DNA of 64,000 nucleotides, taken from positions 992,001 through 1,056,000 of the forward strand of contig NZ_WXUB01000001.1 of NCBI RefSeq assembly GCF_011799805.1, read 5' to 3'. Made by a program: the position numbers and the translations under genes. Source of the DNA: Maribellus sediminis (lineage in GTDB: Bacteria; Bacteroidota; Bacteroidia; Bacteroidales; Prolixibacteraceae). Positions 1-64,000 of this stretch are shown here, piece after piece (positions within the stretch are counted from its first letter, which is position 1; each line of letters starts with the position of its first letter). The notes under the pieces were generated by a model. The model was given only the letters and a program-made list of their open reading frames with translations, made no database searches and was not told the origin of the DNA.

Positions 1-1018
1 TGGTGATTTCTCCCATCCAGTCGGCTTCATAAAGCAATTTAGCCGAAGGATTCACCATGCCGGTTACGGGATCAATCAGTTCGGCAATCGGCATATTATA
101 CGGATTGTACATTTCGTTGGTCCCGAAAATTCCGGAATTCCCTGTCATTGCTGCAATGGCTGCTTCACCAGCCAGATCGGGATGAACACCGCTTCTGTAA
201 ATCAGATCATTCTTATAGCCCTGGAAAGAGGCTTCAATAAACTCAGCCGTGTTCAGCGTATTATAGGGTTTGATGGCCCGGCTCGCCACACCGTAAGTGG
301 CTTTTAATTCAACCGAAAGTCTGTCGGCTTTCCCTTTCTTTGTAGTTATCACCACAACACCATTGGCCCCGCGTGAACCATAGAGTGCACCTGCAGACGC
401 ATCTTTCAAAATCGTCATCGACTCGATGTCGCCCGGGTTGATGGCATTCAGGTTACCGTCGTACGGCACACCGTCTACTACGTAAAGCGGATTATTGCTC
501 GAATTGATCGAACCAAATCCACGGATCACGATACTCGCTCCATCGCCCGGTTGGCCCGAACCTGATGTAGTTTGTACACCGGCAACCTGGCCTTCGAGTG
601 CCTTGGAAATGTTGGCCACCGGCCTTTTTTCCAGCACATCGTTGCTGATTACTTCGGCAGAACCCGTAAACGATTCTTTTTTGGCTGTACCATAAGCAAC
701 AACCATAACCTCGTCAACACCAATCAGTTCGTTTTCCAGCTCAATGTTGTAAGTGGATTGATCGGTGATTGGGACTTCAACGGTTTTCATTCCTACAAAA
801 GAGAAAACCAGGGTTTCGTTCTCAGGAACGGTAAGCATGAACACACCGTCGATGTTGGTAGTAGTACCATTGGTAGTACCCTTTACCACTACCGATACGC
901 CGGGTATCGGGGTGCCATCTTCGGCAGAACTTACTTTCCCTGTAATTTGCTTTGTTTGGGCGAAAATGGTGAATACACCCATGAACAAAGCTACAATGAG
1001 TAATAGTAGTTTTTTCAT
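1..1018 (-). CDS. SusC/RagA-type TonB-linked outer membrane receptor (5' part)
   Basis: About 339 codons of a SusC-like outer membrane transporter; the rest lies beyond the left edge. SusC proteins import glycans or peptides across the outer membrane using TonB energy, usually with a SusD lipoprotein. Residues 1-21 form a signal peptide ending in IFAQ. A carboxypeptidase-regulatory beta-sandwich follows (about 22-105), then the start of the plug. The plug shows the NPLYVVDGVPYDG-type segment and the GANGVVVITTKKGK segment typical of this family. The ATG complement at 1016-1018 is the natural start because the signal peptide begins there. The substrate cannot be told from this part, and the SusD partner would be off the window. 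The gene has a long leader with an attenuator-like hairpin, listed separately. Confidence 0.93.
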   Translation of the reverse strand, partial: MKKLLLLIVALFMGVFTIFAQTKQITGKVSSAEDGTPIPGVSVVVKGTTNGTTTNIDGVFMLTVPENETLVFSFVGMKTVEVPITDQSTYNIELENELIGVDEVMVVAYGTAKKESFTGSAEVISNDVLEKRPVANISKALEGQVAGVQTTSGSGQPGDGASIVIRGFGSINSSNNPLYVVDGVPYDGNLNAINPGDIESMTILKDASAGALYGSRGANGVVVITTKKGKADRLSVELKATYGVASRAIKPYNTLNTAEFIEASFQGYKNDLIYRSGVHPDLAGEAAIAAMTGNSGIFGTNEMYNPYNMPIAELIDPVTGMVNPSAKLLYEADWMGEIT

Positions 1019-1437
1019 GTACAAAAGTTTATGTTAATACTCTAGCGATAATTACCCTTCGCTTATGTTTTCTTGCATAAGAAAACTCCCGCCGGGGAAA
1101 CGGGAGTTTGAATATCCGCCAGCCGGCCAGATATTACTCTTTTTACATTTGCATTGCTGTTTAACTATTTCTATGTAAAAAAGCGGAGTCTTTTTTTGTT
1201 TGTCTGTTTCCCCGTACTCCCCGTAAATTTTTTGTTGGAATTCTATGGCTCAAGAGTTCCCTGTTTTAGTTTTTTTTCAAACTTAAGACAGAAATCAATT
1301 CGGTGAAAAAAAATTCAGCAAACGACAGTGAAATTTGTGCAACATGCTAATATTAGACTGTTTAGGTGTGTTTTGGCAATTTTTGAGCACATGGCAGATA
1401 ATAGGTGGTAGTTTACAGATGAATTTAGGCAGTTTAC
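1019..1437 (-). promoter_or_regulatory. SusC gene leader with attenuator-like hairpin
   Basis: No gene is seen in this stretch upstream of the SusC gene. It contains a 9-bp perfect stem (1083-1091 with 1101-1109, loop 1092-1100), followed in the minus direction by TTTTC. Just downstream is a second 6-bp stem (1062-1067 with 1076-1081). A segment further upstream in the transcript (1206-1214) is exactly complementary over 9 bases to 1093-1101. That span covers the hairpin loop and the first base of its stem, so pairing there could compete with the hairpin. This layout suggests control by early termination or RNA folding; whether 1206-1214 is transcribed is not known. The U-run is short, so the hairpin may not be an efficient terminator. 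Confidence 0.45.
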
Positions 1438-1464
1438 ATAAAAAAAGCGGGTAAATACCCGCTT
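1438..1464 (-). terminator. Intrinsic terminator after the 63-residue gene
   Basis: The stem AAGCGGGTA/TACCCGCTT (1445-1453 with 1456-1464) is followed on the minus strand by a run of T. It sits directly behind the stop codon of the small gene at 1472-1663. Confidence 0.8.
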
Positions 1465-1471
1465 CTATTTT

Positions 1472-1663
1472 TTAAGCCGCAATGTCCTTAAAGGCCTCAG
1501 CCAGAACATCGGGATACTGATTTTTAAAATTGGCATAACACCAGGTATACAACTCGCCAATCTGATCGGGTTCTACCCAGTTGATGCACTTATTCAGTTC
1601 TTTTCTGAACAAATCTTTACTAAAACTAACTTTAGGAAGAATGATTTTAGCATACTCTAACAT
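1472..1663 (-). CDS. Small conserved-looking protein, unknown function (63 aa)
   Basis: A 63-residue cytoplasmic protein that I do not recognise by family. It starts at ATG with MLEYAKIILPKVSF and contains two aromatic, acidic segments, KCINWVEPDQ and YTWCYANFKNQYPD. There is no signal peptide or membrane segment. The composition is that of a folded helical protein rather than a chance frame. The stop is followed at once by a strong terminator (1445-1464), which supports a real transcription unit. The gene stands alone, about 200 bases downstream of trpA on the same strand, and could be read from the trp transcript or from its own promoter. No role can be assigned. Confidence 0.7.
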   Translation of the reverse strand: MLEYAKIILPKVSFSKDLFRKELNKCINWVEPDQIGELYTWCYANFKNQYPDVLAEAFKDIAA

Positions 1664-1864
1664 GGCTTGTGCTTTTAATGATTGTTGGTATTAAGATAAC
1701 TCTTAGCAGGCATTTTAAGTATGCTGTAAAATATGCTTTAACACTATTTAATAGTCCGTTTTTGTGCCAATTCTGATTAACCGTTTGTAGCTTAATTGTT
1801 TACAGAATAAAGGCTGCTTTTCTGTTTCAAAACATACCTTTGGCGTAAACATTTTTTAGCTTAT

Positions 1865-2647
1865 TTAATCGGGCTGAATGATGTTTTCCACGAACACTTT
1901 GATTCCTGTTTTCAGGTCTGTTGAACTCGAAACAGCATTTACGAATGCACTTCCAATAATGGCTCCATTGGCGTATTTACAGGCGTTACCAAAGGTTGCA
2001 CGGTCAGAAATGCCAAACCCGATCAAACGTGGGTTCTTTAATTGCATGTTCTGAATTCGTTCAAAATAATCCTGGTGAAAATCCTCTACTTTTTTACCTG
2101 CACCGGTTGTTGAAGCCGACGATACCATGTAAATAAATCCTCCGCTAATTTCGTCGATCTGTCGAATTCTCGCTTCTGAAGTTTGTGGTGTGATCAGCAA
2201 AATATTATGCAGGTTATTTTTATCGTAAAAAGCTTTATAGTGGCTTTCAAATTCATCAAGCGGAAGATCGGGCAGAATGGTTCCGTCGATTCCGATTTCA
2301 GCACATTTTTCACAAAAACGATCGATGCCATACTGGTAAACCGGATTGATGTAGCCCATCAGAATAAGCGGGATGTTCACCGATTTGCGGATATCTTTTA
2401 GCTGTTCGAACAGCAGGTTCAGGTTCATGCCATTTTTCAGAGCTGTTTCGCTGCTTTTCTGAATGGTTGGTCCGTCGGCCGTTGGATCAGAAAAAGGAAT
2501 GCCAATTTCGATGAGGTCCACGCCATTCTTTTCCAGTTCCTGAATGATTTCTACGGTATCATTCAAGTTTGGAAATCCGGCTGTGAAATAAACTGATAGT
2601 ATATTTTGCTTCTTGGTTTCGAAAAGTTTGTTTATTCTGTTCATCAT
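1865..2647 (-). CDS. trpA: Tryptophan synthase alpha chain
   Basis: TrpA splits indole-3-glycerol phosphate into glyceraldehyde 3-phosphate and indole, which is channelled to TrpB for the last step of tryptophan synthesis. The protein is 260 residues, normal for the family. The catalytic acids lie in the signature around VDLIEIGIPFSDP and ADGP: Glu47 and Asp58 correspond to Glu49 and Asp60 of the Salmonella enzyme. The phosphate-binding GFGISD segment is present near the C-terminus. It is the last gene of the operon, 96 bases after trpB. MMNRINK gives two adjacent ATG starts; the first was kept. Confidence 0.97.
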   Translation of the reverse strand: MMNRINKLFETKKQNILSVYFTAGFPNLNDTVEIIQELEKNGVDLIEIGIPFSDPTADGPTIQKSSETALKNGMNLNLLFEQLKDIRKSVNIPLILMGYINPVYQYGIDRFCEKCAEIGIDGTILPDLPLDEFESHYKAFYDKNNLHNILLITPQTSEARIRQIDEISGGFIYMVSSASTTGAGKKVEDFHQDYFERIQNMQLKNPRLIGFGISDRATFGNACKYANGAIIGSAFVNAVSSSTDLKTGIKVFVENIIQPD

Positions 2648-2681
2648 TTTGTTTCATTTAGAAATGAGATTAAGAGTAATT

Positions 2682-2719
2682 AGTATTGAGAACTTTGAAG
2701 TAACCTTCTTCTCAATACT
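2682..2719. repeat. Inverted repeat in the trpB-trpA spacer
   Basis: AGTATTGAGAA (2682-2692) and TTCTCAATACT (2709-2719) form a perfect 11-bp inverted repeat. A similar TTTAGTATTGAGA sequence, followed by a CTCACTAC..TTGTACTAT segment, occurs in the trpG-trpD spacer at about 6511-6590. These look like copies of one dispersed intergenic palindrome. As RNA the hairpin could stabilise or punctuate the operon message. Confidence 0.55.
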
Positions 2720-2743
2720 CACTCTCTCACGACTCTGTACTAT

Positions 2744-3925
2744 TTAGTATCCAAAATAATTAAGGTACGTTTCCATGTCCTTATTCCCGCTGCCCGAAAG
2801 ATTGATGACATTAACATCGTCGGGTTTCATTTTTATCTTATCAAGCGCTGCCAGTGCATGTGCCGATTCCAGTGCCGGAATAATTCCTTCTTTTTGCGTG
2901 AGCAGCAGAACGGATTGCAGCACTTCTTCGTCGGTTGCAGCAAGGAATTTTGCACGGCCGGTTTTGTGCAGATGAGCGTGCAAAGGCCCGATGCCCGGGT
3001 AATCCAGTCCGGCCGAGATGGAATATGGCTCCGTGATTTGTCCGTCGGCATTTTGCATGAGCATTGTTTTAGCGGCATGTAATACGCCGGGAGAACCAAC
3101 CGTAAGAGTGGCTGCCGTTTCTTCGGTATCAACACCTTTCCCGGCGGCTTCCACGCCAATGAGTTCTACCTGTTCATCGTCGAGAAAATGGTAGAAAGCT
3201 CCGGCGGCGTTGCTTCCTCCGCCCACACAGGCCAGTACCCGGGTTGGCAGTTCCGAACCGGTTTGTTCCAGCAACTGGCTCTTCATTTCTTTGCTGATCA
3301 CCGACTGAAAACGTGCCACCATGTCGGGGTAGGGATGAGGCCCAACCACCGAACCGATGATGTAGTGCGTATCTTCCGGGTTGTTGATCCAGTCGCGCAT
3401 GGCTTCGTTGGTAGCATCTTTCAATGTTTTGTTACCACTGTGAACCGGGACAACTTCAGCGCCCAGCATTTTCATCTTTTTTACGTTTGGTGCCTGACGT
3501 GAAACATCGAGTGCACCCATGTAAACCACACATTGCAGTCCTTTAAGCGCACAAACTGTAGCTGTGGCCACTCCATGCTGGCCGGCACCTGTTTCGGCAA
3601 TAATTCGTTTTTTGCCCAGTTTCTCGGCCAGCAAAATCTGCCCGATCGTATTATTCAGTTTGTGCGAGCCCGTGTGGTTCAGGTCTTCGCGTTTCAGGTA
3701 AATTTTTGTTCCGTAATGCTCCGATAAACGGCCGGCAAAGTACAAAGGCGAGGGGCGGCCTACGTAATCCTTCAACAACTGGTCGAACTCACTTTTGAAT
3801 TCTTCTGATCCGATTATTTCAAGGTAGCGGTTTTTCAACTCCTCAATGTTGGTGTACATCATTTCAGGGATCCAGGCCCCGCCAAATTCACCGTAATATC
3901 CTTTTTCGTCAACTTGGTATTTCAT
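2744..3925 (-). CDS. trpB: Tryptophan synthase beta chain
   Basis: TrpB condenses indole with L-serine to give L-tryptophan, using pyridoxal phosphate, in a complex with TrpA. The protein has 393 residues, the usual length. Lys89 in [15 protein letters not shown] is the PLP-binding lysine (Lys87 in Salmonella). The CVGGGSNA loop binds the cofactor phosphate, and the GVEAAG and LSGSGNKD segments are typical. The N-terminal [12 protein letters not shown] is characteristic of TrpB1, the TrpA-partnered form, and fits with trpA next door. The 86-base spacer before it holds REP-like hairpins. Confidence 0.98.
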
Positions 3926-3950
3926 AGTCTGTGTTTTTCTTTTCCATCGT

Positions 3951-4000
3951 CATTCCCGCGAAGGCGGGATTCTCATCAGTTTCCTGCTTTCGCAGGAAAG
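3951..4000. repeat. REP-like double hairpin in the trpF-trpB spacer
   Basis: Two GC-rich hairpins lie side by side. CCCGC/GCGGG is at 3955-3959 with 3964-3968, and TTTCCTGC/GCAGGAAA is at 3980-3987 with 3992-3999. The flanking TCATTCCCGCGAAGGCGGG pattern is a widespread intergenic repeat type. It does not interrupt a gene. Confidence 0.6.
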
Positions 4001-4011
4001 ACAACTGTTTG

Positions 4012-4635
4012 TTATTGCAGTTCTTCAATAAACTGTTTTAGTTTTTCAATATTTTTTATTCCCGGCTCGTCTTCAAATCCGCTGTTTAAATCCACTCCGG
4101 TAAGTTTTGGATGATCGATCTTTTTGATCTCTGAAACATCCCCGGGTCCAATACCGCCGCTTAAAAAAAATGGTCGGTGCCCGGTGTATTTATTCAATAT
4201 CTCCCAGTTAAATTTTTTCCCCGATCCGCCATGCAGCTTGGTTTTGGTGTCGAATAAAAAGTAATCGACATCTTTCTCGAAGGCTTGAGTAGTTTCAAAT
4301 TTGAAGGAATCGTCAACCGAAAAGGCTTTGATGATTTTCAACCCTTGTTTTTTGAGCATGCCACAGGTTTTGGGATTTTCTTTCCCGTGTAGCTGGACAT
4401 ACTCGAAGTCGAAGTTTTTTGTCAGCGCCAGTATTTCAAAAGCGTTTTCATCGACAAAAACAGCAACTTTGGGTTTGGCAGCATAAAAAAGCCCGGCATC
4501 CGGATCATCGCCAACAAAGCGTTTCGAAGGTTCGTAGAAAATGTAACCGAGCAGATCGACTCCAAGTTGTTCCACCTGTTCACGATTTTCGGCGAACTTC
4601 ATTCCACAAACCTTTATCTTCAATTTTCTTTCCAT
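4012..4635 (-). CDS. trpF: Phosphoribosylanthranilate isomerase
   Basis: TrpF isomerises N-(5-phosphoribosyl)anthranilate to CdRP, the third step of the pathway. The 207-residue protein is a (beta/alpha)8 barrel. The N-terminal KVCGM motif carries the catalytic Cys (Cys10). The phosphate-binding LSGGIGPGDV and GVDLNSGFE segments are near the C-terminus. It is a separate gene here rather than fused to trpC as in enterobacteria. The trpC stop is 88 bases upstream and trpB follows. Confidence 0.95.
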   Translation of the reverse strand: MERKLKIKVCGMKFAENREQVEQLGVDLLGYIFYEPSKRFVGDDPDAGLFYAAKPKVAVFVDENAFEILALTKNFDFEYVQLHGKENPKTCGMLKKQGLKIIKAFSVDDSFKFETTQAFEKDVDYFLFDTKTKLHGGSGKKFNWEILNKYTGHRPFFLSGGIGPGDVSEIKKIDHPKLTGVDLNSGFEDEPGIKNIEKLKQFIEELQ

Positions 4636-4683
4636 TCGATTTTTCTTTTCCTGTATTCTTTTCTAATATCCCCTTGAGGCCTG

Positions 4684-4699
4684 CCTGCCGATAGGCAGG
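4684..4699. repeat. Small hairpin repeat in the trpC-trpF spacer
   Basis: CCTGCC/GGCAGG with a GATA loop is a common short intergenic palindrome. It lies in the 88-base gap between trpC and trpF and has no T-run on the transcribed strand, so it is unlikely to stop transcription. Confidence 0.45.
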
Positions 4700-4723
4700 A
4701 GACTACAGGGGTGATTTGACTCA

Positions 4724-5509
4724 CTATTTTAGTTTTTGAATAAACTTTTTACACGCTTTTCCGGGATTCTCGGTTTTCATGAAGGTCTCACCAATCAGGA
4801 ATCCTTTAAATCCGTGACTTCTGAGGTATTTTATTTCATCGGGACCTGCCAGTCCGCTTTCCGATATTTTTATGAATTTATCGGGGATGAGTTTGCCCAG
4901 TTCAACCGATGTTTCAACACTCACTTCAAAAGTTTTCAGGTTGCGGTTGTTTACGCCAACAATATCCACAAAATCGTTAACGATGTCCAGTTCTTCGGCA
5001 TTATGGATTTCCATCAATACTTCGAGACCCAGTTCTTTTGCAGCCTGAGCCAGTTCCAGTGCCTGTCTTTTACTCAGGCAGGCAGCAATCAGCAAAATAA
5101 CATCGGCACCATAACCTTTGGCTTCCACCATCTGGTACGGATCGATCATAAAATCCTTGCGAAGAATCGGAATATCGGGATTGTGTTCTCGCGCAATCAC
5201 CAGGTTCGACTGCGAACCTCCGAAAAAGTGTTTTTCCGTAAGAACCGACAGCCCTGCAGCCCCTGCTTTTCGGTAAGCTTCGGTTACTTTTTCCACCCTT
5301 GCCGACAGATTGATATCCCCTTTTGAGGGAGATCGTTGCTTAAATTCTGCAATAATTCCGGATGAACCTTCTTTTAGCAGACTTGCACAGAGTGAATTAC
5401 ATTCCCTGTAAAAATCAGGAATGTCTTTCAACACCTCGATGTCGACCAATTCTTTTTGGTGCGTAATTTCAAGCTTTTTAGCTTCAATGATTTTGTCCAG
5501 GATGTTCAT
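4724..5509 (-). CDS. trpC: Indole-3-glycerol phosphate synthase
   Basis: TrpC closes the indole ring, turning CdRP into indole-3-glycerol phosphate with loss of CO2 and water. The 261-residue (beta/alpha)8 protein has the signature IIAEFKQRSPSKG at residues 52-64, which holds the catalytic lysines. Further matches are ILRKDFMIDPYQ, VGVNNRNLKTF and ISESGL..PDE, in the expected order. The gene starts 4 bases after the trpD stop, so the two are probably translationally coupled. Confidence 0.97.
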   Translation of the reverse strand: MNILDKIIEAKKLEITHQKELVDIEVLKDIPDFYRECNSLCASLLKEGSSGIIAEFKQRSPSKGDINLSARVEKVTEAYRKAGAAGLSVLTEKHFFGGSQSNLVIAREHNPDIPILRKDFMIDPYQMVEAKGYGADVILLIAACLSKRQALELAQAAKELGLEVLMEIHNAEELDIVNDFVDIVGVNNRNLKTFEVSVETSVELGKLIPDKFIKISESGLAGPDEIKYLRSHGFKGFLIGETFMKTENPGKACKKFIQKLK

Positions 5510-5513
5510 GATA

Positions 5514-6500
5514 TTATTGAATAACAGATTTCAGACATTGTAAAGCCTTGCCACTATCGAGTGACTCGCGGGCCATAGCAACACATTCAGTCAATTCCTT
5601 TTCAGGATAAACCACCTGAAGTGCGAGACCTGCATTGGCCAAAACCACGTTGGTTTGCTCTTTGGTTCCCTTTCCTTCCAGCACGCTGGTAAAGATCTTT
5701 GCAGCTTCCTCAATCGTGGTTCCGCCGAATAATTTCTCGGGCCGGACACTTTCCAGGTTAAAGTCTTCGGCAGTGAGGTATTTTTCCGTCCCTTTTAATC
5801 CCAAACGCGTATTGGCAGTTAAAGAGATCTCGTCGTAACCATCGATACTATGAACTATTGCAAAATTAATAGCCAACGATTCATAAACGTTCTTATAGTG
5901 CATAAAATTTTCGGAATTGTTTACACCCAGAACCTGGTATTTTGGTGCCGACGGATTGATCATCGGGCCAAGTATATTAAAGAAGGTCGGCACTTTCAGC
6001 GCACGGCGGACTGGAGCGATGTGTTTCATTGCCGGATGAAATAGCGGCGCATGCAAAAAGCAAAAATTGCCTTTTTCAAGGTCGCCCTTCAGTTTGTGAA
6101 TATCGCTGCTGAATTTGTATCCGAGGTACTCCAGCACGTTTGATGAACCACTGTTTGAACTCGCTGCGTAATTACCGTGCTTGGTAATGTTTACTCCCGA
6201 ACCGGCCACAACAAAACAGGCCAAAGTTGAAATATTAAAGGTATTTTTTCCATCGCCACCGGTACCAACAATGTCCATTCCATTAAATTCCGACAGATCG
6301 ACTCTTGCACTCAGTTCAAACATGGCATCGCGAAAACCGGCCAGTTCTTCCGATTCCAGGGGACGCATTTTAAATACTGTAAGAAACGAAGCAAATTCAG
6401 CTTCGGAGTGCTGACCTTTGCCAACTTCCAGCAGACTGCTTTTTGCCTCTTCCCGAGTGAGTTTATTACCTTCAAACAAGTATTGTAAAGTATCTTTCAT
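5514..6500 (-). CDS. trpD: Anthranilate phosphoribosyltransferase
   Basis: TrpD transfers phosphoribose from PRPP to anthranilate. The 328-residue protein carries the PRPP pyrophosphate loop GTGGDGKNTFNIST at residues 79-92, followed by KHGNYAASSNSGSSN, in the family order. It is a stand-alone enzyme, not fused to the trpG amidotransferase. A 76-base spacer with repeated palindromic sequence separates it from trpG, and trpC follows after 4 bases. Confidence 0.97.
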   Translation of the reverse strand: MKDTLQYLFEGNKLTREEAKSSLLEVGKGQHSEAEFASFLTVFKMRPLESEELAGFRDAMFELSARVDLSEFNGMDIVGTGGDGKNTFNISTLACFVVAGSGVNITKHGNYAASSNSGSSNVLEYLGYKFSSDIHKLKGDLEKGNFCFLHAPLFHPAMKHIAPVRRALKVPTFFNILGPMINPSAPKYQVLGVNNSENFMHYKNVYESLAINFAIVHSIDGYDEISLTANTRLGLKGTEKYLTAEDFNLESVRPEKLFGGTTIEEAAKIFTSVLEGKGTKEQTNVVLANAGLALQVVYPEKELTECVAMARESLDSGKALQCLKSVIQ

Positions 6501-6576
6501 GTCTAAGTATTTAGTATTGAGATTTTAGTAATGAGAATTTTTAACTGTTGAGTTTATTGAGTTGTTTCTCTACTCA

Positions 6577-7161
6577 CTACTTTGTACTATTGTCTGAATT
6601 CAGCCAGTTTTCAATCATTTTTTCGCCGAGAGGTGTTAATACTGATTCGGGGTGAAACTGCACACCCTGCACGTCGTATTCCTTGTGTTTCATCGACATG
6701 ATCTGTCCGTCGGCATCGTAACTCGTTACTTCGAAACAAGCTGGCAGGTTTTCGCTTTTAACGATCCACGAGTGGTAGCGGCCAACATCAAAAGTTTCGG
6801 GCAGCGAATCAAAAAGAATCGATTTGTTTTCGGTGAGCTTAACCGGCGTAGCAATTCCGTGCAGTACCCGATTCATATTGTGGAGTTCGCCGCCAAACGC
6901 TTCACCAATGGCCTGGTGACCAAGACAAACACCCAGCATACTTTTCTTAGGCCCGAATTCTTTTATAATGTCGAGCAGCAGACCGGCTTCTTCGGGGATT
7001 CCCGGTCCGGGAGACAACACAATTTTGTCGTATTTCGCGATTTCTTCCAGCGAAATCTCATCGTTGCGGTACACATCAACCTGCTGGCCGGATATTTTTT
7101 TAATGGCATGAACCAGGTTGTAGGTAAACGAGTCGTAATTATCAATAACTAATATCTTCAT
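6577..7161 (-). CDS. trpG: Anthranilate synthase glutamine amidotransferase subunit
   Basis: TrpG releases ammonia from glutamine and passes it to TrpE. The 194-residue class I amidotransferase has the catalytic triad Cys79 (GVCLGHQA), His170 and Glu172 (QFHPES). The N-terminal IDNYDSFTYNLV and the oxyanion PGPGIPE segment are typical. Paralogues serve folate synthesis (PabA), but the position 14 bases after trpE inside the trp operon supports TrpG. It could serve both pathways. Confidence 0.95.
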   Translation of the reverse strand: MKILVIDNYDSFTYNLVHAIKKISGQQVDVYRNDEISLEEIAKYDKIVLSPGPGIPEEAGLLLDIIKEFGPKKSMLGVCLGHQAIGEAFGGELHNMNRVLHGIATPVKLTENKSILFDSLPETFDVGRYHSWIVKSENLPACFEVTSYDADGQIMSMKHKEYDVQGVQFHPESVLTPLGEKMIENWLNSDNSTK

Positions 7162-7175
7162 GATCTTTGGATTTA

Positions 7176-8585
7176 CTAGTTGATTTCTTTGGCCATTTCA
7201 ATGGCCTTTTTCAAGGCTGCCAGTTTGTTATTCACTTCCTGCAGTTCGCTTTCTTCTTTCGAATCGGCAACAATTCCGGCACCCGCCTGGTAAAACAATT
7301 TGCTATTCTTGCTTAAAAAGCTGCGAATCATGATCGCGTGGTTTACGGTTCTGTCGAAGCCAAGATAACCAATACATCCGCCATAATAACCACGATTCTG
7401 ATTTTCGTATTTATCGATCAGTTCCATGGCTTTATACTTTGGTGCACCGGAAAGGGTTCCGGCCGGGAATGTTTCGCCCAAAACTTTAATCAGGTTGGTG
7501 TCGTCGGTGATCCTTCCTGATACCTGCGAAACCAGGTGAATAACATGCGAGAAGAACTGTACTTCGCGGTACGTTTCCACCACCACATTATCGGCATTCC
7601 GGCTCAAATCGTTGCGCGCGAGATCAACCAGCATTACATGTTCGGCATTTTCTTTGGGATCCTTGCTCAATTGCTCTGCCAGTTCACGGTCCTGATCATC
7701 GTTGCCGGTACGTTTAAAAGTACCGGCAATGGGATGAATATAAGCTTTGTTTTCTTTTATGCGGATCTCCGCTTCGGGGCTCGAGCCAAAAATACGGTAA
7801 GTGCCATAGTCGAAATAAAACAAATAAGGCGATGGATTAATGGAACGCAGTGCACGGTACACATTAAAATCATCGCCTTTATACTCTTGCGAGAACTGTC
7901 GGCTGAGTACGATCTGGAAGACATCGCCACGGTAACAGTGCTCCTTACCTTTTGTTACCATGTATTTGTATTCTTCGTCGGTAATGTTGGATTCTTCCGC
8001 TCCTGTAGGTTCGAATTTTGCTGTGGCAAAATTCAGGTTGATGAGCAAATGGTGGATGTAATCGATCTGCGACTCTTCGCCTTCCATCAGGTTCTCCACC
8101 ATGTGGATTTGGTTTTTGTGGTGATCGATGGCAACCACATACTTGTAAAAACTGTAGAACACTTCCGGAATCTGGTATTCCTCTTTTTTCGGTGAAGAAA
8201 AGCGGATGTTTTCGAAATGCTGAATGGCATCGAAATTCAGGTAGCCAAATAAACCGTTTGCAGGTAATTCTATTTCGCTCGAATCAACATCGAAGGTTTT
8301 GAAAAAGGCATCCAGTTCATCGTGAAGTTTGCGCTCATTTGTCAAAGCATATTCTTCTTTGTCCTTTCCCGGAAATGCTTTGGTAACCTGGCCTTCCTTT
8401 ACTTTAAAGCTGGCCAGCGGACTAAATGCAATAAACGAGTAGGCATTTTCATTGCCGTGATAATCCGAACTTTCCAGAAGAATCGACTTCGGATAAAGTG
8501 TGCGCAGCCGGAGGTAAATGCTCACCGGAGTTACCGTATCGGCAAGTATTTTCCGGACTACCGGTTTAAATTTTAATTTTTCCAT
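7176..8585 (-). CDS. trpE: Anthranilate synthase component I
   Basis: TrpE makes anthranilate from chorismate, using ammonia from TrpG, and is the committed, feedback-inhibited step. The protein has 469 residues. The LLES element at residues 36-39 is the known tryptophan-binding motif of feedback-sensitive TrpE. The chorismate-binding half carries FQIVLSRQFS, PIAGTFKRTG, HVMLVDLARNDL, GAPKYKAMELID and QAGAGIVADS in order. It is the first structural gene of the operon, preceded by a leader with two attenuators. The ATG at 8583-8585 lies 26 bases after the end of the second terminator's T-run. Confidence 0.97.
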   Translation of the reverse strand: MEKLKFKPVVRKILADTVTPVSIYLRLRTLYPKSILLESSDYHGNENAYSFIAFSPLASFKVKEGQVTKAFPGKDKEEYALTNERKLHDELDAFFKTFDVDSSEIELPANGLFGYLNFDAIQHFENIRFSSPKKEEYQIPEVFYSFYKYVVAIDHHKNQIHMVENLMEGEESQIDYIHHLLINLNFATAKFEPTGAEESNITDEEYKYMVTKGKEHCYRGDVFQIVLSRQFSQEYKGDDFNVYRALRSINPSPYLFYFDYGTYRIFGSSPEAEIRIKENKAYIHPIAGTFKRTGNDDQDRELAEQLSKDPKENAEHVMLVDLARNDLSRNADNVVVETYREVQFFSHVIHLVSQVSGRITDDTNLIKVLGETFPAGTLSGAPKYKAMELIDKYENQNRGYYGGCIGYLGFDRTVNHAIMIRSFLSKNSKLFYQAGAGIVADSKEESELQEVNNKLAALKKAIEMAKEIN

Positions 8586-8611
8586 TATTGTATTTTTTAG
8601 ATTTTTCGATT

Positions 8612-8648
8612 AAAAAAAACGGCTCATCGTGATTTCGATGAGCCGTTT
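8612..8648 (-). terminator. trp attenuator 2: intrinsic terminator before trpE
   Basis: A perfect 13-bp stem (8636-8648 with 8617-8629, 6-base loop) is followed on the minus strand by eight T (8619-8612). It lies between leader peptide 2 and trpE, so any transcript ending here makes no Trp enzymes. The 7-base segment 8677-8683, at the end of the leader peptide frame, is exactly complementary to 8626-8632 in the terminator. It would form an antiterminator if a ribosome stalls at the upstream Trp codons. A ribosome reaching the stop codon would cover 8677-8683 and let the terminator fold. Confidence 0.9.
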
Positions 8649-8676
8649 CCATTTTTAGCATATGGCGATCCTCTTT

Positions 8677-8733
8677 TCACGATTCCTGTAAAAAGTTGCA
8701 ACGCCACCACCAAATATTGTTTTGTAATTTCAT
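8677..8733 (-). CDS. trp leader peptide 2 (18 aa, three consecutive Trp)
   Basis: The short frame reads MKLQNNIWWWRCNFLQES and stops at TGA. Its three adjacent TGG codons (8712-8704) make it sensitive to charged tRNA-Trp, as in classical attenuation. The three Trp codons lie 56 bases before the attenuator stem and about 20 bases before the complementary antiterminator segment. That distance lets a stalled ribosome leave the segment free. It lies on the same strand as trpE, 92 bases upstream of it. Three Trp codons in a row among 18 would be very unlikely by chance. Confidence 0.88.
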   Translation of the reverse strand: MKLQNNIWWWRCNFLQES

Positions 8734-8748
8734 TCTGCTTTTTTTCAT

Positions 8749-8776
8749 AAAAAAACCCGCTCTTAACAGGAGCAGG
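8749..8776 (-). terminator. trp attenuator 1: intrinsic terminator after leader peptide 1
   Basis: The stem CCTGCTC/GAGCGGG (8776-8770 with 8762-8756, loop of 7, one G-U pair) is followed on the minus strand by seven T. It lies between the two leader peptides. A candidate antiterminator pairs 8828-8822 with 8767-8773 (7 bp, two G-U pairs). A separate 9-bp helix (8856-8864 with 8808-8816) joins the first Trp codon of leader 1 to a downstream segment, like the 1:2 pairing of classical leaders. Confidence 0.78.
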
Positions 8777-8830
8777 CCTTCGGTTTTTAATATCTTTAAA
8801 AAATACCAATATGGCTCTTTAACTCCTAAC

Positions 8831-8881
8831 TTACGCAAGAAGACCCCACCACGGAAGCCATATTGTATTTATTTTTTTCAT
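8831..8881 (-). CDS. trp leader peptide 1 (16 aa, three Trp)
   Basis: The frame reads MKKINTIWLPWWGLLA and stops at TAA, with Trp at positions 8, 11 and 12. The start lies about 40 bases after the predicted transcription start and the first terminator follows. It has the same logic as leader peptide 2 but an unrelated sequence apart from the Trp run, so it does not look like a recent simple duplication. Confidence 0.85.
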   Translation of the reverse strand: MKKINTIWLPWWGLLA

Positions 8882-8928
8882 TTCTGTACTAAATTTCCTC
8901 TGCAAGAAAAACCATTTTTTTGTAAAAT

Positions 8929-8957
8929 CAAAATATTCGCAGCTTTTTGCTTTCAAA
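8929..8957 (-). promoter_or_regulatory. Predicted trp operon promoter
   Basis: On the minus strand, TTTG (8957-8954), an 18-base spacer and TATTTTG (8935-8929) match the Bacteroidota consensus TTTG-N19-TAnnTTTG closely. It lies between the sprA stop and leader peptide 1. No clear terminator is seen for sprA, so sprA read-through could also enter the trp leader, where the attenuators would stop it. Confidence 0.6.
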
Positions 8958-8986
8958 TCCTTTCTTAGCATAAGGTTATATTAACA

Positions 8987-11900
8987 CTAATTCGAAAGGG
9001 TGAAACGGAAGCTGACCCCGAAATTCGCATTTGTTGTACGGTACGAAGTTGAAATGAACGGATTGTTTAAAATCCGGTCGTAGAATACCCGCATTTCAAA
9101 TTTGTCGCTTAGGCGGTAATCTGCATAGGTTTTAATCGTAAAGTTACCTTGTCCAGCTGTGATTTGCGATACATCATCCAAGGGGCGCAACATGGTTTTG
9201 CTTTTCCGGTACGAAATATCGGCACGGATATTTAAATCATTGGAGTAGGCTTGTTGCGAGTTTTTGGTTTTAATGATCAGGTCCATATGCGTAAAGCGGT
9301 AGCCCATACCAAAGATGAATTCGCTGGTAAGAACCTCGGTAATCTGGTTGTTGGCAAACGACAGGTTGAGGTTACGTGCCCGCTTAATCTCGGCTCTTGT
9401 AGTCAGGTCGCTGTGCCACATGATATCCATGTTGATAAGTGGATTGAAGGCCTCAACAATACTCACAGAGTTAAAATCGTAGGGAGTTTTAAAGTTGTAA
9501 GCCAGGTCTACCAGTTCATCCATGTAATCAGAAAATTCACTTCCATCCAGATAATCCAGATTGGTAACATACGAACCAATGTTATAGGTTGAACGGTAGG
9601 TATGCTGGAAATTCAGCGAACGCATCACTTTATTCAGCCCCGGTATACGCGAAACCATTCCTTCGTAACGGATGCTCCAGTTTGGCCGGATGAATTTCGC
9701 TGAAGGGAAAAGGTCGAGCGAAACCTTATTCGGATCTTTATCCTGATATGCAGCAAGGAAGGCCGGTACCAGTACTTCTACCGAGTTTGGACCATAGCCC
9801 TGAGGATATCCCGGGTAATTTTGATGCTGTACGTTTGGATCGTAATTTCCGCCGGACGCACGTTGAGCTGCCAAACGGTGTGCAATAATCTGACGGTATT
9901 CTTTTAAATTTTCAAAAGCTTCAGAACTAACTACTTCTTCTCTTCCAATTGAGAAGAAAGCTGTTTTCCATGATAATGTGGAAATGCTAAAATTACCCGA
10001 CTCAGTAGGACTGTTTGCTTTAAAAGCGCCGGTTCCGTCGTAATCGTAGAATTCGCTTATGTTTTTAGAGAAATTTCTTTCTCCCGTGATATCAATACGT
10101 AGGTCGGGGAGTGGTTCCCACAATACCCGCAGGTTCAAGCGTTCTGTATTTCGGAACATGAACGGTTGATTTAATGTTGAGTCGATGGTTAACCAACCAT
10201 TGTCAGCGGCTTTACGGGCAAAATCGCGATCCTGCCACCCAAACATAAATGGTAAGCCCGGAGCAAAATTTGACTGTACATTTGGTAGCGACCAATCAGG
10301 ATCGCCTGAATAATTACCTGCACCAAATAACGATGGTTCCGGGAGATAACCCGGCAATACCGTACTTCCGTTTTTGGAATACATTATCGATGCTGTGCGC
10401 ACACCAATCACCATTCGGGTGGTGAGGTCGAGTACATCCTTCAGGAAGGGTTGATCTCCCCGTTTACCGCTAACTGTCAACATCGCCTGGTTGGCGTCTT
10501 CGTTTGGCGTAAATTCAATGGTGTTTGCGTCAACAATCGTCAGTTTTCCCGGAATTGCTTTTCCTTCCACTCCGGTTACCAGCACCTTAACTTTTTTGGT
10601 ATTTAGCTTATGCTGTACTTTTTGAGGAGCACCGGCTATAAATTTCAAATTTGTACTAAAGGTTTCTTCCGATTTTCGTTCCAAGGGTTGATTATCCTGT
10701 TGGTTGCTTCTACTTGAATTCCTGTTCAGGCTTCCACGTCCGCGTCCTGTTCTCCGGAATTTTTGGTTCACCTCACGGAAATACGGAACCTGGTTGAATA
10801 AGGTCTGAAAATTGGCATTTCCGGTTAACGACATGTTACGCGAGTTGCTGATCACGTTACCGATATTTATGTCTTCTTCGGTCAGTGGCCCGGCCACCCA
10901 ATCGTAAGTTCCTGAATACCGAACGTTGGCACTCATAAAACTCAGCGCTTTGATAGACCGAAGAGGTACCTGGTAATTCAGGTTAAAAGTGTGACCGTAA
11001 ATGGTTGGCCTCCCCAGGTGCATCAGATTGGTCAATATCGAATCGCGTTTCCATTCGTAATCATCGTCTCGTCGGTTAATCCGGCCTTCGGGTTCGTCGA
11101 TTCGTGAAGTGGCACGCGACGAGAAGTCGAATTTAAGCGAACGGGTCATGTCGTAACGAATATCGAGGTAACGGTTCCACAGGAAATCTTTTTCAAAATT
11201 GGTCGGCAATATCAGGTTCGGATTGGTAATGTTACGCGTCTGTACTTCGTGGTACCTTCTGAACAAATCGGTTCGATACGAAATCTGTGTTGGCAGCGGA
11301 TAAAAGTTAAAATCACCGATTAGTTTTAACGGGCCTTTCTGTAACACAGAAACTTTTTTGAAAGGCTCAATCAGTTTTGAACGGCTGCTGTAATTGTAAG
11401 AGAACATTGCACGATGCGTTTTATCCACATTGTATTCAGTAGTCACATTTCGTTTCGAAATCTCGTTGTAGGCGTAGGTCACCGCGAAATTTTGAGGATC
11501 CCACAAATGCGTTTTTTCTTTCTGACGCTGAGGTTCAACTTTCACGTTGGTAAAGTTGATGCTCTTGCGCTCAACCACATCCTGGGTTATATTTTTTAAT
11601 GAATCTTTTTCATGTTTGGTCTCCAGGTGGGCCAGCGATTTGTCCATTTCGATATCCGGCTCAAGCGGATTGTATTTTGGTTTTACCGTACTTTTCGAAT
11701 AACCATAGTACATTGGAATGCGAACGCCGGCTTTTTCGGGGAAAAAGCGTCCCCAGTCGATTGATGTTGAAACATCCATTTCGTCGAGGTCTTCCAGTTG
11801 GCGGCTGTTTATGTTTTGATCGATGCTTCCAAAACCCGAAGTGCGTTTTCGTCCGGCCACAGTAATGCTACCCAAATCGGCAAGTCGTGCTGAAACACGT

Positions 11901-14900
11901 CCGTTTGCGGCCCAGCCACCTTCTTCATCAAAATCGGTAAGGCGTAATTCGTTGGCCCACACTTCCACCGATTTCGGACCGGTATTTACCTGTCCGCGGC
12001 GGTTGCGAACACCCATCATAAATACCTCAACGTTGCCGAGGTTCGGACTACCCTTAATTTTCACCCGGTTCTTTCCACTGTTCCGGTCAGGGTCCGATTT
12101 TTCATAAATATCGTTAATCCGTATTGTTGAGCCGCCTTCGCGGATGGCGTCATTTCTATCGAGTTTCAGGTTGGTAAACAGGTCGAGCGGAAGATCAATC
12201 AGGTTTTCTTCCGGCCAGACGATCATTCGGTCTGATTCACTGTCGTTGATATAATTACCTTCAGGTGTAAGTTTTAACGGAATTTCGTATTCGTAATAGT
12301 TATTGTTGTAATCCGATCCCATCCTGATAAAGAATGACAATTCATCATCTCTCAGGGGTGAGCCTTCAATCTCTTCGGCATGAACAAACATTTTCAGTTT
12401 TTTGTACCTGCGGAAGTCCATGTACAACGACTTGTATGTTGCTTTGGCATCTCCCTGTTCCAGGTCAGTCGCTTTTAATACGATAGACTGTTCGTTCAAC
12501 TGGCGTAACTGTGGATTGGCGGGGTCAATAACCCTTGATATTCCGGGAGGAAGGATGTAGTTCACCGGCTCGCGGCTACCGTTTTCTTCGATACTTACGG
12601 CTGATATCTCGAAATTAGCATTCGCTGAAGGAGCCGAAATGTCGTCGGAAAGATCGCCTGAGTAACGGCGCCAGTCGGCTCGAACAAGATCAAGTGTTGC
12701 AAAACGCATAACTGTTGAGTCCTGGAAACCGCGCATGAACATCCTCATAAAACGGATCGATTTGAAATCGCTGATGTTACCGATCACCTGATCAGGATTT
12801 GTAACCGGTATTTTAAACTGATACCAGTTCACTTCTCCAACGGTTCCGTTTTTAAGTTCAACCTTACTGTGTTTAATATCGGTAATGTAGTTTTGCCCCA
12901 ACACCATGTCCTCGCGACGAACACTAATATGATACTGGAAATAACGTTCGTATTCGTTTAGGGTGTTGTCGCCGTTAATGTCCTCAATATCCGGAATGGT
13001 AGTAGCCGAAGTAGGGTAGCTTTCCGGCGACATTTCTGCTGTTGGTGAGTTGCCTTCGGGACCGTTGTATTTTTTGTAACGTTGCAGGATTCCTACCTGA
13101 TCCCGGTCGTAGTCAGAGCCCCGGTAATAATGGAAGTTATCTGTTGAAGGGTCATTCAGTGCATTCTGATACGCATCGTCGTTCACTCTCAAACGCAGTT
13201 CTTCGAGGTATTGCTCAAAAAGCGATTTCTCGTCGTTATCATTTAATCCGTCGAAACCAATGTCCTGGTATTGTCTCGAAGTCAGGTTGTTATCAAATGC
13301 ATTTACCAGCGACTGCTGTGTTGATACACGTCCCCAGATGGTTGTATCAACATTGGTGACTTCCGCAGTTGTCGGCAATCCGTTTTCAAATGCTTTTCGC
13401 GAATCTTTTAATATATCTTCCGAGATTTCTCCAAGGTTAAAATACAGGTCACCACCTTCATGGGTTTGAAGTGTATCGTTCACAAAAGGGTCCATCACCC
13501 AGAATTCGATGTATTCGATGTTGGCGTTTTCAAAATCGCTGGTTTGAATCTCGCGCATGATACCGCCCCATCGGGTTTCTGGTGCTCTCAGTTTTCCATC
13601 CGACTCAACACCGGCAGAAAAGTTGCTGTTTCCCGCATCGTAGTTATACGGTCCACGTTCCTCAGGGTAAAAGGCGAGGTCGAAGGTTTGAATGTTGGTT
13701 GGTTCACCGGTTGTGAACTCTTTTTCAGGGAAAAGTTCCTGTTCGAATACCTCACGTACCAGGTGGTTCGACTGCATGCTACGGTCGTTTTTAATGTGAT
13801 CGGGTGTCAGCGAGTTGTTCCTCAAAAATAAAGGATCGATATTGTAAAATGCCAGTTTTGCACGGTTGATACCGTATTCCAGCGTATTGGTCAGGTTGGC
13901 TTCAGGGAACAGGTCGCTCTGGTATTGCGGCGTACTGGCCAGCATCCACGACTGGCGGGCTCGCATGTCGATGGCTGTTTTTGTGGCTTCAAAGTCATCG
14001 ATATATGCCGAGCCATCAATTGCTTTTGCACTTCCCGGTACCAGTTTGGCATATTCTCCTTCAATATTAATCGATGAAGTAGCGTTGGTCGAATAGAAGG
14101 GCAGCGCATCGAGTGCTTTGGTAATTAACATGCTTTCGGTGTTGTAGCGTGCATCGAGCCCGTACATCAGGTTCGAAATGGGATCCTGACCATAATCTAC
14201 TTTCTCTGTAAGCGGACGCTCGTGCATGTACAGCATGGTGGCGCCAACGTTAAAATTATCGGAGAAGGCATAGTTCGCGTAAGTTCCCATCAGGGTTTTG
14301 CGCTGCATGGTAAACAGGTCTTCAGTTTCTGTTGAAACCTGGATCGGAGTACCGGCCTCCAAAAGTGCCTGGTTAATGATCTTAACTCTACCAAGGGTAT
14401 AGTCTACGGTGTAGTCAACGTTTTCAACAAGCACCTGCCCCCCGGCAGTAACTTTAACCGATCCCTGTGCAAGGTTCAGTCCGCCAAGCATGATCTCCGA
14501 ACTCGACGAGCCCTTGTAGCTACCAATAAGTTTGAACTTGTTATGCTCGGCATCCTGTTCGGCCCTAACCTGAGTGGAATCGTAGAGCGACTGGTAAACA
14601 TATTTGTCGACCAGGGCCGGATCGATAATTGAATCGGCCAGATGGCTACCAAACGGTTCAACTACCGGGAATATGATCCGCCCGCTGCTTGGATTCACCG
14701 TGATCCCCGGAACGTAGTCAAAGATTCCGTCTTTTGTTGGGTCGAGCTGCTTGTTGAGCATGTCGAGACGCATCACTTCCAAAAGGATGTGTCCTTCAAT
14801 TCTACTTTCCGGAAGGTAATTGATGTAGGTACCGGTAGAGTCGTTCTGGTACACAATGTTTAACTCAAAATCTTCGCTGGTCAACTGATAAGCATTCAGG

Positions 14901-16456
14901 TTGTAAATGTTTTTCATCATCAGTTTCCAGGTAGGTTTTCCCGGTGAAAGGTTTGTTCCTTTTAATAACTTCAGGAATAAAGTCTGAGGTGCATCAATCC
15001 CACCAGTCGAGAATTCACCAACCTGAAAAGTTTGACCGTTTACGGTGAAGTTGTAAGCAACAGCAAGAACTTCATCCGTGTTTAGCGCTGAATTCAGAGA
15101 GATGTAACCAAGCGTGGTGTTCACATTATATTCCGACGGACTTAGTTTACGGGCACTTTCAATCTTTTCAAAATCGGTACCTCCAACGAAATCCTGTCCG
15201 AATTGGGCCATCACACCGGTAATATTTTCAACCTGACGAACATCGGAATACGTAGTGTTCATTTCGCTGTACAAACCGTTGGCAGCATTGTTCGGATAAA
15301 TATTCTGTGGATAAGGAAGCCCCGGTGTGGACTGAAACTGCGGCACCTGATTATAAATATTAGGATCGTGTTCTGCAAGGTCCTGGAAAGCCAGAATGTT
15401 GCGCGACTCGGTAAAATCGTTGGACTTATTGGTTATCCAAACTTCAATTTTATTAATAGTGACCGGCGAACGCGGAACGGCGGTACTTTTTAACCATTCA
15501 TCGTAATGGTCGCGGAAATACTGTGCCAGGAAAAAGTGTCGGTTCGCATCATAGTTCGAAGCCGAAATATCGAAGGTTGCCACCTGTGCTCCACCTTCGG
15601 TTTCAACGGTTTTCGATTCACCTTTACTTTGCGAGAAAATAGTGGTAACGTTCAGTTTCCCGAACTGCATCTCTGTTTTTACCCCAAAAAGGTTGGATGC
15701 ACCCGAAATCAATGAACCATTCAGCGGAAGCGAAACATTACCGGCCTCAATACGTTTGATGATCTCATCTTCGTCGCCGGTATATTCCAGGTTCATTTTA
15801 TTTTCGTAATCGAAGGTGGCCTCGGTGTTGTAATTCACCCGCATGTTCATTTTTGTTCCGATCTGGCCGGTAACATTCATCTGAATCTTTTCGTCGAAAT
15901 CGAATGTTGGCACCTTACGCAGGCGCTCCGGTATCGACGGGTTGTCGGTTTTATTCACCTGGTAGCCGAAACTTACTTCAACATAACCCTGTGGCTGAAT
16001 ATTGATGGTGTTACCGCCAAAAATGCGGTTAAAGGCTTCACTTCCGATTGTCAGTTGAGGCAGTAAGCCTCCGCGGCGGTCCTGGTCTTCGAGTTGTGTA
16101 CGGCTTTTCCAGTATTCCTGGATCGACCGGTCGAAGTCGTAATCGATATAATCGTCGAGCGACATACTTTGTGGCAGACGATAATTCAGGTTGCCAATTT
16201 TTTCGTAGAACACATATTGTCCGGTTATCGGATCGTACTCTACTTCGTATTTAATGTTACTGGGTTTGTTCAGAAACAGCTTCATGGAGTCCTGTTCAGG
16301 ATATCCAAATGCAGGTTGATCCTTAAAAGGATAGGGTAGGTTGCCGGTTGTGTCCATTACAGGAGCATCCTGTGCCAGCCCCAATTGGGGAATCGCGAGG
16401 GACATTACGGCGAATAAAATGAAGTATATTTTTACTAACCTTCGGTTCAGTTTCAT
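8987..16456 (-). CDS. sprA: Type IX secretion outer membrane translocon SprA (Sov)
   Basis: SprA is the giant outer membrane beta-barrel that forms the exit channel of the type IX secretion system. In gliding species it is also needed for motility. The 2489-residue length fits the family (about 2400-2500). A signal peptide covers residues 1-28 (ending LGLAQ). The rest is rich in alternating beta-strand patterns with N/D/Y-rich turns. It ends in an outer membrane C-terminal strand (GVSFRFTLSN). The neighbourhood sprA-ruvA is recurrent in Bacteroidota. The start is the ATG at 16456, at the head of the signal peptide. A sorting-tail protein that should use this channel is encoded at 58732. Confidence 0.95.
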   Translation of the reverse strand: MKLNRRLVKIYFILFAVMSLAIPQLGLAQDAPVMDTTGNLPYPFKDQPAFGYPEQDSMKLFLNKPSNIKYEVEYDPITGQYVFYEKIGNLNYRLPQSMSLDDYIDYDFDRSIQEYWKSRTQLEDQDRRGGLLPQLTIGSEAFNRIFGGNTINIQPQGYVEVSFGYQVNKTDNPSIPERLRKVPTFDFDEKIQMNVTGQIGTKMNMRVNYNTEATFDYENKMNLEYTGDEDEIIKRIEAGNVSLPLNGSLISGASNLFGVKTEMQFGKLNVTTIFSQSKGESKTVETEGGAQVATFDISASNYDANRHFFLAQYFRDHYDEWLKSTAVPRSPVTINKIEVWITNKSNDFTESRNILAFQDLAEHDPNIYNQVPQFQSTPGLPYPQNIYPNNAANGLYSEMNTTYSDVRQVENITGVMAQFGQDFVGGTDFEKIESARKLSPSEYNVNTTLGYISLNSALNTDEVLAVAYNFTVNGQTFQVGEFSTGGIDAPQTLFLKLLKGTNLSPGKPTWKLMMKNIYNLNAYQLTSEDFELNIVYQNDSTGTYINYLPESRIEGHILLEVMRLDMLNKQLDPTKDGIFDYVPGITVNPSSGRIIFPVVEPFGSHLADSIIDPALVDKYVYQSLYDSTQVRAEQDAEHNKFKLIGSYKGSSSSEIMLGGLNLAQGSVKVTAGGQVLVENVDYTVDYTLGRVKIINQALLEAGTPIQVSTETEDLFTMQRKTLMGTYANYAFSDNFNVGATMLYMHERPLTEKVDYGQDPISNLMYGLDARYNTESMLITKALDALPFYSTNATSSINIEGEYAKLVPGSAKAIDGSAYIDDFEATKTAIDMRARQSWMLASTPQYQSDLFPEANLTNTLEYGINRAKLAFYNIDPLFLRNNSLTPDHIKNDRSMQSNHLVREVFEQELFPEKEFTTGEPTNIQTFDLAFYPEERGPYNYDAGNSNFSAGVESDGKLRAPETRWGGIMREIQTSDFENANIEYIEFWVMDPFVNDTLQTHEGGDLYFNLGEISEDILKDSRKAFENGLPTTAEVTNVDTTIWGRVSTQQSLVNAFDNNLTSRQYQDIGFDGLNDNDEKSLFEQYLEELRLRVNDDAYQNALNDPSTDNFHYYRGSDYDRDQVGILQRYKKYNGPEGNSPTAEMSPESYPTSATTIPDIEDINGDNTLNEYERYFQYHISVRREDMVLGQNYITDIKHSKVELKNGTVGEVNWYQFKIPVTNPDQVIGNISDFKSIRFMRMFMRGFQDSTVMRFATLDLVRADWRRYSGDLSDDISAPSANANFEISAVSIEENGSREPVNYILPPGISRVIDPANPQLRQLNEQSIVLKATDLEQGDAKATYKSLYMDFRRYKKLKMFVHAEEIEGSPLRDDELSFFIRMGSDYNNNYYEYEIPLKLTPEGNYINDSESDRMIVWPEENLIDLPLDLFTNLKLDRNDAIREGGSTIRINDIYEKSDPDRNSGKNRVKIKGSPNLGNVEVFMMGVRNRRGQVNTGPKSVEVWANELRLTDFDEEGGWAANGRVSARLADLGSITVAGRKRTSGFGSIDQNINSRQLEDLDEMDVSTSIDWGRFFPEKAGVRIPMYYGYSKSTVKPKYNPLEPDIEMDKSLAHLETKHEKDSLKNITQDVVERKSINFTNVKVEPQRQKEKTHLWDPQNFAVTYAYNEISKRNVTTEYNVDKTHRAMFSYNYSSRSKLIEPFKKVSVLQKGPLKLIGDFNFYPLPTQISYRTDLFRRYHEVQTRNITNPNLILPTNFEKDFLWNRYLDIRYDMTRSLKFDFSSRATSRIDEPEGRINRRDDDYEWKRDSILTNLMHLGRPTIYGHTFNLNYQVPLRSIKALSFMSANVRYSGTYDWVAGPLTEEDINIGNVISNSRNMSLTGNANFQTLFNQVPYFREVNQKFRRTGRGRGSLNRNSSRSNQQDNQPLERKSEETFSTNLKFIAGAPQKVQHKLNTKKVKVLVTGVEGKAIPGKLTIVDANTIEFTPNEDANQAMLTVSGKRGDQPFLKDVLDLTTRMVIGVRTASIMYSKNGSTVLPGYLPEPSLFGAGNYSGDPDWSLPNVQSNFAPGLPFMFGWQDRDFARKAADNGWLTIDSTLNQPFMFRNTERLNLRVLWEPLPDLRIDITGERNFSKNISEFYDYDGTGAFKANSPTESGNFSISTLSWKTAFFSIGREEVVSSEAFENLKEYRQIIAHRLAAQRASGGNYDPNVQHQNYPGYPQGYGPNSVEVLVPAFLAAYQDKDPNKVSLDLFPSAKFIRPNWSIRYEGMVSRIPGLNKVMRSLNFQHTYRSTYNIGSYVTNLDYLDGSEFSDYMDELVDLAYNFKTPYDFNSVSIVEAFNPLINMDIMWHSDLTTRAEIKRARNLNLSFANNQITEVLTSEFIFGMGYRFTHMDLIIKTKNSQQAYSNDLNIRADISYRKSKTMLRPLDDVSQITAGQGNFTIKTYADYRLSDKFEMRVFYDRILNNPFISTSYRTTNANFGVSFRFTLSN

Positions 16457-16545
16457 ATAAAATCAATTACTACGTAAAAGGCAGTCAATTTTACGGGTAA
16501 TTTCCTTTTCTCTCATCAAGACAGATTTGGTACGGTCTTCCCGGG

Positions 16546-17127
16546 TTACAGCCTTTTTAATGCTTGTTTAATCACACTTTCTACAGTTGAGTCAGGTTGC
16601 TCGCCGAGGATTTTGGAAACTACCTTTTCCGCGTCCTTTTTGGCGAACCCAAGCATGACTAATGCAGATAACGCTTCAATCTGTATAGTATTGTCTGCTA
16701 CAGGCAAAATATGGCCACTTTCGGATAATTTTCCGAGCTTATCTTTTAAATCGATAATGATACGCTGAGCTGTTTTTGCCCCGATGCCTTTTACCGCTTT
16801 CAGAACATTAACATTATCAGTGGCTACAGCCGACCTGATCTCGTCGGGAGATAAGGACGAAAGCATCATAATTGCCGTGCTTGCACCAACACCATTCACC
16901 GAGATCAGGTTCCGGAATAATTCGCGTTCCTTAACATCGGCAAAACCATAAAGCGTGTGGGCGTCTTCACGCACAATCTGGTGCAGAAACAGTCGTGTTT
17001 CCTGCTTGCCACTCAGCTGGCTGTAAGAGTTCAGTGAAATATTGATAAAATAGCCTATTCCGCCGGCTTCAACAATGATGTTTGCCGGGCTGATATCCGC
17101 AATGTTGCCCCGGATATATTCGTACAT
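16546..17127 (-). CDS. ruvA: Holliday junction branch migration protein RuvA
   Basis: RuvA binds four-way DNA junctions and loads the RuvB helicase in recombination repair. The 193-residue protein shows the N-terminal OB-fold (MYEYIRGNIADISP..), helix-hairpin-helix motifs (LISVNGVGASTAIMML and LKAVKGIGAKTAQRII) and the C-terminal three-helix domain that contacts RuvB. It starts 12 bases after pdxA and is probably cotranscribed with it; sprA follows after 89 bases. Confidence 0.97.
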   Translation of the reverse strand: MYEYIRGNIADISPANIIVEAGGIGYFINISLNSYSQLSGKQETRLFLHQIVREDAHTLYGFADVKERELFRNLISVNGVGASTAIMMLSSLSPDEIRSAVATDNVNVLKAVKGIGAKTAQRIIIDLKDKLGKLSESGHILPVADNTIQIEALSALVMLGFAKKDAEKVVSKILGEQPDSTVESVIKQALKRL

Positions 17128-17139
17128 GTGTAATACAGT

Positions 17140-18255
17140 TTATAAGTTGTCTTCTTCCTCGCTTGCTTCAATGTCAACGCTCTCGTCCACCTGGTTCGGA
17201 TTGATCTCGTACTTCTTGAGTGGATTTTGAGTGATCTCGTCGTAGATCATTCTGTTTTTATAAATGTCGATGGCCAGGTAAAGTGCCTGTCTGAACGATT
17301 CGGGCGATGCTTTGTCTTCACCTGCCAGCGCGTAGGCTGTTCCGTGTGCAGGCGATGTGCGGATCACCGGAAGTCCGGCAGTGAAATTTACGCCGCGCTC
17401 AAACGAAGCCAGTTTGAAAGGGATCAGGCCCTGGTCGTGATACATGGCCAGAATAGCATCGAACTTGCGGTAATCTTCCGATCCGAAAAAGCCATCGGCA
17501 GGGTACGGACCAAGTGCGATGATGCCTTCTTTTTTGGCCTGAATAATTGCCGGAAGGATAATTTCCTTTTCTTCATTTCCGATCAGACCGTTATCGCCGG
17601 CATGCGGATTCAAACCAAAAACCGCAATCCGTGGACGGGTGATTGAAAAATCCTGTTGCAGCGATCTGTTAATGATCCTGAGTTTTGAAAGAATAGCTTC
17701 CTTGCTCAGGCTTTGTGCAACCTGTGAAATTGGGATGTGTGTTGTTACAACCCCAACTTTCATGGTTTCGCTTACCATCAACATGAGGTAATCTTTTGTT
17801 TCGAATTTCTCGGCCAGGAATTCGGTATGTCCCGGGAATTTGAAATTCTCACCTTGAATATTGTCTTTGTTGATAGGTGCTGTAATGAGCGCATCGATGT
17901 AGCCTTTTTGCAAATCGGAAGTGGCTTTTTCCAATGCGTTGTACGACGATAAACCGGCTTCTTCGGTTGATTTTCCAAGTTCAACCCTGATTTGCTCATC
18001 CACACAATTAATGATGTTCGCTTTTTTGTGAAAAGCCTCTTTTGTGTTTTTAATGTGGTTGAAACTTACATCGTTTATGTTTAGCGCCTTGCGATGGTAG
18101 GCAGCAACTTTCGGCGAGCCGTAAACAATTGGTGTGCACATCTCAAGGATACGCGGATCCTGAAGTGTTTTTAAAATTACTTCGTAACCAATGCCGTTGA
18201 TGTCGCCATGCGAAATCCCGATTTTTATATTGTCGTGTTGATTATGCTGTTTCAT
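17140..18255 (-). CDS. pdxA: 4-hydroxythreonine-4-phosphate dehydrogenase
   Basis: PdxA oxidises 4-phosphohydroxy-L-threonine in the DXP-dependent pathway to pyridoxal phosphate, the cofactor of TrpB. The 371-residue protein has the N-terminal GISHGDINGIGYEV loop. The three metal-binding His regions are in order: FPGHTEF, LNPHAGDNG and AMYHDQG. RTSPAHGTAYALAGEDKA follows. It is some 40 residues longer than typical PdxA because of an acidic C-terminal tail (DIEASEEEDNL) of unknown role. Confidence 0.95.
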   Translation of the reverse strand: MKQHNQHDNIKIGISHGDINGIGYEVILKTLQDPRILEMCTPIVYGSPKVAAYHRKALNINDVSFNHIKNTKEAFHKKANIINCVDEQIRVELGKSTEEAGLSSYNALEKATSDLQKGYIDALITAPINKDNIQGENFKFPGHTEFLAEKFETKDYLMLMVSETMKVGVVTTHIPISQVAQSLSKEAILSKLRIINRSLQQDFSITRPRIAVFGLNPHAGDNGLIGNEEKEIILPAIIQAKKEGIIALGPYPADGFFGSEDYRKFDAILAMYHDQGLIPFKLASFERGVNFTAGLPVIRTSPAHGTAYALAGEDKASPESFRQALYLAIDIYKNRMIYDEITQNPLKKYEINPNQVDESVDIEASEEEDNL

Positions 18256-18473
18256 CTGTATTGCAATTACACTTTTTATCTGTTAAATCTTGTTTTTTTG
18301 AAACCTGTATTTATCTAAAGAAACACAGTTTAGGCGTTTCCCGGATCATCCCTTATCAGACAGGCGCTGCAAAGTTAATTTTTTAATTGAAAGATTCATA
18401 GCCGGTTTTGTGCTGTCCGGTTCCGGAAGACGCCCTGTTCTTTAAGCGATTAAAATTGCCTTTTCGTATGTTT

Positions 18474-19898
18474 CTAACTAAATTTTTCTTTTAAGAAATG
18501 ATACACCAAACGCACTCCAAAACCCGTTCCGCCTGCCGGATGGTATTGGTCGGCTTCTTTAAAATAAGGAGTTCCGGCCGAATCGATGTGCATCCAATCA
18601 TAGTCGGTAAAATGTTCGAGGAATTTACCTGCAACTGTCGACTGTGCTTCACGCGATCCCAGGTTGTTCAGATCGGCAATATGCGATTTAAGCGGTTTGG
18701 CATACTCTTCCCAGAGCGGAACCTCTATAAGGCGCTCGTAAGTTTTTAAGCCAATCTCCTTAATGGAATCGATATTCTTTTTCGAATTTCCCATAACAAC
18801 TGCCGCATGTGGGCCGGCAACAATATCGGCTGCCCCGGTGAGTGTAGCATAATCAATTACCAGTTCTGGATCGAACTTTTTGGCATAGCTCAGAGCATCG
18901 GCCAGGATGAGGCGGCCTTCGGCATCGGTATTTTTTACTTCAACAGTAGTTCCGTCGAACATCGTGATGATGTCGCCCGGAACATAGGCATTTCCATCGG
19001 GGCGGTTATCGGTTGCCGGAATAAGGGCAATAACATGGATGGGTAACTTATTTTTAGCTATGGCATAAACTACACTTACCATGACTGCGGCCCCGGCCAT
19101 GTCGGTTTTCATGTAGTCCATTGAATTAGCAGTTGGTTTTAGGCTAAGTCCGCCCGTATCGTAAACGATACCTTTGCCCACCAGCACCACCGGCTTTTTA
19201 TTGACTGCGTTTTCCGGTTTCCATTCAAGGATGTTGAACGTTGGCGGATCGATGCTGCCTTTGTTAACAGCCAGCAGGCCTCCCATTTTCAGCGATTCAA
19301 TTTTTTGCTTGTTGAATACCTCCACATCAAAACCGGCTTCCTCTCCCAGTTTTTCAATTTCAACCGAAAATTGTGGTGCAGTAAGAAACGACAGTGGTTC
19401 GTTCACCAGATCGCGTGCAGCAAAAACCGCTTTGATAATATTGGATAGTTCGACGATCTTTTCTCTGGTTATCGAATCATCAACAAGCAGGATCTCTTCG
19501 ATTGAGAACGACGACTTTTCTTTTTTGTATTTGTCGAAGCAGTAGTTGCTCAACAGCAAGCCTTCGAGCAGCGCGTAAGTCAGTTCAGGCTTACTCCGAT
19601 TTTGCAGCTGAACGGTTTTTGAGTCGATCGCTTTTAATGCTGAAAACAGTTTTGAGCCGGCTTTTCGGGCGGCTTCCAGTTGCTGGTAGTTTTCCTGGTC
19701 GTCTTTTACTTTTTCCACAAAAAGTATAACCGGCAGTTTGTGGACTATCGCACTTGACTTTGTTTCCAGTACCGATCCCAGGTACTGCAGTTCCGCATCA
19801 GAAATCTCAGGGAATTGTGCTTTGTCTATTTCTCGGGTAAGCACGGCAGTTGATGTGTTTTTCTGCCGCGTAGTTATCATTTTTATCTGTGGTATCAT
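18474..19898 (-). CDS. Leucyl aminopeptidase, family M17
   Basis: A two-metal cytosolic aminopeptidase that removes N-terminal residues from peptides. The 474-residue protein has the M17 catalytic half from about residue 165 on. VGKGIVYDTGGLSLKP and MKTDMAGAA supply metal ligands and the lysine, and the signature NTDAEGRLILADAL is present. The N-terminal half is divergent, as usual in the family. A second ATG at codon 7 (19880) is an alternative start. A 218-base gap with no visible gene separates it from pdxA. PepA-type proteins can also bind DNA in other phyla; nothing here shows that. Confidence 0.93.
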   Translation of the reverse strand: MIPQIKMITTRQKNTSTAVLTREIDKAQFPEISDAELQYLGSVLETKSSAIVHKLPVILFVEKVKDDQENYQQLEAARKAGSKLFSALKAIDSKTVQLQNRSKPELTYALLEGLLLSNYCFDKYKKEKSSFSIEEILLVDDSITREKIVELSNIIKAVFAARDLVNEPLSFLTAPQFSVEIEKLGEEAGFDVEVFNKQKIESLKMGGLLAVNKGSIDPPTFNILEWKPENAVNKKPVVLVGKGIVYDTGGLSLKPTANSMDYMKTDMAGAAVMVSVVYAIAKNKLPIHVIALIPATDNRPDGNAYVPGDIITMFDGTTVEVKNTDAEGRLILADALSYAKKFDPELVIDYATLTGAADIVAGPHAAVVMGNSKKNIDSIKEIGLKTYERLIEVPLWEEYAKPLKSHIADLNNLGSREAQSTVAGKFLEHFTDYDWMHIDSAGTPYFKEADQYHPAGGTGFGVRLVYHFLKEKFS

Positions 19899-19937
19899 TA
19901 TATGAATTTTGCTAAAATGTGTATTAGTCAGTTGCTA

Positions 19938-20864
19938 TTATTGTACCGCTTCGATGTGAGAAACCACATCTTTCAGGCCGAGTACTTCAAAGCCATGAAC
20001 AAGGTAGGCGATCACAAAGTTTCGGACTTCGGTGTTTTCGTCAAGCTTTGGCAATATAATGTCAACGGCTTTCAGGTACGCTTTAGTACGCTGCTCCTTG
20101 TTAAACGACTTATCGTTGAAAAGTACCAGGAATTCGAATATTTTATCGGTGTATGCCTGTGAGTTGATCAGGCTAGCATCGGTAAATTCGATGTGCTTGA
20201 AAAAATTGGTTTTTTCGGCTTCTTTGCGCTCAGCAGGTGATAAAAAGCCATCCTTAAGCGGCTCGCGTTCGAGGGCAATCAATTTCGAGGCAAACTTATC
20301 GTGGTTTTGCTGAATGGTCTGAACAAGACGCAGGTCCCACTCCATTTGAAGCTGGTTGAACTCGTTGGAAAGATTGATCGCCTTGGTGGTATCTTTTTGG
20401 GCCCAATACTGATCCACTTCCTGCTCCATCAGCGAAATTGCTTTTTCGTATTCGCGCTGGCGCTGCATAAAATCGTAATAAAACCTGTTCTCATCCGACT
20501 CGTAAATCCACAAGGCACCCAGTGGATTTTTAAAATCGGTTTTCAAATTGATGTTTTCGTTGTTGAAAATAAAGTCGAGTTGTTGCGGATCATCATTCAT
20601 TACTTTGGCGTAGCCCGTTTTTCCCAAGATCAAACGGTAGACACCGGGCTGAGCATTTTCCGGAAACAGAAACTGAACAGAACCATTTGTTGCCTTCGCA
20701 CTGTCGATGCTGATAAAATTATCGCCTTCAAGCCGGCCAAAAACTACCGGGTTGTCGGGTTGATTCTGAATTTGAATTTCTAGGTTGTATGGTTGCGCGG
20801 AAAGTGGAATAAGGCCGCAAAAATAAATAATTAGAACCAAAATCGATTTTAAAAAGGTATTCAT
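19938..20864 (-). CDS. Secreted protein with DUF4369-like N-terminus, no thioredoxin domain
   Basis: About 308 residues from the ATG at 20864; the open frame extends to a TTG further upstream. Residues 1-24 are a signal peptide ending in PLSAQ. The next ~100 residues resemble the beta-rich DUF4369 domain that precedes thioredoxin modules in Bacteroidota TlpA-like proteins. A helical region with charged repeats follows. The protein stops where a thioredoxin domain would start and has no CxxC motif. So it may be a periplasmic relative that lost or never had the redox domain. It ends 39 bases before the aminopeptidase gene and probably shares its transcript. Function unknown. Confidence 0.75.
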   Translation of the reverse strand: MNTFLKSILVLIIYFCGLIPLSAQPYNLEIQIQNQPDNPVVFGRLEGDNFISIDSAKATNGSVQFLFPENAQPGVYRLILGKTGYAKVMNDDPQQLDFIFNNENINLKTDFKNPLGALWIYESDENRFYYDFMQRQREYEKAISLMEQEVDQYWAQKDTTKAINLSNEFNQLQMEWDLRLVQTIQQNHDKFASKLIALEREPLKDGFLSPAERKEAEKTNFFKHIEFTDASLINSQAYTDKIFEFLVLFNDKSFNKEQRTKAYLKAVDIILPKLDENTEVRNFVIAYLVHGFEVLGLKDVVSHIEAVQ

Positions 20865-21146
20865 AGTTTTTGCTTTCTTCAAATTTAACCATTCGCTTTT
20901 GTTTCTGTTCGCATGAAACAGCTAAAATACGATTTCATCCTCAAAAATAACAGGAGTCTTCGTGGATGTATTCAAATTCGATTTAGTACCTGCTTTTAGC
21001 TTCTATTTTGTTTTTGAAATGGCGGAATAGTGCGATCACATTGATTTTCTGAGAGTAGTGTGCACTAGGTCAATTTAGATATTTAAGAGTCGGTAGAATG
21101 TGGATGTAATGGCAAATTAAGAATGTAAGATTTTTTTGAAAAATGT
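20865..21146. other. Intergenic region without a recognisable gene
   Basis: About 280 AT-rich bases between the secreted protein gene (minus) and the tRNA promoter. It must hold the promoter of the 20864 gene; no clear element was picked out. Confidence 0.5.
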
Positions 21147-21176
21147 TTTGAGATTTCAGAAAAGCTATTACTTTTG
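21147..21176 (+). promoter_or_regulatory. Predicted tRNA-Asn promoter
   Basis: TTTG (21147-21150), 18 bases, and TACTTTTG (21169-21176) match the Bacteroidota housekeeping consensus very well. It sits 43 bases upstream of the tRNA. Confidence 0.75.
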
Positions 21177-21219
21177 CATCGCTTTTGAAAAGCAAACGTT
21201 CTACAGAACAAAACAATAT

Positions 21220-21293
21220 TCCCTAGTAGCTCAGTTGGTTAGAGCGGCGGACTGTTAATCCGTAGGTCGTAGGTTCAAGTCCTACCTGGGGAG
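21220..21293 (+). tRNA. tRNA-Asn (anticodon GTT)
   Basis: The cloverleaf can be drawn in full. The acceptor is TCCCTAG with CTGGGGA (one G-U pair). The D arm is AGCTCAGTTGGTTAGAGC, the anticodon arm GCGGACTGTTAATCCG carries GTT at 21254-21256, and the T arm is GTAGGTTCAAGTCCTAC. The discriminator base is G, as expected for Asn. The 3' CCA is not encoded. Confidence 0.97.
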
Positions 21294-21303
21294 CAGCAAA
21301 TTC

Positions 21304-21334
21304 AAAGAGGTCTTTTTAGGACCTCTTTTTTTGT
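21304..21334 (+). terminator. Terminator of the tRNA-Asn transcript
   Basis: A perfect 9-bp stem, AAAGAGGTC/GACCTCTTT (21304-21312 with 21320-21328), is followed by a T-run, just behind the tRNA. Confidence 0.9.
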
Positions 21335-21385
21335 TTCTATAATTCTTAACCTTTTTTGAATCTACAATTCCCAACGACTTTATTT

Positions 21386-24300
21386 TTATTTTGCTGCATT
21401 CGCATAAGTTAAGAACGGAATTATATCTTCATTTTTAGATGAACTGGTACCGTCGTATTCTATGGTAACAATTGGAATCCCGGTTATTTTTTCCATTTTC
21501 GATTTCATTGCCTGCGTTACGAGTGACGGACAACAATACGAAGGATTTGTTTGTACGAATAAAGCAATATCCGGGTAATACTCTATCAGATGGATAATTT
21601 TAAGTGCATTTTCAAACGATTCTCCATTATAGGAGGTAGTAAGATTGAGTTTTTTCAATTTATCGTTGTATGATTTTAGTGGTTTGGAAATAGGTTCGTG
21701 TAAAATTTCATTAAAAAGGTTCAAGTATCTCTCTTCCAACTGAGTTGCTACTGCTATAAGAAAACGTCGTAACGATGCTTTCATATAAAAACCTTCCTTT
21801 ATTAAACGGTTGTTCGAAGCAAAAGCTATAATTTTTATATACTCACTGTACGGAGTTGTAATTGCTTCACCCCCGTTTTTCTCAATAAAGCGGATTAAAT
21901 TCTGATTAAACACGTCGTTGTCGCGGACATACAAATCTCCAAAAATTGCCACTTTTGGGCGGTGTTGTTTTTTTGTTTTAATTGTTTTACTCCATGTAAT
22001 AACTTGTTTCAACGCTTCTTCTTTCGAGCTTCCATCCATGAAAGTTTGATAAAGAAGTTCCATCGACTTTTTTATTAGAATATCAGTCTGGCCTTTTTGT
22101 ATTTCGTATGGTCTTAGTTTGCACTCTATTTTGCGCAGAAAACCACCAAACAGAAATGCCAGGTAGGAATTTATGGAAGTATTTATTGAAATATCGGCAA
22201 AAGTTATTTGCCCGCAGTAAATCCGCAATTGTTGGAATTCTTCCTTCTGTTCTCTCAGAAGTTTAGCCATGTAATTGATAAACATTCCCAGGTTACAGGA
22301 AATCGGAGATTCGATCATCCATAAAACTGTATTTGCCGGATCGAGGTTATTTTTCTCAATATAATCGAATGCATCCTGAAGGATAATATTTAGAGGCAAA
22401 CACTGACCGGTATTCGAATTAAGGCTTCTTTTTATCGAATCTTCTGAATCAAAAAGGGTATGTGCTTCAATTCCAATCCGGCGTAAATTGGCCTCAAGCA
22501 ATTTCGAGGCATATTCGCCCAAAGATGGCATTAGCAGGATTTTACCTTTAAGTTCAGCGGCGTCGGTTATCAAATTGTTAGTCGATTTAGCGCTGTTACT
22601 TTTCACTGTTTCGATAGAATGATAATGATTTTGAAAAGAACGGAGTGCAGCTTCAATCCGCGTTTCATAACCTACATTAGAATTATATTCATCCAGCTGT
22701 AAAATCAAATAAGGTTTTTTATAAAAATCCATTATTTGTTTGAAGTATTCAATCGTGAACGAATCGGGAGAACATTTAAAAGAAGAAATTAATACAGGGT
22801 ATAAATCCTTTTTCCGGGCCACATAATCGGCAGCAGTCAGAATGGCTGAAGCAAATTTCCATTTTGTAGAGCTTAAAATTTCGCTGATGCTATCAATTTC
22901 ATTTTCATTTACTTTCAACATATTCTGATAAAAGGTTTTCACTCCTTTTTTTGCAAAAATATCCGGAATATTATTATTCATAACCGGTGTAAGAACCGTA
23001 TAGGGCCTTCCCAGTAAGATTACTTTCAGGTTCGAATCTGTGGACGATTTAGTTTGAAATTTAGCTTTCCATGAATTTAATTTTTCCTCCTTCTCTCGTT
23101 TGGCTTTGTTAAAGGCATTTGAAATGCTTATCAGATTTATACCTGTAAACCCGGCCTTTTTTAGGGAGTTGAACAATTCATTTTTTAACAGCACTTCATT
23201 TTGAAGGGAGAAAAGAATAGGGTTTATAATTTTATTCTGTTCGGCAATCTCGTCGATCGAAGCCACAACAGGAGGAGCAAACTGACTGTAGTAGCAATAT
23301 TGCCGGCGTAAGCTTTTAGATTTCTGACGTTCTTCAAGATAGGTTGGCAAAAATATGTAATCGGCTTTGTCGAGGAGATACTTTACATGTCCCTGTATCG
23401 CATTCATCGGGGAACAGAATTCGGCACCGGAAATTCGTTTTCCTGTCTTTACTGCATCACGAAAGTTTGCGCTGGTAACCGTTTTTATATTTAACAAATC
23501 GAAAAATCGCTGCCACAGCAACAGGTCTTCGAATAGATATAAACCGGCCGGAATTCCAATGGCTATTTTTGATTCTCCTTTATTCAGGGCTTTAAACCTG
23601 AAGTGTTTGTTGTACTCTTTTGCAAGGTTGAAATCGGAGGTATTGTTGTCGACAAAACTGGTGGAGTTGTAATCTCTGCCGCATAAGAATCCATATGCCT
23701 CTTTTTCACCTTCCACTTCCGCAATTTTGTATTTGCAATGATTGGTACATATGTCACAAATTTCAGTTTGTACAGGTATTTCGTTCTTATAAAGTTTTAT
23801 TCCTCTGAATTTTGTTTGGTTTATTTTTTTGTCCGATAATTCAAGTGCAACTCCTAATGCACCGGTTAAATGGCAATATTTCGAAACCAGAATCGGCTTA
23901 TTTAGTTTTTGTTCGAATGCGGCAACCAAGGCCTGGTTTTTAGCCGTTGCTCCCTGGAAGAAAATTTTGTTGCCAATGTTTTTTTCAATAGCAACTTTAA
24001 GCAGATAGTTTTCACGAACCGAATGCAGGACAGATGCCAGTATTTCGTTGGTCGTGTAGTTTTCGTTGAGGTAATGATTTAAATCGCGCTCCATAAAAAC
24101 AGTGCACCTGTCACTGGCAATCGGGGCAATTGTATTCATGGCTTTCTCAGAATAGTCATCCAGGCTCACCCCTAGTTTTTTTGCCTGTTCTTCAATAAAA
24201 CTACCTGTGCCGGCAGCACATACATTGTTCATTATCGAGAAAGTGACTCTTCCATTGCTTAATGTGGTAAATTTTGCGTCCTGCCCGCCAATTTCAATAA

Positions 24301-25591
24301 TGGTATCTACTTCGGCATCCAACTCAATGGCAGCCCTCGCATGTGCAGTTATTTCATCAGGAATGATATCGGCACCAATAATTTTACCGATAAACTTTCT
24401 GCCTGAACCGGTTGTGCCAACTCCTAAAATATTTAGCTGGCAGTTCGTTTTAGAAATAATGTCCTGAATGGTTTCAAATATGGCGCGAACGGCATTTACG
24501 GGCTGACCGGAAGTACGTGTGTAAAAACCTGCCAGAACATCTTTATTTTCATTCAGAAGAAGTGCTTTGGTACTTGTTGAACCAATATCAATACCCATAA
24601 AAACGTCATATTCCCGGTTTTTAATTTCGGTGTAAATATCAACTTCAACTTCTGTAACATGCTTTACTATTTTGGATTCTAAATTGTATTTGTCAAAAGC
24701 TATAAAATCAGGATATTCGGATAACTCCAGTTTCAGAGGTTTGTAGAAATAGCTCCTTTCCTTTTTATCTTCCAAAAGAATGTCACCCGGTACCTTAAAA
24801 TCAAAACTTAATTTTCCCTTTTTATCGTCGATAAGATGAATAGCGGCTCCAATTGCTCCATAAAGATGTGAATGTTCTCCAACCACCGGTTTAATTCCGG
24901 TAAGGTTTTCAATATGCCGGGCCACTGCAACATTCAACGAAACTCCTCCTGTAAAAATCATTGGAGATGCTATGTTCCCGGCATTAAATAATGTATCCAC
25001 AATATTTTTGGCCAAGCCGTGACACAATCCGTCGCAAATTTCAGAAAGTGAATAACCTTCCTGCTGGGCATGAATAAGATCGGTTTTTGCAAAAACGGAG
25101 CACCTCGATGCAATTTTTGGAAAGTCTCCATGATTTTGGTTTGCAAGGTCGCTAAAACTGGAAATGCTATCCAGGTTTAAGCGTTTGGCTTGCTGATCTA
25201 AAAAACTACCTGTTCCGGCTGCACATGATGAGTTGCCTTTAAATGTCCGGTACTGCTGTTTGTCATCGAACAGAACAAGGCCAAATCTTTCACCTCCCAC
25301 AATCAGAATCGAACCAACCTTTTTGTGCATTGATTTCGACGCTGTTATGTAGGTTACCCGACTATCGTAAACTGCAGAACTTTTGATATATGAAGGAGTA
25401 GAAGATGTAGTGGCTATTCCACGAATATTTTTGAGGTTAAATGGCGATAGAAGTTCAATTAATTTATCGGCAATTTTTCCTTCATGAAAATCGTAAGCCG
25501 TATCAATTATTTCCTTTTTATCATTAAGAATAACTATTGATATGGCAACTGAACCGACATCAATTCCCAAATATTTATTTTCAACGTTCAT
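21386..25591 (-). CDS. Fused acyl-CoA dehydratase activase-type protein (two ATPase domains, DUF2229, HgdB-like end)
   Basis: A 1401-residue protein of the large BadF/BcrA/HgdC fusion type. It has two ASKHA ATPase domains, about residues 5-260 and 325-590. Each keeps the two cysteines that hold the bridging [4Fe-4S] cluster: in domain 1, Cys123 (SSCAAGTGSF) and Cys164 (ASRCSVFAKTD); in domain 2, NNVCAAGTGSF and SDRCTVFMERD. A CDICTNHC cysteine cluster follows near residue 620. Then comes a DUF2229 region and a C-terminal part resembling 2-hydroxyacyl-CoA dehydratase subunits. Family members use ATP to send low-potential electrons to a dehydratase or a double-cubane protein. No dehydratase gene lies nearby, so the substrate is unknown. 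An iron-sulfur system of this type implies anaerobic or low-oxygen metabolism. Confidence 0.88.
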   Translation of the reverse strand: MNVENKYLGIDVGSVAISIVILNDKKEIIDTAYDFHEGKIADKLIELLSPFNLKNIRGIATTSSTPSYIKSSAVYDSRVTYITASKSMHKKVGSILIVGGERFGLVLFDDKQQYRTFKGNSSCAAGTGSFLDQQAKRLNLDSISSFSDLANQNHGDFPKIASRCSVFAKTDLIHAQQEGYSLSEICDGLCHGLAKNIVDTLFNAGNIASPMIFTGGVSLNVAVARHIENLTGIKPVVGEHSHLYGAIGAAIHLIDDKKGKLSFDFKVPGDILLEDKKERSYFYKPLKLELSEYPDFIAFDKYNLESKIVKHVTEVEVDIYTEIKNREYDVFMGIDIGSTSTKALLLNENKDVLAGFYTRTSGQPVNAVRAIFETIQDIISKTNCQLNILGVGTTGSGRKFIGKIIGADIIPDEITAHARAAIELDAEVDTIIEIGGQDAKFTTLSNGRVTFSIMNNVCAAGTGSFIEEQAKKLGVSLDDYSEKAMNTIAPIASDRCTVFMERDLNHYLNENYTTNEILASVLHSVRENYLLKVAIEKNIGNKIFFQGATAKNQALVAAFEQKLNKPILVSKYCHLTGALGVALELSDKKINQTKFRGIKLYKNEIPVQTEICDICTNHCKYKIAEVEGEKEAYGFLCGRDYNSTSFVDNNTSDFNLAKEYNKHFRFKALNKGESKIAIGIPAGLYLFEDLLLWQRFFDLLNIKTVTSANFRDAVKTGKRISGAEFCSPMNAIQGHVKYLLDKADYIFLPTYLEERQKSKSLRRQYCYYSQFAPPVVASIDEIAEQNKIINPILFSLQNEVLLKNELFNSLKKAGFTGINLISISNAFNKAKREKEEKLNSWKAKFQTKSSTDSNLKVILLGRPYTVLTPVMNNNIPDIFAKKGVKTFYQNMLKVNENEIDSISEILSSTKWKFASAILTAADYVARKKDLYPVLISSFKCSPDSFTIEYFKQIMDFYKKPYLILQLDEYNSNVGYETRIEAALRSFQNHYHSIETVKSNSAKSTNNLITDAAELKGKILLMPSLGEYASKLLEANLRRIGIEAHTLFDSEDSIKRSLNSNTGQCLPLNIILQDAFDYIEKNNLDPANTVLWMIESPISCNLGMFINYMAKLLREQKEEFQQLRIYCGQITFADISINTSINSYLAFLFGGFLRKIECKLRPYEIQKGQTDILIKKSMELLYQTFMDGSSKEEALKQVITWSKTIKTKKQHRPKVAIFGDLYVRDNDVFNQNLIRFIEKNGGEAITTPYSEYIKIIAFASNNRLIKEGFYMKASLRRFLIAVATQLEERYLNLFNEILHEPISKPLKSYNDKLKKLNLTTSYNGESFENALKIIHLIEYYPDIALFVQTNPSYCCPSLVTQAMKSKMEKITGIPIVTIEYDGTSSSKNEDIIPFLTYANAAK

Positions 25592-26032
25592 TATTAAAGT
25601 ATAATATATGGAACGTTACACTCTTTGCTGAAACAAATTTACTGATATGTAATGACTTATTTATTGAATCCTTGAAACTAATCCCCGATTTAGGGGTGAG
25701 TTACATGGAATACCTTTAGAGTTAATTAATTTTTAGGAAGGAAACCAACAAGCATTTCCTGCTTTACTGCCTGTTATTTGAAAAGTATATGCAAAGATTA
25801 GTTGCAGTTGGTTTTCAAGATGTCTGAATATCAAGCCTTAGCTGTGTTTTTTATTACCCTTGAGTACGCTTCATAAATACGAATTAACAACAATGCATAA
25901 CATAGTACCAAGTAAAAAAAGGAAATATCTTAAAAAAAGAACTATATAAGTGTAACGTCCTCGGGAAATGTGCGTCATATAATTGAAAACAATTCGAAAA
26001 CAATACAACAAAAGACAACAGGAGGATAAGTC
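25592..26032. other. Divergent intergenic region
   Basis: About 440 bases between the activase gene (minus) and the repeat-protein gene (plus), so both promoters must be here. On the minus strand a TAAATTTG sequence about 60 bases before the activase start fits a -7 box, but no good -33 partner was seen. No gene or RNA was recognised. The plus-strand end carries a strong AGGAGG ribosome binding site (about 26019-26025), unusual in this phylum, just before the ATG at 26033. Confidence 0.5.
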
Positions 26033-26476
26033 ATGAAAACAAAAAACAATGTTCAGAAAGCAACTACAAAATTATTCGCATTAGGATTAATTTTAGTCGT
26101 TCTGGGTTTAAATGTAAATGCTCAGAAATTAGGAAAATCATTGCCGGAAACTGTCGGTTTTAAGCAATTAGCCCTTGCAATGGTTGATAACCCTATCGAA
26201 CCCAAATCATCATCAACCAGGACTGAAGTTGATGCTTCAAATTTCGTTGTGGAAACTGAAGAAGCATTGGAACTGGAAGATTGGATGACAGATGAAGTCA
26301 GGTTTGATGTCTATTCACAATATTCTCTAACAGAACAGGAAGAAGCACTGGAACTGGAAGACTGGATGATTGATGAATCTACTTTTAAGATTTGGTCTTT
26401 TCAGTTAACTGTAGAAACTGAATCGCGATTGGAATTGGAAGACTGGATGACTTCTGACGAACTATGGAATCGCTAG
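26033..26476 (+). CDS. Secreted protein with three 27-residue LELEDWM repeats
   Basis: A 147-residue protein with an N-terminal signal peptide (to about residue 30, ending NVNAQ). The C-terminal half consists of three repeats with the core (A/R)LELEDWM followed by (T/I)xxE or a close variant. The tryptophans at 84, 111 and 138 are exactly 27 residues apart. The repeats are strongly acidic and amphipathic. The family is not recognised and no function can be given. It is the first of three same-strand genes, with PadR 54 bases and PspC about 430 bases downstream. So it may belong to an envelope-stress unit. A strong AGGAGG site precedes the start. Confidence 0.8.
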   Translation: MKTKNNVQKATTKLFALGLILVVLGLNVNAQKLGKSLPETVGFKQLALAMVDNPIEPKSSSTRTEVDASNFVVETEEALELEDWMTDEVRFDVYSQYSLTEQEEALELEDWMIDESTFKIWSFQLTVETESRLELEDWMTSDELWNR

Positions 26477-26530
26477 TTCCAATTGAAATCGTAAAAAAAG
26501 AAAATTATAACCATTTAAAAGTCAGAAATA

Positions 26531-26863
26531 ATGAAATTAGAGAATACAAAAGCACAAATGAGAAAAGGGGTATTGGAATACTGTATCTTACTTATTTGTA
26601 GAGAAGAACCGGTGTATGCAGTTAACGTTATTAAAGGTTTACGGGATGCCAATATGATAGTGGTTGAGGGTACTATTTATCCCTTACTAACCCGATTAAA
26701 GAATGACGGATTATTATCCTACCGTTGGGAAGAGTCTACCCAGGGACCACCCCGGAAATACTACGAACTGACCGCCAGAGGCAGAGATTTTTTAAGTGAG
26801 CTGGAAGGTTCGTGGGGTGAATTAGTTAACGCCGTTAGAAGAGTTAAAGCAAAAAGAGCATAA
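26531..26863 (+). CDS. PadR-family transcriptional regulator
   Basis: A 110-residue winged-helix protein. PadR features are clear: QMRKGVLEYCILLIC at the N-terminus, the recognition-helix region VVEGTIYPLLTRLKNDGLL, the wing YRWEESTQGPPRKYYELTARG, and a short C-terminal dimer helix. PadR proteins are usually small-molecule or stress-responsive repressors of neighbouring genes. It lies 44 bases before a PspC-domain gene, a pairing seen often in Bacteroidota, so it probably controls this unit. Confidence 0.93.
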   Translation: MKLENTKAQMRKGVLEYCILLICREEPVYAVNVIKGLRDANMIVVEGTIYPLLTRLKNDGLLSYRWEESTQGPPRKYYELTARGRDFLSELEGSWGELVNAVRRVKAKRA

Positions 26864-26907
26864 TAATAAGAATCAGTAAAAAAGTAATTACTTAAAAATC
26901 GATAAAA

Positions 26908-27537
26908 ATGAAAAAGACATTGACAATAAACATAAGCGGCAGCGTATTTCATATTGAAGAAGACGCATATGAGGCACTGCAGAAATACATGGTAATCCTG
27001 AAAAATTATTTTGGGAAAGATGATGAAGGCACAGAAATTTTCGCTGACATTGAAGCGAGAATTGCGGAAATTTTTACAGAAAAAATGGATAAGAAAAATC
27101 AGGCAGTTACGCTTGAATGGGTAGAGGAGTTAATAGAAACCCTGGGCACTCCTGAGAATTTCACGGAAGAGGTTGGAGAGGAAGAGCCATTGGCAGGACA
27201 GAATCAGAGAAAAAGAAAACTTTACCGTGATCCTGAACAAACAGTTATTGCAGGAGTATGTGGCGGACTGGCCGCTTATTTTGATATGGACCCGGTAGTT
27301 ATAAGATTAATTGTTGTGTTACTTGTTTTCCTAACATCAGGAGCGGGTTTATTGGTTTATATCATTCTTTGGATAATTGTACCCAAGGCCGTAAGCACAG
27401 CACAACGGCTCGAAATGAAAGGCGAAGAGGTTACTGTAAAAAACATCGAGAAATTTTTGAAAGATGAGGTGGATGCCGTAAAAGAGAGTTATAAAAAAAT
27501 AAGGAAATCCCGTTTTTTTTCAAAAAAGAAATCGTAG
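26908..27537 (+). CDS. PspC-domain membrane protein
   Basis: A 209-residue protein. The N-terminal ~95 residues are soluble, with the helical EDAYEALQKYM and ADIEARIAEIF segments. The PspC domain covers about residues 103-170: KLYRDPEQTVIAGVCGGLA then two hydrophobic stretches (VVIRLIVVLLVFLTSG and LLVYIILWIIVPKA). A basic tail ends the protein. PspC proteins act in phage-shock-like envelope stress responses at the inner membrane. It forms a unit with padR upstream. Confidence 0.92.
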   Translation: MKKTLTINISGSVFHIEEDAYEALQKYMVILKNYFGKDDEGTEIFADIEARIAEIFTEKMDKKNQAVTLEWVEELIETLGTPENFTEEVGEEEPLAGQNQRKRKLYRDPEQTVIAGVCGGLAAYFDMDPVVIRLIVVLLVFLTSGAGLLVYIILWIIVPKAVSTAQRLEMKGEEVTVKNIEKFLKDEVDAVKESYKKIRKSRFFSKKKS

Positions 27538-27882
27538 AAGGAAAAGCTTTTAAGGAAGCTTTTGGATCGGTTTAATATTTGAATTGTTTAAATAAGTTGG
27601 ACCAAAAAATAAGCTGCTTAACAACTGAAATAATTGTTACAGGTAAACAATTCATTGCTTTGCATCATTTTTAAAAATAGAGCACTAAAGAAGGAGATCA
27701 TATTTGATCTCCTTATTTTATTTCCGAATTTCTTAAGATCCTTCGTATGCTGCGCCAAACTATATTAGTTGTTGTGACGCACAACCAGCAAGATGTTCGC
27801 CTTATGCATAAATGTACGCTAATACTGAGTGTAATACAGGATATGATATTCTGGATAAATCAATTAAAAGCTAAAAGTTATT
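27538..27882. other. Intergenic region with terminator
   Basis: About 345 bases between convergent genes. A 10-bp perfect hairpin (27691-27700 with 27705-27714) followed by TTATTTTATTT ends the plus-strand padR-pspC unit. No gene was recognised in the rest. Confidence 0.6.
27691..27722 (+). terminator. Terminator for the padR-pspC unit
   Basis: AAGGAGATCA/TGATCTCCTT with a TATT loop is followed by a T-rich stretch. Confidence 0.75.
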
Positions 27883-28563
<681 letters not shown>

Positions 28564-28714
28564 AGCAGAAAATTTAGTTGTAAAATCGTTTTGTGAACTT
28601 ATTTAAATAAAAGCATTACGATTGAAACACATATCTTTTCTAATAAGTTCAAAAAGACCTTCTAATTTGAAGCTCTCAATTGCATATTGATTTTTGGGAA
28701 CCTATATAGTTTTA

Positions 28715-31084
28715 TCAGAACTCAATCCTGTAATTCAGGATCGGGATCAATCCATTCATATAGCTTTTTTCAACTTTCCCGGTTTCCGGACTGTAGTATT
28801 CATCCCAAACGTTTAAACGGCCGCTTACATTTTGAACGTCGAGTGAAACGATCCACGACCAGGAAGGTTTGTTTTTCCGGTAGCTGATTCCACAGTCAAC
28901 ACGGAAATAGTCGGGTGCTTTCGTTTCAAAAGCACGTGAATAATCCCGGACTTCGCGGTTTTGAGCGAGTGATGCATCCAGATCAAGCGGGGTGGTGCGG
29001 TAACCGCCTCTCCACATGGTTCTCAGGTTTAATCCAAGTATGTTTTGTTTGTTTTTACCCACTTCAAACTCTTTTCCACCAACCACATTAAAAATGTATT
29101 TACTGTTAAACGCGGTGTTTCGCTCAACTCCATCGGGCATGGTGTATTTCGATTCGAAAAGCGAGGCAGTTGTAAGCATATACCAGTTGTTGGAGAAGAA
29201 CTTTTCAAGTGTCAGTTCTAATCCGTAATTTCTCCCGGTTCCCTGGTTGGTAAGTTTCTCGTTGGTAAAACCGCTGCTAAAGTTAAGGGAACTTACCGTA
29301 TTTGTTGAGTCTTTCGGATCAACCGGGACATCATACAGATGCTGGTAGTACACTTCTGCTTTTATTCGGAAATCGCGTGCAAAATTCCAGTTGTACCCCA
29401 TAACCACGTGAGCAGCTTTCGTGATTTTTAAGTCCTTATTTGGTTGAATGGTGCTGCCATCGCTTAATTCTCTTTCTGCCAGATAGATTGAAATGGGTTC
29501 AATTTTACTGTGCAGACCGGCACCAAAATTAACACGTTGTTGCTTATTTATATCCCAACGGATTCCTAAACGAGGTTCGATACTATAATCCTTGTTCAAT
29601 GCCAGAAAAGTGTAATGAAGGCCTGAATTGATATCAACTTTTTCATTCAAGCGATATTTCCATTGAACGTACGATTCAAAAACCTGGGTACTTCCCTTAC
29701 TTTTTACTTGTTGTTCCAGATTACCGGTATCAAAATTCAAACTTGAAGCATCGAGATTATAGCCCCGGTTATGGAAAATGAAACCACCCATAAGAACATG
29801 TTGTGCATTAAATTTGTGATTAATGAATGAATTAAAACTAAGTGTGTTGTAGGTGAAATTTTCATCTTCTGTGGTTGCCGGTTTTAGATCGTAATTCAAC
29901 GAATCAACCGTAATATCATCTTTTGTATGCGAATACGCAGCCACTGTTTTGATATAGGTTTTTGAATTGGGGAAAAGATAATTATGGGTTATCCCAGCAA
30001 TTCCAAGTTGATGATTTTCCGTGTCCCGAAAGCGATCAGAACGGTACATCCATTGCGAAGTGTCCTGAACAACAGTGGAACCAGCTGAACTAATTCCTCC
30101 CAGTCCCCAAACAGAGAAGTATCCTGCTTTTTTTGTAGGGATATAAAATTTATACGACAGATCCTGCCATTCGGGAATAATGTCGCCACCGCTGATATCA
30201 ATGCCAACTTTGCTTAAAAGTTTTAAGGTTGAATAACGGTAGTTGAACAGGTAGGAAGCTTCACTTCCTTTTTTCAGCGGGCCTTCGAGCGCCGCCTGTG
30301 CTCCCAGCACACCCAGTTGAAAGGCATATTCATGTTTTTCGTAGTTGCCGTTTCGCAGTTTTAGGTCGAACACCCCCGAAAGTGCATTCCCGTACTCTGC
30401 AGGGAAAGCTCCGGTGAAAAAATCAGAATTGGCTAAAACCTGGGTGCTAAGTGCCGAAACACCACCTCCCGAGCCTCCTTCTCCATTTGTAAAATGGTTC
30501 GGATTCGGAATTTCGATTCCTTCCATACGCCACAGCATTCCGCGCGGAGAGTTTCCACGGATAACCAGTTCGTTGTTTTCGTCGTCGGCTGATGAAACGC
30601 CTGCAAAAGATTGTGCCGTTCTTCCCGGATCGTTTATACCGGCTGCAATCCTCGAAGTTGATTCCACAGTGATTTGAGTGGCACTAATAGTTGCCATTTG
30701 GTTGATCGGTTCACTTTTATCGTCGTACGCATAAACTGTAACTTCGTCCAAATCGGCAACCGATTCTTTCATCTCAATGTTTAAAACCACCTCACGACCC
30801 GAGCCAACCATAATTTCATTCAAAGTAACATCCTCATAACCGAGGAATGATACTTTAAAACTCTGTCTTCCTACAGGTACTTTTTCAATTTTGAAATTTC
30901 CGTTTCCATCTGAAGCCGCACCCTTCATAGTGTTCCCGCCTGTTAGCAGAACAATGTTGGCACCGGGCAACGGACCTTTTGTATCAGCATCAGTTATTTT
31001 TCCTTTTACGGTTTGAGTTAACCCCTGTGCAAACATAAACGCCGGTAGAGTGCATATCAATATGGTTAATAGTATTGTTTTCAT
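28715..31084 (-). CDS. TonB-dependent receptor with carboxypeptidase-regulatory domain
   Basis: A 789-residue outer membrane receptor. A signal peptide (residues 1-20, ending MFAQ) is followed by a CarboxypepD_reg beta-sandwich (about 25-110) and a plug with GAFPAEYGNALSGVFDLKLR. A beta-barrel ends in an outer membrane strand (LNYRIEF). It is not of the SusC type. Such receptors take up metal chelates, peptides or other small ligands; the ligand is unknown. It lies 52 bases downstream of a DUF2807 lipoprotein gene on the same strand and is clearly paralogous to the receptor half of the 35590-38793 fusion (for example PNPNHF, SDF(F/Y)TGAFPAEYGN). Confidence 0.92.
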   Translation of the reverse strand: MKTILLTILICTLPAFMFAQGLTQTVKGKITDADTKGPLPGANIVLLTGGNTMKGAASDGNGNFKIEKVPVGRQSFKVSFLGYEDVTLNEIMVGSGREVVLNIEMKESVADLDEVTVYAYDDKSEPINQMATISATQITVESTSRIAAGINDPGRTAQSFAGVSSADDENNELVIRGNSPRGMLWRMEGIEIPNPNHFTNGEGGSGGGVSALSTQVLANSDFFTGAFPAEYGNALSGVFDLKLRNGNYEKHEYAFQLGVLGAQAALEGPLKKGSEASYLFNYRYSTLKLLSKVGIDISGGDIIPEWQDLSYKFYIPTKKAGYFSVWGLGGISSAGSTVVQDTSQWMYRSDRFRDTENHQLGIAGITHNYLFPNSKTYIKTVAAYSHTKDDITVDSLNYDLKPATTEDENFTYNTLSFNSFINHKFNAQHVLMGGFIFHNRGYNLDASSLNFDTGNLEQQVKSKGSTQVFESYVQWKYRLNEKVDINSGLHYTFLALNKDYSIEPRLGIRWDINKQQRVNFGAGLHSKIEPISIYLAERELSDGSTIQPNKDLKITKAAHVVMGYNWNFARDFRIKAEVYYQHLYDVPVDPKDSTNTVSSLNFSSGFTNEKLTNQGTGRNYGLELTLEKFFSNNWYMLTTASLFESKYTMPDGVERNTAFNSKYIFNVVGGKEFEVGKNKQNILGLNLRTMWRGGYRTTPLDLDASLAQNREVRDYSRAFETKAPDYFRVDCGISYRKNKPSWSWIVSLDVQNVSGRLNVWDEYYSPETGKVEKSYMNGLIPILNYRIEF

Positions 31085-31136
31085 AGCTTTTTGTTTCTTT
31101 GTTCGTTTGAGTTTCTGTTTTCTGTTGCTTTGGTTT

Positions 31137-31865
31137 CTAATTTATTTTGATGATTTCCGAGGCGTCCTTCAGGTTTTGATATTCGATAACACCGTTTCCT
31201 TTGTAATAAACTTTTGAAGCACCTCTGGCAGTAACATCCAGTTTTTGCTCAACTGTTAACGAGATTTTAGATCCTCCATCCAGATCGGCCTTTAAGTTGT
31301 TGCATATAAAACTAAATCCTGACATTTCACATGCTCCTGTCGCATCGATGTGGAAGTTGGTACACAAACCATCGACTTCCATTTTTGAGGCTCCTTCTAT
31401 TTGTGCAGTTAATGTTTCTGTATCAAGCGATCCTTTAAGCCGGCTGGCTCCTGTCAATTCAATTTCAACCTGATCGATAAGTAAGGCATCGCGAAATTCA
31501 ACAGATGCGGCACCCTCTGCCATAACTTTTGAAAGGGAGGTGGTTGTAATGTAAACGTTTAAAACCGGTGCACCGCTAATGTTGGTGTTTTTCTTTAATC
31601 CAACCGATAGACGGTCGCCCGTTTGATTCATTTCGATAAATGAATGTAAGTTTTCGTTGGCCTCAACCTGAACAGACTCCTCTGTTTCTGAAAAATTGAC
31701 ATACACATGGAAGACGTCGGAAATGGCTAACTGGCTGACGCCTGACGCGGAGAAATCGGTAGTGGTGACTTTCGCTGATGGAATTACATCGAAATGATCC
31801 TTTTCGCAAGAGGTAAATAAAACTCCTACTGCTAAAATTGCTGCTAAAAATACTTTTGTTTTCAT
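31137..31865 (-). CDS. DUF2807 (head GIN domain) lipoprotein, copy A
   Basis: A 242-residue lipoprotein with lipobox FTSC (Cys20). The remainder is a DUF2807 right-handed beta-fold with repeated GAS(K/R)-type turns (ELTGASRLKGSL, QIEGASKMEV, DATGACEM, ARGASKVYYKG). DUF2807 proteins are thought to be surface or periplasmic adhesin-like proteins with no defined activity. They often occur near PspC/PadR genes, as here. It shares most of its motifs with the copy at 34831-35556. It is probably cotranscribed with the TonB receptor 52 bases downstream. Confidence 0.9.
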   Translation of the reverse strand: MKTKVFLAAILAVGVLFTSCEKDHFDVIPSAKVTTTDFSASGVSQLAISDVFHVYVNFSETEESVQVEANENLHSFIEMNQTGDRLSVGLKKNTNISGAPVLNVYITTTSLSKVMAEGAASVEFRDALLIDQVEIELTGASRLKGSLDTETLTAQIEGASKMEVDGLCTNFHIDATGACEMSGFSFICNNLKADLDGGSKISLTVEQKLDVTARGASKVYYKGNGVIEYQNLKDASEIIKIN

Positions 31866-31961
31866 GACTTTAATTTTTAATTGTTTCTAATGGTATTGTT
31901 TAAGTATCCTGTTTTAAGTTTTTAATCTATTTGTCAAATTTGAGGTATTAAAAGCCTGTAT

Positions 31962-32057
31962 TCGACCGACTGCATAAAATCGAACTGTTTACTCACCGGA
32001 AAATTGGTTCGAGTGAATTTTTTATTATGTCCGACTTTGTTGTAAATGTCAGATCTT
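31962..32057 (-). repeat. Conserved intergenic element, copy A
   Basis: About 95 bases upstream of the DUF2807-A gene resemble 42982-43074 upstream of the DUF6090-like gene, in the same orientation relative to the downstream gene. Shared blocks are CGACCGA, CATAAA(A/G)TCGAACT, GGTTCGA and CGACTTTGTT..AA. The TCGAAC/GTTCGA boxes look like binding sites for a shared regulator. Confidence 0.6.
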
Positions 32058-32094
32058 GTGCTGTTTAATGCAGGTGTTATTGTTTTGGTTAAAT

Positions 32095-33285
32095 TCATCT
32101 TGAAAGCGTTTGTTTGTTTTGTTTGGCCATTCTGTAGCTGTATTTTTTCCAGATGAATTCGATAGGTCCCTGGTGAAATCGCTGCAAATACAAATGGGTA
32201 ATAAAGGTTTGGAACGCATAAAATGCAATGGCAAGCATCCACGATTGAAAATTTGTGAGCTTTCCGAAAAGGTTAAAGAGGTTGAAGCAATTATAGAATA
32301 CAAAAACGTAAAGAGATGATTGTAAAATATAATTGCTTAAAGCTGTCCGTCCAACCGGATTGAAAAGCTGCAATACTTTTCTGATTGATCTGTTCTGATA
32401 GATTTGTAGGAACGCTGAAATGTAAAAAAGGCTTTGCAGAATCATTCCTGCTACAAGTACAAACGGTAGCCAGAATAATTCAAGTTCTAATTTGCCTGCC
32501 ACTACTTGATAATAAAGATAGCTTGAAGCCAATCCGAACGTCATGCCCAACGTTATAAACCAGGTTGAGGTGTTTTTGAATTTTTCAGGGCATTTAAAGA
32601 AATCAATTTTTGCAAGGATAAATCCAATCAACATATTACCAAAAGTGAAGGCAACGGTCAATGGCATATCCCGATAGAAATTGGTCCAGGGATCGAATAA
32701 AAAATTCAGTTTCAGATACCTGAGAAAAGATGTTGTAAGGGGTAATTCCTTTGCCAGTTCAAAATCGAAATTGTGTGTCGACCAGCCAAACGAAGTCAAC
32801 CCGATGTAAATTGCCCCGGTAAAGACAACATTCAACACCACTGCCAGAACAAACAGCTTTTTAACCGATGTATTCCGCAGCAGTAAAAGAAAGAGGCCGC
32901 CTGCTGCATACGTTCTAATTATATCGCCATTCCATATGAGGAAAGCGTGTAAGCTGCCTATTCCAAACAGCAACAGCATTCGAAAGGCAAAATATTTACC
33001 GAAGGCTACATTTTTCTCTGCAGCTCGTTGCATTTGAATGTAAAATCCAAATCCGAACAATATGGAAAATATGGTGATGAATTTTTTATCGATTAAAAAA
33101 TGAAATAGAAAGGTCATGAGTGAATCCAGTTCACCGGTTACAGGCGAGTTAGTTTGATAAGGGATATTTGCAATTATTATCCCTAACAGGGCAAATCCGC
33201 GTAAACCATCAACCGATTCAATTCGGCTCTCTTGAGTGCTCCGTTTCAGTTTCGAAATTTGTATTTCCTGTTTCTGATTCATCAT
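32095..33285 (-). CDS. DUF418-domain multi-pass membrane protein
   Basis: About 396 residues from the ATG at 33285 (MMNQKQE); the open frame runs on to a TTG upstream. The N-terminal ESVDGLRGFALLGIIIAN, the KKFITIFSILFGFGF region, and the C-terminal GPIEFIWKK end are the signature of DUF418 (COG2311) proteins. About ten hydrophobic segments are visible. These inner membrane proteins are related to acyltransferase-3-like folds; their substrate is unknown. The upstream region carries a 31-bp repeat array. An AraC-type regulator gene lies on the same strand 217 bases upstream. Confidence 0.9.
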   Translation of the reverse strand: MMNQKQEIQISKLKRSTQESRIESVDGLRGFALLGIIIANIPYQTNSPVTGELDSLMTFLFHFLIDKKFITIFSILFGFGFYIQMQRAAEKNVAFGKYFAFRMLLLFGIGSLHAFLIWNGDIIRTYAAGGLFLLLLRNTSVKKLFVLAVVLNVVFTGAIYIGLTSFGWSTHNFDFELAKELPLTTSFLRYLKLNFLFDPWTNFYRDMPLTVAFTFGNMLIGFILAKIDFFKCPEKFKNTSTWFITLGMTFGLASSYLYYQVVAGKLELELFWLPFVLVAGMILQSLFYISAFLQIYQNRSIRKVLQLFNPVGRTALSNYILQSSLYVFVFYNCFNLFNLFGKLTNFQSWMLAIAFYAFQTFITHLYLQRFHQGPIEFIWKKYSYRMAKQNKQTLSR

Positions 33286-33365
33286 TAAATCATTTTCGTG
33301 TTGAAAAATCGTTAATGCAAATGTCAAGAATGTCAGTGTGTTATAAAAGTTTTACATGTCGCGGA

Positions 33366-33478
33366 TCCTGAATTCAGAACACGCATTCTCAGAAAATGCA
33401 GAATTCAGGACAAAAGTGAAATTGATATGTAGAAATCAGGACAACGATGAATTGTGGCTGTAGAAATCAGGACATCGA
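33366..33478 (-). promoter_or_regulatory. Operator-like array: three direct repeats at 31-bp period plus an inverted copy
   Basis: The repeats TG(C/T)AGAA(T/A)TCAGGACA start at 33397, 33428 and 33459, exactly 31 bases apart (about three helical turns). The first is also half of a perfect 10-bp inverted repeat TCCTGAATTC/GAATTCAGGA (33366-33375 with 33401-33410). The array lies between the AraC-type gene (33503-34621) and the DUF418 start (33285). It is a candidate cooperative binding site, perhaps for that regulator or a relative. Confidence 0.6.
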
Positions 33479-33502
33479 AAAAAGAAAGAAAGGAAGAAAA
33501 TT

Positions 33503-34621
33503 TTAGTTGCTTCTGAAATTTCCGGGTGTCTTTCCGGTTTTCTTTTTAAAAGCGATATACATTGCTGAACGGGATTTGAATCCGGAATCCAAACCGATCC
33601 CTTCAATCGACAGATGATCGTTATTTTTATCGTTCAGGATTTCAAGAGCCTTTTCAACCCGGTAATTGTTTACCCATTCGTTAAAGTTGTATCCAAAATT
33701 CTTGTTAATGCAGGTTGAAATGGTTCGGGCTGAAACGTGAATTTCTTTTGCAAAATCATGAATCGATAAATCCTGGTTTAAATAATATTGTCCGGTTTCC
33801 ATCGAGTTTTTAACCGATTCGCAAATTGTATTTGATGATTTGGATTTGTCTTCTTCCGGATCTTTTCGAGTATGATTTTCTTTGGTTTCAGCTCTCTGGT
33901 AAAATAAATCCTGCTGTGTAAATGCTTTAAAACTTACAATATAAATAATGATGGATACAGCTCCCCAGATTACCACAACAATGTCAGATTGACCAACTCC
34001 TCCGATAAGAATCCGGATTAATTCGATTCCCCATAAAACTACAACAGGAACAAAAATCAATACAAATTGCCACAGCCAGTTAATGTCGAGAAGTGTTATA
34101 TCAGAATACTCGTTTTTTACAATATTCCGGTATTTAATTGTTTCAACAATAGCAATTGAAACTGCCGAAACAGTAAGTAAATAGGCGTAATATTGTATTG
34201 CCATAAAGTATTTGTCGACTGTGTCGAATTCAATAAAACTATAAATGGATTTCCCGTTCACAAAAAATATTCCCAGGTTGACGAAAGTAATGGCAACAAC
34301 GATAAAAGCCAGAATATAATGGATTCGAATAAATAGTTTATAAGATGATGCCCGTTGCAATTTAACCAGAACATAATGCAGGAAAAGTATTGGAAATAAG
34401 AGTTTTACTTCGGGAAGCGTAAAGTATCGACTAACTGAGTAGCCGCCAATTTGGTCGAATGGTAAAAGGTCGGTAGCAGCTCCAAGGATGAATATTATAA
34501 GAAAGAGTCCTAACAGCGTATTGGAGAAGCTTTTATGTCTCCTTGAAAAGATGAAAACAAATCCAAGCAGAACTCCTTGAAGTACAGCTGCCCAAATTAA
34601 AGTTGTGAAAACGATTTCCAT
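33503..34621 (-). CDS. Membrane-anchored AraC-family regulator, copy 1
   Basis: A 372-residue protein with about seven hydrophobic segments in the first ~235 residues. A short linker and a C-terminal AraC DNA-binding domain (about residues 285-372) follow. The latter shows IHDFAKEIHVSARTISTCINKNFGYNFNEWVNNYRVEKALEIL and the second helix-turn-helix GLDSGFKSRSAMYIAFKKKTGKTP. The layout suggests that a signal sensed in the membrane changes DNA binding directly. Two more copies lie at 38977 and 40273. Ligand unknown. Confidence 0.9.
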   Translation of the reverse strand: MEIVFTTLIWAAVLQGVLLGFVFIFSRRHKSFSNTLLGLFLIIFILGAATDLLPFDQIGGYSVSRYFTLPEVKLLFPILFLHYVLVKLQRASSYKLFIRIHYILAFIVVAITFVNLGIFFVNGKSIYSFIEFDTVDKYFMAIQYYAYLLTVSAVSIAIVETIKYRNIVKNEYSDITLLDINWLWQFVLIFVPVVVLWGIELIRILIGGVGQSDIVVVIWGAVSIIIYIVSFKAFTQQDLFYQRAETKENHTRKDPEEDKSKSSNTICESVKNSMETGQYYLNQDLSIHDFAKEIHVSARTISTCINKNFGYNFNEWVNNYRVEKALEILNDKNNDHLSIEGIGLDSGFKSRSAMYIAFKKKTGKTPGNFRSN

Positions 34622-34772
34622 TCAATGTCCGCTTAAATTATTTTTCGTTAAGACCACAATGTATTACTAATTGTTCAAAGTGGCAATCTTCTTTTTTTTG
34701 GTGCATTAAATATCGGGCAAATCGGATTTCGGATATCTGAAAAACAATGGCAAACTGACTTAAGGCAATAAT

Positions 34773-34800
34773 AAAATAGGTTCTCAAAAGAACCTATTTT
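34773..34800 (-). terminator. Terminator after DUF2807 copy B
   Basis: A perfect 12-bp stem AAAATAGGTTCT/AGAACCTATTTT (34773-34784 with 34789-34800) is followed on the minus strand by ATTATT. It lies 31 bases after the stop at 34831. Confidence 0.75.
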
Positions 34801-34830
34801 AATTGTGTTTCTGATTTCTGAATAGTTGTT

Positions 34831-35556
34831 CTAATCTGCTTTTATGATCTCTGAGGCATTTTTAAGGTTTTGATTTTCAACGATACCATTTCCTTTGTAA
34901 TAAACTTTTGATGCTCCCCGTGCATCTACTTTTAGTGATTGCTGAACTGTTAACGACACTTTACATCCACCTTCAAGTTTGGCATCAAGGTTATTGGTTG
35001 AAAAATTAAATCCTGTCATTTCAGAAGCGCCGGTAGCGTCAATTGAAGAGTTGCCCGAAAAACCGGTTAGATCGAGTTTGGAAGCACCTTCGATTTGAGC
35101 TGTCAGGAAATCAGTATTAATGCTTCCTGATAGTTTGCTGGCTCCTTTAAGTTCGATTTCAAAATCAACATTTTCCAGCTGATTTTCCAGCATAATAGTA
35201 ACTAAACCTTCACCCTTAATTTTGTCAAGTGAATTTGTTTTTACATAAAGGTTAAGTACTGGTTCGCCAATTATATTCGTGTCTTCCAGCTCAACTTTTA
35301 ATCTTCCATTGTCATTATCGATTTCAATTAAAGAATGAAGATTATCATCTGCTTCAATATATGCCGATTCTTCGGTATCAGAAAAACTTACATACACGTT
35401 GAACAGGCTTGAAACATCAACGAAATTGATTCCACTTATTGGAATTGATTTGGTAGTTACATTACCTGAAGGGGTAACATCATATTCATTTTTTTCACAT
35501 GAAGAAAAAAGAATACCTAATACTAAAATTGCTGATAAAAATTTAATTGTTTTCAT
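34831..35556 (-). CDS. DUF2807 (head GIN domain) lipoprotein, copy B
   Basis: A 241-residue paralogue of the 31137-31865 protein, with lipobox FSSC (Cys20) and the same GASK-turn beta-fold ending in KVYYKGNGIVENQNLKNASEIIK. It follows the CPBP-TonB fusion gene by 33 bases and ends before a strong terminator, so the two form one transcript. Here the lipoprotein is downstream of its receptor, whereas in copy A it is upstream. Confidence 0.9.
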   Translation of the reverse strand: MKTIKFLSAILVLGILFSSCEKNEYDVTPSGNVTTKSIPISGINFVDVSSLFNVYVSFSDTEESAYIEADDNLHSLIEIDNDNGRLKVELEDTNIIGEPVLNLYVKTNSLDKIKGEGLVTIMLENQLENVDFEIELKGASKLSGSINTDFLTAQIEGASKLDLTGFSGNSSIDATGASEMTGFNFSTNNLDAKLEGGCKVSLTVQQSLKVDARGASKVYYKGNGIVENQNLKNASEIIKAD

Positions 35557-35589
35557 GACTCTAATTTTTAATTGTTTATAAATGTTTGT

Positions 35590-38500
35590 TTAAAACTCAA
35601 TCTTATAACTAAGATTTGGGATAACAAGCCCGTCGTATTTGGTGTCAATTTGGTTTGTTTTCAGGTTGTAGAAATCGTTTGAATATTCTTCGCTACCATT
35701 GGCATTGAGTACCTGCAATGACCACACCGATGAGTATTTTGCTTTGTTTTTTCGATACGATAGGGTAAATGATACTACCGGCAAATCATCATGTTTTTGA
35801 CTAAATGCGATGTTACCGTTTGTTTCGCCATAAACCACATCGTGCTGTTGCAACGAGGCATCCATATCAATTGGTTCAATGCGGTTTCCTCCCAGGTAAT
35901 TTAGCCTCACATTGGCACTCAAAATGTTGTTTTTAGCGGTTTGCCATTCTTTCCCGGCCATCAGGTTAAAAACGTAGTTTCGATTAAAACGGGTGTTTCG
36001 TTCAATACCATCGGCTGCTGTGTATTTCGAATCGAAAACCGAAGCAGTTAGCATGTAGTAATATCCGCGGCTTAAAAATTTCTCAAGCGTAAAATCAATA
36101 CCCACATTTCGTCCTTTTCCTTTGCTAACCAGCACTTCGTTAAAGAAAAGTGTGTTGTTATTATTCAAAGTTGAAATATAACCGTCGGGGCTTACCGGAA
36201 CATCCTTTAATTGCTGGAAGTAAGGTTCAATTCGTAGATGAAGGTTGTCGGCAAGTTTTGCCTGGTAAGAAAATACATAATGGGCAGATTTCATAAAGTC
36301 GAGATCTTTGTTGGGTGTGCTGCCGTTGGCCGAAACAAAATATACAGGCAACTGTTCCAGGCGGCTGTGAATTCCATAGGCCAATCCCAGGCTATGTTTG
36401 TTGTTGATGTTGTACTTTAATCCAATTCGCGGTTCAATCGAAAAATTATCATTTAGCAATAAATATTGGGCGTTAACACCGGCATTCAGGACAAGGCTTT
36501 GAGACAGGTTAATTTTTGATTGTGTATAGAATTGAACAAAGTCGGTGCTGCCGGTTTGGTTAGCTATTTGAGTAGGATTTTCTCCTTCGGCAAGCGATTC
36601 TGCCACATCAATATCAAAAGAAAGATGACTGTACCGAACGCCGGTTTTATTACTGTGTGTTTCGTTAAAACGTTTGGTAAAATCGCTTTGAACCGTAATT
36701 TGGCTGGTGGTGTTTTGGGCTTTCGATTGTGGATGAGGCTGCAGGTTAAAGTCCAAACGCTGCTCTTCAAACTCTAATCCGCTTCCTGAATACGATACGG
36801 TCGTTTTCAGGAATGCATTGCCGGGCAGGTTTATTTTATGCGAAAGGGCGGTTGCAAACATATAAATTGATGTTTCCGAGTTGTCGCGGTCGAAGTCTGA
36901 TTCCCAATCAATGCTATCGGCAGCGTCCATATTTACGCCATCGATTGTGCCAATCCCCCAAAGCGTAAATGTTCCGCTGTTTTTAGTTGGGAAGTTGGTT
37001 TTAAAAGACAAATCCTGGTACCGTAAAACTCCTGCATCATCGGGTAAAAGCGGGGCTAAAAGTGCCATGGTTGAATTGCGGTAGTTGACAATATAAGTAG
37101 CATCCGTACCTTTTTTGAAAGGCCCTTGTGCCATTGCGCCAACACCTAAAATTCCGGCTTCGAAAGCATATTGCCGTTTGTTGCGGTTTCCTTCCCGTAA
37201 TTTTATATCGAAAACTCCCGATGAGGCATTTCCGTATTCAGCCGGAAAAGCACCGGTGTAAAAATCGCTGTTTGCCATCATTTGGTTACTGATGGCCGAC
37301 ATTAATCCCCCGCCGGCAATGGTAAGGTTGGCAAAGTGGTTGGGATTGGGTACCTCCACGCCGTCGATACGCCACAACAAACCGTCGGGATTGTTTCCGC
37401 GAACCGAAATGCCATTGTCGCTTATCGAAGGATTCGCCACACCGGCAAACGATGCAGTCAAACGTGCCGGATCATCCAATCCACCTGCATAACGTTGCGT
37501 TTCTTCCACTGTAAACTGTCGGCTGCTTAAAGTTGCCATGCTGTTTAGCGGTGTTGATTTGTTCACCCGAACCACAACTTCATCAAGTTCAGCATTGCTT
37601 TGTTGCATCCCGATAGTCAGGTTAATCTCCTGCCCCGAACTCACCAATAGTTCCTTCATTTCGTAGGTGTCGTAACCAACCATTGAAATGCTTAGGATTT
37701 GGCGCCCAACCGGCACGTTTTTTAGAATGAAATTCCCTTCTGTATCTGAAACAGTACCGATTAACGGTTCGCTTCCTTTGACAACAATACTTGCAAAAGG
37801 TAACGTTTCGTTTGTGATGTCATCAAACACTTTCCCATTAATGGTTTGCGTAACATTCTGTGCCGACAAACTTCCGGTTGATTCAACTAAAAGCAATCCC
37901 AGAAACATAAAGGCGACGATCAATTTCGAAGTCCTGTTTACCCATACTGTTCTGCTTATTGAACTTGCAGTTTTTATTTCTTTCGAGAAGAAAAATGATT
38001 TGTCGTTCACCACAATATAAAGTGCAAACAGAATTAATAGACCCGTTTGAATAACCTTGCTCATGGGGTGGGCGGCAAATATTTCGTTAAAAAAACCGGC
38101 TGCGATGTGAAATATGACGGGCAAAATGATATTTCGGTTGGCTTTGTAGTAAATCCAGTTCATAATAAGTACAAAGGGGAAAAGACTTACTATAAAATTG
38201 AGCGAATAAATCCAACCTGCCTCAACCAGATTACTGTGGTAATAATCTTTAATACCACTGAGTGGTACATGCCATATTCCCCAGAATAAAGCGAATAATA
38301 ATGATGTTGTAAATAGATTGAAACGAACCCGCAAAGAATCAGTCCCATACGAATGCCAGGCCAATTCTTCCAGTAGCGGTGCAACAATTAGCATCACCCA
38401 AACAGGGAAAACGCCCGATGTAAACGAAAAAGATTTTGCGAATTGAAACTGGTCTATACTGTATCCAAACATTAGCGATACAGCTTGAGCAAGCAAAATG

Positions 38501-38793
38501 CTAAATGGCATTAATAATAGAGTAAGTACGATGTAGGTTGAGCGGATTTCTTTAAAATTAAAAATCCTTCGGCTTAAATCGTAGGCCAGGTTTTTATTTT
38601 GACTGGCCATAAAGAGTGTAATCAAAACCGGAGCCAGTAAGCCTAAAAATGCAATTATGCTGGCCAGTGATTGTGGTGCTGAACCATTGTTTTCGATGTG
38701 ACTTATATGGCCTGCCAGAATCCATAATATCCATGGAATTAGTGTTGCCAGACCATAAAATAAAGCTGTTTTGTTGTAAATCCTGGTGTTCAT
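35590..38793 (-). CDS. CPBP intramembrane protease-like domain fused to a TonB-dependent receptor
   Basis: A 1067-residue protein with two parts. Residues 1-270 are a multi-pass CPBP (CAAX protease/bacteriocin-processing) domain: Glu142-Glu143 in LLEELAWHSYG, His175 in WGIWHVPL, and His229..Asn236 in IFHIAAGFFNE. All are the usual catalytic positions, although the Arg of EExxxR is replaced. Residues 281-311 then look like an internal signal peptide ending in GSLSAQ. From 315 there is a complete CarboxypepD_reg-plug-barrel receptor ending YKIEF. An inner membrane protease and an outer membrane barrel cannot stay joined in place, so cleavage at the internal signal is likely. No in-frame start codon precedes the internal signal peptide. 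It is paralogous to 28715-31084 in the receptor part. Confidence 0.82.
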   Translation of the reverse strand: MNTRIYNKTALFYGLATLIPWILWILAGHISHIENNGSAPQSLASIIAFLGLLAPVLITLFMASQNKNLAYDLSRRIFNFKEIRSTYIVLTLLLMPFSILLAQAVSLMFGYSIDQFQFAKSFSFTSGVFPVWVMLIVAPLLEELAWHSYGTDSLRVRFNLFTTSLLFALFWGIWHVPLSGIKDYYHSNLVEAGWIYSLNFIVSLFPFVLIMNWIYYKANRNIILPVIFHIAAGFFNEIFAAHPMSKVIQTGLLILFALYIVVNDKSFFFSKEIKTASSISRTVWVNRTSKLIVAFMFLGLLLVESTGSLSAQNVTQTINGKVFDDITNETLPFASIVVKGSEPLIGTVSDTEGNFILKNVPVGRQILSISMVGYDTYEMKELLVSSGQEINLTIGMQQSNAELDEVVVRVNKSTPLNSMATLSSRQFTVEETQRYAGGLDDPARLTASFAGVANPSISDNGISVRGNNPDGLLWRIDGVEVPNPNHFANLTIAGGGLMSAISNQMMANSDFYTGAFPAEYGNASSGVFDIKLREGNRNKRQYAFEAGILGVGAMAQGPFKKGTDATYIVNYRNSTMALLAPLLPDDAGVLRYQDLSFKTNFPTKNSGTFTLWGIGTIDGVNMDAADSIDWESDFDRDNSETSIYMFATALSHKINLPGNAFLKTTVSYSGSGLEFEEQRLDFNLQPHPQSKAQNTTSQITVQSDFTKRFNETHSNKTGVRYSHLSFDIDVAESLAEGENPTQIANQTGSTDFVQFYTQSKINLSQSLVLNAGVNAQYLLLNDNFSIEPRIGLKYNINNKHSLGLAYGIHSRLEQLPVYFVSANGSTPNKDLDFMKSAHYVFSYQAKLADNLHLRIEPYFQQLKDVPVSPDGYISTLNNNNTLFFNEVLVSKGKGRNVGIDFTLEKFLSRGYYYMLTASVFDSKYTAADGIERNTRFNRNYVFNLMAGKEWQTAKNNILSANVRLNYLGGNRIEPIDMDASLQQHDVVYGETNGNIAFSQKHDDLPVVSFTLSYRKNKAKYSSVWSLQVLNANGSEEYSNDFYNLKTNQIDTKYDGLVIPNLSYKIEF

Positions 38794-38881
38794 AATTTCG
38801 CGTTTTAAAATTGTTTCTGAGGCAAAGATTTATCAAAAACAAAGGCGCATCGCCCAAACGTGAAAGGCTGAACTTTTTTGA

Positions 38882-38905
38882 GGTACAAACATACAGGAGT
38901 GTACC
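38882..38905. promoter_or_regulatory. Inverted repeat upstream of the CPBP-TonB gene
   Basis: GGTACA and TGTACC, 12 bases apart, lie about 90 bases before the start at 38793 and could be an operator. No further support. Confidence 0.3.
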
Positions 38906-38976
38906 CTAAATAGGTTGTGAATGAGCGTTTTGGCTGATTTTTGCTAAAATGTAATTTTTAAACTGAAAAATGTGAT

Positions 38977-40098
38977 TCAGGACTTTAATCCTGAAATGTA
39001 TTGCGAAGGAGTGACTGATTTGTGTTTCCTGAAAACATTGTTAAACGACGATTTTGAATTAAACCCCGAATCGAGCGCATGTGCCAGCAGACTAAAATTT
39101 TTATTGGATTGAACCCGCTGAATAAATTCTTCAACACGATACTTATTTACAAAATCGTGAAAGTTTACCTGCTCGTATTGGTTAATGATTTGCGATAGAT
39201 GATTCGAAGACAATGATAAAGTGTTCGCCAGTTCGCTTAAAGTTAGTTTGGGATTTAAATAGGGTTTTTCTTTTTGCATTAATTCCAGCAATTCACTGTG
39301 TTTCTGGATAGCTAATTCCTGTTTTAATCCCGATCTTTTGTATTCGCTTTCAGTCCTCAGCAAGTCAATTTCATTTTTCACAGTATTGGAAAAAAGGTCC
39401 TGTTGCCGTATTCCCGAATATCCGATAAATACCACAAATGCCACAATAATTGAATAGAATAAAATGTCGGCGTTAAACGGAAACTGAAGGCCCAGCATTT
39501 CGCGCATGATGGTAACTGCAGCGGCCGTTATAAACACAGAGCCAATTCCAAGAATCGCAAAACGCAGCCAATTCATATCGATGCGGTTACTGTACGAGTA
39601 ATTATCCTCAACAATTTTATGTCTTTTCAGCAACATTCTGTAGGCTAAAATTGCATAGGCGATTCCTGATATAATGAAGGATAGAAGAAGAATTGTTGAA
39701 AAAAGGCCGTAATCGTCAATCAGGCCTTTGTCAACCTGAACTTTTTCGTCGGCGGTGTATGTAAAATAGAAGGGCATCATTAGCAGGTAAGAAACCAGTG
39801 CCGGGGCAAAATGGATATAATCTCTTTTTTGTATGTGTTTTTTACTCTTTAACGAATACCGAACATAGAGGTACAAAAAAGGGCCGTATAAAAGCGGGAA
39901 AGGCGCGGTAATTCCAATCAGGTGAGGATATAAATCCCAGTATCCCTTATAATTTAGAAAATACCCGGTAAGATGAATTCCGATAACGACCAGCCACAAC
40001 GATAGTATGTTGTCGGTAAGCACTTTGTCTCTTTTCGAAAACAAAAGAATCCCTAAAAAGAAAGAAAGTATTATGCCGATATTTAATACAATTTCCAT
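38977..40098 (-). CDS. Membrane-anchored AraC-family regulator, copy 2
   Basis: A 373-residue protein with about seven membrane segments (residues 1-230) and a C-terminal AraC domain: LTLSELANTLSLSSNHLSQIIN..VNFHDFVNKYRVEEFI and ALDSGFNSKSSFNNVFRKHKSVTP. It is the same architecture as the 33503 and 40273 genes. It precedes the CPBP-TonB/DUF2807 unit on the same strand with a 183-base gap, which suggests that unit as target. A small TTCAGGA/TCCTGAA hairpin overlaps its stop codon (38976-38995). Confidence 0.9.
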   Translation of the reverse strand: MEIVLNIGIILSFFLGILLFSKRDKVLTDNILSLWLVVIGIHLTGYFLNYKGYWDLYPHLIGITAPFPLLYGPFLYLYVRYSLKSKKHIQKRDYIHFAPALVSYLLMMPFYFTYTADEKVQVDKGLIDDYGLFSTILLLSFIISGIAYAILAYRMLLKRHKIVEDNYSYSNRIDMNWLRFAILGIGSVFITAAAVTIMREMLGLQFPFNADILFYSIIVAFVVFIGYSGIRQQDLFSNTVKNEIDLLRTESEYKRSGLKQELAIQKHSELLELMQKEKPYLNPKLTLSELANTLSLSSNHLSQIINQYEQVNFHDFVNKYRVEEFIQRVQSNKNFSLLAHALDSGFNSKSSFNNVFRKHKSVTPSQYISGLKS

Positions 40099-40272
40099 GT
40101 CTTGCCAGATTAAAACTTACAGCTAGCTTGTATTCGAAAAATGTTATACCGCTCGTTTGAAATATAAGGATAATAAATTTACAAATTTTGTGCTGGCTAA
40201 TTTTTTTGATTTGATAGCAAATGCATCAGGTCTCTTAAGAATAAAGTAATTTGAAATCATTTGAACTGCTTT

Positions 40273-41415
40273 TTATGCCACAGACAGTGATTTTTGTTTG
40301 CGGTATTCAGTGGGTGTAAATCCCGTGTGTTTCTTAAACGCTGTATTAAACGATGATTTTGAGTTAAATCCCACTTCGTATAAAATCTCCAAAACAGTGT
40401 ATTCTTTTCTGTCGGGAGAAGTAAGTAATTCCATTGCTTTTTCAATTCGGTATTCATTTACAAAATCGAAAAAGTGTTTGTTAAGGTGGTGATTGATCAA
40501 TATCGAGAGTTCGCGACTGGGAATATGGCATTCTTTGGCAAGCGTATGAAGTGTTAAGGCGGGATCCAAAAATGGCTCATCACTTGCCATAACTTTTTGA
40601 ACCTGTTCAATTTGGGCCTTTATTTCCGGTTCAAAATCCAATTCGTTCTGGAACCGTGAATTTTTTACCAGTTTTTTTACCGGTGGCTGGGCGTTTACTT
40701 CATCGATAAACAACTCGGGAGAACGAAGGCCGCTGAATATCAGCCAGCAAAATAGAAACAGAACAGTGCTGATTACAACATAAGAGAAAAAGGACAAGCT
40801 CTGTATTTGCAGTACAAACTTGGTAAGAATATTTATGAACGATAAAAGAAATAAAATACCAACTCCAACTATCAGGTTTCTGAGATAGGCGTATCGCGTT
40901 GTGTTTGTATTTGAATAATTCTCGAAGAATATTTGTTTGTGCTTTCGTAACTCGCGAAACGATAAGAACAGGTAAGTATACATTTGAATATAAAGAATGG
41001 AATAAAAAATTAACCCCACTTTATATTCAATCTCTTCAGGTATGTCGCCCTTTTGAACTTCGGTAATAATTAAAATAATAATAACGATATTGGTAATTAC
41101 AAATACCGTTAGATGCATCAAATCCTTCGCCTTGAATTTACTGTCTGGAAACAGGAAAGTCTTGATATGAAAGTAGAGAGCAGGTGCTGCCAGATAAATG
41201 GAGGTTTGTATAAATACGGTAATATTTTCGGAAAAAGGATTTAATATAAACTTGGCAAAATAGTCGAGCACATTTAAAGCCAGAAGAGCAATAAACAGGG
41301 CAATAAAATAATTACTCGATTTTTGTCCGTCTTTTTTAATAACGAGGTAAATGGCAAATAAAAAGGCCTGAAATCCGGCCAGTAACTCAATGGCATGTAA
41401 AAGTGTTATTTCCAT
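40273..41415 (-). CDS. Membrane-anchored AraC-family regulator, copy 3
   Basis: A 380-residue protein with about seven membrane segments, then an AraC DNA-binding domain: LTLHTLAKECHIPSRELSILIN..HFFDFVNEYRIEKAMELL and EVGFNSKSSFNTAFKKHTGFTPTEY. It lies between a CPBP protease gene (upstream) and AraC copy 2 (downstream), all on the minus strand. The helix-turn-helix parts of copies 2 and 3 share FNSKSSFN and are closer to each other than to copy 1. Confidence 0.9.
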   Translation of the reverse strand: MEITLLHAIELLAGFQAFLFAIYLVIKKDGQKSSNYFIALFIALLALNVLDYFAKFILNPFSENITVFIQTSIYLAAPALYFHIKTFLFPDSKFKAKDLMHLTVFVITNIVIIILIITEVQKGDIPEEIEYKVGLIFYSILYIQMYTYLFLSFRELRKHKQIFFENYSNTNTTRYAYLRNLIVGVGILFLLSFINILTKFVLQIQSLSFFSYVVISTVLFLFCWLIFSGLRSPELFIDEVNAQPPVKKLVKNSRFQNELDFEPEIKAQIEQVQKVMASDEPFLDPALTLHTLAKECHIPSRELSILINHHLNKHFFDFVNEYRIEKAMELLTSPDRKEYTVLEILYEVGFNSKSSFNTAFKKHTGFTPTEYRKQKSLSVA

Positions 41416-41535
41416 TTATTTGTCAATTGCTAGTCAGGTATCTACAATAATACAAATAAATGCTTTGTGGATGAAATTTGTTTAGTTAGTCCAATCTCTT
41501 CACCCTGTTAAAATGAAATAGTTTGCTCGGGTCAT

Positions 41536-42258
41536 TTAGAGGAATGATAACAGATTTTCAAGAACCCAGTTCGTTATTACCCGTTCTTTATCCAGAAAGA
41601 TCATGGTGATGCCAAACATATCGTAAATTCCATGGGTAAGGACGCCTGCCCAAAGATTCTTCGGATTTTTATACAGAATAAATCCAAAAATTAGCGCAAC
41701 AAAAAAGGTGGATACAATACCGGAAATTCCCTGGTAAGTATGCGCAAAACCAAATACCACCGACGAAACGATAATGGCTGCAAACCAGGCCTTCTTTGAT
41801 TCTCCAAATATTATTGCCAGCCTTTTGGTCATGTATCCCCGAAAAAGAAACTCTTCTCCAAAAGCGGCAACCACCCACATTATCAAAATAAAAATGACAT
41901 AATTCGCTACGTTTCCCTTAATTCCTTCAAACGAAGAAAGATCTGTTGAACCGTAATAAAATTCGATAACTGGTTGAAACAGAAAATCATTTACAAGAAT
42001 TATTAAAGCCGTGTAAAACACTGCTTTTCCCAATGTCTTAAAGAATGGATTTCGTTGAAAGCCAAAATAGCTCCATTTCCATTTTATTGCCCAAAGTGTG
42101 AAAAGCGCAATTATAAATCCTAAGATTGTTCCGTAATTGCTTGTGATTACTGATAAAGTGAAAATTACCGAGGTTGCAGTTATTACTGTAAATGGCGAAG
42201 TCATAACCGCTGCCAGCCGTTCGCGTATTGTCAAGGTATTTGTTTTATTCGTTTCCAT
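41536..42258 (-). CDS. CPBP-family intramembrane metalloprotease
   Basis: A 240-residue multi-pass membrane protein. The CPBP motifs are intact: EExxxR in FGEEFLFRGYM, the FxxxH motif in VVFGFAHTYQG, and HGIYD near the end. Family members are Rce1-like glutamate proteases, some acting in bacteriocin processing or self-immunity. Its start overlaps the end of the upstream gene by 14 bases, so translation is probably coupled. Substrate unknown. Confidence 0.9.
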   Translation of the reverse strand: METNKTNTLTIRERLAAVMTSPFTVITATSVIFTLSVITSNYGTILGFIIALFTLWAIKWKWSYFGFQRNPFFKTLGKAVFYTALIILVNDFLFQPVIEFYYGSTDLSSFEGIKGNVANYVIFILIMWVVAAFGEEFLFRGYMTKRLAIIFGESKKAWFAAIIVSSVVFGFAHTYQGISGIVSTFFVALIFGFILYKNPKNLWAGVLTHGIYDMFGITMIFLDKERVITNWVLENLLSFL

Positions 42259-42925
42259 TTTTTATTACTTTTTCTATTTCATTTACTAATTCCAGGTTGT
42301 TTTCAAGTGCCTGCTTGTATATTTTTATGTTTTGCTGATAAAAAGAAATTATCCCCAGGTACATATTGGTGAACTCCAAACTTTTGTAGCATTCATCATC
42401 GATAAATTCGCGTTTAAGAATGTGGTAATTTTTATAGATAATAGGGAAACCATAATCGTTCATATGGTTCAGGTAAAACTGTTCCACATTTTTTACTTCG
42501 TGCAAGAGGCTGTAATACGAGCTAATGGCTTCTTTAACCCGGTAATTTGCAATTAAATTCAGGTTGCCACTGTTAATAATATCGTCGTAGGTATCGTCAG
42601 CGGGGGTGAACCATTCCAAAAACAAGATCTCACCGATAATTTCATCAGCCATTTCTCGGGTGAGAGCATTATTATCGTAGTCCGTTTTCTTCAGTACTTC
42701 CAATAAACCATCCGTCTTTATCTGAGTACGTTGTATTAAAGAATCCAGATCGTCTTTATCCGATAAAAGGTTGGCATAAAAGCCGTTTAAATACTTTTGT
42801 TCAAGTTTTGAATTCGAGTTATCTTCGCGCCAGTTGTTTAACAGAAAACCTGCTGTTACCCCAATAAAAACTACCAGTAATTCAATCAGGTAATAGAACC
42901 AGTTAATTTTTTTCCTTTTCGCCAT
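42245..42925 (-). CDS. DUF6090-like single-pass membrane protein
   Basis: About 226 residues from the ATG at 42925 (MAKRKK); the longer frame starts at TTG. One N-terminal membrane helix has the signature LIELLVVFIGVTAGFLLNNWRED. This resembles the IGILIALQINNWNE segment of DUF6090 proteins that are abundant in Bacteroidota. A helical extracytoplasmic domain of about 190 residues follows. It overlaps the CPBP protease gene by 14 bases and forms a two-gene unit with it. The family has no known function. A conserved 95-base element lies directly upstream. Confidence 0.75.
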   Translation of the reverse strand: MAKRKKINWFYYLIELLVVFIGVTAGFLLNNWREDNSNSKLEQKYLNGFYANLLSDKDDLDSLIQRTQIKTDGLLEVLKKTDYDNNALTREMADEIIGEILFLEWFTPADDTYDDIINSGNLNLIANYRVKEAISSYYSLLHEVKNVEQFYLNHMNDYGFPIIYKNYHILKREFIDDECYKSLEFTNMYLGIISFYQQNIKIYKQALENNLELVNEIEKVIKNGNE

Positions 42926-42981
42926 TTGCAATCTTCGTTTCAGTTTACATCAGCAAAAGTGCAGTAATGCGTTTTCTTATA

Positions 42982-43074
42982 CGACCGAATACATAAAGTC
43001 GAACTATTTAATGAATTCCGAATAGGTTCGATTATTTTGAAAGAAACAGTTCGACTTTGTTTTAAGTGACAGAT
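42982..43074 (-). repeat. Conserved intergenic element, copy B
   Basis: This is the homologue of 31962-32057, placed upstream of the DUF6090-like/CPBP unit. It contains a 14-of-15-bp inverted repeat, AAAGTCGAACTATTT (42995-43009) with AAACAGTTCGACTTT (43044-43058), and a further GGTTCGA box between the arms. Confidence 0.6.
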
Positions 43075-43110
43075 TGCTAGGTTAGTGTAGTGTTTTGTAC
43101 ACCGGTTTCA

Positions 43111-43300
43111 GCAGTTCGGAGCCGATTTACAATTAAAGTGGTGCTAATTAACAATCCGGAAATTCCGTCACAGTTTTGCGGAAAACCGGCCAATACTGCT
43201 AGATGCAGTTCAGGCCAATCAGATTTACGATGCAGTCGGAACACAGGTATTTAAATTACCAACGACACATGAAAGAATACTGGCAGAAATAATTTTATAA
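43111..43300 (+). pseudogene. Decayed 3' end of a molybdenum hydroxylase (IorB/xanthine dehydrogenase-like) gene
   Basis: Two overlapping frames together resemble the C-terminus of aldehyde oxidase/xanthine dehydrogenase large subunits. The first (from 43111) reads FTIKVVLINNPEIPSQF..GKP, like the usual V..I..PE.P.G.GEP. After a one-base shift near 43180 the second reads PILLDAVQANQIYDAVG and VFKLPTTHERILAEI up to a TAA at 43298. This matches the family's closing PP..A.A.ANAI..A.G..+..LP.TPER pattern. There is no start and no upstream domain, so it is a remnant. The identification is from memory of the family pattern. Confidence 0.45.
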
Positions 43301-43695
43301 CATGGAAAATAGTGGCTTCAAAAAATAGATGAATTTGAGTGCTACACTTTTTTTAGTTTTCGTTTTTTACTTTTTACGTTTTTCATAGTCAAACAATACA
43401 TATTCGATAAGCAAATTGCTGTGAATCGACTGTAACAGGTAGATGAGCTTATTGGATTTAGATAAAAGACAGTGAAAAAGTTGATTGTTCTCTGAAGGTA
43501 AAAGTGGGAGGTGACAGTGATTTATCTGACAAAGTGTGCGACCGAACAATTTTTTAAATCACATGAATCAAACAGAGATAGATTATAAATCGACGAAAGA
43601 AGGAATATTAAACTGGTCACATATTGTTCAACCAGAGGAATATTTATTCAATTATAAATTTCAAATTAATATCAATCTAAACTAAATTGAAGAAC
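43301..43695. other. Intergenic AT-rich region
   Basis: No intact gene. It must contain the promoter of the gene at 43696. Parts may be further remnants of the decayed gene upstream; nothing more was recognised. Confidence 0.4.
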
Positions 43696-44208
43696 ATGAA
43701 AAAGAATCTTAAAAAAATGCAGATGAATCGCTTTAATTTTTTGCGGTTGTTGTCTTTTGTTTTTGGCTTTTTACTCATTATTCCTGTAATGGCAAATGCT
43801 CAGTCGGGTAAAGCCAATTTTTCCGGAAGTTGGACTTTAAATGAATCAAAAAGTAAAATGGGCGAAGGAGGCCGGAGATTTGGTGGTGGCGACTTTGTTG
43901 TTAAGCAAGAAGCCAATCTTCTTTCAGTTGAAAGAAGCTTTAATGATCAGAGCTTCACCAGTAAGTACACGCTTGACGGAAAAGAAAGTGTGAACTCTTT
44001 TGGAAGAGGTGAAAGCAAATCAACAGCAAAATGGTCTGCTGATGGTAAATCGCTTACTATTGTTACAAAGATGAACTTCAATGGTTCCGAAAGAACATCA
44101 ACCCAGGTTTGGACATTGAGCGATTCGAAAGTACTGTCTATTGAATCAACAAGGCAAAACAGGGATGGAGATACGGTTAAAACCACGATGGTTTACGACA
44201 AGAAATAA
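43696..44208 (+). CDS. Small secreted beta-rich protein, paralogue of 49918-50385
   Basis: About 170 residues from ATG (the open frame begins at a TTG 9 bases earlier). A signal peptide ends near ANAQ (about residue 36). The mature part begins FSGSWTLNESKSKMGEG, contains KYTLDGKESVN and KWSADGKSLTI, and ends MVYDKK. The alternating pattern suggests a lipocalin- or fatty-acid-binding-like barrel; this is inference. The protein at 49918 has the same blocks (LSGNWKLNTSKSKLGE, KYTLDGKECVN, VYDKK). Role unknown. Confidence 0.8.
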   Translation: MKKNLKKMQMNRFNFLRLLSFVFGFLLIIPVMANAQSGKANFSGSWTLNESKSKMGEGGRRFGGGDFVVKQEANLLSVERSFNDQSFTSKYTLDGKESVNSFGRGESKSTAKWSADGKSLTIVTKMNFNGSERTSTQVWTLSDSKVLSIESTRQNRDGDTVKTTMVYDKK

Positions 44209-44229
44209 TTTTTCTCTGAATAGTAAAAG

Positions 44230-44257
44230 AGACCTCTAGAACAGAGGTCTTTTTTTA
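44230..44257 (+). terminator. Terminator after the 43696 gene
   Basis: AGACCTCT/AGAGGTCT (44230-44237 with 44243-44250) is followed by seven T. Confidence 0.85.
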
Positions 44258-44318
44258 TTCCTTTTCATAAGTAGTTTATTTATAATTTTGAAGGAAAGAA
44301 TTTTCACTGATAAAGATT

Positions 44319-45071
44319 ATGGCGAATAAGAAGCTATCCGATTCTTCATTGAACTATCCACCTTCGAGGAGTAAAAATGTATTTACCGATGCGTGGCATT
44401 TTCTTATTCATTCGCCAAAAATCAATACGCTTGTAAAAACCGATACCGAGGAAAAAAGGCAGGAATATAACCAGCGGGTTATGCAACGGGTGGGTGTTCA
44501 AATCGATAAAAACAGGGTGCTGAATATTCATCAGATTGGCGTGAATGCACCGGTGAGTTATGTTTTCAACGAGCTCCTGAACTGGAACGGCGATTCAACC
44601 TGCTGGCCAAACCATGTTGCCCGTGTGGAACGTATCAACAACCAGCTCGAGCAGATCAGAATTCTGCCTTTTGGCTGGTCGAAATATCCTTTTCGGTTTA
44701 TGAAAAGTTTTTTGGGATTGCACATTATTCCATTGTTTTATCTGAAATCGATCCGTTTCAAACAAGTTCCCGATACTTTTGATTTCGATAACGCACGTTA
44801 CCTGCTATATGAATGCAGCGGGGGATATCCGATCGGAATATTTGCCATGTATGTGCGCTCTTCGATTGAGGATTTGGGTGAGACGGCTTCTTCACAACTG
44901 GTCTTTGCAGTTAGTTTTAATTTTTACGGCAACGAAAAACAGCGGAGTAAGCTGGTAAATAAAACATGGGAAGCGGTGCACAACAGGGTTACTGCAAATG
45001 TGCTTAACCGCATAAAGCAGCTCAGCGAGTGGCGGGTCGAAAAAATGAAACGGCAGCTTGAATACCTGTAA
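44319..45071 (+). CDS. Conserved protein, possibly SRPBCC/START-like (250 aa)
   Basis: A soluble 250-residue protein without signal peptide. The middle part (residues 65-225) starts with VLNIHQIGVNAPVSYVFNELLNWNGDSTCWPNHVARVERI. This resembles the opening strand and helix of SRPBCC (polyketide cyclase/START) folds, where a hydrophobic ligand is held. The rest alternates strands and ends with a long helix, as that fold does. The match is weak and the function is not known. It converges on the VTT-domain gene at 45105 and has its own unit after the terminator at 44230-44257. Confidence 0.6.
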   Translation: MANKKLSDSSLNYPPSRSKNVFTDAWHFLIHSPKINTLVKTDTEEKRQEYNQRVMQRVGVQIDKNRVLNIHQIGVNAPVSYVFNELLNWNGDSTCWPNHVARVERINNQLEQIRILPFGWSKYPFRFMKSFLGLHIIPLFYLKSIRFKQVPDTFDFDNARYLLYECSGGYPIGIFAMYVRSSIEDLGETASSQLVFAVSFNFYGNEKQRSKLVNKTWEAVHNRVTANVLNRIKQLSEWRVEKMKRQLEYL

Positions 45072-45104
45072 TTTAATTCGTAAGTGACACGGTTTTATCT
45101 CGTG

Positions 45105-45725
45105 TTAAAGTATCCCGAAGATAATAGATGCGTATAGAATAAAACGCATGTACCGAAAAAGCGACCATAATAAATAGCGCTTAAAATTGTACTTAATCAG
45201 ACCAGATGCCAGGCTCACAATAGAGTGGGGGATTGGCGAAACCGCGCCTAAAAAAACAAAAATGCCCCCCCATTTCCGAAGGTTAATAATGTGCTTTTGT
45301 ATTTTGTTTTCAATGTAATTTTTTACCGATGGAATCAATGACAAGCGGGTACCAAGGAAGTAGGCAATTATACCACCAACATAGGATAACGAAGCCAGGG
45401 TGAACAGTGCAACCCACGGAGCATCTAATTTTGAAGCCCATGCAATAAACACCTCAGGAGGTAATAAACCTAAAACGGTCTCAGAAATAAGAAATACAGT
45501 ATAAATTATTTTGGGTGCATAAATGGTAACCAGATTGTTGAGAATGATATTAAAATCTAACAGGAATATTTCCAGGCTTACCAGTAACAGTACAAAAATT
45601 GCGGTAACGCTACCTCCCTTGTAGGCCGTGTTTTTCAGAAAGGAATAAAACCGGGTAATTCTGTAATACCGGTTCAGTATTGCCAGGCGTCTGGGTGAAA
45701 AACTGTAAAGCAAATTTTTTATCAT
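45105..45725 (-). CDS. VTT-domain (DedA-like) membrane protein
   Basis: A 206-residue inner membrane protein with five to six hydrophobic segments. The VTT/DedA core is recognisable in LGLLPPEVFIAWAS, the GGIIAYFLGTRL re-entrant region, and FLGAVSPIPHSIVSLASGLI. Such proteins are lipid scramblases or transporters for undecaprenyl-phosphate or other lipids. It is closer in layout to the YqaA type than to DedA. It converges on the 44319 gene. Confidence 0.8.
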   Translation of the reverse strand: MIKNLLYSFSPRRLAILNRYYRITRFYSFLKNTAYKGGSVTAIFVLLLVSLEIFLLDFNIILNNLVTIYAPKIIYTVFLISETVLGLLPPEVFIAWASKLDAPWVALFTLASLSYVGGIIAYFLGTRLSLIPSVKNYIENKIQKHIINLRKWGGIFVFLGAVSPIPHSIVSLASGLIKYNFKRYLLWSLFRYMRFILYASIIFGIL

Positions 45726-46099
45726 CGTTCAATTTTATCGTGGCTAAAGAATGACTTTTAATAACAAGATTGGTTATTGAAATGTTGCACAGGCATGGCA
45801 TTTCTTTCGAATATTTTCGGATGGCAAATATATTCAGGAAAACCTGGCTTCTGCTGGAAATGAAAAATAATTTGATCGTTGAATACGGGAATTTTCACTT
45901 CGATCTATGAAAACTGCAGCTTTATAATCATCTTTAAGCTCTAACTTAAATCCAACCATCTCATTTATTTCATTTGAAGTAAATGGAGATAAAATCTGGT
46001 ACAATGAAACGAGCATGAGAAAGATTTTCACACATAGTCGAATTAATAAAATCATGCGAGTTCCATCTGTTACGATAATAGATAAACAATTTTAAACAG
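45726..46099. other. Intergenic region between divergent genes
   Basis: About 370 bases, which must hold the promoters for the VTT gene (minus) and the beta-helix gene (plus). No gene, repeat or clear promoter box was recognised. Confidence 0.5.
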
Positions 46100-47749
46100 A
46101 TGAAATACTTACTGTTATTTTTCTTTTTACTCCCGATTGTAGTCACTACACTCGGGCAGAGCGAAAAAACAAACGAAGAAATAGTACTAACCAACAAACG
46201 CGGTAAAACTACTGTCATTTCAAACGAGAATGGAGAATTACTAGTCAATGTATCGCCAAAGAATGTTCGAAAACTTAAAGCTGAGGGAGTAGTTCGATAC
46301 AGCTATTTTGGTGCAAAAGGGGATGGAAAAGCAGATGATATTGACGCCATTGCTGCAACACATGCTTTTGCCAATCGGCATGGCTTGTTGGTGAAAGCAG
46401 ATGAAGAAGCTACGTATTATATCGGAGGAAAGGATCGAACGGCAGTAATTCAAACCGATACCGATTTTGGAAATGCCGAATTTATTATCGATGATACTGA
46501 TGTTGAAAATCGCAATTCCTTTGTTTTTCTTGTTAATTCAGGCCTGCAATCGTTTAAACCGGAAGGGATAACCAGGCTAAAGAGAAATCAGAAAAAACTA
46601 GACATTACTCTTCCCGGTGCCTGTTTGGTAACAGTGGTTAACTCTGGCATAAAACGTTATATTCGTTTTGGACCCAACCAGAATAATGGATACTCGCAGA
46701 CTGATATTTTTATAGTTGACAAAAAAGGTAATGTTGACATGGATGCCCCGATTATCTGGGATTTTGATCAGATTACTAAAATTGCAGCGCTTCCAATCGA
46801 CGAAAAAAAGCTGACGATCAGCGGAGGCCGTTTTACCACAATTGCCAACCGTGCAGAATCGAAATACACCTACTATAACCGAGGATTTGGTATCAAACGT
46901 TCGAACGTGATTCTGGATGGACTTGAGCACCGTATTACCGGAGAAGGAGACAACGGAGCACCTTACGGTGGCTTTCTCAATATAAGCGAATGTGCTTATG
47001 TCACGGTTCAAAACACCATCCTTACCGGACATAAAACCTATAAAACCATTGGCTCAGCCGGAGTTGCTGTACCGATGGGAACCTACGACATTTCGGTGAA
47101 TCGCGCTCTGAATGTTTCATTTATAAATTGCAGCCAAACAAACGACATTAACGATAATCTTTACTGGGGAATACTGGGATCGAACTACTCCAAAAATCTG
47201 TTGTATGATCAGTGTGTTTTTTCCCGTTTCGATGCTCATATGGGAGTAGCCAATGCCACCATTCGTAACTCAACGCTCGGTCATCAGGGGATAAACGCCA
47301 TTGGAAGCGGTACCTTCATTGTTGAGAATTCGACTATTCGGGGAAGGAACCTTATTAACCTGCGATCGGATTACGGCAGTACCTGGCAGGGGGAGTTCAT
47401 TATTCGCGACTGCGTTTTTGTTCCTTTAAACGGCAAACAAACCACTGCCAGCCTGATTGGTGGCTCCAATTCAGGACAACATGATTTTGGGTATACCTGT
47501 TACATGCCCGAACGAATTACTATTGAAAATCTAAATATCGACGACTCGAACCATCCGGAGGACTATCCCGGGCCCGCAATTTTCGACGATTTCAATTCAA
47601 AAATGACCACGGATGCCTACGTGCAGAAATTTCCTTATGTAGTTACAAAAGAAGTTGTTCTGAATAAGGTAAGTACGTCGAGTGGAAAAACTCTGAGAAT
47701 AAGTGAGAATGCTTACATGTTTCGAAATGTAGAAGTAACGACGGAGTAG
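46100..47749 (+). CDS. Secreted right-handed beta-helix (pectate lyase-like) protein
   Basis: A 549-residue protein with a signal peptide (residues 1-20). At about residue 65 the segment VVRYSYFGAKGDGKADDIDAI is the N-terminal signature of the pectate-lyase-3/GH28-GH55-like superfamily. The remainder has repeated strand-turn patterns of a parallel beta-helix (residues 230-460). The fold is used by polysaccharide lyases, glycosidases and epimerases. No catalytic set could be placed with confidence, so the substrate is open. It stands alone on the plus strand. Confidence 0.85.
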   Translation: MKYLLLFFFLLPIVVTTLGQSEKTNEEIVLTNKRGKTTVISNENGELLVNVSPKNVRKLKAEGVVRYSYFGAKGDGKADDIDAIAATHAFANRHGLLVKADEEATYYIGGKDRTAVIQTDTDFGNAEFIIDDTDVENRNSFVFLVNSGLQSFKPEGITRLKRNQKKLDITLPGACLVTVVNSGIKRYIRFGPNQNNGYSQTDIFIVDKKGNVDMDAPIIWDFDQITKIAALPIDEKKLTISGGRFTTIANRAESKYTYYNRGFGIKRSNVILDGLEHRITGEGDNGAPYGGFLNISECAYVTVQNTILTGHKTYKTIGSAGVAVPMGTYDISVNRALNVSFINCSQTNDINDNLYWGILGSNYSKNLLYDQCVFSRFDAHMGVANATIRNSTLGHQGINAIGSGTFIVENSTIRGRNLINLRSDYGSTWQGEFIIRDCVFVPLNGKQTTASLIGGSNSGQHDFGYTCYMPERITIENLNIDDSNHPEDYPGPAIFDDFNSKMTTDAYVQKFPYVVTKEVVLNKVSTSSGKTLRISENAYMFRNVEVTTE

Positions 47750-47807
47750 CAGTTTTGTTTGGAATGCTCACCAAATCGAAAGACCGGTAGCAGTTAACCA
47801 TCCCAGT

Positions 47808-48113
47808 TTAGCGTAGGTCAAACATGATATCTACAATTTCAACTGATGGCGGTTCTATAGCACCGTAAGCTTTTGCGATGGTGGCTGCAAGTTCCGACTG
47901 GCGAAATTCTGTAAGCGATTCACGCGAATCCCAAATATATATTCCGCCGAACTCGCCCGGATTACCCATTTTGACGTAATACTTCTGAACCAGACCAGGA
48001 ATCGCCATGAATTGAGGTTCTCTTTCGTGGGCTATTTTTAGCATTTCTTCTTCACTTAGTTTTGTTTTGAGCCTGACAATCTGCATGATCGTTCCTTTTC
48101 CATTGTTGTTCAT
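47808..48113 (-). CDS. YdhR-like small monooxygenase-fold protein
   Basis: A 101-residue (or 92 from the internal ATG at 48086, MQIVRLKTK) dimeric alpha+beta barrel protein. The pattern A.ERE.QF..IPGLVQKYYV, then GGIYIWDSRESLTEFRQSELA, matches YdhR/antibiotic-biosynthesis-monooxygenase-type proteins. These bind or oxidise small aromatic compounds or haem. The internal start gives the usual family N-terminus. Physiological role unknown. Confidence 0.8.
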   Translation of the reverse strand: MNNNGKGTIMQIVRLKTKLSEEEMLKIAHEREPQFMAIPGLVQKYYVKMGNPGEFGGIYIWDSRESLTEFRQSELAATIAKAYGAIEPPSVEIVDIMFDLR

Positions 48114-48333
48114 TGTAAGTACCGTTTTAGTTTGATGTTTTTAATCATTGCAACAATTATTGTTTCCTATTGGTTGATTAATTGCCCCAAACGGCTTGTC
48201 TAACGGCGATGATTCTAATTCCAATGAGCGCATTTTTCCTGGGTTTCTTAGCTCACAACTCAACAGAATCTATACATTTTGAATTTTCAATTGAATAAAC
48301 TAACTTGTTGTGTTCGGACGCAAATTGTTTATT

Positions 48334-49830
48334 ATGAAAGCTTTCCAGCGATTGTTTTGGGTTTTGTTATTGCTAAGCGGATTTGCTTCGTGTAGTGACC
48401 CGGGTGACCCTTGCGAAATCAGTAATTTGAAGGTAATAACCAAAGAATGCCTCACTGACTCAACTTATCAACTCACAATTGATTTCGATTATCAACATGC
48501 AGCAAATGACTTTTTCGATGTTTTCGTTCGTGAAAATCAACACCTTGGTTATTACAGTCTGGCTGATCTTCCGGTCACCATTGAAGATTTTAAGTTGTCG
48601 GGAAAAGATTTTGATTATCTGAAAGTTTGCATCAATGATCGTCTTGACTGTTGTGAAGAAATTGAGTTTGAAACTCCTGATTGTTCGGATAAAAAATGCA
48701 GTATAACAGACTTAGAAGTTGAACCCGGAGAATGTGACGGAAATAACACCTACAATTTGAAGCTCAATTTTGAGTACGCAAATCCCGGAAATGACTACTT
48801 CGAAGTTTATGGTCGGGATAATCAAAGGATTGGTACTTATAAATTTTCGAACTTGCCAATAAGCCTTGAGAATTTTGAAACCAGTGGGAATGAATACGAT
48901 TTTATCAAGGTATGTGTGAACGACCATCCCGACTGTTGTAAGGCTATTGAATTTAAAGCTCCGGATTGTTTGTCTGAAAAATGTGAAATAGGCGCATTAA
49001 ACATTGACATTGGAAATTGTACCGGAGATAACACTTACAACATTTTCCTGAACTTTGAGTACGCAAATCCCGGCAATGACTACTTCGAAGTTTATGGTCG
49101 GGAGAATCAAAGGATTGGTACTTATAAATTTTCGGACTTGCCAATAAGCCTTGAGAATTTTGAAACCAGTGGGAATGAATACGATTTTATCAAAGTATGT
49201 GTGAACGACCATCCCGACTGTTGTAAGGCTATAGAATTTAAAGCTCCGGATTGTTTGTCAGAAAAATGTGAAATAGGCGAATTAAACATTGACATAGGGA
49301 ATTGTACCGGAGATAACACTTACAATCTTTTCCTGAACTTTGAATACGCAAATCCCGGCAATGACTACTTCGAAGTTTATGGTCGGGAAAATCAAAGGAT
49401 TGGTACTTATAAATTTTCGGACTTGCCAATAAGCCTTGAGAATTTTGAAACCAGTGGTAATGAATACGATTTTATCAAAGTATGTGTGAACGACCATCCT
49501 GATTGCTGCAGTGTAGTTGAATTCAAAGCCCCTGAGTGTGCCAACCAAAACTGTGAGCTTACTGAACTGACAGTTTCAGTTGGTGATTGCGTAAACGACA
49601 GCACTTATCAGCTTACAATTAATTTTGATTACATCAATCCAAACAATGATTATTTTGAGGTATTTCTCCGGAATGATAAGCGTTTGGGGTACTACAAATT
49701 AACGGATCTGCCACTAACTATTTCGGAATTCAGGAAAAGTGGGAAAGAGTACGATTTCATTAAAGTTTGTATCAATGATCATCCGGATTGTTGTAAAGTG
49801 TTGGAGTTTAAATCGCCGGGATGCGAATAG
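48334..49830 (+). CDS. Lipoprotein of five tandem 95-residue Cys-rich repeats
   Basis: About 498 residues from ATG 48334 (the open frame begins at an upstream GTG). A lipobox, FASC, follows the signal peptide. The rest is five repeats of 95 residues, each starting at a Cys (DNA positions 48412, 48697, 48982, 49267, 49552). Each has the plan C-x(~12)-C-x-(N/D)STYxLxLNFxY..NDYFEVY..N.R.G.YK..LP.....F..SG.EYDFIKVC.NDHPDCC..EFK.P.C. Six cysteines per unit suggest disulfide-linked beta-domains on the cell surface. Repeats 3 and 4 are almost identical in DNA and repeat 2 is close; repeats 1 and 5 are diverged. Not a family I recognise. Confidence 0.85.
   Translation: MKAFQRLFWVLLLLSGFASCSDPGDPCEISNLKVITKECLTDSTYQLTIDFDYQHAANDFFDVFVRENQHLGYYSLADLPVTIEDFKLSGKDFDYLKVCINDRLDCCEEIEFETPDCSDKKCSITDLEVEPGECDGNNTYNLKLNFEYANPGNDYFEVYGRDNQRIGTYKFSNLPISLENFETSGNEYDFIKVCVNDHPDCCKAIEFKAPDCLSEKCEIGALNIDIGNCTGDNTYNIFLNFEYANPGNDYFEVYGRENQRIGTYKFSDLPISLENFETSGNEYDFIKVCVNDHPDCCKAIEFKAPDCLSEKCEIGELNIDIGNCTGDNTYNLFLNFEYANPGNDYFEVYGRENQRIGTYKFSDLPISLENFETSGNEYDFIKVCVNDHPDCCSVVEFKAPECANQNCELTELTVSVGDCVNDSTYQLTINFDYINPNNDYFEVFLRNDKRLGYYKLTDLPLTISEFRKSGKEYDFIKVCINDHPDCCKVLEFKSPGCE
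48412..49830 (+). repeat. 285-bp tandem repeat, five units
   Basis: Five in-frame units of 285 bp (last one slightly short). Units 2 to 4 (48697-49551) differ by few bases over long stretches, a sign of recent duplication or conversion. Confidence 0.93.
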
Positions 49831-49861
49831 AGAATTTCAGTGTAAATACTTGTAAAAAAAG

Positions 49862-49895
49862 AAAGTCCGGTTGATTTCTTCATCAATCGGACTTT
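49862..49895 (-). terminator. Terminator of the 49918-50385 gene
   Basis: A 14-bp stem with one G-U pair (49862-49875 with 49882-49895) is followed on the minus strand by CTTTTTTT at 49856-49849. Confidence 0.75.
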
Positions 49896-49917
49896 GCAGG
49901 TACTTTATAAGTGTACC

Positions 49918-50385
49918 TTATTTTTTATCATAAACTTGTGTTTCTTCCATGTCGCCGTATGAAGAAGAGGCTTTCGACTTAATAACCATCGAACCGTTTT
50001 CCATGGAATATATTTCTGTAATTGTCATGGTTTCGCCCTGCATCGGAATTTTTGAAGTAACTGTTAGCGACTTTTTATCGCCCGACCAAACCGCTGTCGA
50101 TTTTTTCTCGGTGTCCATAAATCCTTTATTTACACATTCTTTCCCATCCAGCGTGTATTTATCGGTAGAAGTAAATTCATTCCCCTGGAATTCTGAATGT
50201 TTTTCAACGCTCATATCATTACTTTTCTGGCTAACAACAATTGTTTTTGGTGCCATACTGAATTGTTCACCCAGCTTACTTTTCGAGGTGTTTAATTTCC
50301 AGTTACCAGATAAATCTACTTGAGCAAAAAGGGATGTGGTGAGAATTACCGCCAACACCGAAAGAAGAAATTTTTTCATAATCAT
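49918..50385 (-). CDS. Small secreted beta-rich protein, paralogue of 43696-44208
   Basis: A 155-residue protein (start at 50385, or at 50379 with MKKFLLS). The signal peptide ends at LFAQ. The mature part begins with LSGNWKLNTSKSKLGE, contains KYTLDGKECVN and ends QVYDKK. These are the same conserved blocks as in the 43696 protein, so both belong to one small family. Probably exported to the periplasm or surface; function not known. Confidence 0.82.
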   Translation of the reverse strand: MIMKKFLLSVLAVILTTSLFAQVDLSGNWKLNTSKSKLGEQFSMAPKTIVVSQKSNDMSVEKHSEFQGNEFTSTDKYTLDGKECVNKGFMDTEKKSTAVWSGDKKSLTVTSKIPMQGETMTITEIYSMENGSMVIKSKASSSYGDMEETQVYDKK

Positions 50386-50657
50386 TGTATTATAGTTTAA
50401 GTTTAATTGTGCTCTTTGACTGATTAATTCATTGTTGGTTTAACGGACCTTCTCATTAATGTGCTGAAAAGCAGGTTTTTGTTGAAAATTCGCAACAAGA
50501 ATTTAGAACACAATTAATTTCATTGATAAGAATATTGTATGCGCCATATATCCAGATCGATAGTAATCAACTTAACATTTTAGACTAGGAAATGAAAACT
50601 TAATTTGATGTCGATGGTTATTTTCTACAGTATCCACTAAACGAAACGACCAAATTT

Positions 50658-51962
50658 ATGCAGGTACGCGATCTTAAATGGGCCTTTTTTTCATACGGGC
50701 ACAATCTGGGAGATTTTACACGGGCACTCGAAACAGCTATTGGTATGAAGCAAAGCGGAGCTCAGGTAAAGTTTTTTAATCACGGAGGAATACACAATAA
50801 ACATATTGCCGAAGCGGGTATCGAAGCGGAGGACCTGCAACCTGAACTGACCTGGGAGCAACACAAGGTAATAATGGACATCAACCGTTATAAGGCTGCG
50901 GTCGGAACGCCTCTTCCGGTTACCCGGGAACAATGGATAAAGATGGCTGAAGCCGACTTAAAAGCGTTTGATGAATATCAGCCCAATGGGGTGTATGCAG
51001 GTTTAAATCTCAGTTGCATGATTTCGGTTCCTTATGCCAAACTGCCCATGGTAACTCAGGTGCCAACGGTTAATTGTCCGGCCTTCATTCATAACGAAAT
51101 GTATAACATGCCCAATACCATGGAGCGGAATTTCTTCATGCGGCACGTTCTTCCCGGAATGATCAAGCGAAAGATTATGAAGAAAGTTTTGCTTGGCAAT
51201 TCGGCAGGCGCTTCGCTGACAACCTTTAATGAAGCCCGTAAACATTTTGGTTTGAAACCGATCTATAATATTACCGATCTGGTGCGTGGTGACATTACGC
51301 TCTTGCCCGATCTTCCGGTTTTAAGCGGACTGGCTGAAAAGGACCTGAATAGTGGCTATTATTACACAGGCCCTATTTTTTCAGGAATTGAATTTCCGCT
51401 GGATGACCAGATCCGAAAGGTTTTTTCGCGCCCGGGATTAAAAGTATATTGTTCGTTAGGTAGTTCGGGGTATCCGGAAACATTGCGTGAGATAATAGCA
51501 GCTCTCCGGCAAAACAGTAATTTAAATATAGTTTGTGCCACCACAACAATACTCGATCCGGAAGAACTTAAACCTTTTTCCGAAAATTTTTATGCTACCC
51601 GATTTCTACCGGCTACGAAGGTGAACGCTTTGGCTGATATTGCTGTTCTGCATGGTGGTCAGGGGACCATCCAGAATGCAGTTTGGGCAGGCACTCCGGT
51701 GGTTGGCATTGGTTTTCAGGCCGAGCAACAAGCGAATATTGATGGGATAGCACGCGAAGGAATGGCCATTCGAATTCCTATTTATTCTGTAAACAGCAAA
51801 CGGATACTAAAGGCTGTTAACGAAATATCGAAAGAAAAATACCGAAACAGGGCCAGGCAAATTCAGACACAGGTGAGAAGTACGAATGGCGTTCGTAAAT
51901 CAGTGGAACTTATGAATCAATTGGTGTTGGGTCAGTTGCCTGAAAGTAAAAAATTCAGTTAG
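50658..51962 (+). CDS. GT1-family (UGT/MGT-like) glycosyltransferase
   Basis: A 434-residue GT-B glycosyltransferase. The N-terminal acceptor half opens with WAFFSYGHNLGDFTRALETA. The C-terminal half carries VYCSLGSSGYPE and the donor-binding signature LHGGQGTIQNAVWAGTPVVGIGFQAEQ (about residues 331-357), as in UDP- or dTDP-sugar transferases acting on lipids or natural products. No signal peptide is seen; cytoplasmic. Its stop codon overlaps that of the convergent GH65-like gene by 4 bases. Acceptor unknown. Confidence 0.88.
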   Translation: MQVRDLKWAFFSYGHNLGDFTRALETAIGMKQSGAQVKFFNHGGIHNKHIAEAGIEAEDLQPELTWEQHKVIMDINRYKAAVGTPLPVTREQWIKMAEADLKAFDEYQPNGVYAGLNLSCMISVPYAKLPMVTQVPTVNCPAFIHNEMYNMPNTMERNFFMRHVLPGMIKRKIMKKVLLGNSAGASLTTFNEARKHFGLKPIYNITDLVRGDITLLPDLPVLSGLAEKDLNSGYYYTGPIFSGIEFPLDDQIRKVFSRPGLKVYCSLGSSGYPETLREIIAALRQNSNLNIVCATTTILDPEELKPFSENFYATRFLPATKVNALADIAVLHGGQGTIQNAVWAGTPVVGIGFQAEQQANIDGIAREGMAIRIPIYSVNSKRILKAVNEISKEKYRNRARQIQTQVRSTNGVRKSVELMNQLVLGQLPESKKFS

Positions 51963-54118
51963 AAAACCGGGTCAATGTTTTCCCATTTTACCTTCCAATC
52001 TTCAGGGAAACCGGGATTTTTTGTGGTGTTGCCTTCAAAGCCGGCACACATCATAGCCACTGCGGTTAAAAGTCCTCCGTTGCCGGGCAGATAAATTCTC
52101 AGGCGTTCTCCCTGGTAGTTGTGTCCATTCGGTAAGTAGGTATTTTTTAGCACATCTTTTAAAAGCAGATCGATGGCCTGTTCAGGTTTTCCGAGCCGCG
52201 TGGCACACATGGCTGCCATTGGGTAATCCCATCCCCAGGTGCGGTCCCAGTTCCAGTGGCGCTCAATGTAATCAAAGGTTTCCGACATAATCCCGGTGTC
52301 AAGCGGAAGCGTTTGTGGTAAAATTCCAAATGTCCCAAGAACCATTGGATGATCAGAATAATAATCTTCGTTTTCATATGAATCAGGCGCACTTTCTGCT
52401 GCCAGGTACAACCCATCTTTTTGCGGAAGCAATGATAAATTATCGATCACATTCTGCCACTCCTGATTTGACGGCAGGTTTAGCCGATTTAACCAGCTTT
52501 GTGCAGTTGTCAGTCCCCAATGCCAGTAGGCAAGTTCAAAAGGTGGATTGAAAGTTTTTTCTTTTTCCAGACTTTCCTGAGCAGGAATAAGCGGCGGTCC
52601 GAGAATGAAACGTTTATTCTCTTCATCCCATCGGGCAAAGTCGGCCATAAAATCGGCAGTGGCCTGAATCAAAGGCAGGTATTTTTCAAGCGTTGCTTCT
52701 TCGGGATGACTTTGATACAACTGCTCGGCAAAATAGATAATGTGTGGCTGCTGCCAGATCAAAAATTCACCAACACTCGACGGGCTGTCGTTACCGGCGT
52801 TGTCGGTCATTTTTGGCCAGCGGGCGCCTTCGTAGCCCTGCAACGCTGCCTTATGTTTCGCTTTGTTCAGGATCTCAAAATAATAATCCAGACTTCTTTT
52901 AAGGAACTCCGGGCGATTCCAGTATGTCCAGTGCGCCGCATGCCACCAGTGCATTTCCAGATGAAATTTGCCGTACCAGCTGTTAAACGTCAATCCGGTT
53001 TCCTGCGGAGGGTAGTGGCCTGCTTCCTGTGCCCGAATTAAATATTGCGAAAGAATTACCCGGCGTTCCAGTTCAGCTGCCCGTGGATCAGTTGTTTCCG
53101 AAAAGTCAACAATACCGCCACTTTCCCAGTAATTTTTCCACGACGCTTGGGATTCAACCAGTATATTTGCAAAATCTTCGGATATAGCGAAATTGTTATC
53201 CGAATTGAATTCAAAGGAAAAGGAAAAATCACGCAGGTTCTCCGGTTTTATGACAAAATAATGAGGCTGCTTTTGCACTAATTCCGCATTCCCCGTCCAG
53301 TTTATTTTAACGAAGTATGTAGTAGAATCAATGGTGTGACGAAAAACGGCTGATTGAGCTTTTTGCTCCACAATTGCCGAAAAATGGTCATTAATATTTT
53401 GCCAGTCGGCTGCTCCATCAACATGACCACCGGTGGGATAGGGGAAACGGATCTTTATTCCATCCACTTGTTCACCTTTATTTTCTGTTTTAAAGCTAAC
53501 TCCGATTAAGTCGCGTGATGGATGACAACAGGTTTCTACCCGGTAAATATCATTCTTCACTTGAAATTCACTTCTGATGGTTCCTTCCCAAAGGTTGAGT
53601 TCCTGCGAAATTGCAGAGATTTGTTCCGGTTTCACTCCGTCACGGAATTCAAACCCTATTCCGGCCAGTTGCAGCCGATGAGGATTAACCCGGAAATAAT
53701 CGGACGCAGCTTTTTTTCTCCCTTCTTCCTTTGGCTGAACAGCATACGGTATTTCTCTGCCTTCTACTTTGTAATAATTGAAAGCTTCTTCGCGCAAATA
53801 ACCCTCAGTATTGGGAAAACTGTGCCAACCCCATTCTGACATGGTGCCAAGACAAATCCCGTTTTCGTAAATCTCCTGAAATGTTTGTAAGCCCGTCGCA
53901 TCAACGGTAAATGCAAAAGCACCGTTTCCAACTGTCAACGATGAAAGGGAATCAAAAGCATTTACCCGAACATTATGCCTGTTGACTAGTGCAAAGCGAT
54001 CGATTTTAGCATTTTCATCAGAACATGAAACAACCAGAAATGAAATTAGAAAAACAAAAAACAGGTACTTCGATATAAGTAACGGGCACTTTGTAAGGTT
54101 ATGAAGTTTTCGTTGCAT
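51959..54118 (-). CDS. GH65-like (alpha/alpha)6-barrel lipoprotein
   Basis: A 719-residue predicted lipoprotein (LVVSC lipobox near residue 32). Residues ~40-330 form a beta-sandwich domain beginning RHNVRVNAFDSLSSLTVGNGAF, typical of GH65/GH95-like N-termini. Residues ~340-700 form the (alpha/alpha)6 barrel, with FNSWYGKFHLEMHWWHAAHW and LPGNGGLLTAVAMM. The MHWWH and downstream acidic clusters are where these enzymes keep the active site. The catalytic Glu could not be assigned with certainty. It probably acts on short glycosides or oligosaccharides at the cell surface. Confidence 0.8.
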   Translation of the reverse strand: MQRKLHNLTKCPLLISKYLFFVFLISFLVVSCSDENAKIDRFALVNRHNVRVNAFDSLSSLTVGNGAFAFTVDATGLQTFQEIYENGICLGTMSEWGWHSFPNTEGYLREEAFNYYKVEGREIPYAVQPKEEGRKKAASDYFRVNPHRLQLAGIGFEFRDGVKPEQISAISQELNLWEGTIRSEFQVKNDIYRVETCCHPSRDLIGVSFKTENKGEQVDGIKIRFPYPTGGHVDGAADWQNINDHFSAIVEQKAQSAVFRHTIDSTTYFVKINWTGNAELVQKQPHYFVIKPENLRDFSFSFEFNSDNNFAISEDFANILVESQASWKNYWESGGIVDFSETTDPRAAELERRVILSQYLIRAQEAGHYPPQETGLTFNSWYGKFHLEMHWWHAAHWTYWNRPEFLKRSLDYYFEILNKAKHKAALQGYEGARWPKMTDNAGNDSPSSVGEFLIWQQPHIIYFAEQLYQSHPEEATLEKYLPLIQATADFMADFARWDEENKRFILGPPLIPAQESLEKEKTFNPPFELAYWHWGLTTAQSWLNRLNLPSNQEWQNVIDNLSLLPQKDGLYLAAESAPDSYENEDYYSDHPMVLGTFGILPQTLPLDTGIMSETFDYIERHWNWDRTWGWDYPMAAMCATRLGKPEQAIDLLLKDVLKNTYLPNGHNYQGERLRIYLPGNGGLLTAVAMMCAGFEGNTTKNPGFPEDWKVKWENIDPVF

Positions 54119-54739
54119 GAAATTTAGTTGAAGTTCGCGTTGCTCAAGGTAATAAAAGCGTAGTAATTTTTCAGATTACGGCAAGATAAAATGGCGTGTT
54201 GTTGAGCTGAGTTTCTTGTTGCCTATTTTGAATAGCTGGTGATTATGCATTAATTATCACGACTGAATTACAACAACTACACCACGCAAATTCCACTGTG
54301 TTTCCTGTTTCCGGACGTTATCACCCTGTGACTGATACCTTCAGTTTTACACAAAATGCAGTTCTTAAGCAAAGCTATCAATCTAATATTTATGCAAGTG
54401 GCAAAAAAAGTTGTGACGCTTCATGCTGAAAATATTTCTGAAAATTCTATTAAGCTCCAATTAGATACGAGATTTGCAAATAAGAGACATTGTGAATGTA
54501 AAGCAATACAAACGGTTAGAAGATACTGTTTGAAAGCTCGTTTTATGAGCCAACTTCAAGGGGTTTTAAAGTTCGGTCTGGTGACTGGATAAAAGCCACC
54601 GGTTTCGTCGTGGAACCCGACAAACTAAAACCGGCAATCCAAAGTCCTTTTTCCCATTCTTTCACTATTGATCGTTTGTCAGCTAAAATTGCTATATTTA
54701 AGTAGCTGAAAACCTGATTGCTAACCACATTCTGAACTT
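54119..54739. other. Intergenic region of 620 bases
   Basis: Short frames exist here but none has a signal peptide, recognised motif or plausible start context. The end of the region must contain the promoter of the regulator at 54740. A few GC-richer segments near 54560-54640 may be an intergenic repeat or gene remnant. Confidence 0.4.
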
Positions 54740-56578
54740 ATGTCTGAAAATTTTGAAAATAAAGTCAGGCTAATCATCCAACACAGAATACAGGAGGAAA
54801 ACTTTGGAGTTTCTGAATTGGCGGCCGAATTGGGATTGAGTCGATCGCAGGCTTTGCGCAAGATTAAGGCAGCAACCGGCAAATCGATTAACCGTTTGAT
54901 TCGGGATATCAGGTTGGAAGAGTCCACAAAGTTGCTGGGTGACGAGGATTTAACCGCTTCCGAAATAGCCTATCGTGTTGGTTTTAGCAGCCCTTCTTAT
55001 TTCAATAAGTGTTTCCTCGATCGATATGGTGTAACTCCGGGCGAGTACAAAAAGGACTCGGAAAATAGTCATGGTACTTCAATTCAGACAAAAAGTACTA
55101 GTAAGAAGAAACCTTTGTTCATCATATTTTTTTTCTTAATAATCATAATCACCGCAATCTATTCTACAATTGGGCATAAGAAAGAAACACCTGCCAATCT
55201 TACTTCAATTGCCGTACTGCCTTTGCTCGATTTTTCAGAGTCGCACGATAAAGACTACCTGACCGATGGAATAACTGAGGCCATAACTCTGGAATTGGCA
55301 CGCAACGAGTCGATCCGTGTGATCTCGCGTGGTTCGGCTATGAAATACAAGAACGAAAAGAAACTCTACTCTGAAATTGCAGAAGAACTTGGCGTCGATC
55401 TTTTACTCGAGGGTTCAGTATTATCGGGGAACAACACGCTTCGAGTGGTGGTGCAACTTATAAAACCCTACCCCGAAGAAAGACACATCTGGCAGAATAG
55501 TTACGACAGAAATCATTCTGATATTTTGGGGTTGATTCGTAATGTTTCTAACGAAATCGCCAGTGAAATTTCGGATGTGGTAGAACCTGATGCGACAAGG
55601 CAAAAGACATATAAGGTTGATCCGAAGGCTTATGACCTTTACCTGCGGGGACGTCATTTGTGGAACACTCAAAATATCAAAAAGGAAGCGTTGTTAACAG
55701 CTGTAGATTATTTGAAAGAAGCGCTAAAAATTGATCCGGAATTTGCTCAGGCTTATGTAACTCTGGCTGAAACGTATATTGCGATAAATACACTTATTGG
55801 CGACAACGAGGAGAAAATGCAGTATCGTGAAAATGCCCGTATAGCCATAGATAAAGCATTGGAACTTGACCAGTTTCTTGCAGAAGCTTATGTTACCAAA
55901 GGTAACCTGGCTGGCAAATTGGACTGGGATTGGGAAACCATGAAGCAAATGGCAAATGAGGCATTGCAGCTTGAACCAAGCAATGCAAACGCACACCTAA
56001 CGCTTTCAAATTATTTTGTAGTAAAAGGCGAGTACAATAAAGCCGTAGCTGAAGCATTGAAAGCCGAAGTCCTCGATCCGCTTAATCCACAGATAGGTTG
56101 TTTGGTGGCTGAACGTTATTACATTGCCGGTGATTTTAATCGATCTATCGAAAAATATCAGGAAGTGATTGATCTGAATCCAAATTATGGTTTTGCGTAC
56201 AATAATATAGGTTTTGTTTATTTCAAAATGGGAGATATTGAGAAAGCTGTTGAAGCCTGGCAATACCTGCAAACAATCAGGGGACATAAAGCACTTTATG
56301 ACTGTTACGATGAACATCCTTACCAATATTGTTTAAATTTTTTCCTGGATCATGCCAAACAGAACGAACCGCGTTTTTGCAGTAATCCGGTTATTATTTC
56401 ATCAGTTCAGATGCTGGTGGATGATAAGCAAGGCGCACTTCAATTTTTGGAGATTGCCCGGCAGTATAAAAACGAGGACCTGCCCGTAATGATAACTTAC
56501 CCCGATTTTTATGCACTGCACCAACAAGAAGAATTTCAAAAAATAGCAGAAGAAGTGGGTGTTAAACTACCCATCTGA
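54740..56578 (+). CDS. AraC DNA-binding / TolB-like / TPR transmembrane regulator
   Basis: A 612-residue one-component regulator with the DNA-binding domain first. Residues 5-104 are an AraC domain: VSELAAELGLSRSQALRKIKAATGKSINRLI and EIAYRVGFSSPSYFNKCFLDRYGVTPGEY. Residues 125-143 form one membrane helix. Residues 155-280 match the TolB/FlgO-like N-terminal module seen in adenylate cyclase and CadC relatives (SIAVLPLLDFS, DYLTDGITEAIT). Residues 295-560 are TPR repeats. The TPR part would lie outside the inner membrane and sense a periplasmic partner. The secreted-protein genes downstream on the same strand are the obvious targets. Confidence 0.9.
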   Translation: MSENFENKVRLIIQHRIQEENFGVSELAAELGLSRSQALRKIKAATGKSINRLIRDIRLEESTKLLGDEDLTASEIAYRVGFSSPSYFNKCFLDRYGVTPGEYKKDSENSHGTSIQTKSTSKKKPLFIIFFFLIIIITAIYSTIGHKKETPANLTSIAVLPLLDFSESHDKDYLTDGITEAITLELARNESIRVISRGSAMKYKNEKKLYSEIAEELGVDLLLEGSVLSGNNTLRVVVQLIKPYPEERHIWQNSYDRNHSDILGLIRNVSNEIASEISDVVEPDATRQKTYKVDPKAYDLYLRGRHLWNTQNIKKEALLTAVDYLKEALKIDPEFAQAYVTLAETYIAINTLIGDNEEKMQYRENARIAIDKALELDQFLAEAYVTKGNLAGKLDWDWETMKQMANEALQLEPSNANAHLTLSNYFVVKGEYNKAVAEALKAEVLDPLNPQIGCLVAERYYIAGDFNRSIEKYQEVIDLNPNYGFAYNNIGFVYFKMGDIEKAVEAWQYLQTIRGHKALYDCYDEHPYQYCLNFFLDHAKQNEPRFCSNPVIISSVQMLVDDKQGALQFLEIARQYKNEDLPVMITYPDFYALHQQEEFQKIAEEVGVKLPI

Positions 56579-56719
56579 TAAATCAATTCCTTTGTTTTTA
56601 CCTGAATGCTTCAAAATTTAAAGTTGTGCTTCAAATTTTAAAGTTTATGCGCCGTGGCTGATAAGTTGTAAACGATCCCTTCTCCGAACTTTGTAGTATA
56701 AACTTTAAATCTCATTATT

Positions 56720-57148
56720 ATGAAAACGAAACTTATTGTAGTACTATGTCTTTTCGCAGGATTGATGTGGACAAATTCTTTTGCTCAGGACAACAATCGA
56801 AAAGCAAGCCAGGGTTGGTTTAGTGGAACCTATTGGTCGCCAGTATTTTGCGATGGTGAAATGGTTGATTTTTTGGAAGGAGGTACCCTCCGGATTCATT
56901 ATGTAACACGCATTAAACCGTATGTTTATTATAAGGAGATGGACCAGCTGAAAGGTGAAGTAACTAGCAGTGTGACCGGCGAGGTATTTCAAGTTAGAGA
57001 AATTGATAAGGTTCTCTATACGCCAGATATGTATGTGGTGTCATGGAAATTTAACCTTATTGGAAATATGGGAACGCATTATCATGGAAATATAACAATG
57101 GACATGCGCACCGGAGATATTACAGTAGGAAAAACAGTATGCAACTAA
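56720..57148 (+). CDS. Small secreted protein, unknown (142 aa)
   Basis: Signal peptide 1-22 (ending SFAQ). The mature part is beta-rich with YWSPVFCDGEMVDFLEGG and ends with VGKTVCN; the two cysteines could form a disulfide. No family recognised. It is 12 bases before the lipoprotein gene at 57161 and so probably in one transcript with it. Confidence 0.75.
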   Translation: MKTKLIVVLCLFAGLMWTNSFAQDNNRKASQGWFSGTYWSPVFCDGEMVDFLEGGTLRIHYVTRIKPYVYYKEMDQLKGEVTSSVTGEVFQVREIDKVLYTPDMYVVSWKFNLIGNMGTHYHGNITMDMRTGDITVGKTVCN

Positions 57149-57160
57149 AACTAATTTATC

Positions 57161-57877
57161 ATGAAAAAAATAATTTATATTCTATCGATTGTTGCTGTGA
57201 CTCTGGTGTTTACAGCTTGCGAAAATAGTTGGATTGAAGAACCGGCAAACGACCTTCAGGAAAAAAGTGCACATAAGGATAAGCTGAAAGGATTCGATGA
57301 ATGGGGGTTTAATTGGCAGGCACAGCAATTTAACGGCTATTTGATTAATATGATATTAGGCGACCATTATTTTGAAGGATGGGCTCATTATCAGCAACAT
57401 GTCTACAATGGCGAAGGCATCGAATTTTGGCAAATGTTGCAGGCGGTATATGGTTATTTTCATTTTCTAATGCCGATGGAACTTTTGGATGTGAAGTTGA
57501 ATGCGCACTGGAACGAGGGCCTGATCAGTAAAGATGGTGTATATCCGGCAACATGGCTGAATTCCGATGCCTGGATAAGCTTTAAATATTCAGGGAAAGA
57601 TGGTAATGAGCGTTGGTCGCACTTCCGAAAGCTGGTGGCGGCCAAAACCGGTGATCTCCTTGATAAACAAGACACCAATGGAGATGGTGTTATAGATATG
57701 TATGATGATTTAGGTACCTGGTATAACGCTGATGGGGAAGAGATTGGTTTCGAGTCGGCATACTGGCCGGAATTAATCGTTGTGCAGGTAGTAAATACCG
57801 GCAACGTTCCTCCTGTCTTTTATGCTGAATATGTTAGTCCTTGGGGGCCGGGCTACGGTCACTATAAATCTGAATAA
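57161..57877 (+). CDS. Lipoprotein with EF-hand-like calcium loop, unknown (238 aa)
   Basis: Lipobox FTAC (Cys20). The middle is rich in Trp and aromatic residues (GFDEWGFNWQAQQFNGYLIN). Near residue 170 is an EF-hand/dockerin-like loop DTNGDGVIDMYDD, with Asp/Asn spacing fit for calcium. The family is not recognised. It shares a transcript with the small secreted protein 12 bases upstream and precedes the 57933 gene by 55 bases. A surface binding protein is plausible but not shown. Confidence 0.75.
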   Translation: MKKIIYILSIVAVTLVFTACENSWIEEPANDLQEKSAHKDKLKGFDEWGFNWQAQQFNGYLINMILGDHYFEGWAHYQQHVYNGEGIEFWQMLQAVYGYFHFLMPMELLDVKLNAHWNEGLISKDGVYPATWLNSDAWISFKYSGKDGNERWSHFRKLVAAKTGDLLDKQDTNGDGVIDMYDDLGTWYNADGEEIGFESAYWPELIVVQVVNTGNVPPVFYAEYVSPWGPGYGHYKSE

Positions 57878-57932
57878 GCAAACTTTTTTAGTGTACGTAT
57901 TTAGATGTATACTTTACTAAAAATCATTAACT

Positions 57933-58445
57933 ATGAAATCATTAACTATTTCTGTATTTCTATTTTTCTTATTTGGTGCATTATATTCACAGGAGCAATT
58001 TGAGGTGCCCCAGTTAACGCAGGAACAAAAGACCGAAGTTCTTTACAGCCATATGGTTGCCTATGCAGCTACCGGGATAAGTTTTGCAAAATCGCAGGGA
58101 TTGAGTGCAAAAGATTATGGAAAGTTTATTGGTCAAAAATTCGCCGCATTCTGGAATCCCGAAGATGGTTTCGCCATGCTGGTCAACCGAATGATGTTTA
58201 TCCTGGCCGGATTACACCCGGAGAACGAAATGCAAATCGTTGAGCAGGATGACAGCGGCATCACCTTCAAATTAAAAAATGTGGATCTGGCTTTTAAGAA
58301 TGGACCAATGTTCGATGTTCCGTACCAGGATTTCCTTGATTGTTCCGAAGGAATAATAGCCGTAATCGCGAAACACATGAAATCTTCTTTTGCTCACGAA
58401 ATGACAACTGACGGATGGTATGTTGTACACTTAAAAAATATGTAG
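57933..58445 (+). CDS. Secreted protein, unknown (170 aa)
   Basis: Signal peptide 1-19 (ending LYSQ). The mature part is helical, with YSHMVAYAATGISFAKSQGLSAKDYGKFIGQKF and a C-terminal FAHEMTTDGWYVVHLKNM. No known motif or catalytic set. Last gene of the 56720-58445 group, closed by a terminator at 58489. Confidence 0.75.
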   Translation: MKSLTISVFLFFLFGALYSQEQFEVPQLTQEQKTEVLYSHMVAYAATGISFAKSQGLSAKDYGKFIGQKFAAFWNPEDGFAMLVNRMMFILAGLHPENEMQIVEQDDSGITFKLKNVDLAFKNGPMFDVPYQDFLDCSEGIIAVIAKHMKSSFAHEMTTDGWYVVHLKNM

Positions 58446-58488
58446 CCCGAATTTGAATGCATAAATGTTAATCAAAAAATCAATCACA

Positions 58489-58520
58489 AAAGGAGGTCGA
58501 CAAAGGCCTCCTTTATTTTT
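58489..58520 (+). terminator. Terminator closing the 56720-58445 unit
   Basis: AAAGGAGG/CCTCCTTT (58489-58496 with 58507-58514) is followed by ATTTTT. Confidence 0.8.
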
Positions 58521-58731
58521 ATGCAATTACAAGAGTCATCTTTGAATCGATTTACTGGTTTTCTGAAGGCTTCGGCCTTTTGCATAAAAAGCTTAATTTT
58601 CGTAACTTATATTATTGGTAATCAGTATTGATTCTAACATATGATAGGCGTAAGATAAAATCTTTTAGCTATCCAGCTACTTCATATCATCTTGTGATAC
58701 TACCGGTTTTATCAACTAACTTTTAAAATTC

Positions 58732-60636
58732 ATGCCTATGAAAACTTTTACCAAAATTCAACTGACTTTAGGACTCTTAATTTTTGTCAGCTTTTCGTTA
58801 CAGGCGATAAATGTCAGTCCTATTGAACCCATCACCGCCATCACAAAAAACATGAGTAACAATGCTCTTAACATCCCTGGTGATAAACCTGAAGAATTTC
58901 CGCTCATAGGAATAATAGGTGATGCCGTAAATGGCTGGATGGGGACCGATGCATTTATGGAAACTACGGATGGAGAGGTGTATACACTTACTGAATTTCC
59001 GCTCAAAATGGGCGAACTAAAATTTCGACAAGATGGTGACTGGGTCTTAAACTGGGGACCGGAATGGGGATCGCCACCGGCATTTCCCGATGGATTTGGA
59101 GTTCAGGATGGACAGAATATTCCAATACCAAAATCAGGAAACTATGATATTATGTTCGTTCGTTCATCCGGTGAGTATCATTTCACATGCATAAGTAATT
59201 GTGCTCGCGATATTGGTATTACCGGCACAGCAGTACCCCCATTTTTTAACTGGGACGATAATCATCCAATGATAAGTCCGGATGGAGAGAATTATTTTAT
59301 CCCGATACGCTACTTTGGCAATGGTGAAGTGAAATTCAGACAACTTGATGATTGGGATAATTACTGGGGAGGACCTGATTTCCCTTCTGGGCGAGCAGTT
59401 CCCGGAGGTGCAGGTATTCCTGTGGTGGAAGCTTTTTATTCTGTTCATTTCAATGCTAATACACTGGATTATCAGTTCGATTATCCTTTTTTGGGAATGG
59501 TTGGTAGTGCGCTTGAAGGTTGGGAAAACGACATCCCAATGGAAACAAATGATGGAATTCACTACAATTTGCCAGAACACTACTTTAATCAGGGAGAAAC
59601 CAAAATCAGGGCGAATCATGATTGGGCTTTCAATTTTGGAACCTTTTGGGGCAATCCTTCGGGAGGATTCCCGGAAGGGCTGGCGGTTCGAAGCCAAATG
59701 AATTTTTTTGTTCCTGCCGGCGTTTATGCTGTGAATTTTAATTTACAAACGAAAGAATACCATTTCGATGGTACGCCTTGCATGATTTGTCCCCAGGATA
59801 CCTTTGTTTTTGCTGTCGCCGATCAATGTGGAGCTATTGTTGAATTTCCTGATTTAAACGTAAATGAAATTTGCGGATCGAATTTTACGATTGATCAAGT
59901 TGAAGGATTGCCAAGTGGATCACTATTCCCTCCCGGACAGACTCATCAGGCATTTATTGCCTACAATGATGAGGGGAAATACATGGAATGCCATTTCAAT
60001 GTGGTAGTTGCAGATACCGTACCTCCTGAAATCATTGATTTCACAGCGGATTATGAAATGCCGTGGCCACCAAACCACGAAATGATTCCGGTAACATTGA
60101 ATTATGAAATTAATGATGTATGTGGAGCAGAAGTATTCAAGTGGATGAATATTTGGTGCAATGAGAATAATTTGAAAGGGCAGGGAAATACTTCTCCTGA
60201 CTGGGAAATTCTGGATGATCACCACGTTCTGGTTCGGGCAGAAAGATCAGGTAACGGAACGGGACGTGAATATCATATCATTTTGGGGACTTATGATGCA
60301 AACAAAAATTATACTGTCCAGGAAGTCATTGTCAGAGTTGAGCATGATATGGGGGAATCCATGAATAAATCGGCTCATATAGCGGAAGAACAAACCGATA
60401 TTTCGCGGGCACAAGTTTGGCCGAATCCAACAAATGGAGCATTCAATTTGACTTTGCCTTTAGAATTAAAATCAGAAGTAGAACTAGTAATCTTGAATGT
60501 CAACGGACAGATGATATCAAGAGAGTTGGTTCGTAACCGTACGCAAACATTTGGCGAAGAATTACCTTCCGGAGTTTATGTGCTGCAGTTGAAGTCATCA
60601 AATCAAAATCGTACGTTTAAAATCGTGAAAGAATAA
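58732..60636 (+). CDS. Type IX-secreted protein with SusE/F-like repeats, HYR module and sorting tail
   Basis: A 634-residue protein with a signal peptide (about 1-26). Three SusE/SusF-like beta modules follow (about 50-150, 150-250, 255-350). Each has the pattern (I/M)G..G.A..GW....M...DG..Y.L....... GE.KFR...DW..NWG. Such modules bind starch or other glycans. Next is a cysteine-containing HYR-type module (about 355-450), then a Cys-rich domain. The last ~80 residues are a type A type IX sorting domain (VWPNPTNGAFNLTL..ELVILNVNGQ..GVYVLQLKS). It would be exported through SprA (8987-16456) and anchored at or shed from the surface. Confidence 0.88.
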   Translation: MPMKTFTKIQLTLGLLIFVSFSLQAINVSPIEPITAITKNMSNNALNIPGDKPEEFPLIGIIGDAVNGWMGTDAFMETTDGEVYTLTEFPLKMGELKFRQDGDWVLNWGPEWGSPPAFPDGFGVQDGQNIPIPKSGNYDIMFVRSSGEYHFTCISNCARDIGITGTAVPPFFNWDDNHPMISPDGENYFIPIRYFGNGEVKFRQLDDWDNYWGGPDFPSGRAVPGGAGIPVVEAFYSVHFNANTLDYQFDYPFLGMVGSALEGWENDIPMETNDGIHYNLPEHYFNQGETKIRANHDWAFNFGTFWGNPSGGFPEGLAVRSQMNFFVPAGVYAVNFNLQTKEYHFDGTPCMICPQDTFVFAVADQCGAIVEFPDLNVNEICGSNFTIDQVEGLPSGSLFPPGQTHQAFIAYNDEGKYMECHFNVVVADTVPPEIIDFTADYEMPWPPNHEMIPVTLNYEINDVCGAEVFKWMNIWCNENNLKGQGNTSPDWEILDDHHVLVRAERSGNGTGREYHIILGTYDANKNYTVQEVIVRVEHDMGESMNKSAHIAEEQTDISRAQVWPNPTNGAFNLTLPLELKSEVELVILNVNGQMISRELVRNRTQTFGEELPSGVYVLQLKSSNQNRTFKIVKE

Positions 60637-60641
60637 AACTA

Positions 60642-60674
60642 AAGAAGCCGTCTTCGAATAGAGGACGGTTTCTT
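60642..60674 (+). terminator. Terminator after the sorting-tail protein gene
   Basis: AAGAAGCCGTC/GACGGTTTCTT (11 bp, one G-U pair; 60642-60652 with 60664-60674). The T-run behind it is short. Confidence 0.6.
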
Positions 60675-60783
60675 CGTTTATGATCTGCTAATTTCCCTGT
60701 TGTTCCATGTTTACCATACAGACAATGTTCACTTCTAAAGTAATTCAAAAGTAAAAAGTATATTATCAGGGTAATTCGAATAA

Positions 60784-60813
60784 GTTGACATAATATTGTT
60801 TTGTTTATATTTG
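60784..60813 (+). promoter_or_regulatory. Predicted promoter of the M16 peptidase gene
   Basis: GTTG (60784-60787), 18 bases, and a perfect TATATTTG (60806-60813). Transcription from here would begin near 60820, which rules out the upstream TTG start of the open frame and supports ATG 60859. Confidence 0.65.
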
Positions 60814-60858
60814 TTTTGTGTTAATTTCGTGAAAAACAATAATCTATACCTTTTTGTC

Positions 60859-63672
60859 ATGAAATTAACTAATCTTCTTTTTGTTTGTTTAGCAATATTG
60901 GTATTGAGCTCATGTTCAAAAGCCGATAAGAACGCTGAAAAGCTTTCTGTTCCTTATGTACAATATGAATTGGGTAATGGTCTGGATGTAATTTTGCATC
61001 AGGACAAATCTGATCCAATTGTAGCGGTTGCCATTCAATACCATGTTGGCTCTAATCGCGAAGTTCCCGGACGCACAGGTTTTGCACACCTGTTCGAACA
61101 CATGATGTTTCAACAGTCGGAAAATGTTGGGCAGGACGAATTCTTCCGCAAAATACAGGGTGCCGGTGGTACACTTAATGGCGGAACCAGTAATGATGGA
61201 ACTGTGTATTACGAAGTTGTTCCGAAAAATGCTTTGGAAATGGTGTTGTGGCTCGAGTCCGACAGGATGGGCTATCTGACCAATACTGTTACCAAATCGG
61301 CTTTTGCAAATCAACAGAACGTGGTTCAGAACGAAAAACGCCAGTCGTACGACAACCGTCCTTACGGGCATAACAGCTGGGTAATTGCTAAAAATCTATA
61401 CCCCGAAGGCCATCCTTACAACTGGACTGTAATTGGCGAGATGGAAGACCTGTTTAATGCAACAGTAGACGATGTTATTGAGTTTCACGATAAATTTTAT
61501 GTGCCGAATAATTCAACACTGGTAATAGCCGGTGATTTTGAGTTGGAAGATGTAAAGCCGTTGGTAGAAAAGTATTTTGGCGAGATTCCTTCGGGAGAAG
61601 CGGTTGCTGATCCGGAACCAATCGAAGTAACTTTAACCGAAACCAAGAAACTGTACCACGAAGATAATTTCGCGCGTACACCACAATTGACTATGGTTTG
61701 GCCGGTTCCTGAACAATACAGTAAAGAGTCGTATGCACTCGATTTCCTGGGGCAGGTGCTTGGCAGTGGTAAAACCGCTCCGTTCTATCGCGTAATTGTT
61801 AAAGATAAAAAACTGGCTCCGCGTGCAAGCGTCAGAAACCGTTCGCAGGAACTTGGCGGACAGTTTACAATTTCGATTGGTGCGAATGCCGGAACCAGTC
61901 TTGCAGAAGTGGAAGACGCGGTTTTTGAGGCTTTTAAATTATTCGAAGAAGAAGGCATTACCGAGAAAGACCTCGAAAAACACAAAGCCGGAATAGAAAC
62001 CGGTTTCTACAATGGAATCAGTTCTGTTTTAGGCAAATCATTCCAGCTGGCCCGTTATAACGAATACGCCGGATCACCTGATTTTATTGAGCAGGATATC
62101 GCCAACATTCAGGCGGTTACCATCGAGGATATTATGCAGGTTTATGAAAAATACATCAAAGACAAACCGTATGTAGCTACCAGTTTTGTTCCTAAAGGCC
62201 AGGTTGACCTGATTGCTGAGAACTCAGTAAAAGCGAGCGTAGTGGAAGAAAACATTGCAGAAGCAACAGAGGTTGACCAGTCGACGATTGTAGACGAAGA
62301 AGTGATTGAAAAAACACCGACTTCTTTTGATCGTTCGGTAGAGCCGGCTAAGGGACCCGATCCTGACCTTTCATTACCTGAAGTTTGGACTGCCGAAGCC
62401 GCAAACGGAATGAATGTTTTAGGCATTGAGTACACTGAAGTTCCTCTTATTCAGTATTCCATTGTTATGGACGGTGGCCACATTCTGGAATCGAAAGATA
62501 AGGCGGGAGTTGCAAGTTTTCTGGCAAGTATGTTAACCGAAGGTACAGCCAATAAAACGCCGGAAGAACTGGAAGAGGCTATCGATATGTTAGGAGCAAG
62601 AATCTCGGTAGGATCGGGATCAGAAAGCATGATGGTTAGTGTGAACTGTTTGTCACGAAATTTTGAAAGTACCATGGCGTTGGTACAGGAAATTCTGTTG
62701 GAGCCGCGTTGGGATGAAGAACAATTTGACCTTATAAAAGCACGAATGATCAACTCGATAAAAAGAAACCAGGCCAGTCCCGGCTATCTTGCGAGCGTTG
62801 CGTTTAATAAACTGGTTTACGGCGATGATTGTATTCTGGCGGTACCAAGCGGAGGGACCATAGAATCGATCGAATCGATTACCATGGACGACCTGAAGGA
62901 TTTTTACGAAAAGAGCTTTTCGCCATCGGTGGCCAATATGCACGTTGTTGGTAAAATTAAGCAAGACCGGGTAATGTCGGCTGTTCAGTCTTTAGCTGAA
63001 AACTGGGAAGCAAAAGATGTTGAAATTCCTGAGATTGCGATGCACGAACCACCTGCAACATCAAAAATTTACTTTGTTGATGTACCCGGCGCCAAACAGT
63101 CGGTTATAAATATTGGCGGAGTTGGATTACCTGAATCGAATGAAGATTATTATCCGGCTTATGTGATGAACTATAAACTGGGTGGCTCGTTCAACGGAAT
63201 TGTTAACCTGATCCTTCGCGAAGAAAAAGGTTATACCTACGGAGCCAGAACCGGTTTTTCAGGTGGAAAACAATACGGTACGTTTACTGCAAGTTCAAGT
63301 GTTCGTTCCAGTGCAACCGAGGAATCAGTTCAGATCTTCAAAGAAGAAATGGAAAAATACATCCAGGGAATCGATGATGAAGGATTAATGTTTACAAAAG
63401 ACGCACTTATAAAATCAAATGCCCGTGGTTTTGAAACTTTGTATGCGCTGCATGGTATGTTAACCGATATTAGTGCTTATGATCTGCCTTTCGACTATGT
63501 TAAAAAGGAAGAGGATTTTGTAAAGGCTTTAACCAGCGAAAAACATAAAGAGCTGGCTCAGAAATACATTCAGCCCGACCATATGTACTATATAGTGGTT
63601 GGCGATGCTGAAACACAATTGTCGGCCCTGAAAAATGTTGGGCTAGGAGATCCGATACTTCTGGAACTTTAA
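60859..63672 (+). CDS. M16-family zinc metallopeptidase lipoprotein
   Basis: A 937-residue (from ATG 60859) lipoprotein with lipobox LSSC (Cys19). It has two M16 halves in one chain. The first carries the inverted zinc motif HLFEH (His77, Glu80, His81) with a downstream Glu region (ALEMVLWLESDRMGYL). The second half (from about 530) lacks a zinc site, as in pitrilysin-like proteins. Such enzymes cut peptides up to small protein size, here probably in the periplasm. A PmbA-type gene converges on it across a bidirectional terminator. Confidence 0.93.
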   Translation: MKLTNLLFVCLAILVLSSCSKADKNAEKLSVPYVQYELGNGLDVILHQDKSDPIVAVAIQYHVGSNREVPGRTGFAHLFEHMMFQQSENVGQDEFFRKIQGAGGTLNGGTSNDGTVYYEVVPKNALEMVLWLESDRMGYLTNTVTKSAFANQQNVVQNEKRQSYDNRPYGHNSWVIAKNLYPEGHPYNWTVIGEMEDLFNATVDDVIEFHDKFYVPNNSTLVIAGDFELEDVKPLVEKYFGEIPSGEAVADPEPIEVTLTETKKLYHEDNFARTPQLTMVWPVPEQYSKESYALDFLGQVLGSGKTAPFYRVIVKDKKLAPRASVRNRSQELGGQFTISIGANAGTSLAEVEDAVFEAFKLFEEEGITEKDLEKHKAGIETGFYNGISSVLGKSFQLARYNEYAGSPDFIEQDIANIQAVTIEDIMQVYEKYIKDKPYVATSFVPKGQVDLIAENSVKASVVEENIAEATEVDQSTIVDEEVIEKTPTSFDRSVEPAKGPDPDLSLPEVWTAEAANGMNVLGIEYTEVPLIQYSIVMDGGHILESKDKAGVASFLASMLTEGTANKTPEELEEAIDMLGARISVGSGSESMMVSVNCLSRNFESTMALVQEILLEPRWDEEQFDLIKARMINSIKRNQASPGYLASVAFNKLVYGDDCILAVPSGGTIESIESITMDDLKDFYEKSFSPSVANMHVVGKIKQDRVMSAVQSLAENWEAKDVEIPEIAMHEPPATSKIYFVDVPGAKQSVINIGGVGLPESNEDYYPAYVMNYKLGGSFNGIVNLILREEKGYTYGARTGFSGGKQYGTFTASSSVRSSATEESVQIFKEEMEKYIQGIDDEGLMFTKDALIKSNARGFETLYALHGMLTDISAYDLPFDYVKKEEDFVKALTSEKHKELAQKYIQPDHMYYIVVGDAETQLSALKNVGLGDPILLEL

Positions 63673-63680
63673 ACATAAAA

Positions 63681-63712
63681 AAAACGATCCGGACAACCGG
63701 ATCGTTTTTTTT
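63681..63712. terminator. Bidirectional terminator
   Basis: A perfect 12-bp stem (63681-63692 with 63697-63708) has an A-run before it and a T-run after it. It serves both the M16 gene and the convergent gene at 63731. Confidence 0.92.
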
Positions 63713-63730
63713 ATCTCGTTATATTATTTT

Positions 63731-64000
63731 TTACAATCCACTGAAATCAACATTGTCGAACAAGATCGATGGTGTTCTCCACGATGAGGTTTCGTTCACA
63801 TCTTTTCCAATTTCTCCAATGTTCGACCAGAGTGTTAGCATGTTTCCGGTAATGTTCATTTCAGATACGGGTTGAACGATTTTTCCATTTTCGATCAGAA
63901 ATCCATCGATTCCGTATGAGAAATCACCGGTTGAGCCGTTGCAGTTTCCACCGTTGAATCCGGTAACAAGAATGCCTTTTTTTACCGATGCGATCAGTGC
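63731..64000 (-). CDS. TldD/PmbA-family metalloprotease, PmbA (TldE)-like, C-terminal part
   Basis: The last 89 residues of a protein that continues past the right edge. The segment TGFNGGNCNGSTGDFSYGIDGF, with IENGKIVQPVSEMNITGN, is the conserved C-terminal core of TldD/PmbA proteins. The DFS..GFxIENG..PVSE pattern is closer to PmbA/TldE than to TldD. TldD-TldE pairs process modified peptides such as microcins and degrade unfolded peptides. A tldD partner, if adjacent, would be off the window. Confidence 0.88.
   Translation of the reverse strand, partial: ALIASVKKGILVTGFNGGNCNGSTGDFSYGIDGFLIENGKIVQPVSEMNITGNMLTLWSNIGEIGKDVNETSSWRTPSILFDNVDFSGL

What the first reader, a model, noticed from the sequence alone, without database searches (positions are those of the whole stretch)
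8612..8957. Tandem trp attenuators: two successive Trp leader peptides, each with its own terminator
Seen directly: promoter-like boxes, a 16-residue frame with Trp at 8, 11 and 12, a terminator with seven T, then an 18-residue frame with WWW, a second terminator with eight T, then trpE. Both units have candidate antiterminator pairings placed so that ribosome stalling at the Trp codons would free them. Classical trp leaders have one unit. Two in series would multiply the fold-regulation and also silence read-through from sprA. The two peptides share little sequence beyond the Trp run, so the arrangement may be old and selected. I know of no standard description of such a double unit in this phylum.
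Basis: partly seen in the sequence, partly recalled or inferred. Interest (0 to 1): 0.85.

Follow-up and report, generated by a model that had tools for sequence, protein, structure and literature searches.

The report
Tandem tryptophan attenuators with conserved RNA
In front of its tryptophan genes this Bacteroidota bacterium carries what look like two tryptophan-sensing off-switches in a row, and the first is built on a nearly unchanging RNA fold that some relatives keep even after losing that switch's tiny gene and its stop signal.

Summary
In detail: between sprA and the trp operon lie leader peptide 1 (Trp codons 8, 11, 12), terminator T1, leader peptide 2 (WWW), terminator T2, then trpE. 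Relatives support it. The first unit is in 35 of 37 genomes of the genus and a model of it matches 99 of 140 of the family. In both units the antiterminator strand fits its own terminator better than those of other genera. In 95 loci with the element, ORF1 and T1 are both present (77) or both absent (17), with one unclear case. Two ribosome-mediated Trp attenuators in series is the best reading; no expression data exist.

Unit 1 sits on a 71-nt RNA fold, nearly invariant and absent from Rfam 15, which lineages without ORF1 and T1 still keep: 51 positions are identical in eight such loci whose trpE third positions are 48% identical. The fold therefore probably has a translation-independent role, of unknown nature.

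Single trp leaders are already known in this phylum (RF01692), and tandem ones turned up in three other families sampled. Verdict: new variant of a known kind, containing an unexplained, possibly riboswitch-like RNA.

The parts
8903..8931 (-). candidate promoter: TTG at 8931-8929 and TTTTTCTTG at 8911-8903
   Evidence: shared by close relatives in the alignment; not found by the sigma-70 scan; start not mapped
8831..8881 (-). ORF1, leader peptide 1 MKKINTIWLPWWGLLA
   Evidence: frame with ATG and stop kept in 78 of 95 family loci with the element
8800..8870 (-). conserved RNA element: P1 8870-8856/8816-8801, loop with GGUGGGG, P2 8842-8838/8827-8823
   Evidence: model R1 finds it once in this genome at E 6e-20
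8823..8830 (-). antiterminator strand 1, GTTAGGAG, just after the ORF1 stop; also forms the 3' side of P2
   Evidence: own-versus-permuted duplex energies
8749..8780 (-). terminator T1 with seven T; CTCCT at 8772-8768 pairs with antiterminator strand 1
8677..8748 (-). ORF2, leader peptide 2; 18-aa form MKLQNNIWWWRCNFLQES from 8733, 23-aa form from 8748
8677..8683 (-). antiterminator strand 2, ATCGTGA, overlapping the ORF2 stop codon
   Evidence: pairs with TCACGAT at 8632-8626, and folds so when T2 is incomplete
8612..8649 (-). terminator T2 with eight T
7176..8585 (-). trpE, first gene of trpE-G-D-C-F-B-A

Best explanation
Two ribosome-mediated transcription attenuators act in series on one trp transcript. 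Unit 1, as inferred: a ribosome stalled at the Trp codons of ORF1 covers the 5' strand of P1 and leaves GTTAGGAG free to pair with the 5' arm and loop of T1, so RNA polymerase reads on; a ribosome that reaches the ORF1 stop covers GTTAGGAG and T1 forms; without translation P1/P2 would hold GTTAGGAG and T1 forms. Unit 2 repeats this with WWW codons, ATCGTGA at its stop codon and TCACGAT in T2. Only transcripts that pass both gates reach trpE. Unit 1 is laid over a conserved RNA fold with a second, translation-independent role, because the fold is kept where ORF1 and T1 are gone; what that role is, is not known. Shown by comparison: both units conserved, ORF1 and T1 linked, antiterminators matched to their own terminators, fold conserved beyond coding need. 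Inferred: stalling, termination, the Trp signal, the series logic.
For: Layout conserved in the genus; 35 of 37 genus genomes and 99 of 140 family genomes match the element model at E<=0.05, and the weak matches also lie next to trpE. ORF1 and T1: 77 loci with both, 17 with neither, 1 with ORF1 but no called T1, of 95; the ATG lies 21 nt before the first Trp codon in 47, 24 in 29 and 30 in one, always in frame (the remaining one, L209, has ATGs at 3 and 21). Antiterminator 1: own -10.68 kcal/mol, permuted -8.16 (sd 0.28), 0 of 10000 as low, 59 distinct pairs from 77 loci; one per genus, n=10, -11.08 against -8.93, 5 of 2000. Antiterminator 2: -10.45 against -8.89 (sd 0.36), 0 of 2000 over 37 groups. 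In genus g26, where the RNA letters changed, Trp codons persist as WSWW or WFWW before a terminator (L164, L166, L167, L169). Two-unit trp leaders also occur in three other families sampled.
Against: No expression, termination or start-site data. Equilibrium folds of the window keep T1 and T2 even when the stalled ribosome's region is removed, and the ribosome-free fold of unit 1 without the T1 3' arm already pairs GGAG with CTCC instead of holding it in P2, so control would have to be kinetic and the default state of unit 1 is unclear. Permutation tests only partly correct for relatedness. In 17 of 95 loci the element exists without ORF1 and T1, which the attenuator model alone does not explain.
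Confidence: 0.75

Rival explanations
1. Unit 1 is mainly a riboswitch-like sensor: the P1/P2 fold binds a ligand (tryptophan, tRNA-Trp, another metabolite or a protein). Bound, P2 holds GTTAGGAG and T1 forms. The Trp-codon ORF is a second input laid over it, or secondary.
For: Nearly invariant letters in stems and loop; kept without ORF1 and T1, 51 positions identical in eight loci whose trpE third positions are 47.7% identical; GGUGGG kept even where the frame is broken (L157, L141); P2 halves match their own partner; P2 and T1 compete for one strand, as in riboswitch platforms.
Against: ORF1 and T1 are linked in 94 of 95 loci, so where T1 exists translation seems to matter; in g26 the Trp codons persist while the RNA changes; no output was identified where T1 is missing; no ligand known.
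Confidence: 0.25
2. The invariant letters are a DNA operator for a repressor downstream of the promoter, its arms being the inverted repeat CAATATGGCT/AGCCATATTG.
For: Arms are a near-perfect inverted repeat close to the candidate promoter.
Against: A second, nested stem (P2) matches its own partner across 15 genera (own -6.70, permuted -5.23, 1 of 5000); arm spacing varies and the unpaired loop is conserved.
Confidence: 0.06
3. Ordinary: T1 is the terminator of sprA and ORF1 is a chance frame; only unit 2 is a trp attenuator.
For: sprA ends 105 nt before ORF1, and the scan shows no terminator-like site between them on this strand.
Against: ORF1, its Trp codons and T1 recur at trpE across the family and T1 matches the strand after the ORF1 stop.
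Confidence: 0.04

Closest known systems
Bacteroid-trp leader RNA, Rfam RF01692 (Table 1 of Weinberg 2010, PMC2864571, one passage seen)
   Same: trp leader RNA of Bacteroidota; unit 2 and, loosely, unit 1 share its plan of Trp codons, hairpin and a following terminator
   Different: one unit per leader in that model; the window reaches 22.5 of the 49 bits required; no second unit and no invariant element
trp attenuator of enteric bacteria, Rfam RF00513 (mechanism recalled)
   Same: leader peptide with Trp codons, alternative antiterminator and terminator hairpins
   Different: single unit; 17.0 of 41 bits here
Tandem attenuators of Salmonella mgtCBR (PMC3641672, abstract)
   Same: two short ORFs in one leader, each tied to its own attenuator
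   Different: there the two sense different signals (ATP, proline); here both peptides are rich in Trp and the operon makes Trp
ilvB-II motif of Corynebacterium (PMC10272879, abstract)
   Same: a conserved RNA motif in an amino-acid operon leader that contains a leader peptide
   Different: by its abstract, all representatives keep a start and a stop codon in frame; here 17 of 95 loci keep the RNA without the ORF

Membership tests
ribosome-mediated trp attenuator (unit 1) | short ORF with conserved Trp codons before a biosynthetic trp gene | tested here: met
   window and 78 of 95 family loci with the element; not met in the other 17 loci
ribosome-mediated trp attenuator (unit 1) | intrinsic terminator with a competing antiterminator placed so that the ribosome decides | tested here: met
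   T1 and the matched strand after the ORF1 stop; clean alternative states were not reproduced by equilibrium folding
ribosome-mediated trp attenuator (unit 2) | Trp-codon ORF, terminator and competing antiterminator | tested here: met
ribosome-mediated trp attenuator (both units) | termination that responds to tryptophan or charged tRNA-Trp | not testable with these tools
   needs RNA data
Rfam RF01692 Bacteroid-trp | covariance-model score at or above the gathering score | tested here: not met
   22.5 of 49 bits over unit 1; no gathering match at the leader
Rfam RF00513 Trp_leader | covariance-model score at or above the gathering score | tested here: not met
   17.0 of 41 bits
riboswitch (element of unit 1) | conserved aptamer fold independent of translation | tested here: met
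   kept without ORF1 and T1; P2 matched to its own partner
riboswitch (element of unit 1) | expression platform in every carrier | tested here: inconclusive
   T1 serves where present; no output identified in the 17 loci without T1
riboswitch (element of unit 1) | direct ligand binding | not testable with these tools
   needs in-line probing

The most novel reading that the evidence does not exclude
The 71-nt element is an undescribed, translation-independent RNA sensor of tryptophan status (free tryptophan, tRNA-Trp or a protein) fused with a leader-peptide attenuator, so that one RNA is read both by a ribosome and by a ligand ahead of a second, conventional Trp attenuator. If the ligand is free tryptophan it would be a natural tryptophan riboswitch.
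Probability: 0.25. Interest if true: 0.9.

Novelty: new variant of a known kind. Interest (0 to 1): 0.7.

Why it matters
Two same-signal attenuators in series, kept across much of a family and seen again in three other families sampled, would be a natural case of multiplied termination control; the tandem case found in print senses two different signals. An element that outlives its own ORF and terminator separates the RNA fold from the leader peptide by natural evolution, which makes it possible to ask directly whether an amino-acid attenuator can also be sensed by the RNA itself.

Tried and rejected
Considered and rejected. (1) Chance ORF1: against it stand its conservation and its link to T1. 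(2) Leader 1 as an arrest peptide selected for its amino acids: across carriers the peptide varies (WLPWWGLLT, WLWWGNTFLC, WLWWGTFLF, WSWWQILLYR) and mainly the Trp pattern stays. (3) Pairing of the element's CCGUGG loop with CACGG of T2: seen by eye only; T2 varies (CACGA or CACGG) while the loop does not; not pursued. (4) A T-box-like reading by tRNA-Trp: by eye only, no test. (5) Model matches outside the family (L108, L109; E 0.003-0.005) and second matches in G832 and G014 (L147, L156) are not beside trp genes as far as their ORFs or a TrpE search show; taken as chance. (6) (unit-2 test) had picked leader 1 in many genus loci and was replaced, which still holds a few wrong picks (L044, L166, L167, L169, L210). 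(7) Equilibrium folding did not give clean attenuator states. (8) The pair tally rests on folding each sequence and is not an independent test of co-variation.

Rows left out. The census holds 95 loci, one per genome. Not in it: L164 and L166-L169 (genus g26, diverged), L182, L187 and L208 (upstream cut), L210-L226 (one or no leader found), L144 (element present, missed by my pattern), L026, L027 and L032 (insertion or contig end), L229 and L230 (no TrpE held). The ORF1 rule was an in-frame ATG within 36 nt; L079/L228, counted as without ORF1, has one much further upstream (about 28 codons). The eight loci of the 51-position count are eight of the ten no-T1 rows of that tree clade; of the other two, L146 differs in P2 and the base before it, L141 more widely. 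L097 gave no TrpE row for the tree (49 of 50 chosen rows). A1 was cut with a fixed pattern, but no element locus was lost by it (33 genus and 53 named loci); divergent copies came later through the model.

Full report
Observation. On the minus strand the window reads sprA (8987-16456), ORF1 (8881-8831, MKKINTIWLPWWGLLA), terminator T1 (8780-8749), ORF2 (8733-8677, MKLQNNIWWWRCNFLQES; a 23-aa form starts at 8748), terminator T2 (8649-8612) and trpE (8585-7176), then trpG, trpD, trpC, trpF, trpB and trpA. T1 and T2 fold at -14.1 and -22.5 kcal/mol. No sigma-70-type promoter was found. A TTG / TTTTTCTTGCA pair is shared by close relatives; the -7 consensus TAnnTTTG is described for flavobacteria (PMC9723704, passages seen). 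The promoter remains a candidate.

Genus. The window lies in genome G000. Of 37 genomes of the genus, G000 included, 35 carry the first element. The two without it are G015, for which no trpE was found, and G023, whose TrpE is 49% identical and which shows a single WWW leader. In three loci the view is cut or interrupted: L027 and L032 by a contig end, L026 by an inserted stretch between unit 1 and unit 2. In the other 32 genus loci with this TrpE type both leader ORFs are listed; my filter did not call T2 in L005 and L034.

Family and beyond. A degenerate pattern for IWLPWWGLL found 56 loci in the genome collection: 48 have TrpE downstream on the same strand, 5 carry the element without TrpE on the held stretch (L066, L075, L081, L093, L099) and 3 look like unrelated coding matches (L057, L071, L084). 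Record titles name Draconibacterium, Maribellus, Sunxiuqinia, Mariniphaga, Mangrovibacterium, Gaoshiqia, Tangfeifania and Prolixibacteraceae MAGs. A covariance model (R1, from 37 distinct sequences) matches 99 of 140 family genomes at E<=0.05, in 15 of 23 genera. The weak matches (27 to 41 bits) of genera g27, g379, g382 and g387 also lie just upstream of trpE, so they are divergent copies. In 393 genomes of the order (at least five of this family) there were four matches at E<=0.01: two in the genus, two taken as chance. In 395 genomes of the phylum there were two: G000 and one of those chance matches. With many genomes the tool uses stricter filters, so weak copies elsewhere could be missed.

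The element. In window letters: AAAUACAAUAUGGCU (P1) - UCCGUGGUGGGGU - CUUCU..loop..AGGAG (P2) - UUAAAG - AGCCAUAUUGGUAUUU (P1). In the 37 distinct sequences of A1, 48 of the 71 positions of the window copy are invariant. Among 86 copies (33 genus and 53 named loci, some being the same genome twice) the first 31 nt differ only at the third base of the Leu codon after the first Trp, in 7. The search pattern left the wobble positions and most of the 3' half free. The trpE third positions of 27 of these loci are 45% identical on average. Four tested copies fold better than shuffles (z -2.8 to -3.9). P2 halves fit their own partner better than those of other genera (15 genera, -6.70 against -5.23, sd 0.40, 1 of 5000). 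P1 hardly varies and so says little; a few wobble or compensated cases exist (L138, L139, L142, L194, L209).

ORF1 and T1 go together. In 95 upstream regions with the element, one per genome, 77 have an in-frame ATG within 36 nt, a stop inside the element, and T1. Seventeen have neither that ATG nor T1. One (L181) has ORF1 but its T1 was not called, although a similar locus (L183) has one. In six of the 17 (L148, L189, L191, L195, L199, L227) a stop codon lies a few codons upstream with no ATG, GTG or TTG between; in L157 and L141 the Trp frame is broken. On a TrpE tree of 49 rows the no-T1 state needs three changes, which well-supported branches force: g27; L088 (weakly placed); and Sunxiuqinia, Mangrovibacterium, Gaoshiqia with G832 and the long-branched L141. 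Losses and a basal no-T1 state cannot be told apart.

The fold outlives them. In eight loci of the Sunxiuqinia-Mangrovibacterium-Gaoshiqia group without ORF1 and T1 the first 34 and last 17 nt are identical in all, while TrpE is 85.6% and its third codon positions 47.7% identical on average. Two further rows of that clade differ: L146 in P2 and the base before it, L141 more widely. Selection on the RNA thus seems to continue without the leader peptide and its terminator. In genus g26 the reverse is seen: several members keep an ORF with WSWW or WFWW before a terminator although the RNA letters have changed (L164, L166, L167, L169); this genus is uneven, and L168 shows only a WWW unit. Together this says that unit 1 has a codon function where T1 exists, and an RNA function besides.

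Antiterminators. GTTAGGAG, after the ORF1 stop, can pair with the 5' side of P2 or with the arm and loop of T1. Over 59 distinct pairs from 77 loci its own T1 gives -10.68 kcal/mol, permuted partners -8.16 (sd 0.28), none of 10000 as low. With one sequence per genus, n=10, the values are -11.08 against -8.93, 5 of 2000. In unit 2, CGTG near the ORF2 stop and CACG in the T2 loop occur in 98 and 100 of 117 loci; own pairing -10.45 against -8.89 over 37 groups, none of 2000 (with a few wrong picks). In genera with a single leader other letters match in the same place, such as GGAAGTT with AACTTCC (L211, L214, L215, L217). Both antiterminator strands lie at the stop codons, out of reach of a ribosome still on the Trp codons (from; footprint size recalled). 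Against a simple picture: equilibrium folds of the window keep T1 and T2 with the stalled ribosome's region removed, and the ribosome-free fold of unit 1 without the T1 3' arm pairs GGAG with CTCC. For unit 2 the incomplete transcript does fold into the antiterminator.

How common are tandem trp leaders? Of 54 further trpE loci, 53 from other families of the order and one (L048) from G023, 30 show one Trp-leader unit, 20 none and 4 two. Of the four, L036 looks spurious; among the single ones L044 does too. L038, L252 and L265, from three families, have two Trp ORFs each followed by a terminator; their genomes gave no element match. So tandem trp leaders seem to have arisen more than once, which favours a function for the series.

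Literature. A single trp leader of Bacteroidota is in Rfam (RF01692); the window reaches 22.5 of 49 bits, and the only gathering-level Rfam match in the window is a tRNA. None of the 25 other loci scanned reached a gathering score at its leader; L041, a single-leader locus, came near RF01692 with 41.7 bits. Leader-peptide attenuation before amino-acid operons was inferred in Flavobacterium psychrophilum (PMC9723704, passages). Tandem attenuators with two signals are known in Salmonella mgtCBR (PMC3641672, abstract). The ilvB-II motif (PMC10272879, abstract) shows that conserved RNA motifs can be leader peptides; here the loci without an ORF argue that this is not all. Two leader peptides in translational attenuation of ermB appear in a listing (PMC8274638). 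Searches listed no paper, as far as titles and abstract starts show, on tandem trp leader peptides or on this element; subscription papers are not held. Eight papers hold the phrase 'tryptophan riboswitch'; in the two opened at those passages it means engineered parts (PMC11126579) or elements stated not to be predicted in alpha-proteobacteria (PMC2245857).

Verdict. The tandem attenuator is real as far as comparison can show: a new variant of a known kind, around an RNA element whose translation-independent role is unexplained and can be tested by in-line probing.

Noticed in passing
L105:292-618 and 587-916 (+); by eye also L061, and HepT-like letters in L026 and L032: A nucleotidyltransferase/HepT-like gene pair (Pfam PF18765/PF01909 and PF01934) sits inside the trp leader, between unit 1 and unit 2, so it would be transcribed behind attenuator 1 only.
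   Followed up: partly
L038, L252, L265 (upstream of trpE): Tandem Trp leader ORFs, each with its own terminator, in three other families of the order, without the element.
   Followed up: partly
L048 (G023): One small genome of the genus has a TrpE only 49% identical to the window's and a single WWW leader, as if its trp operon had been replaced.
   Followed up: no
L219-L226 (genus g374): Genus g374 of the family showed no Trp-leader unit upstream of trpE; another reading frame runs close to trpE in several of them.
   Followed up: no
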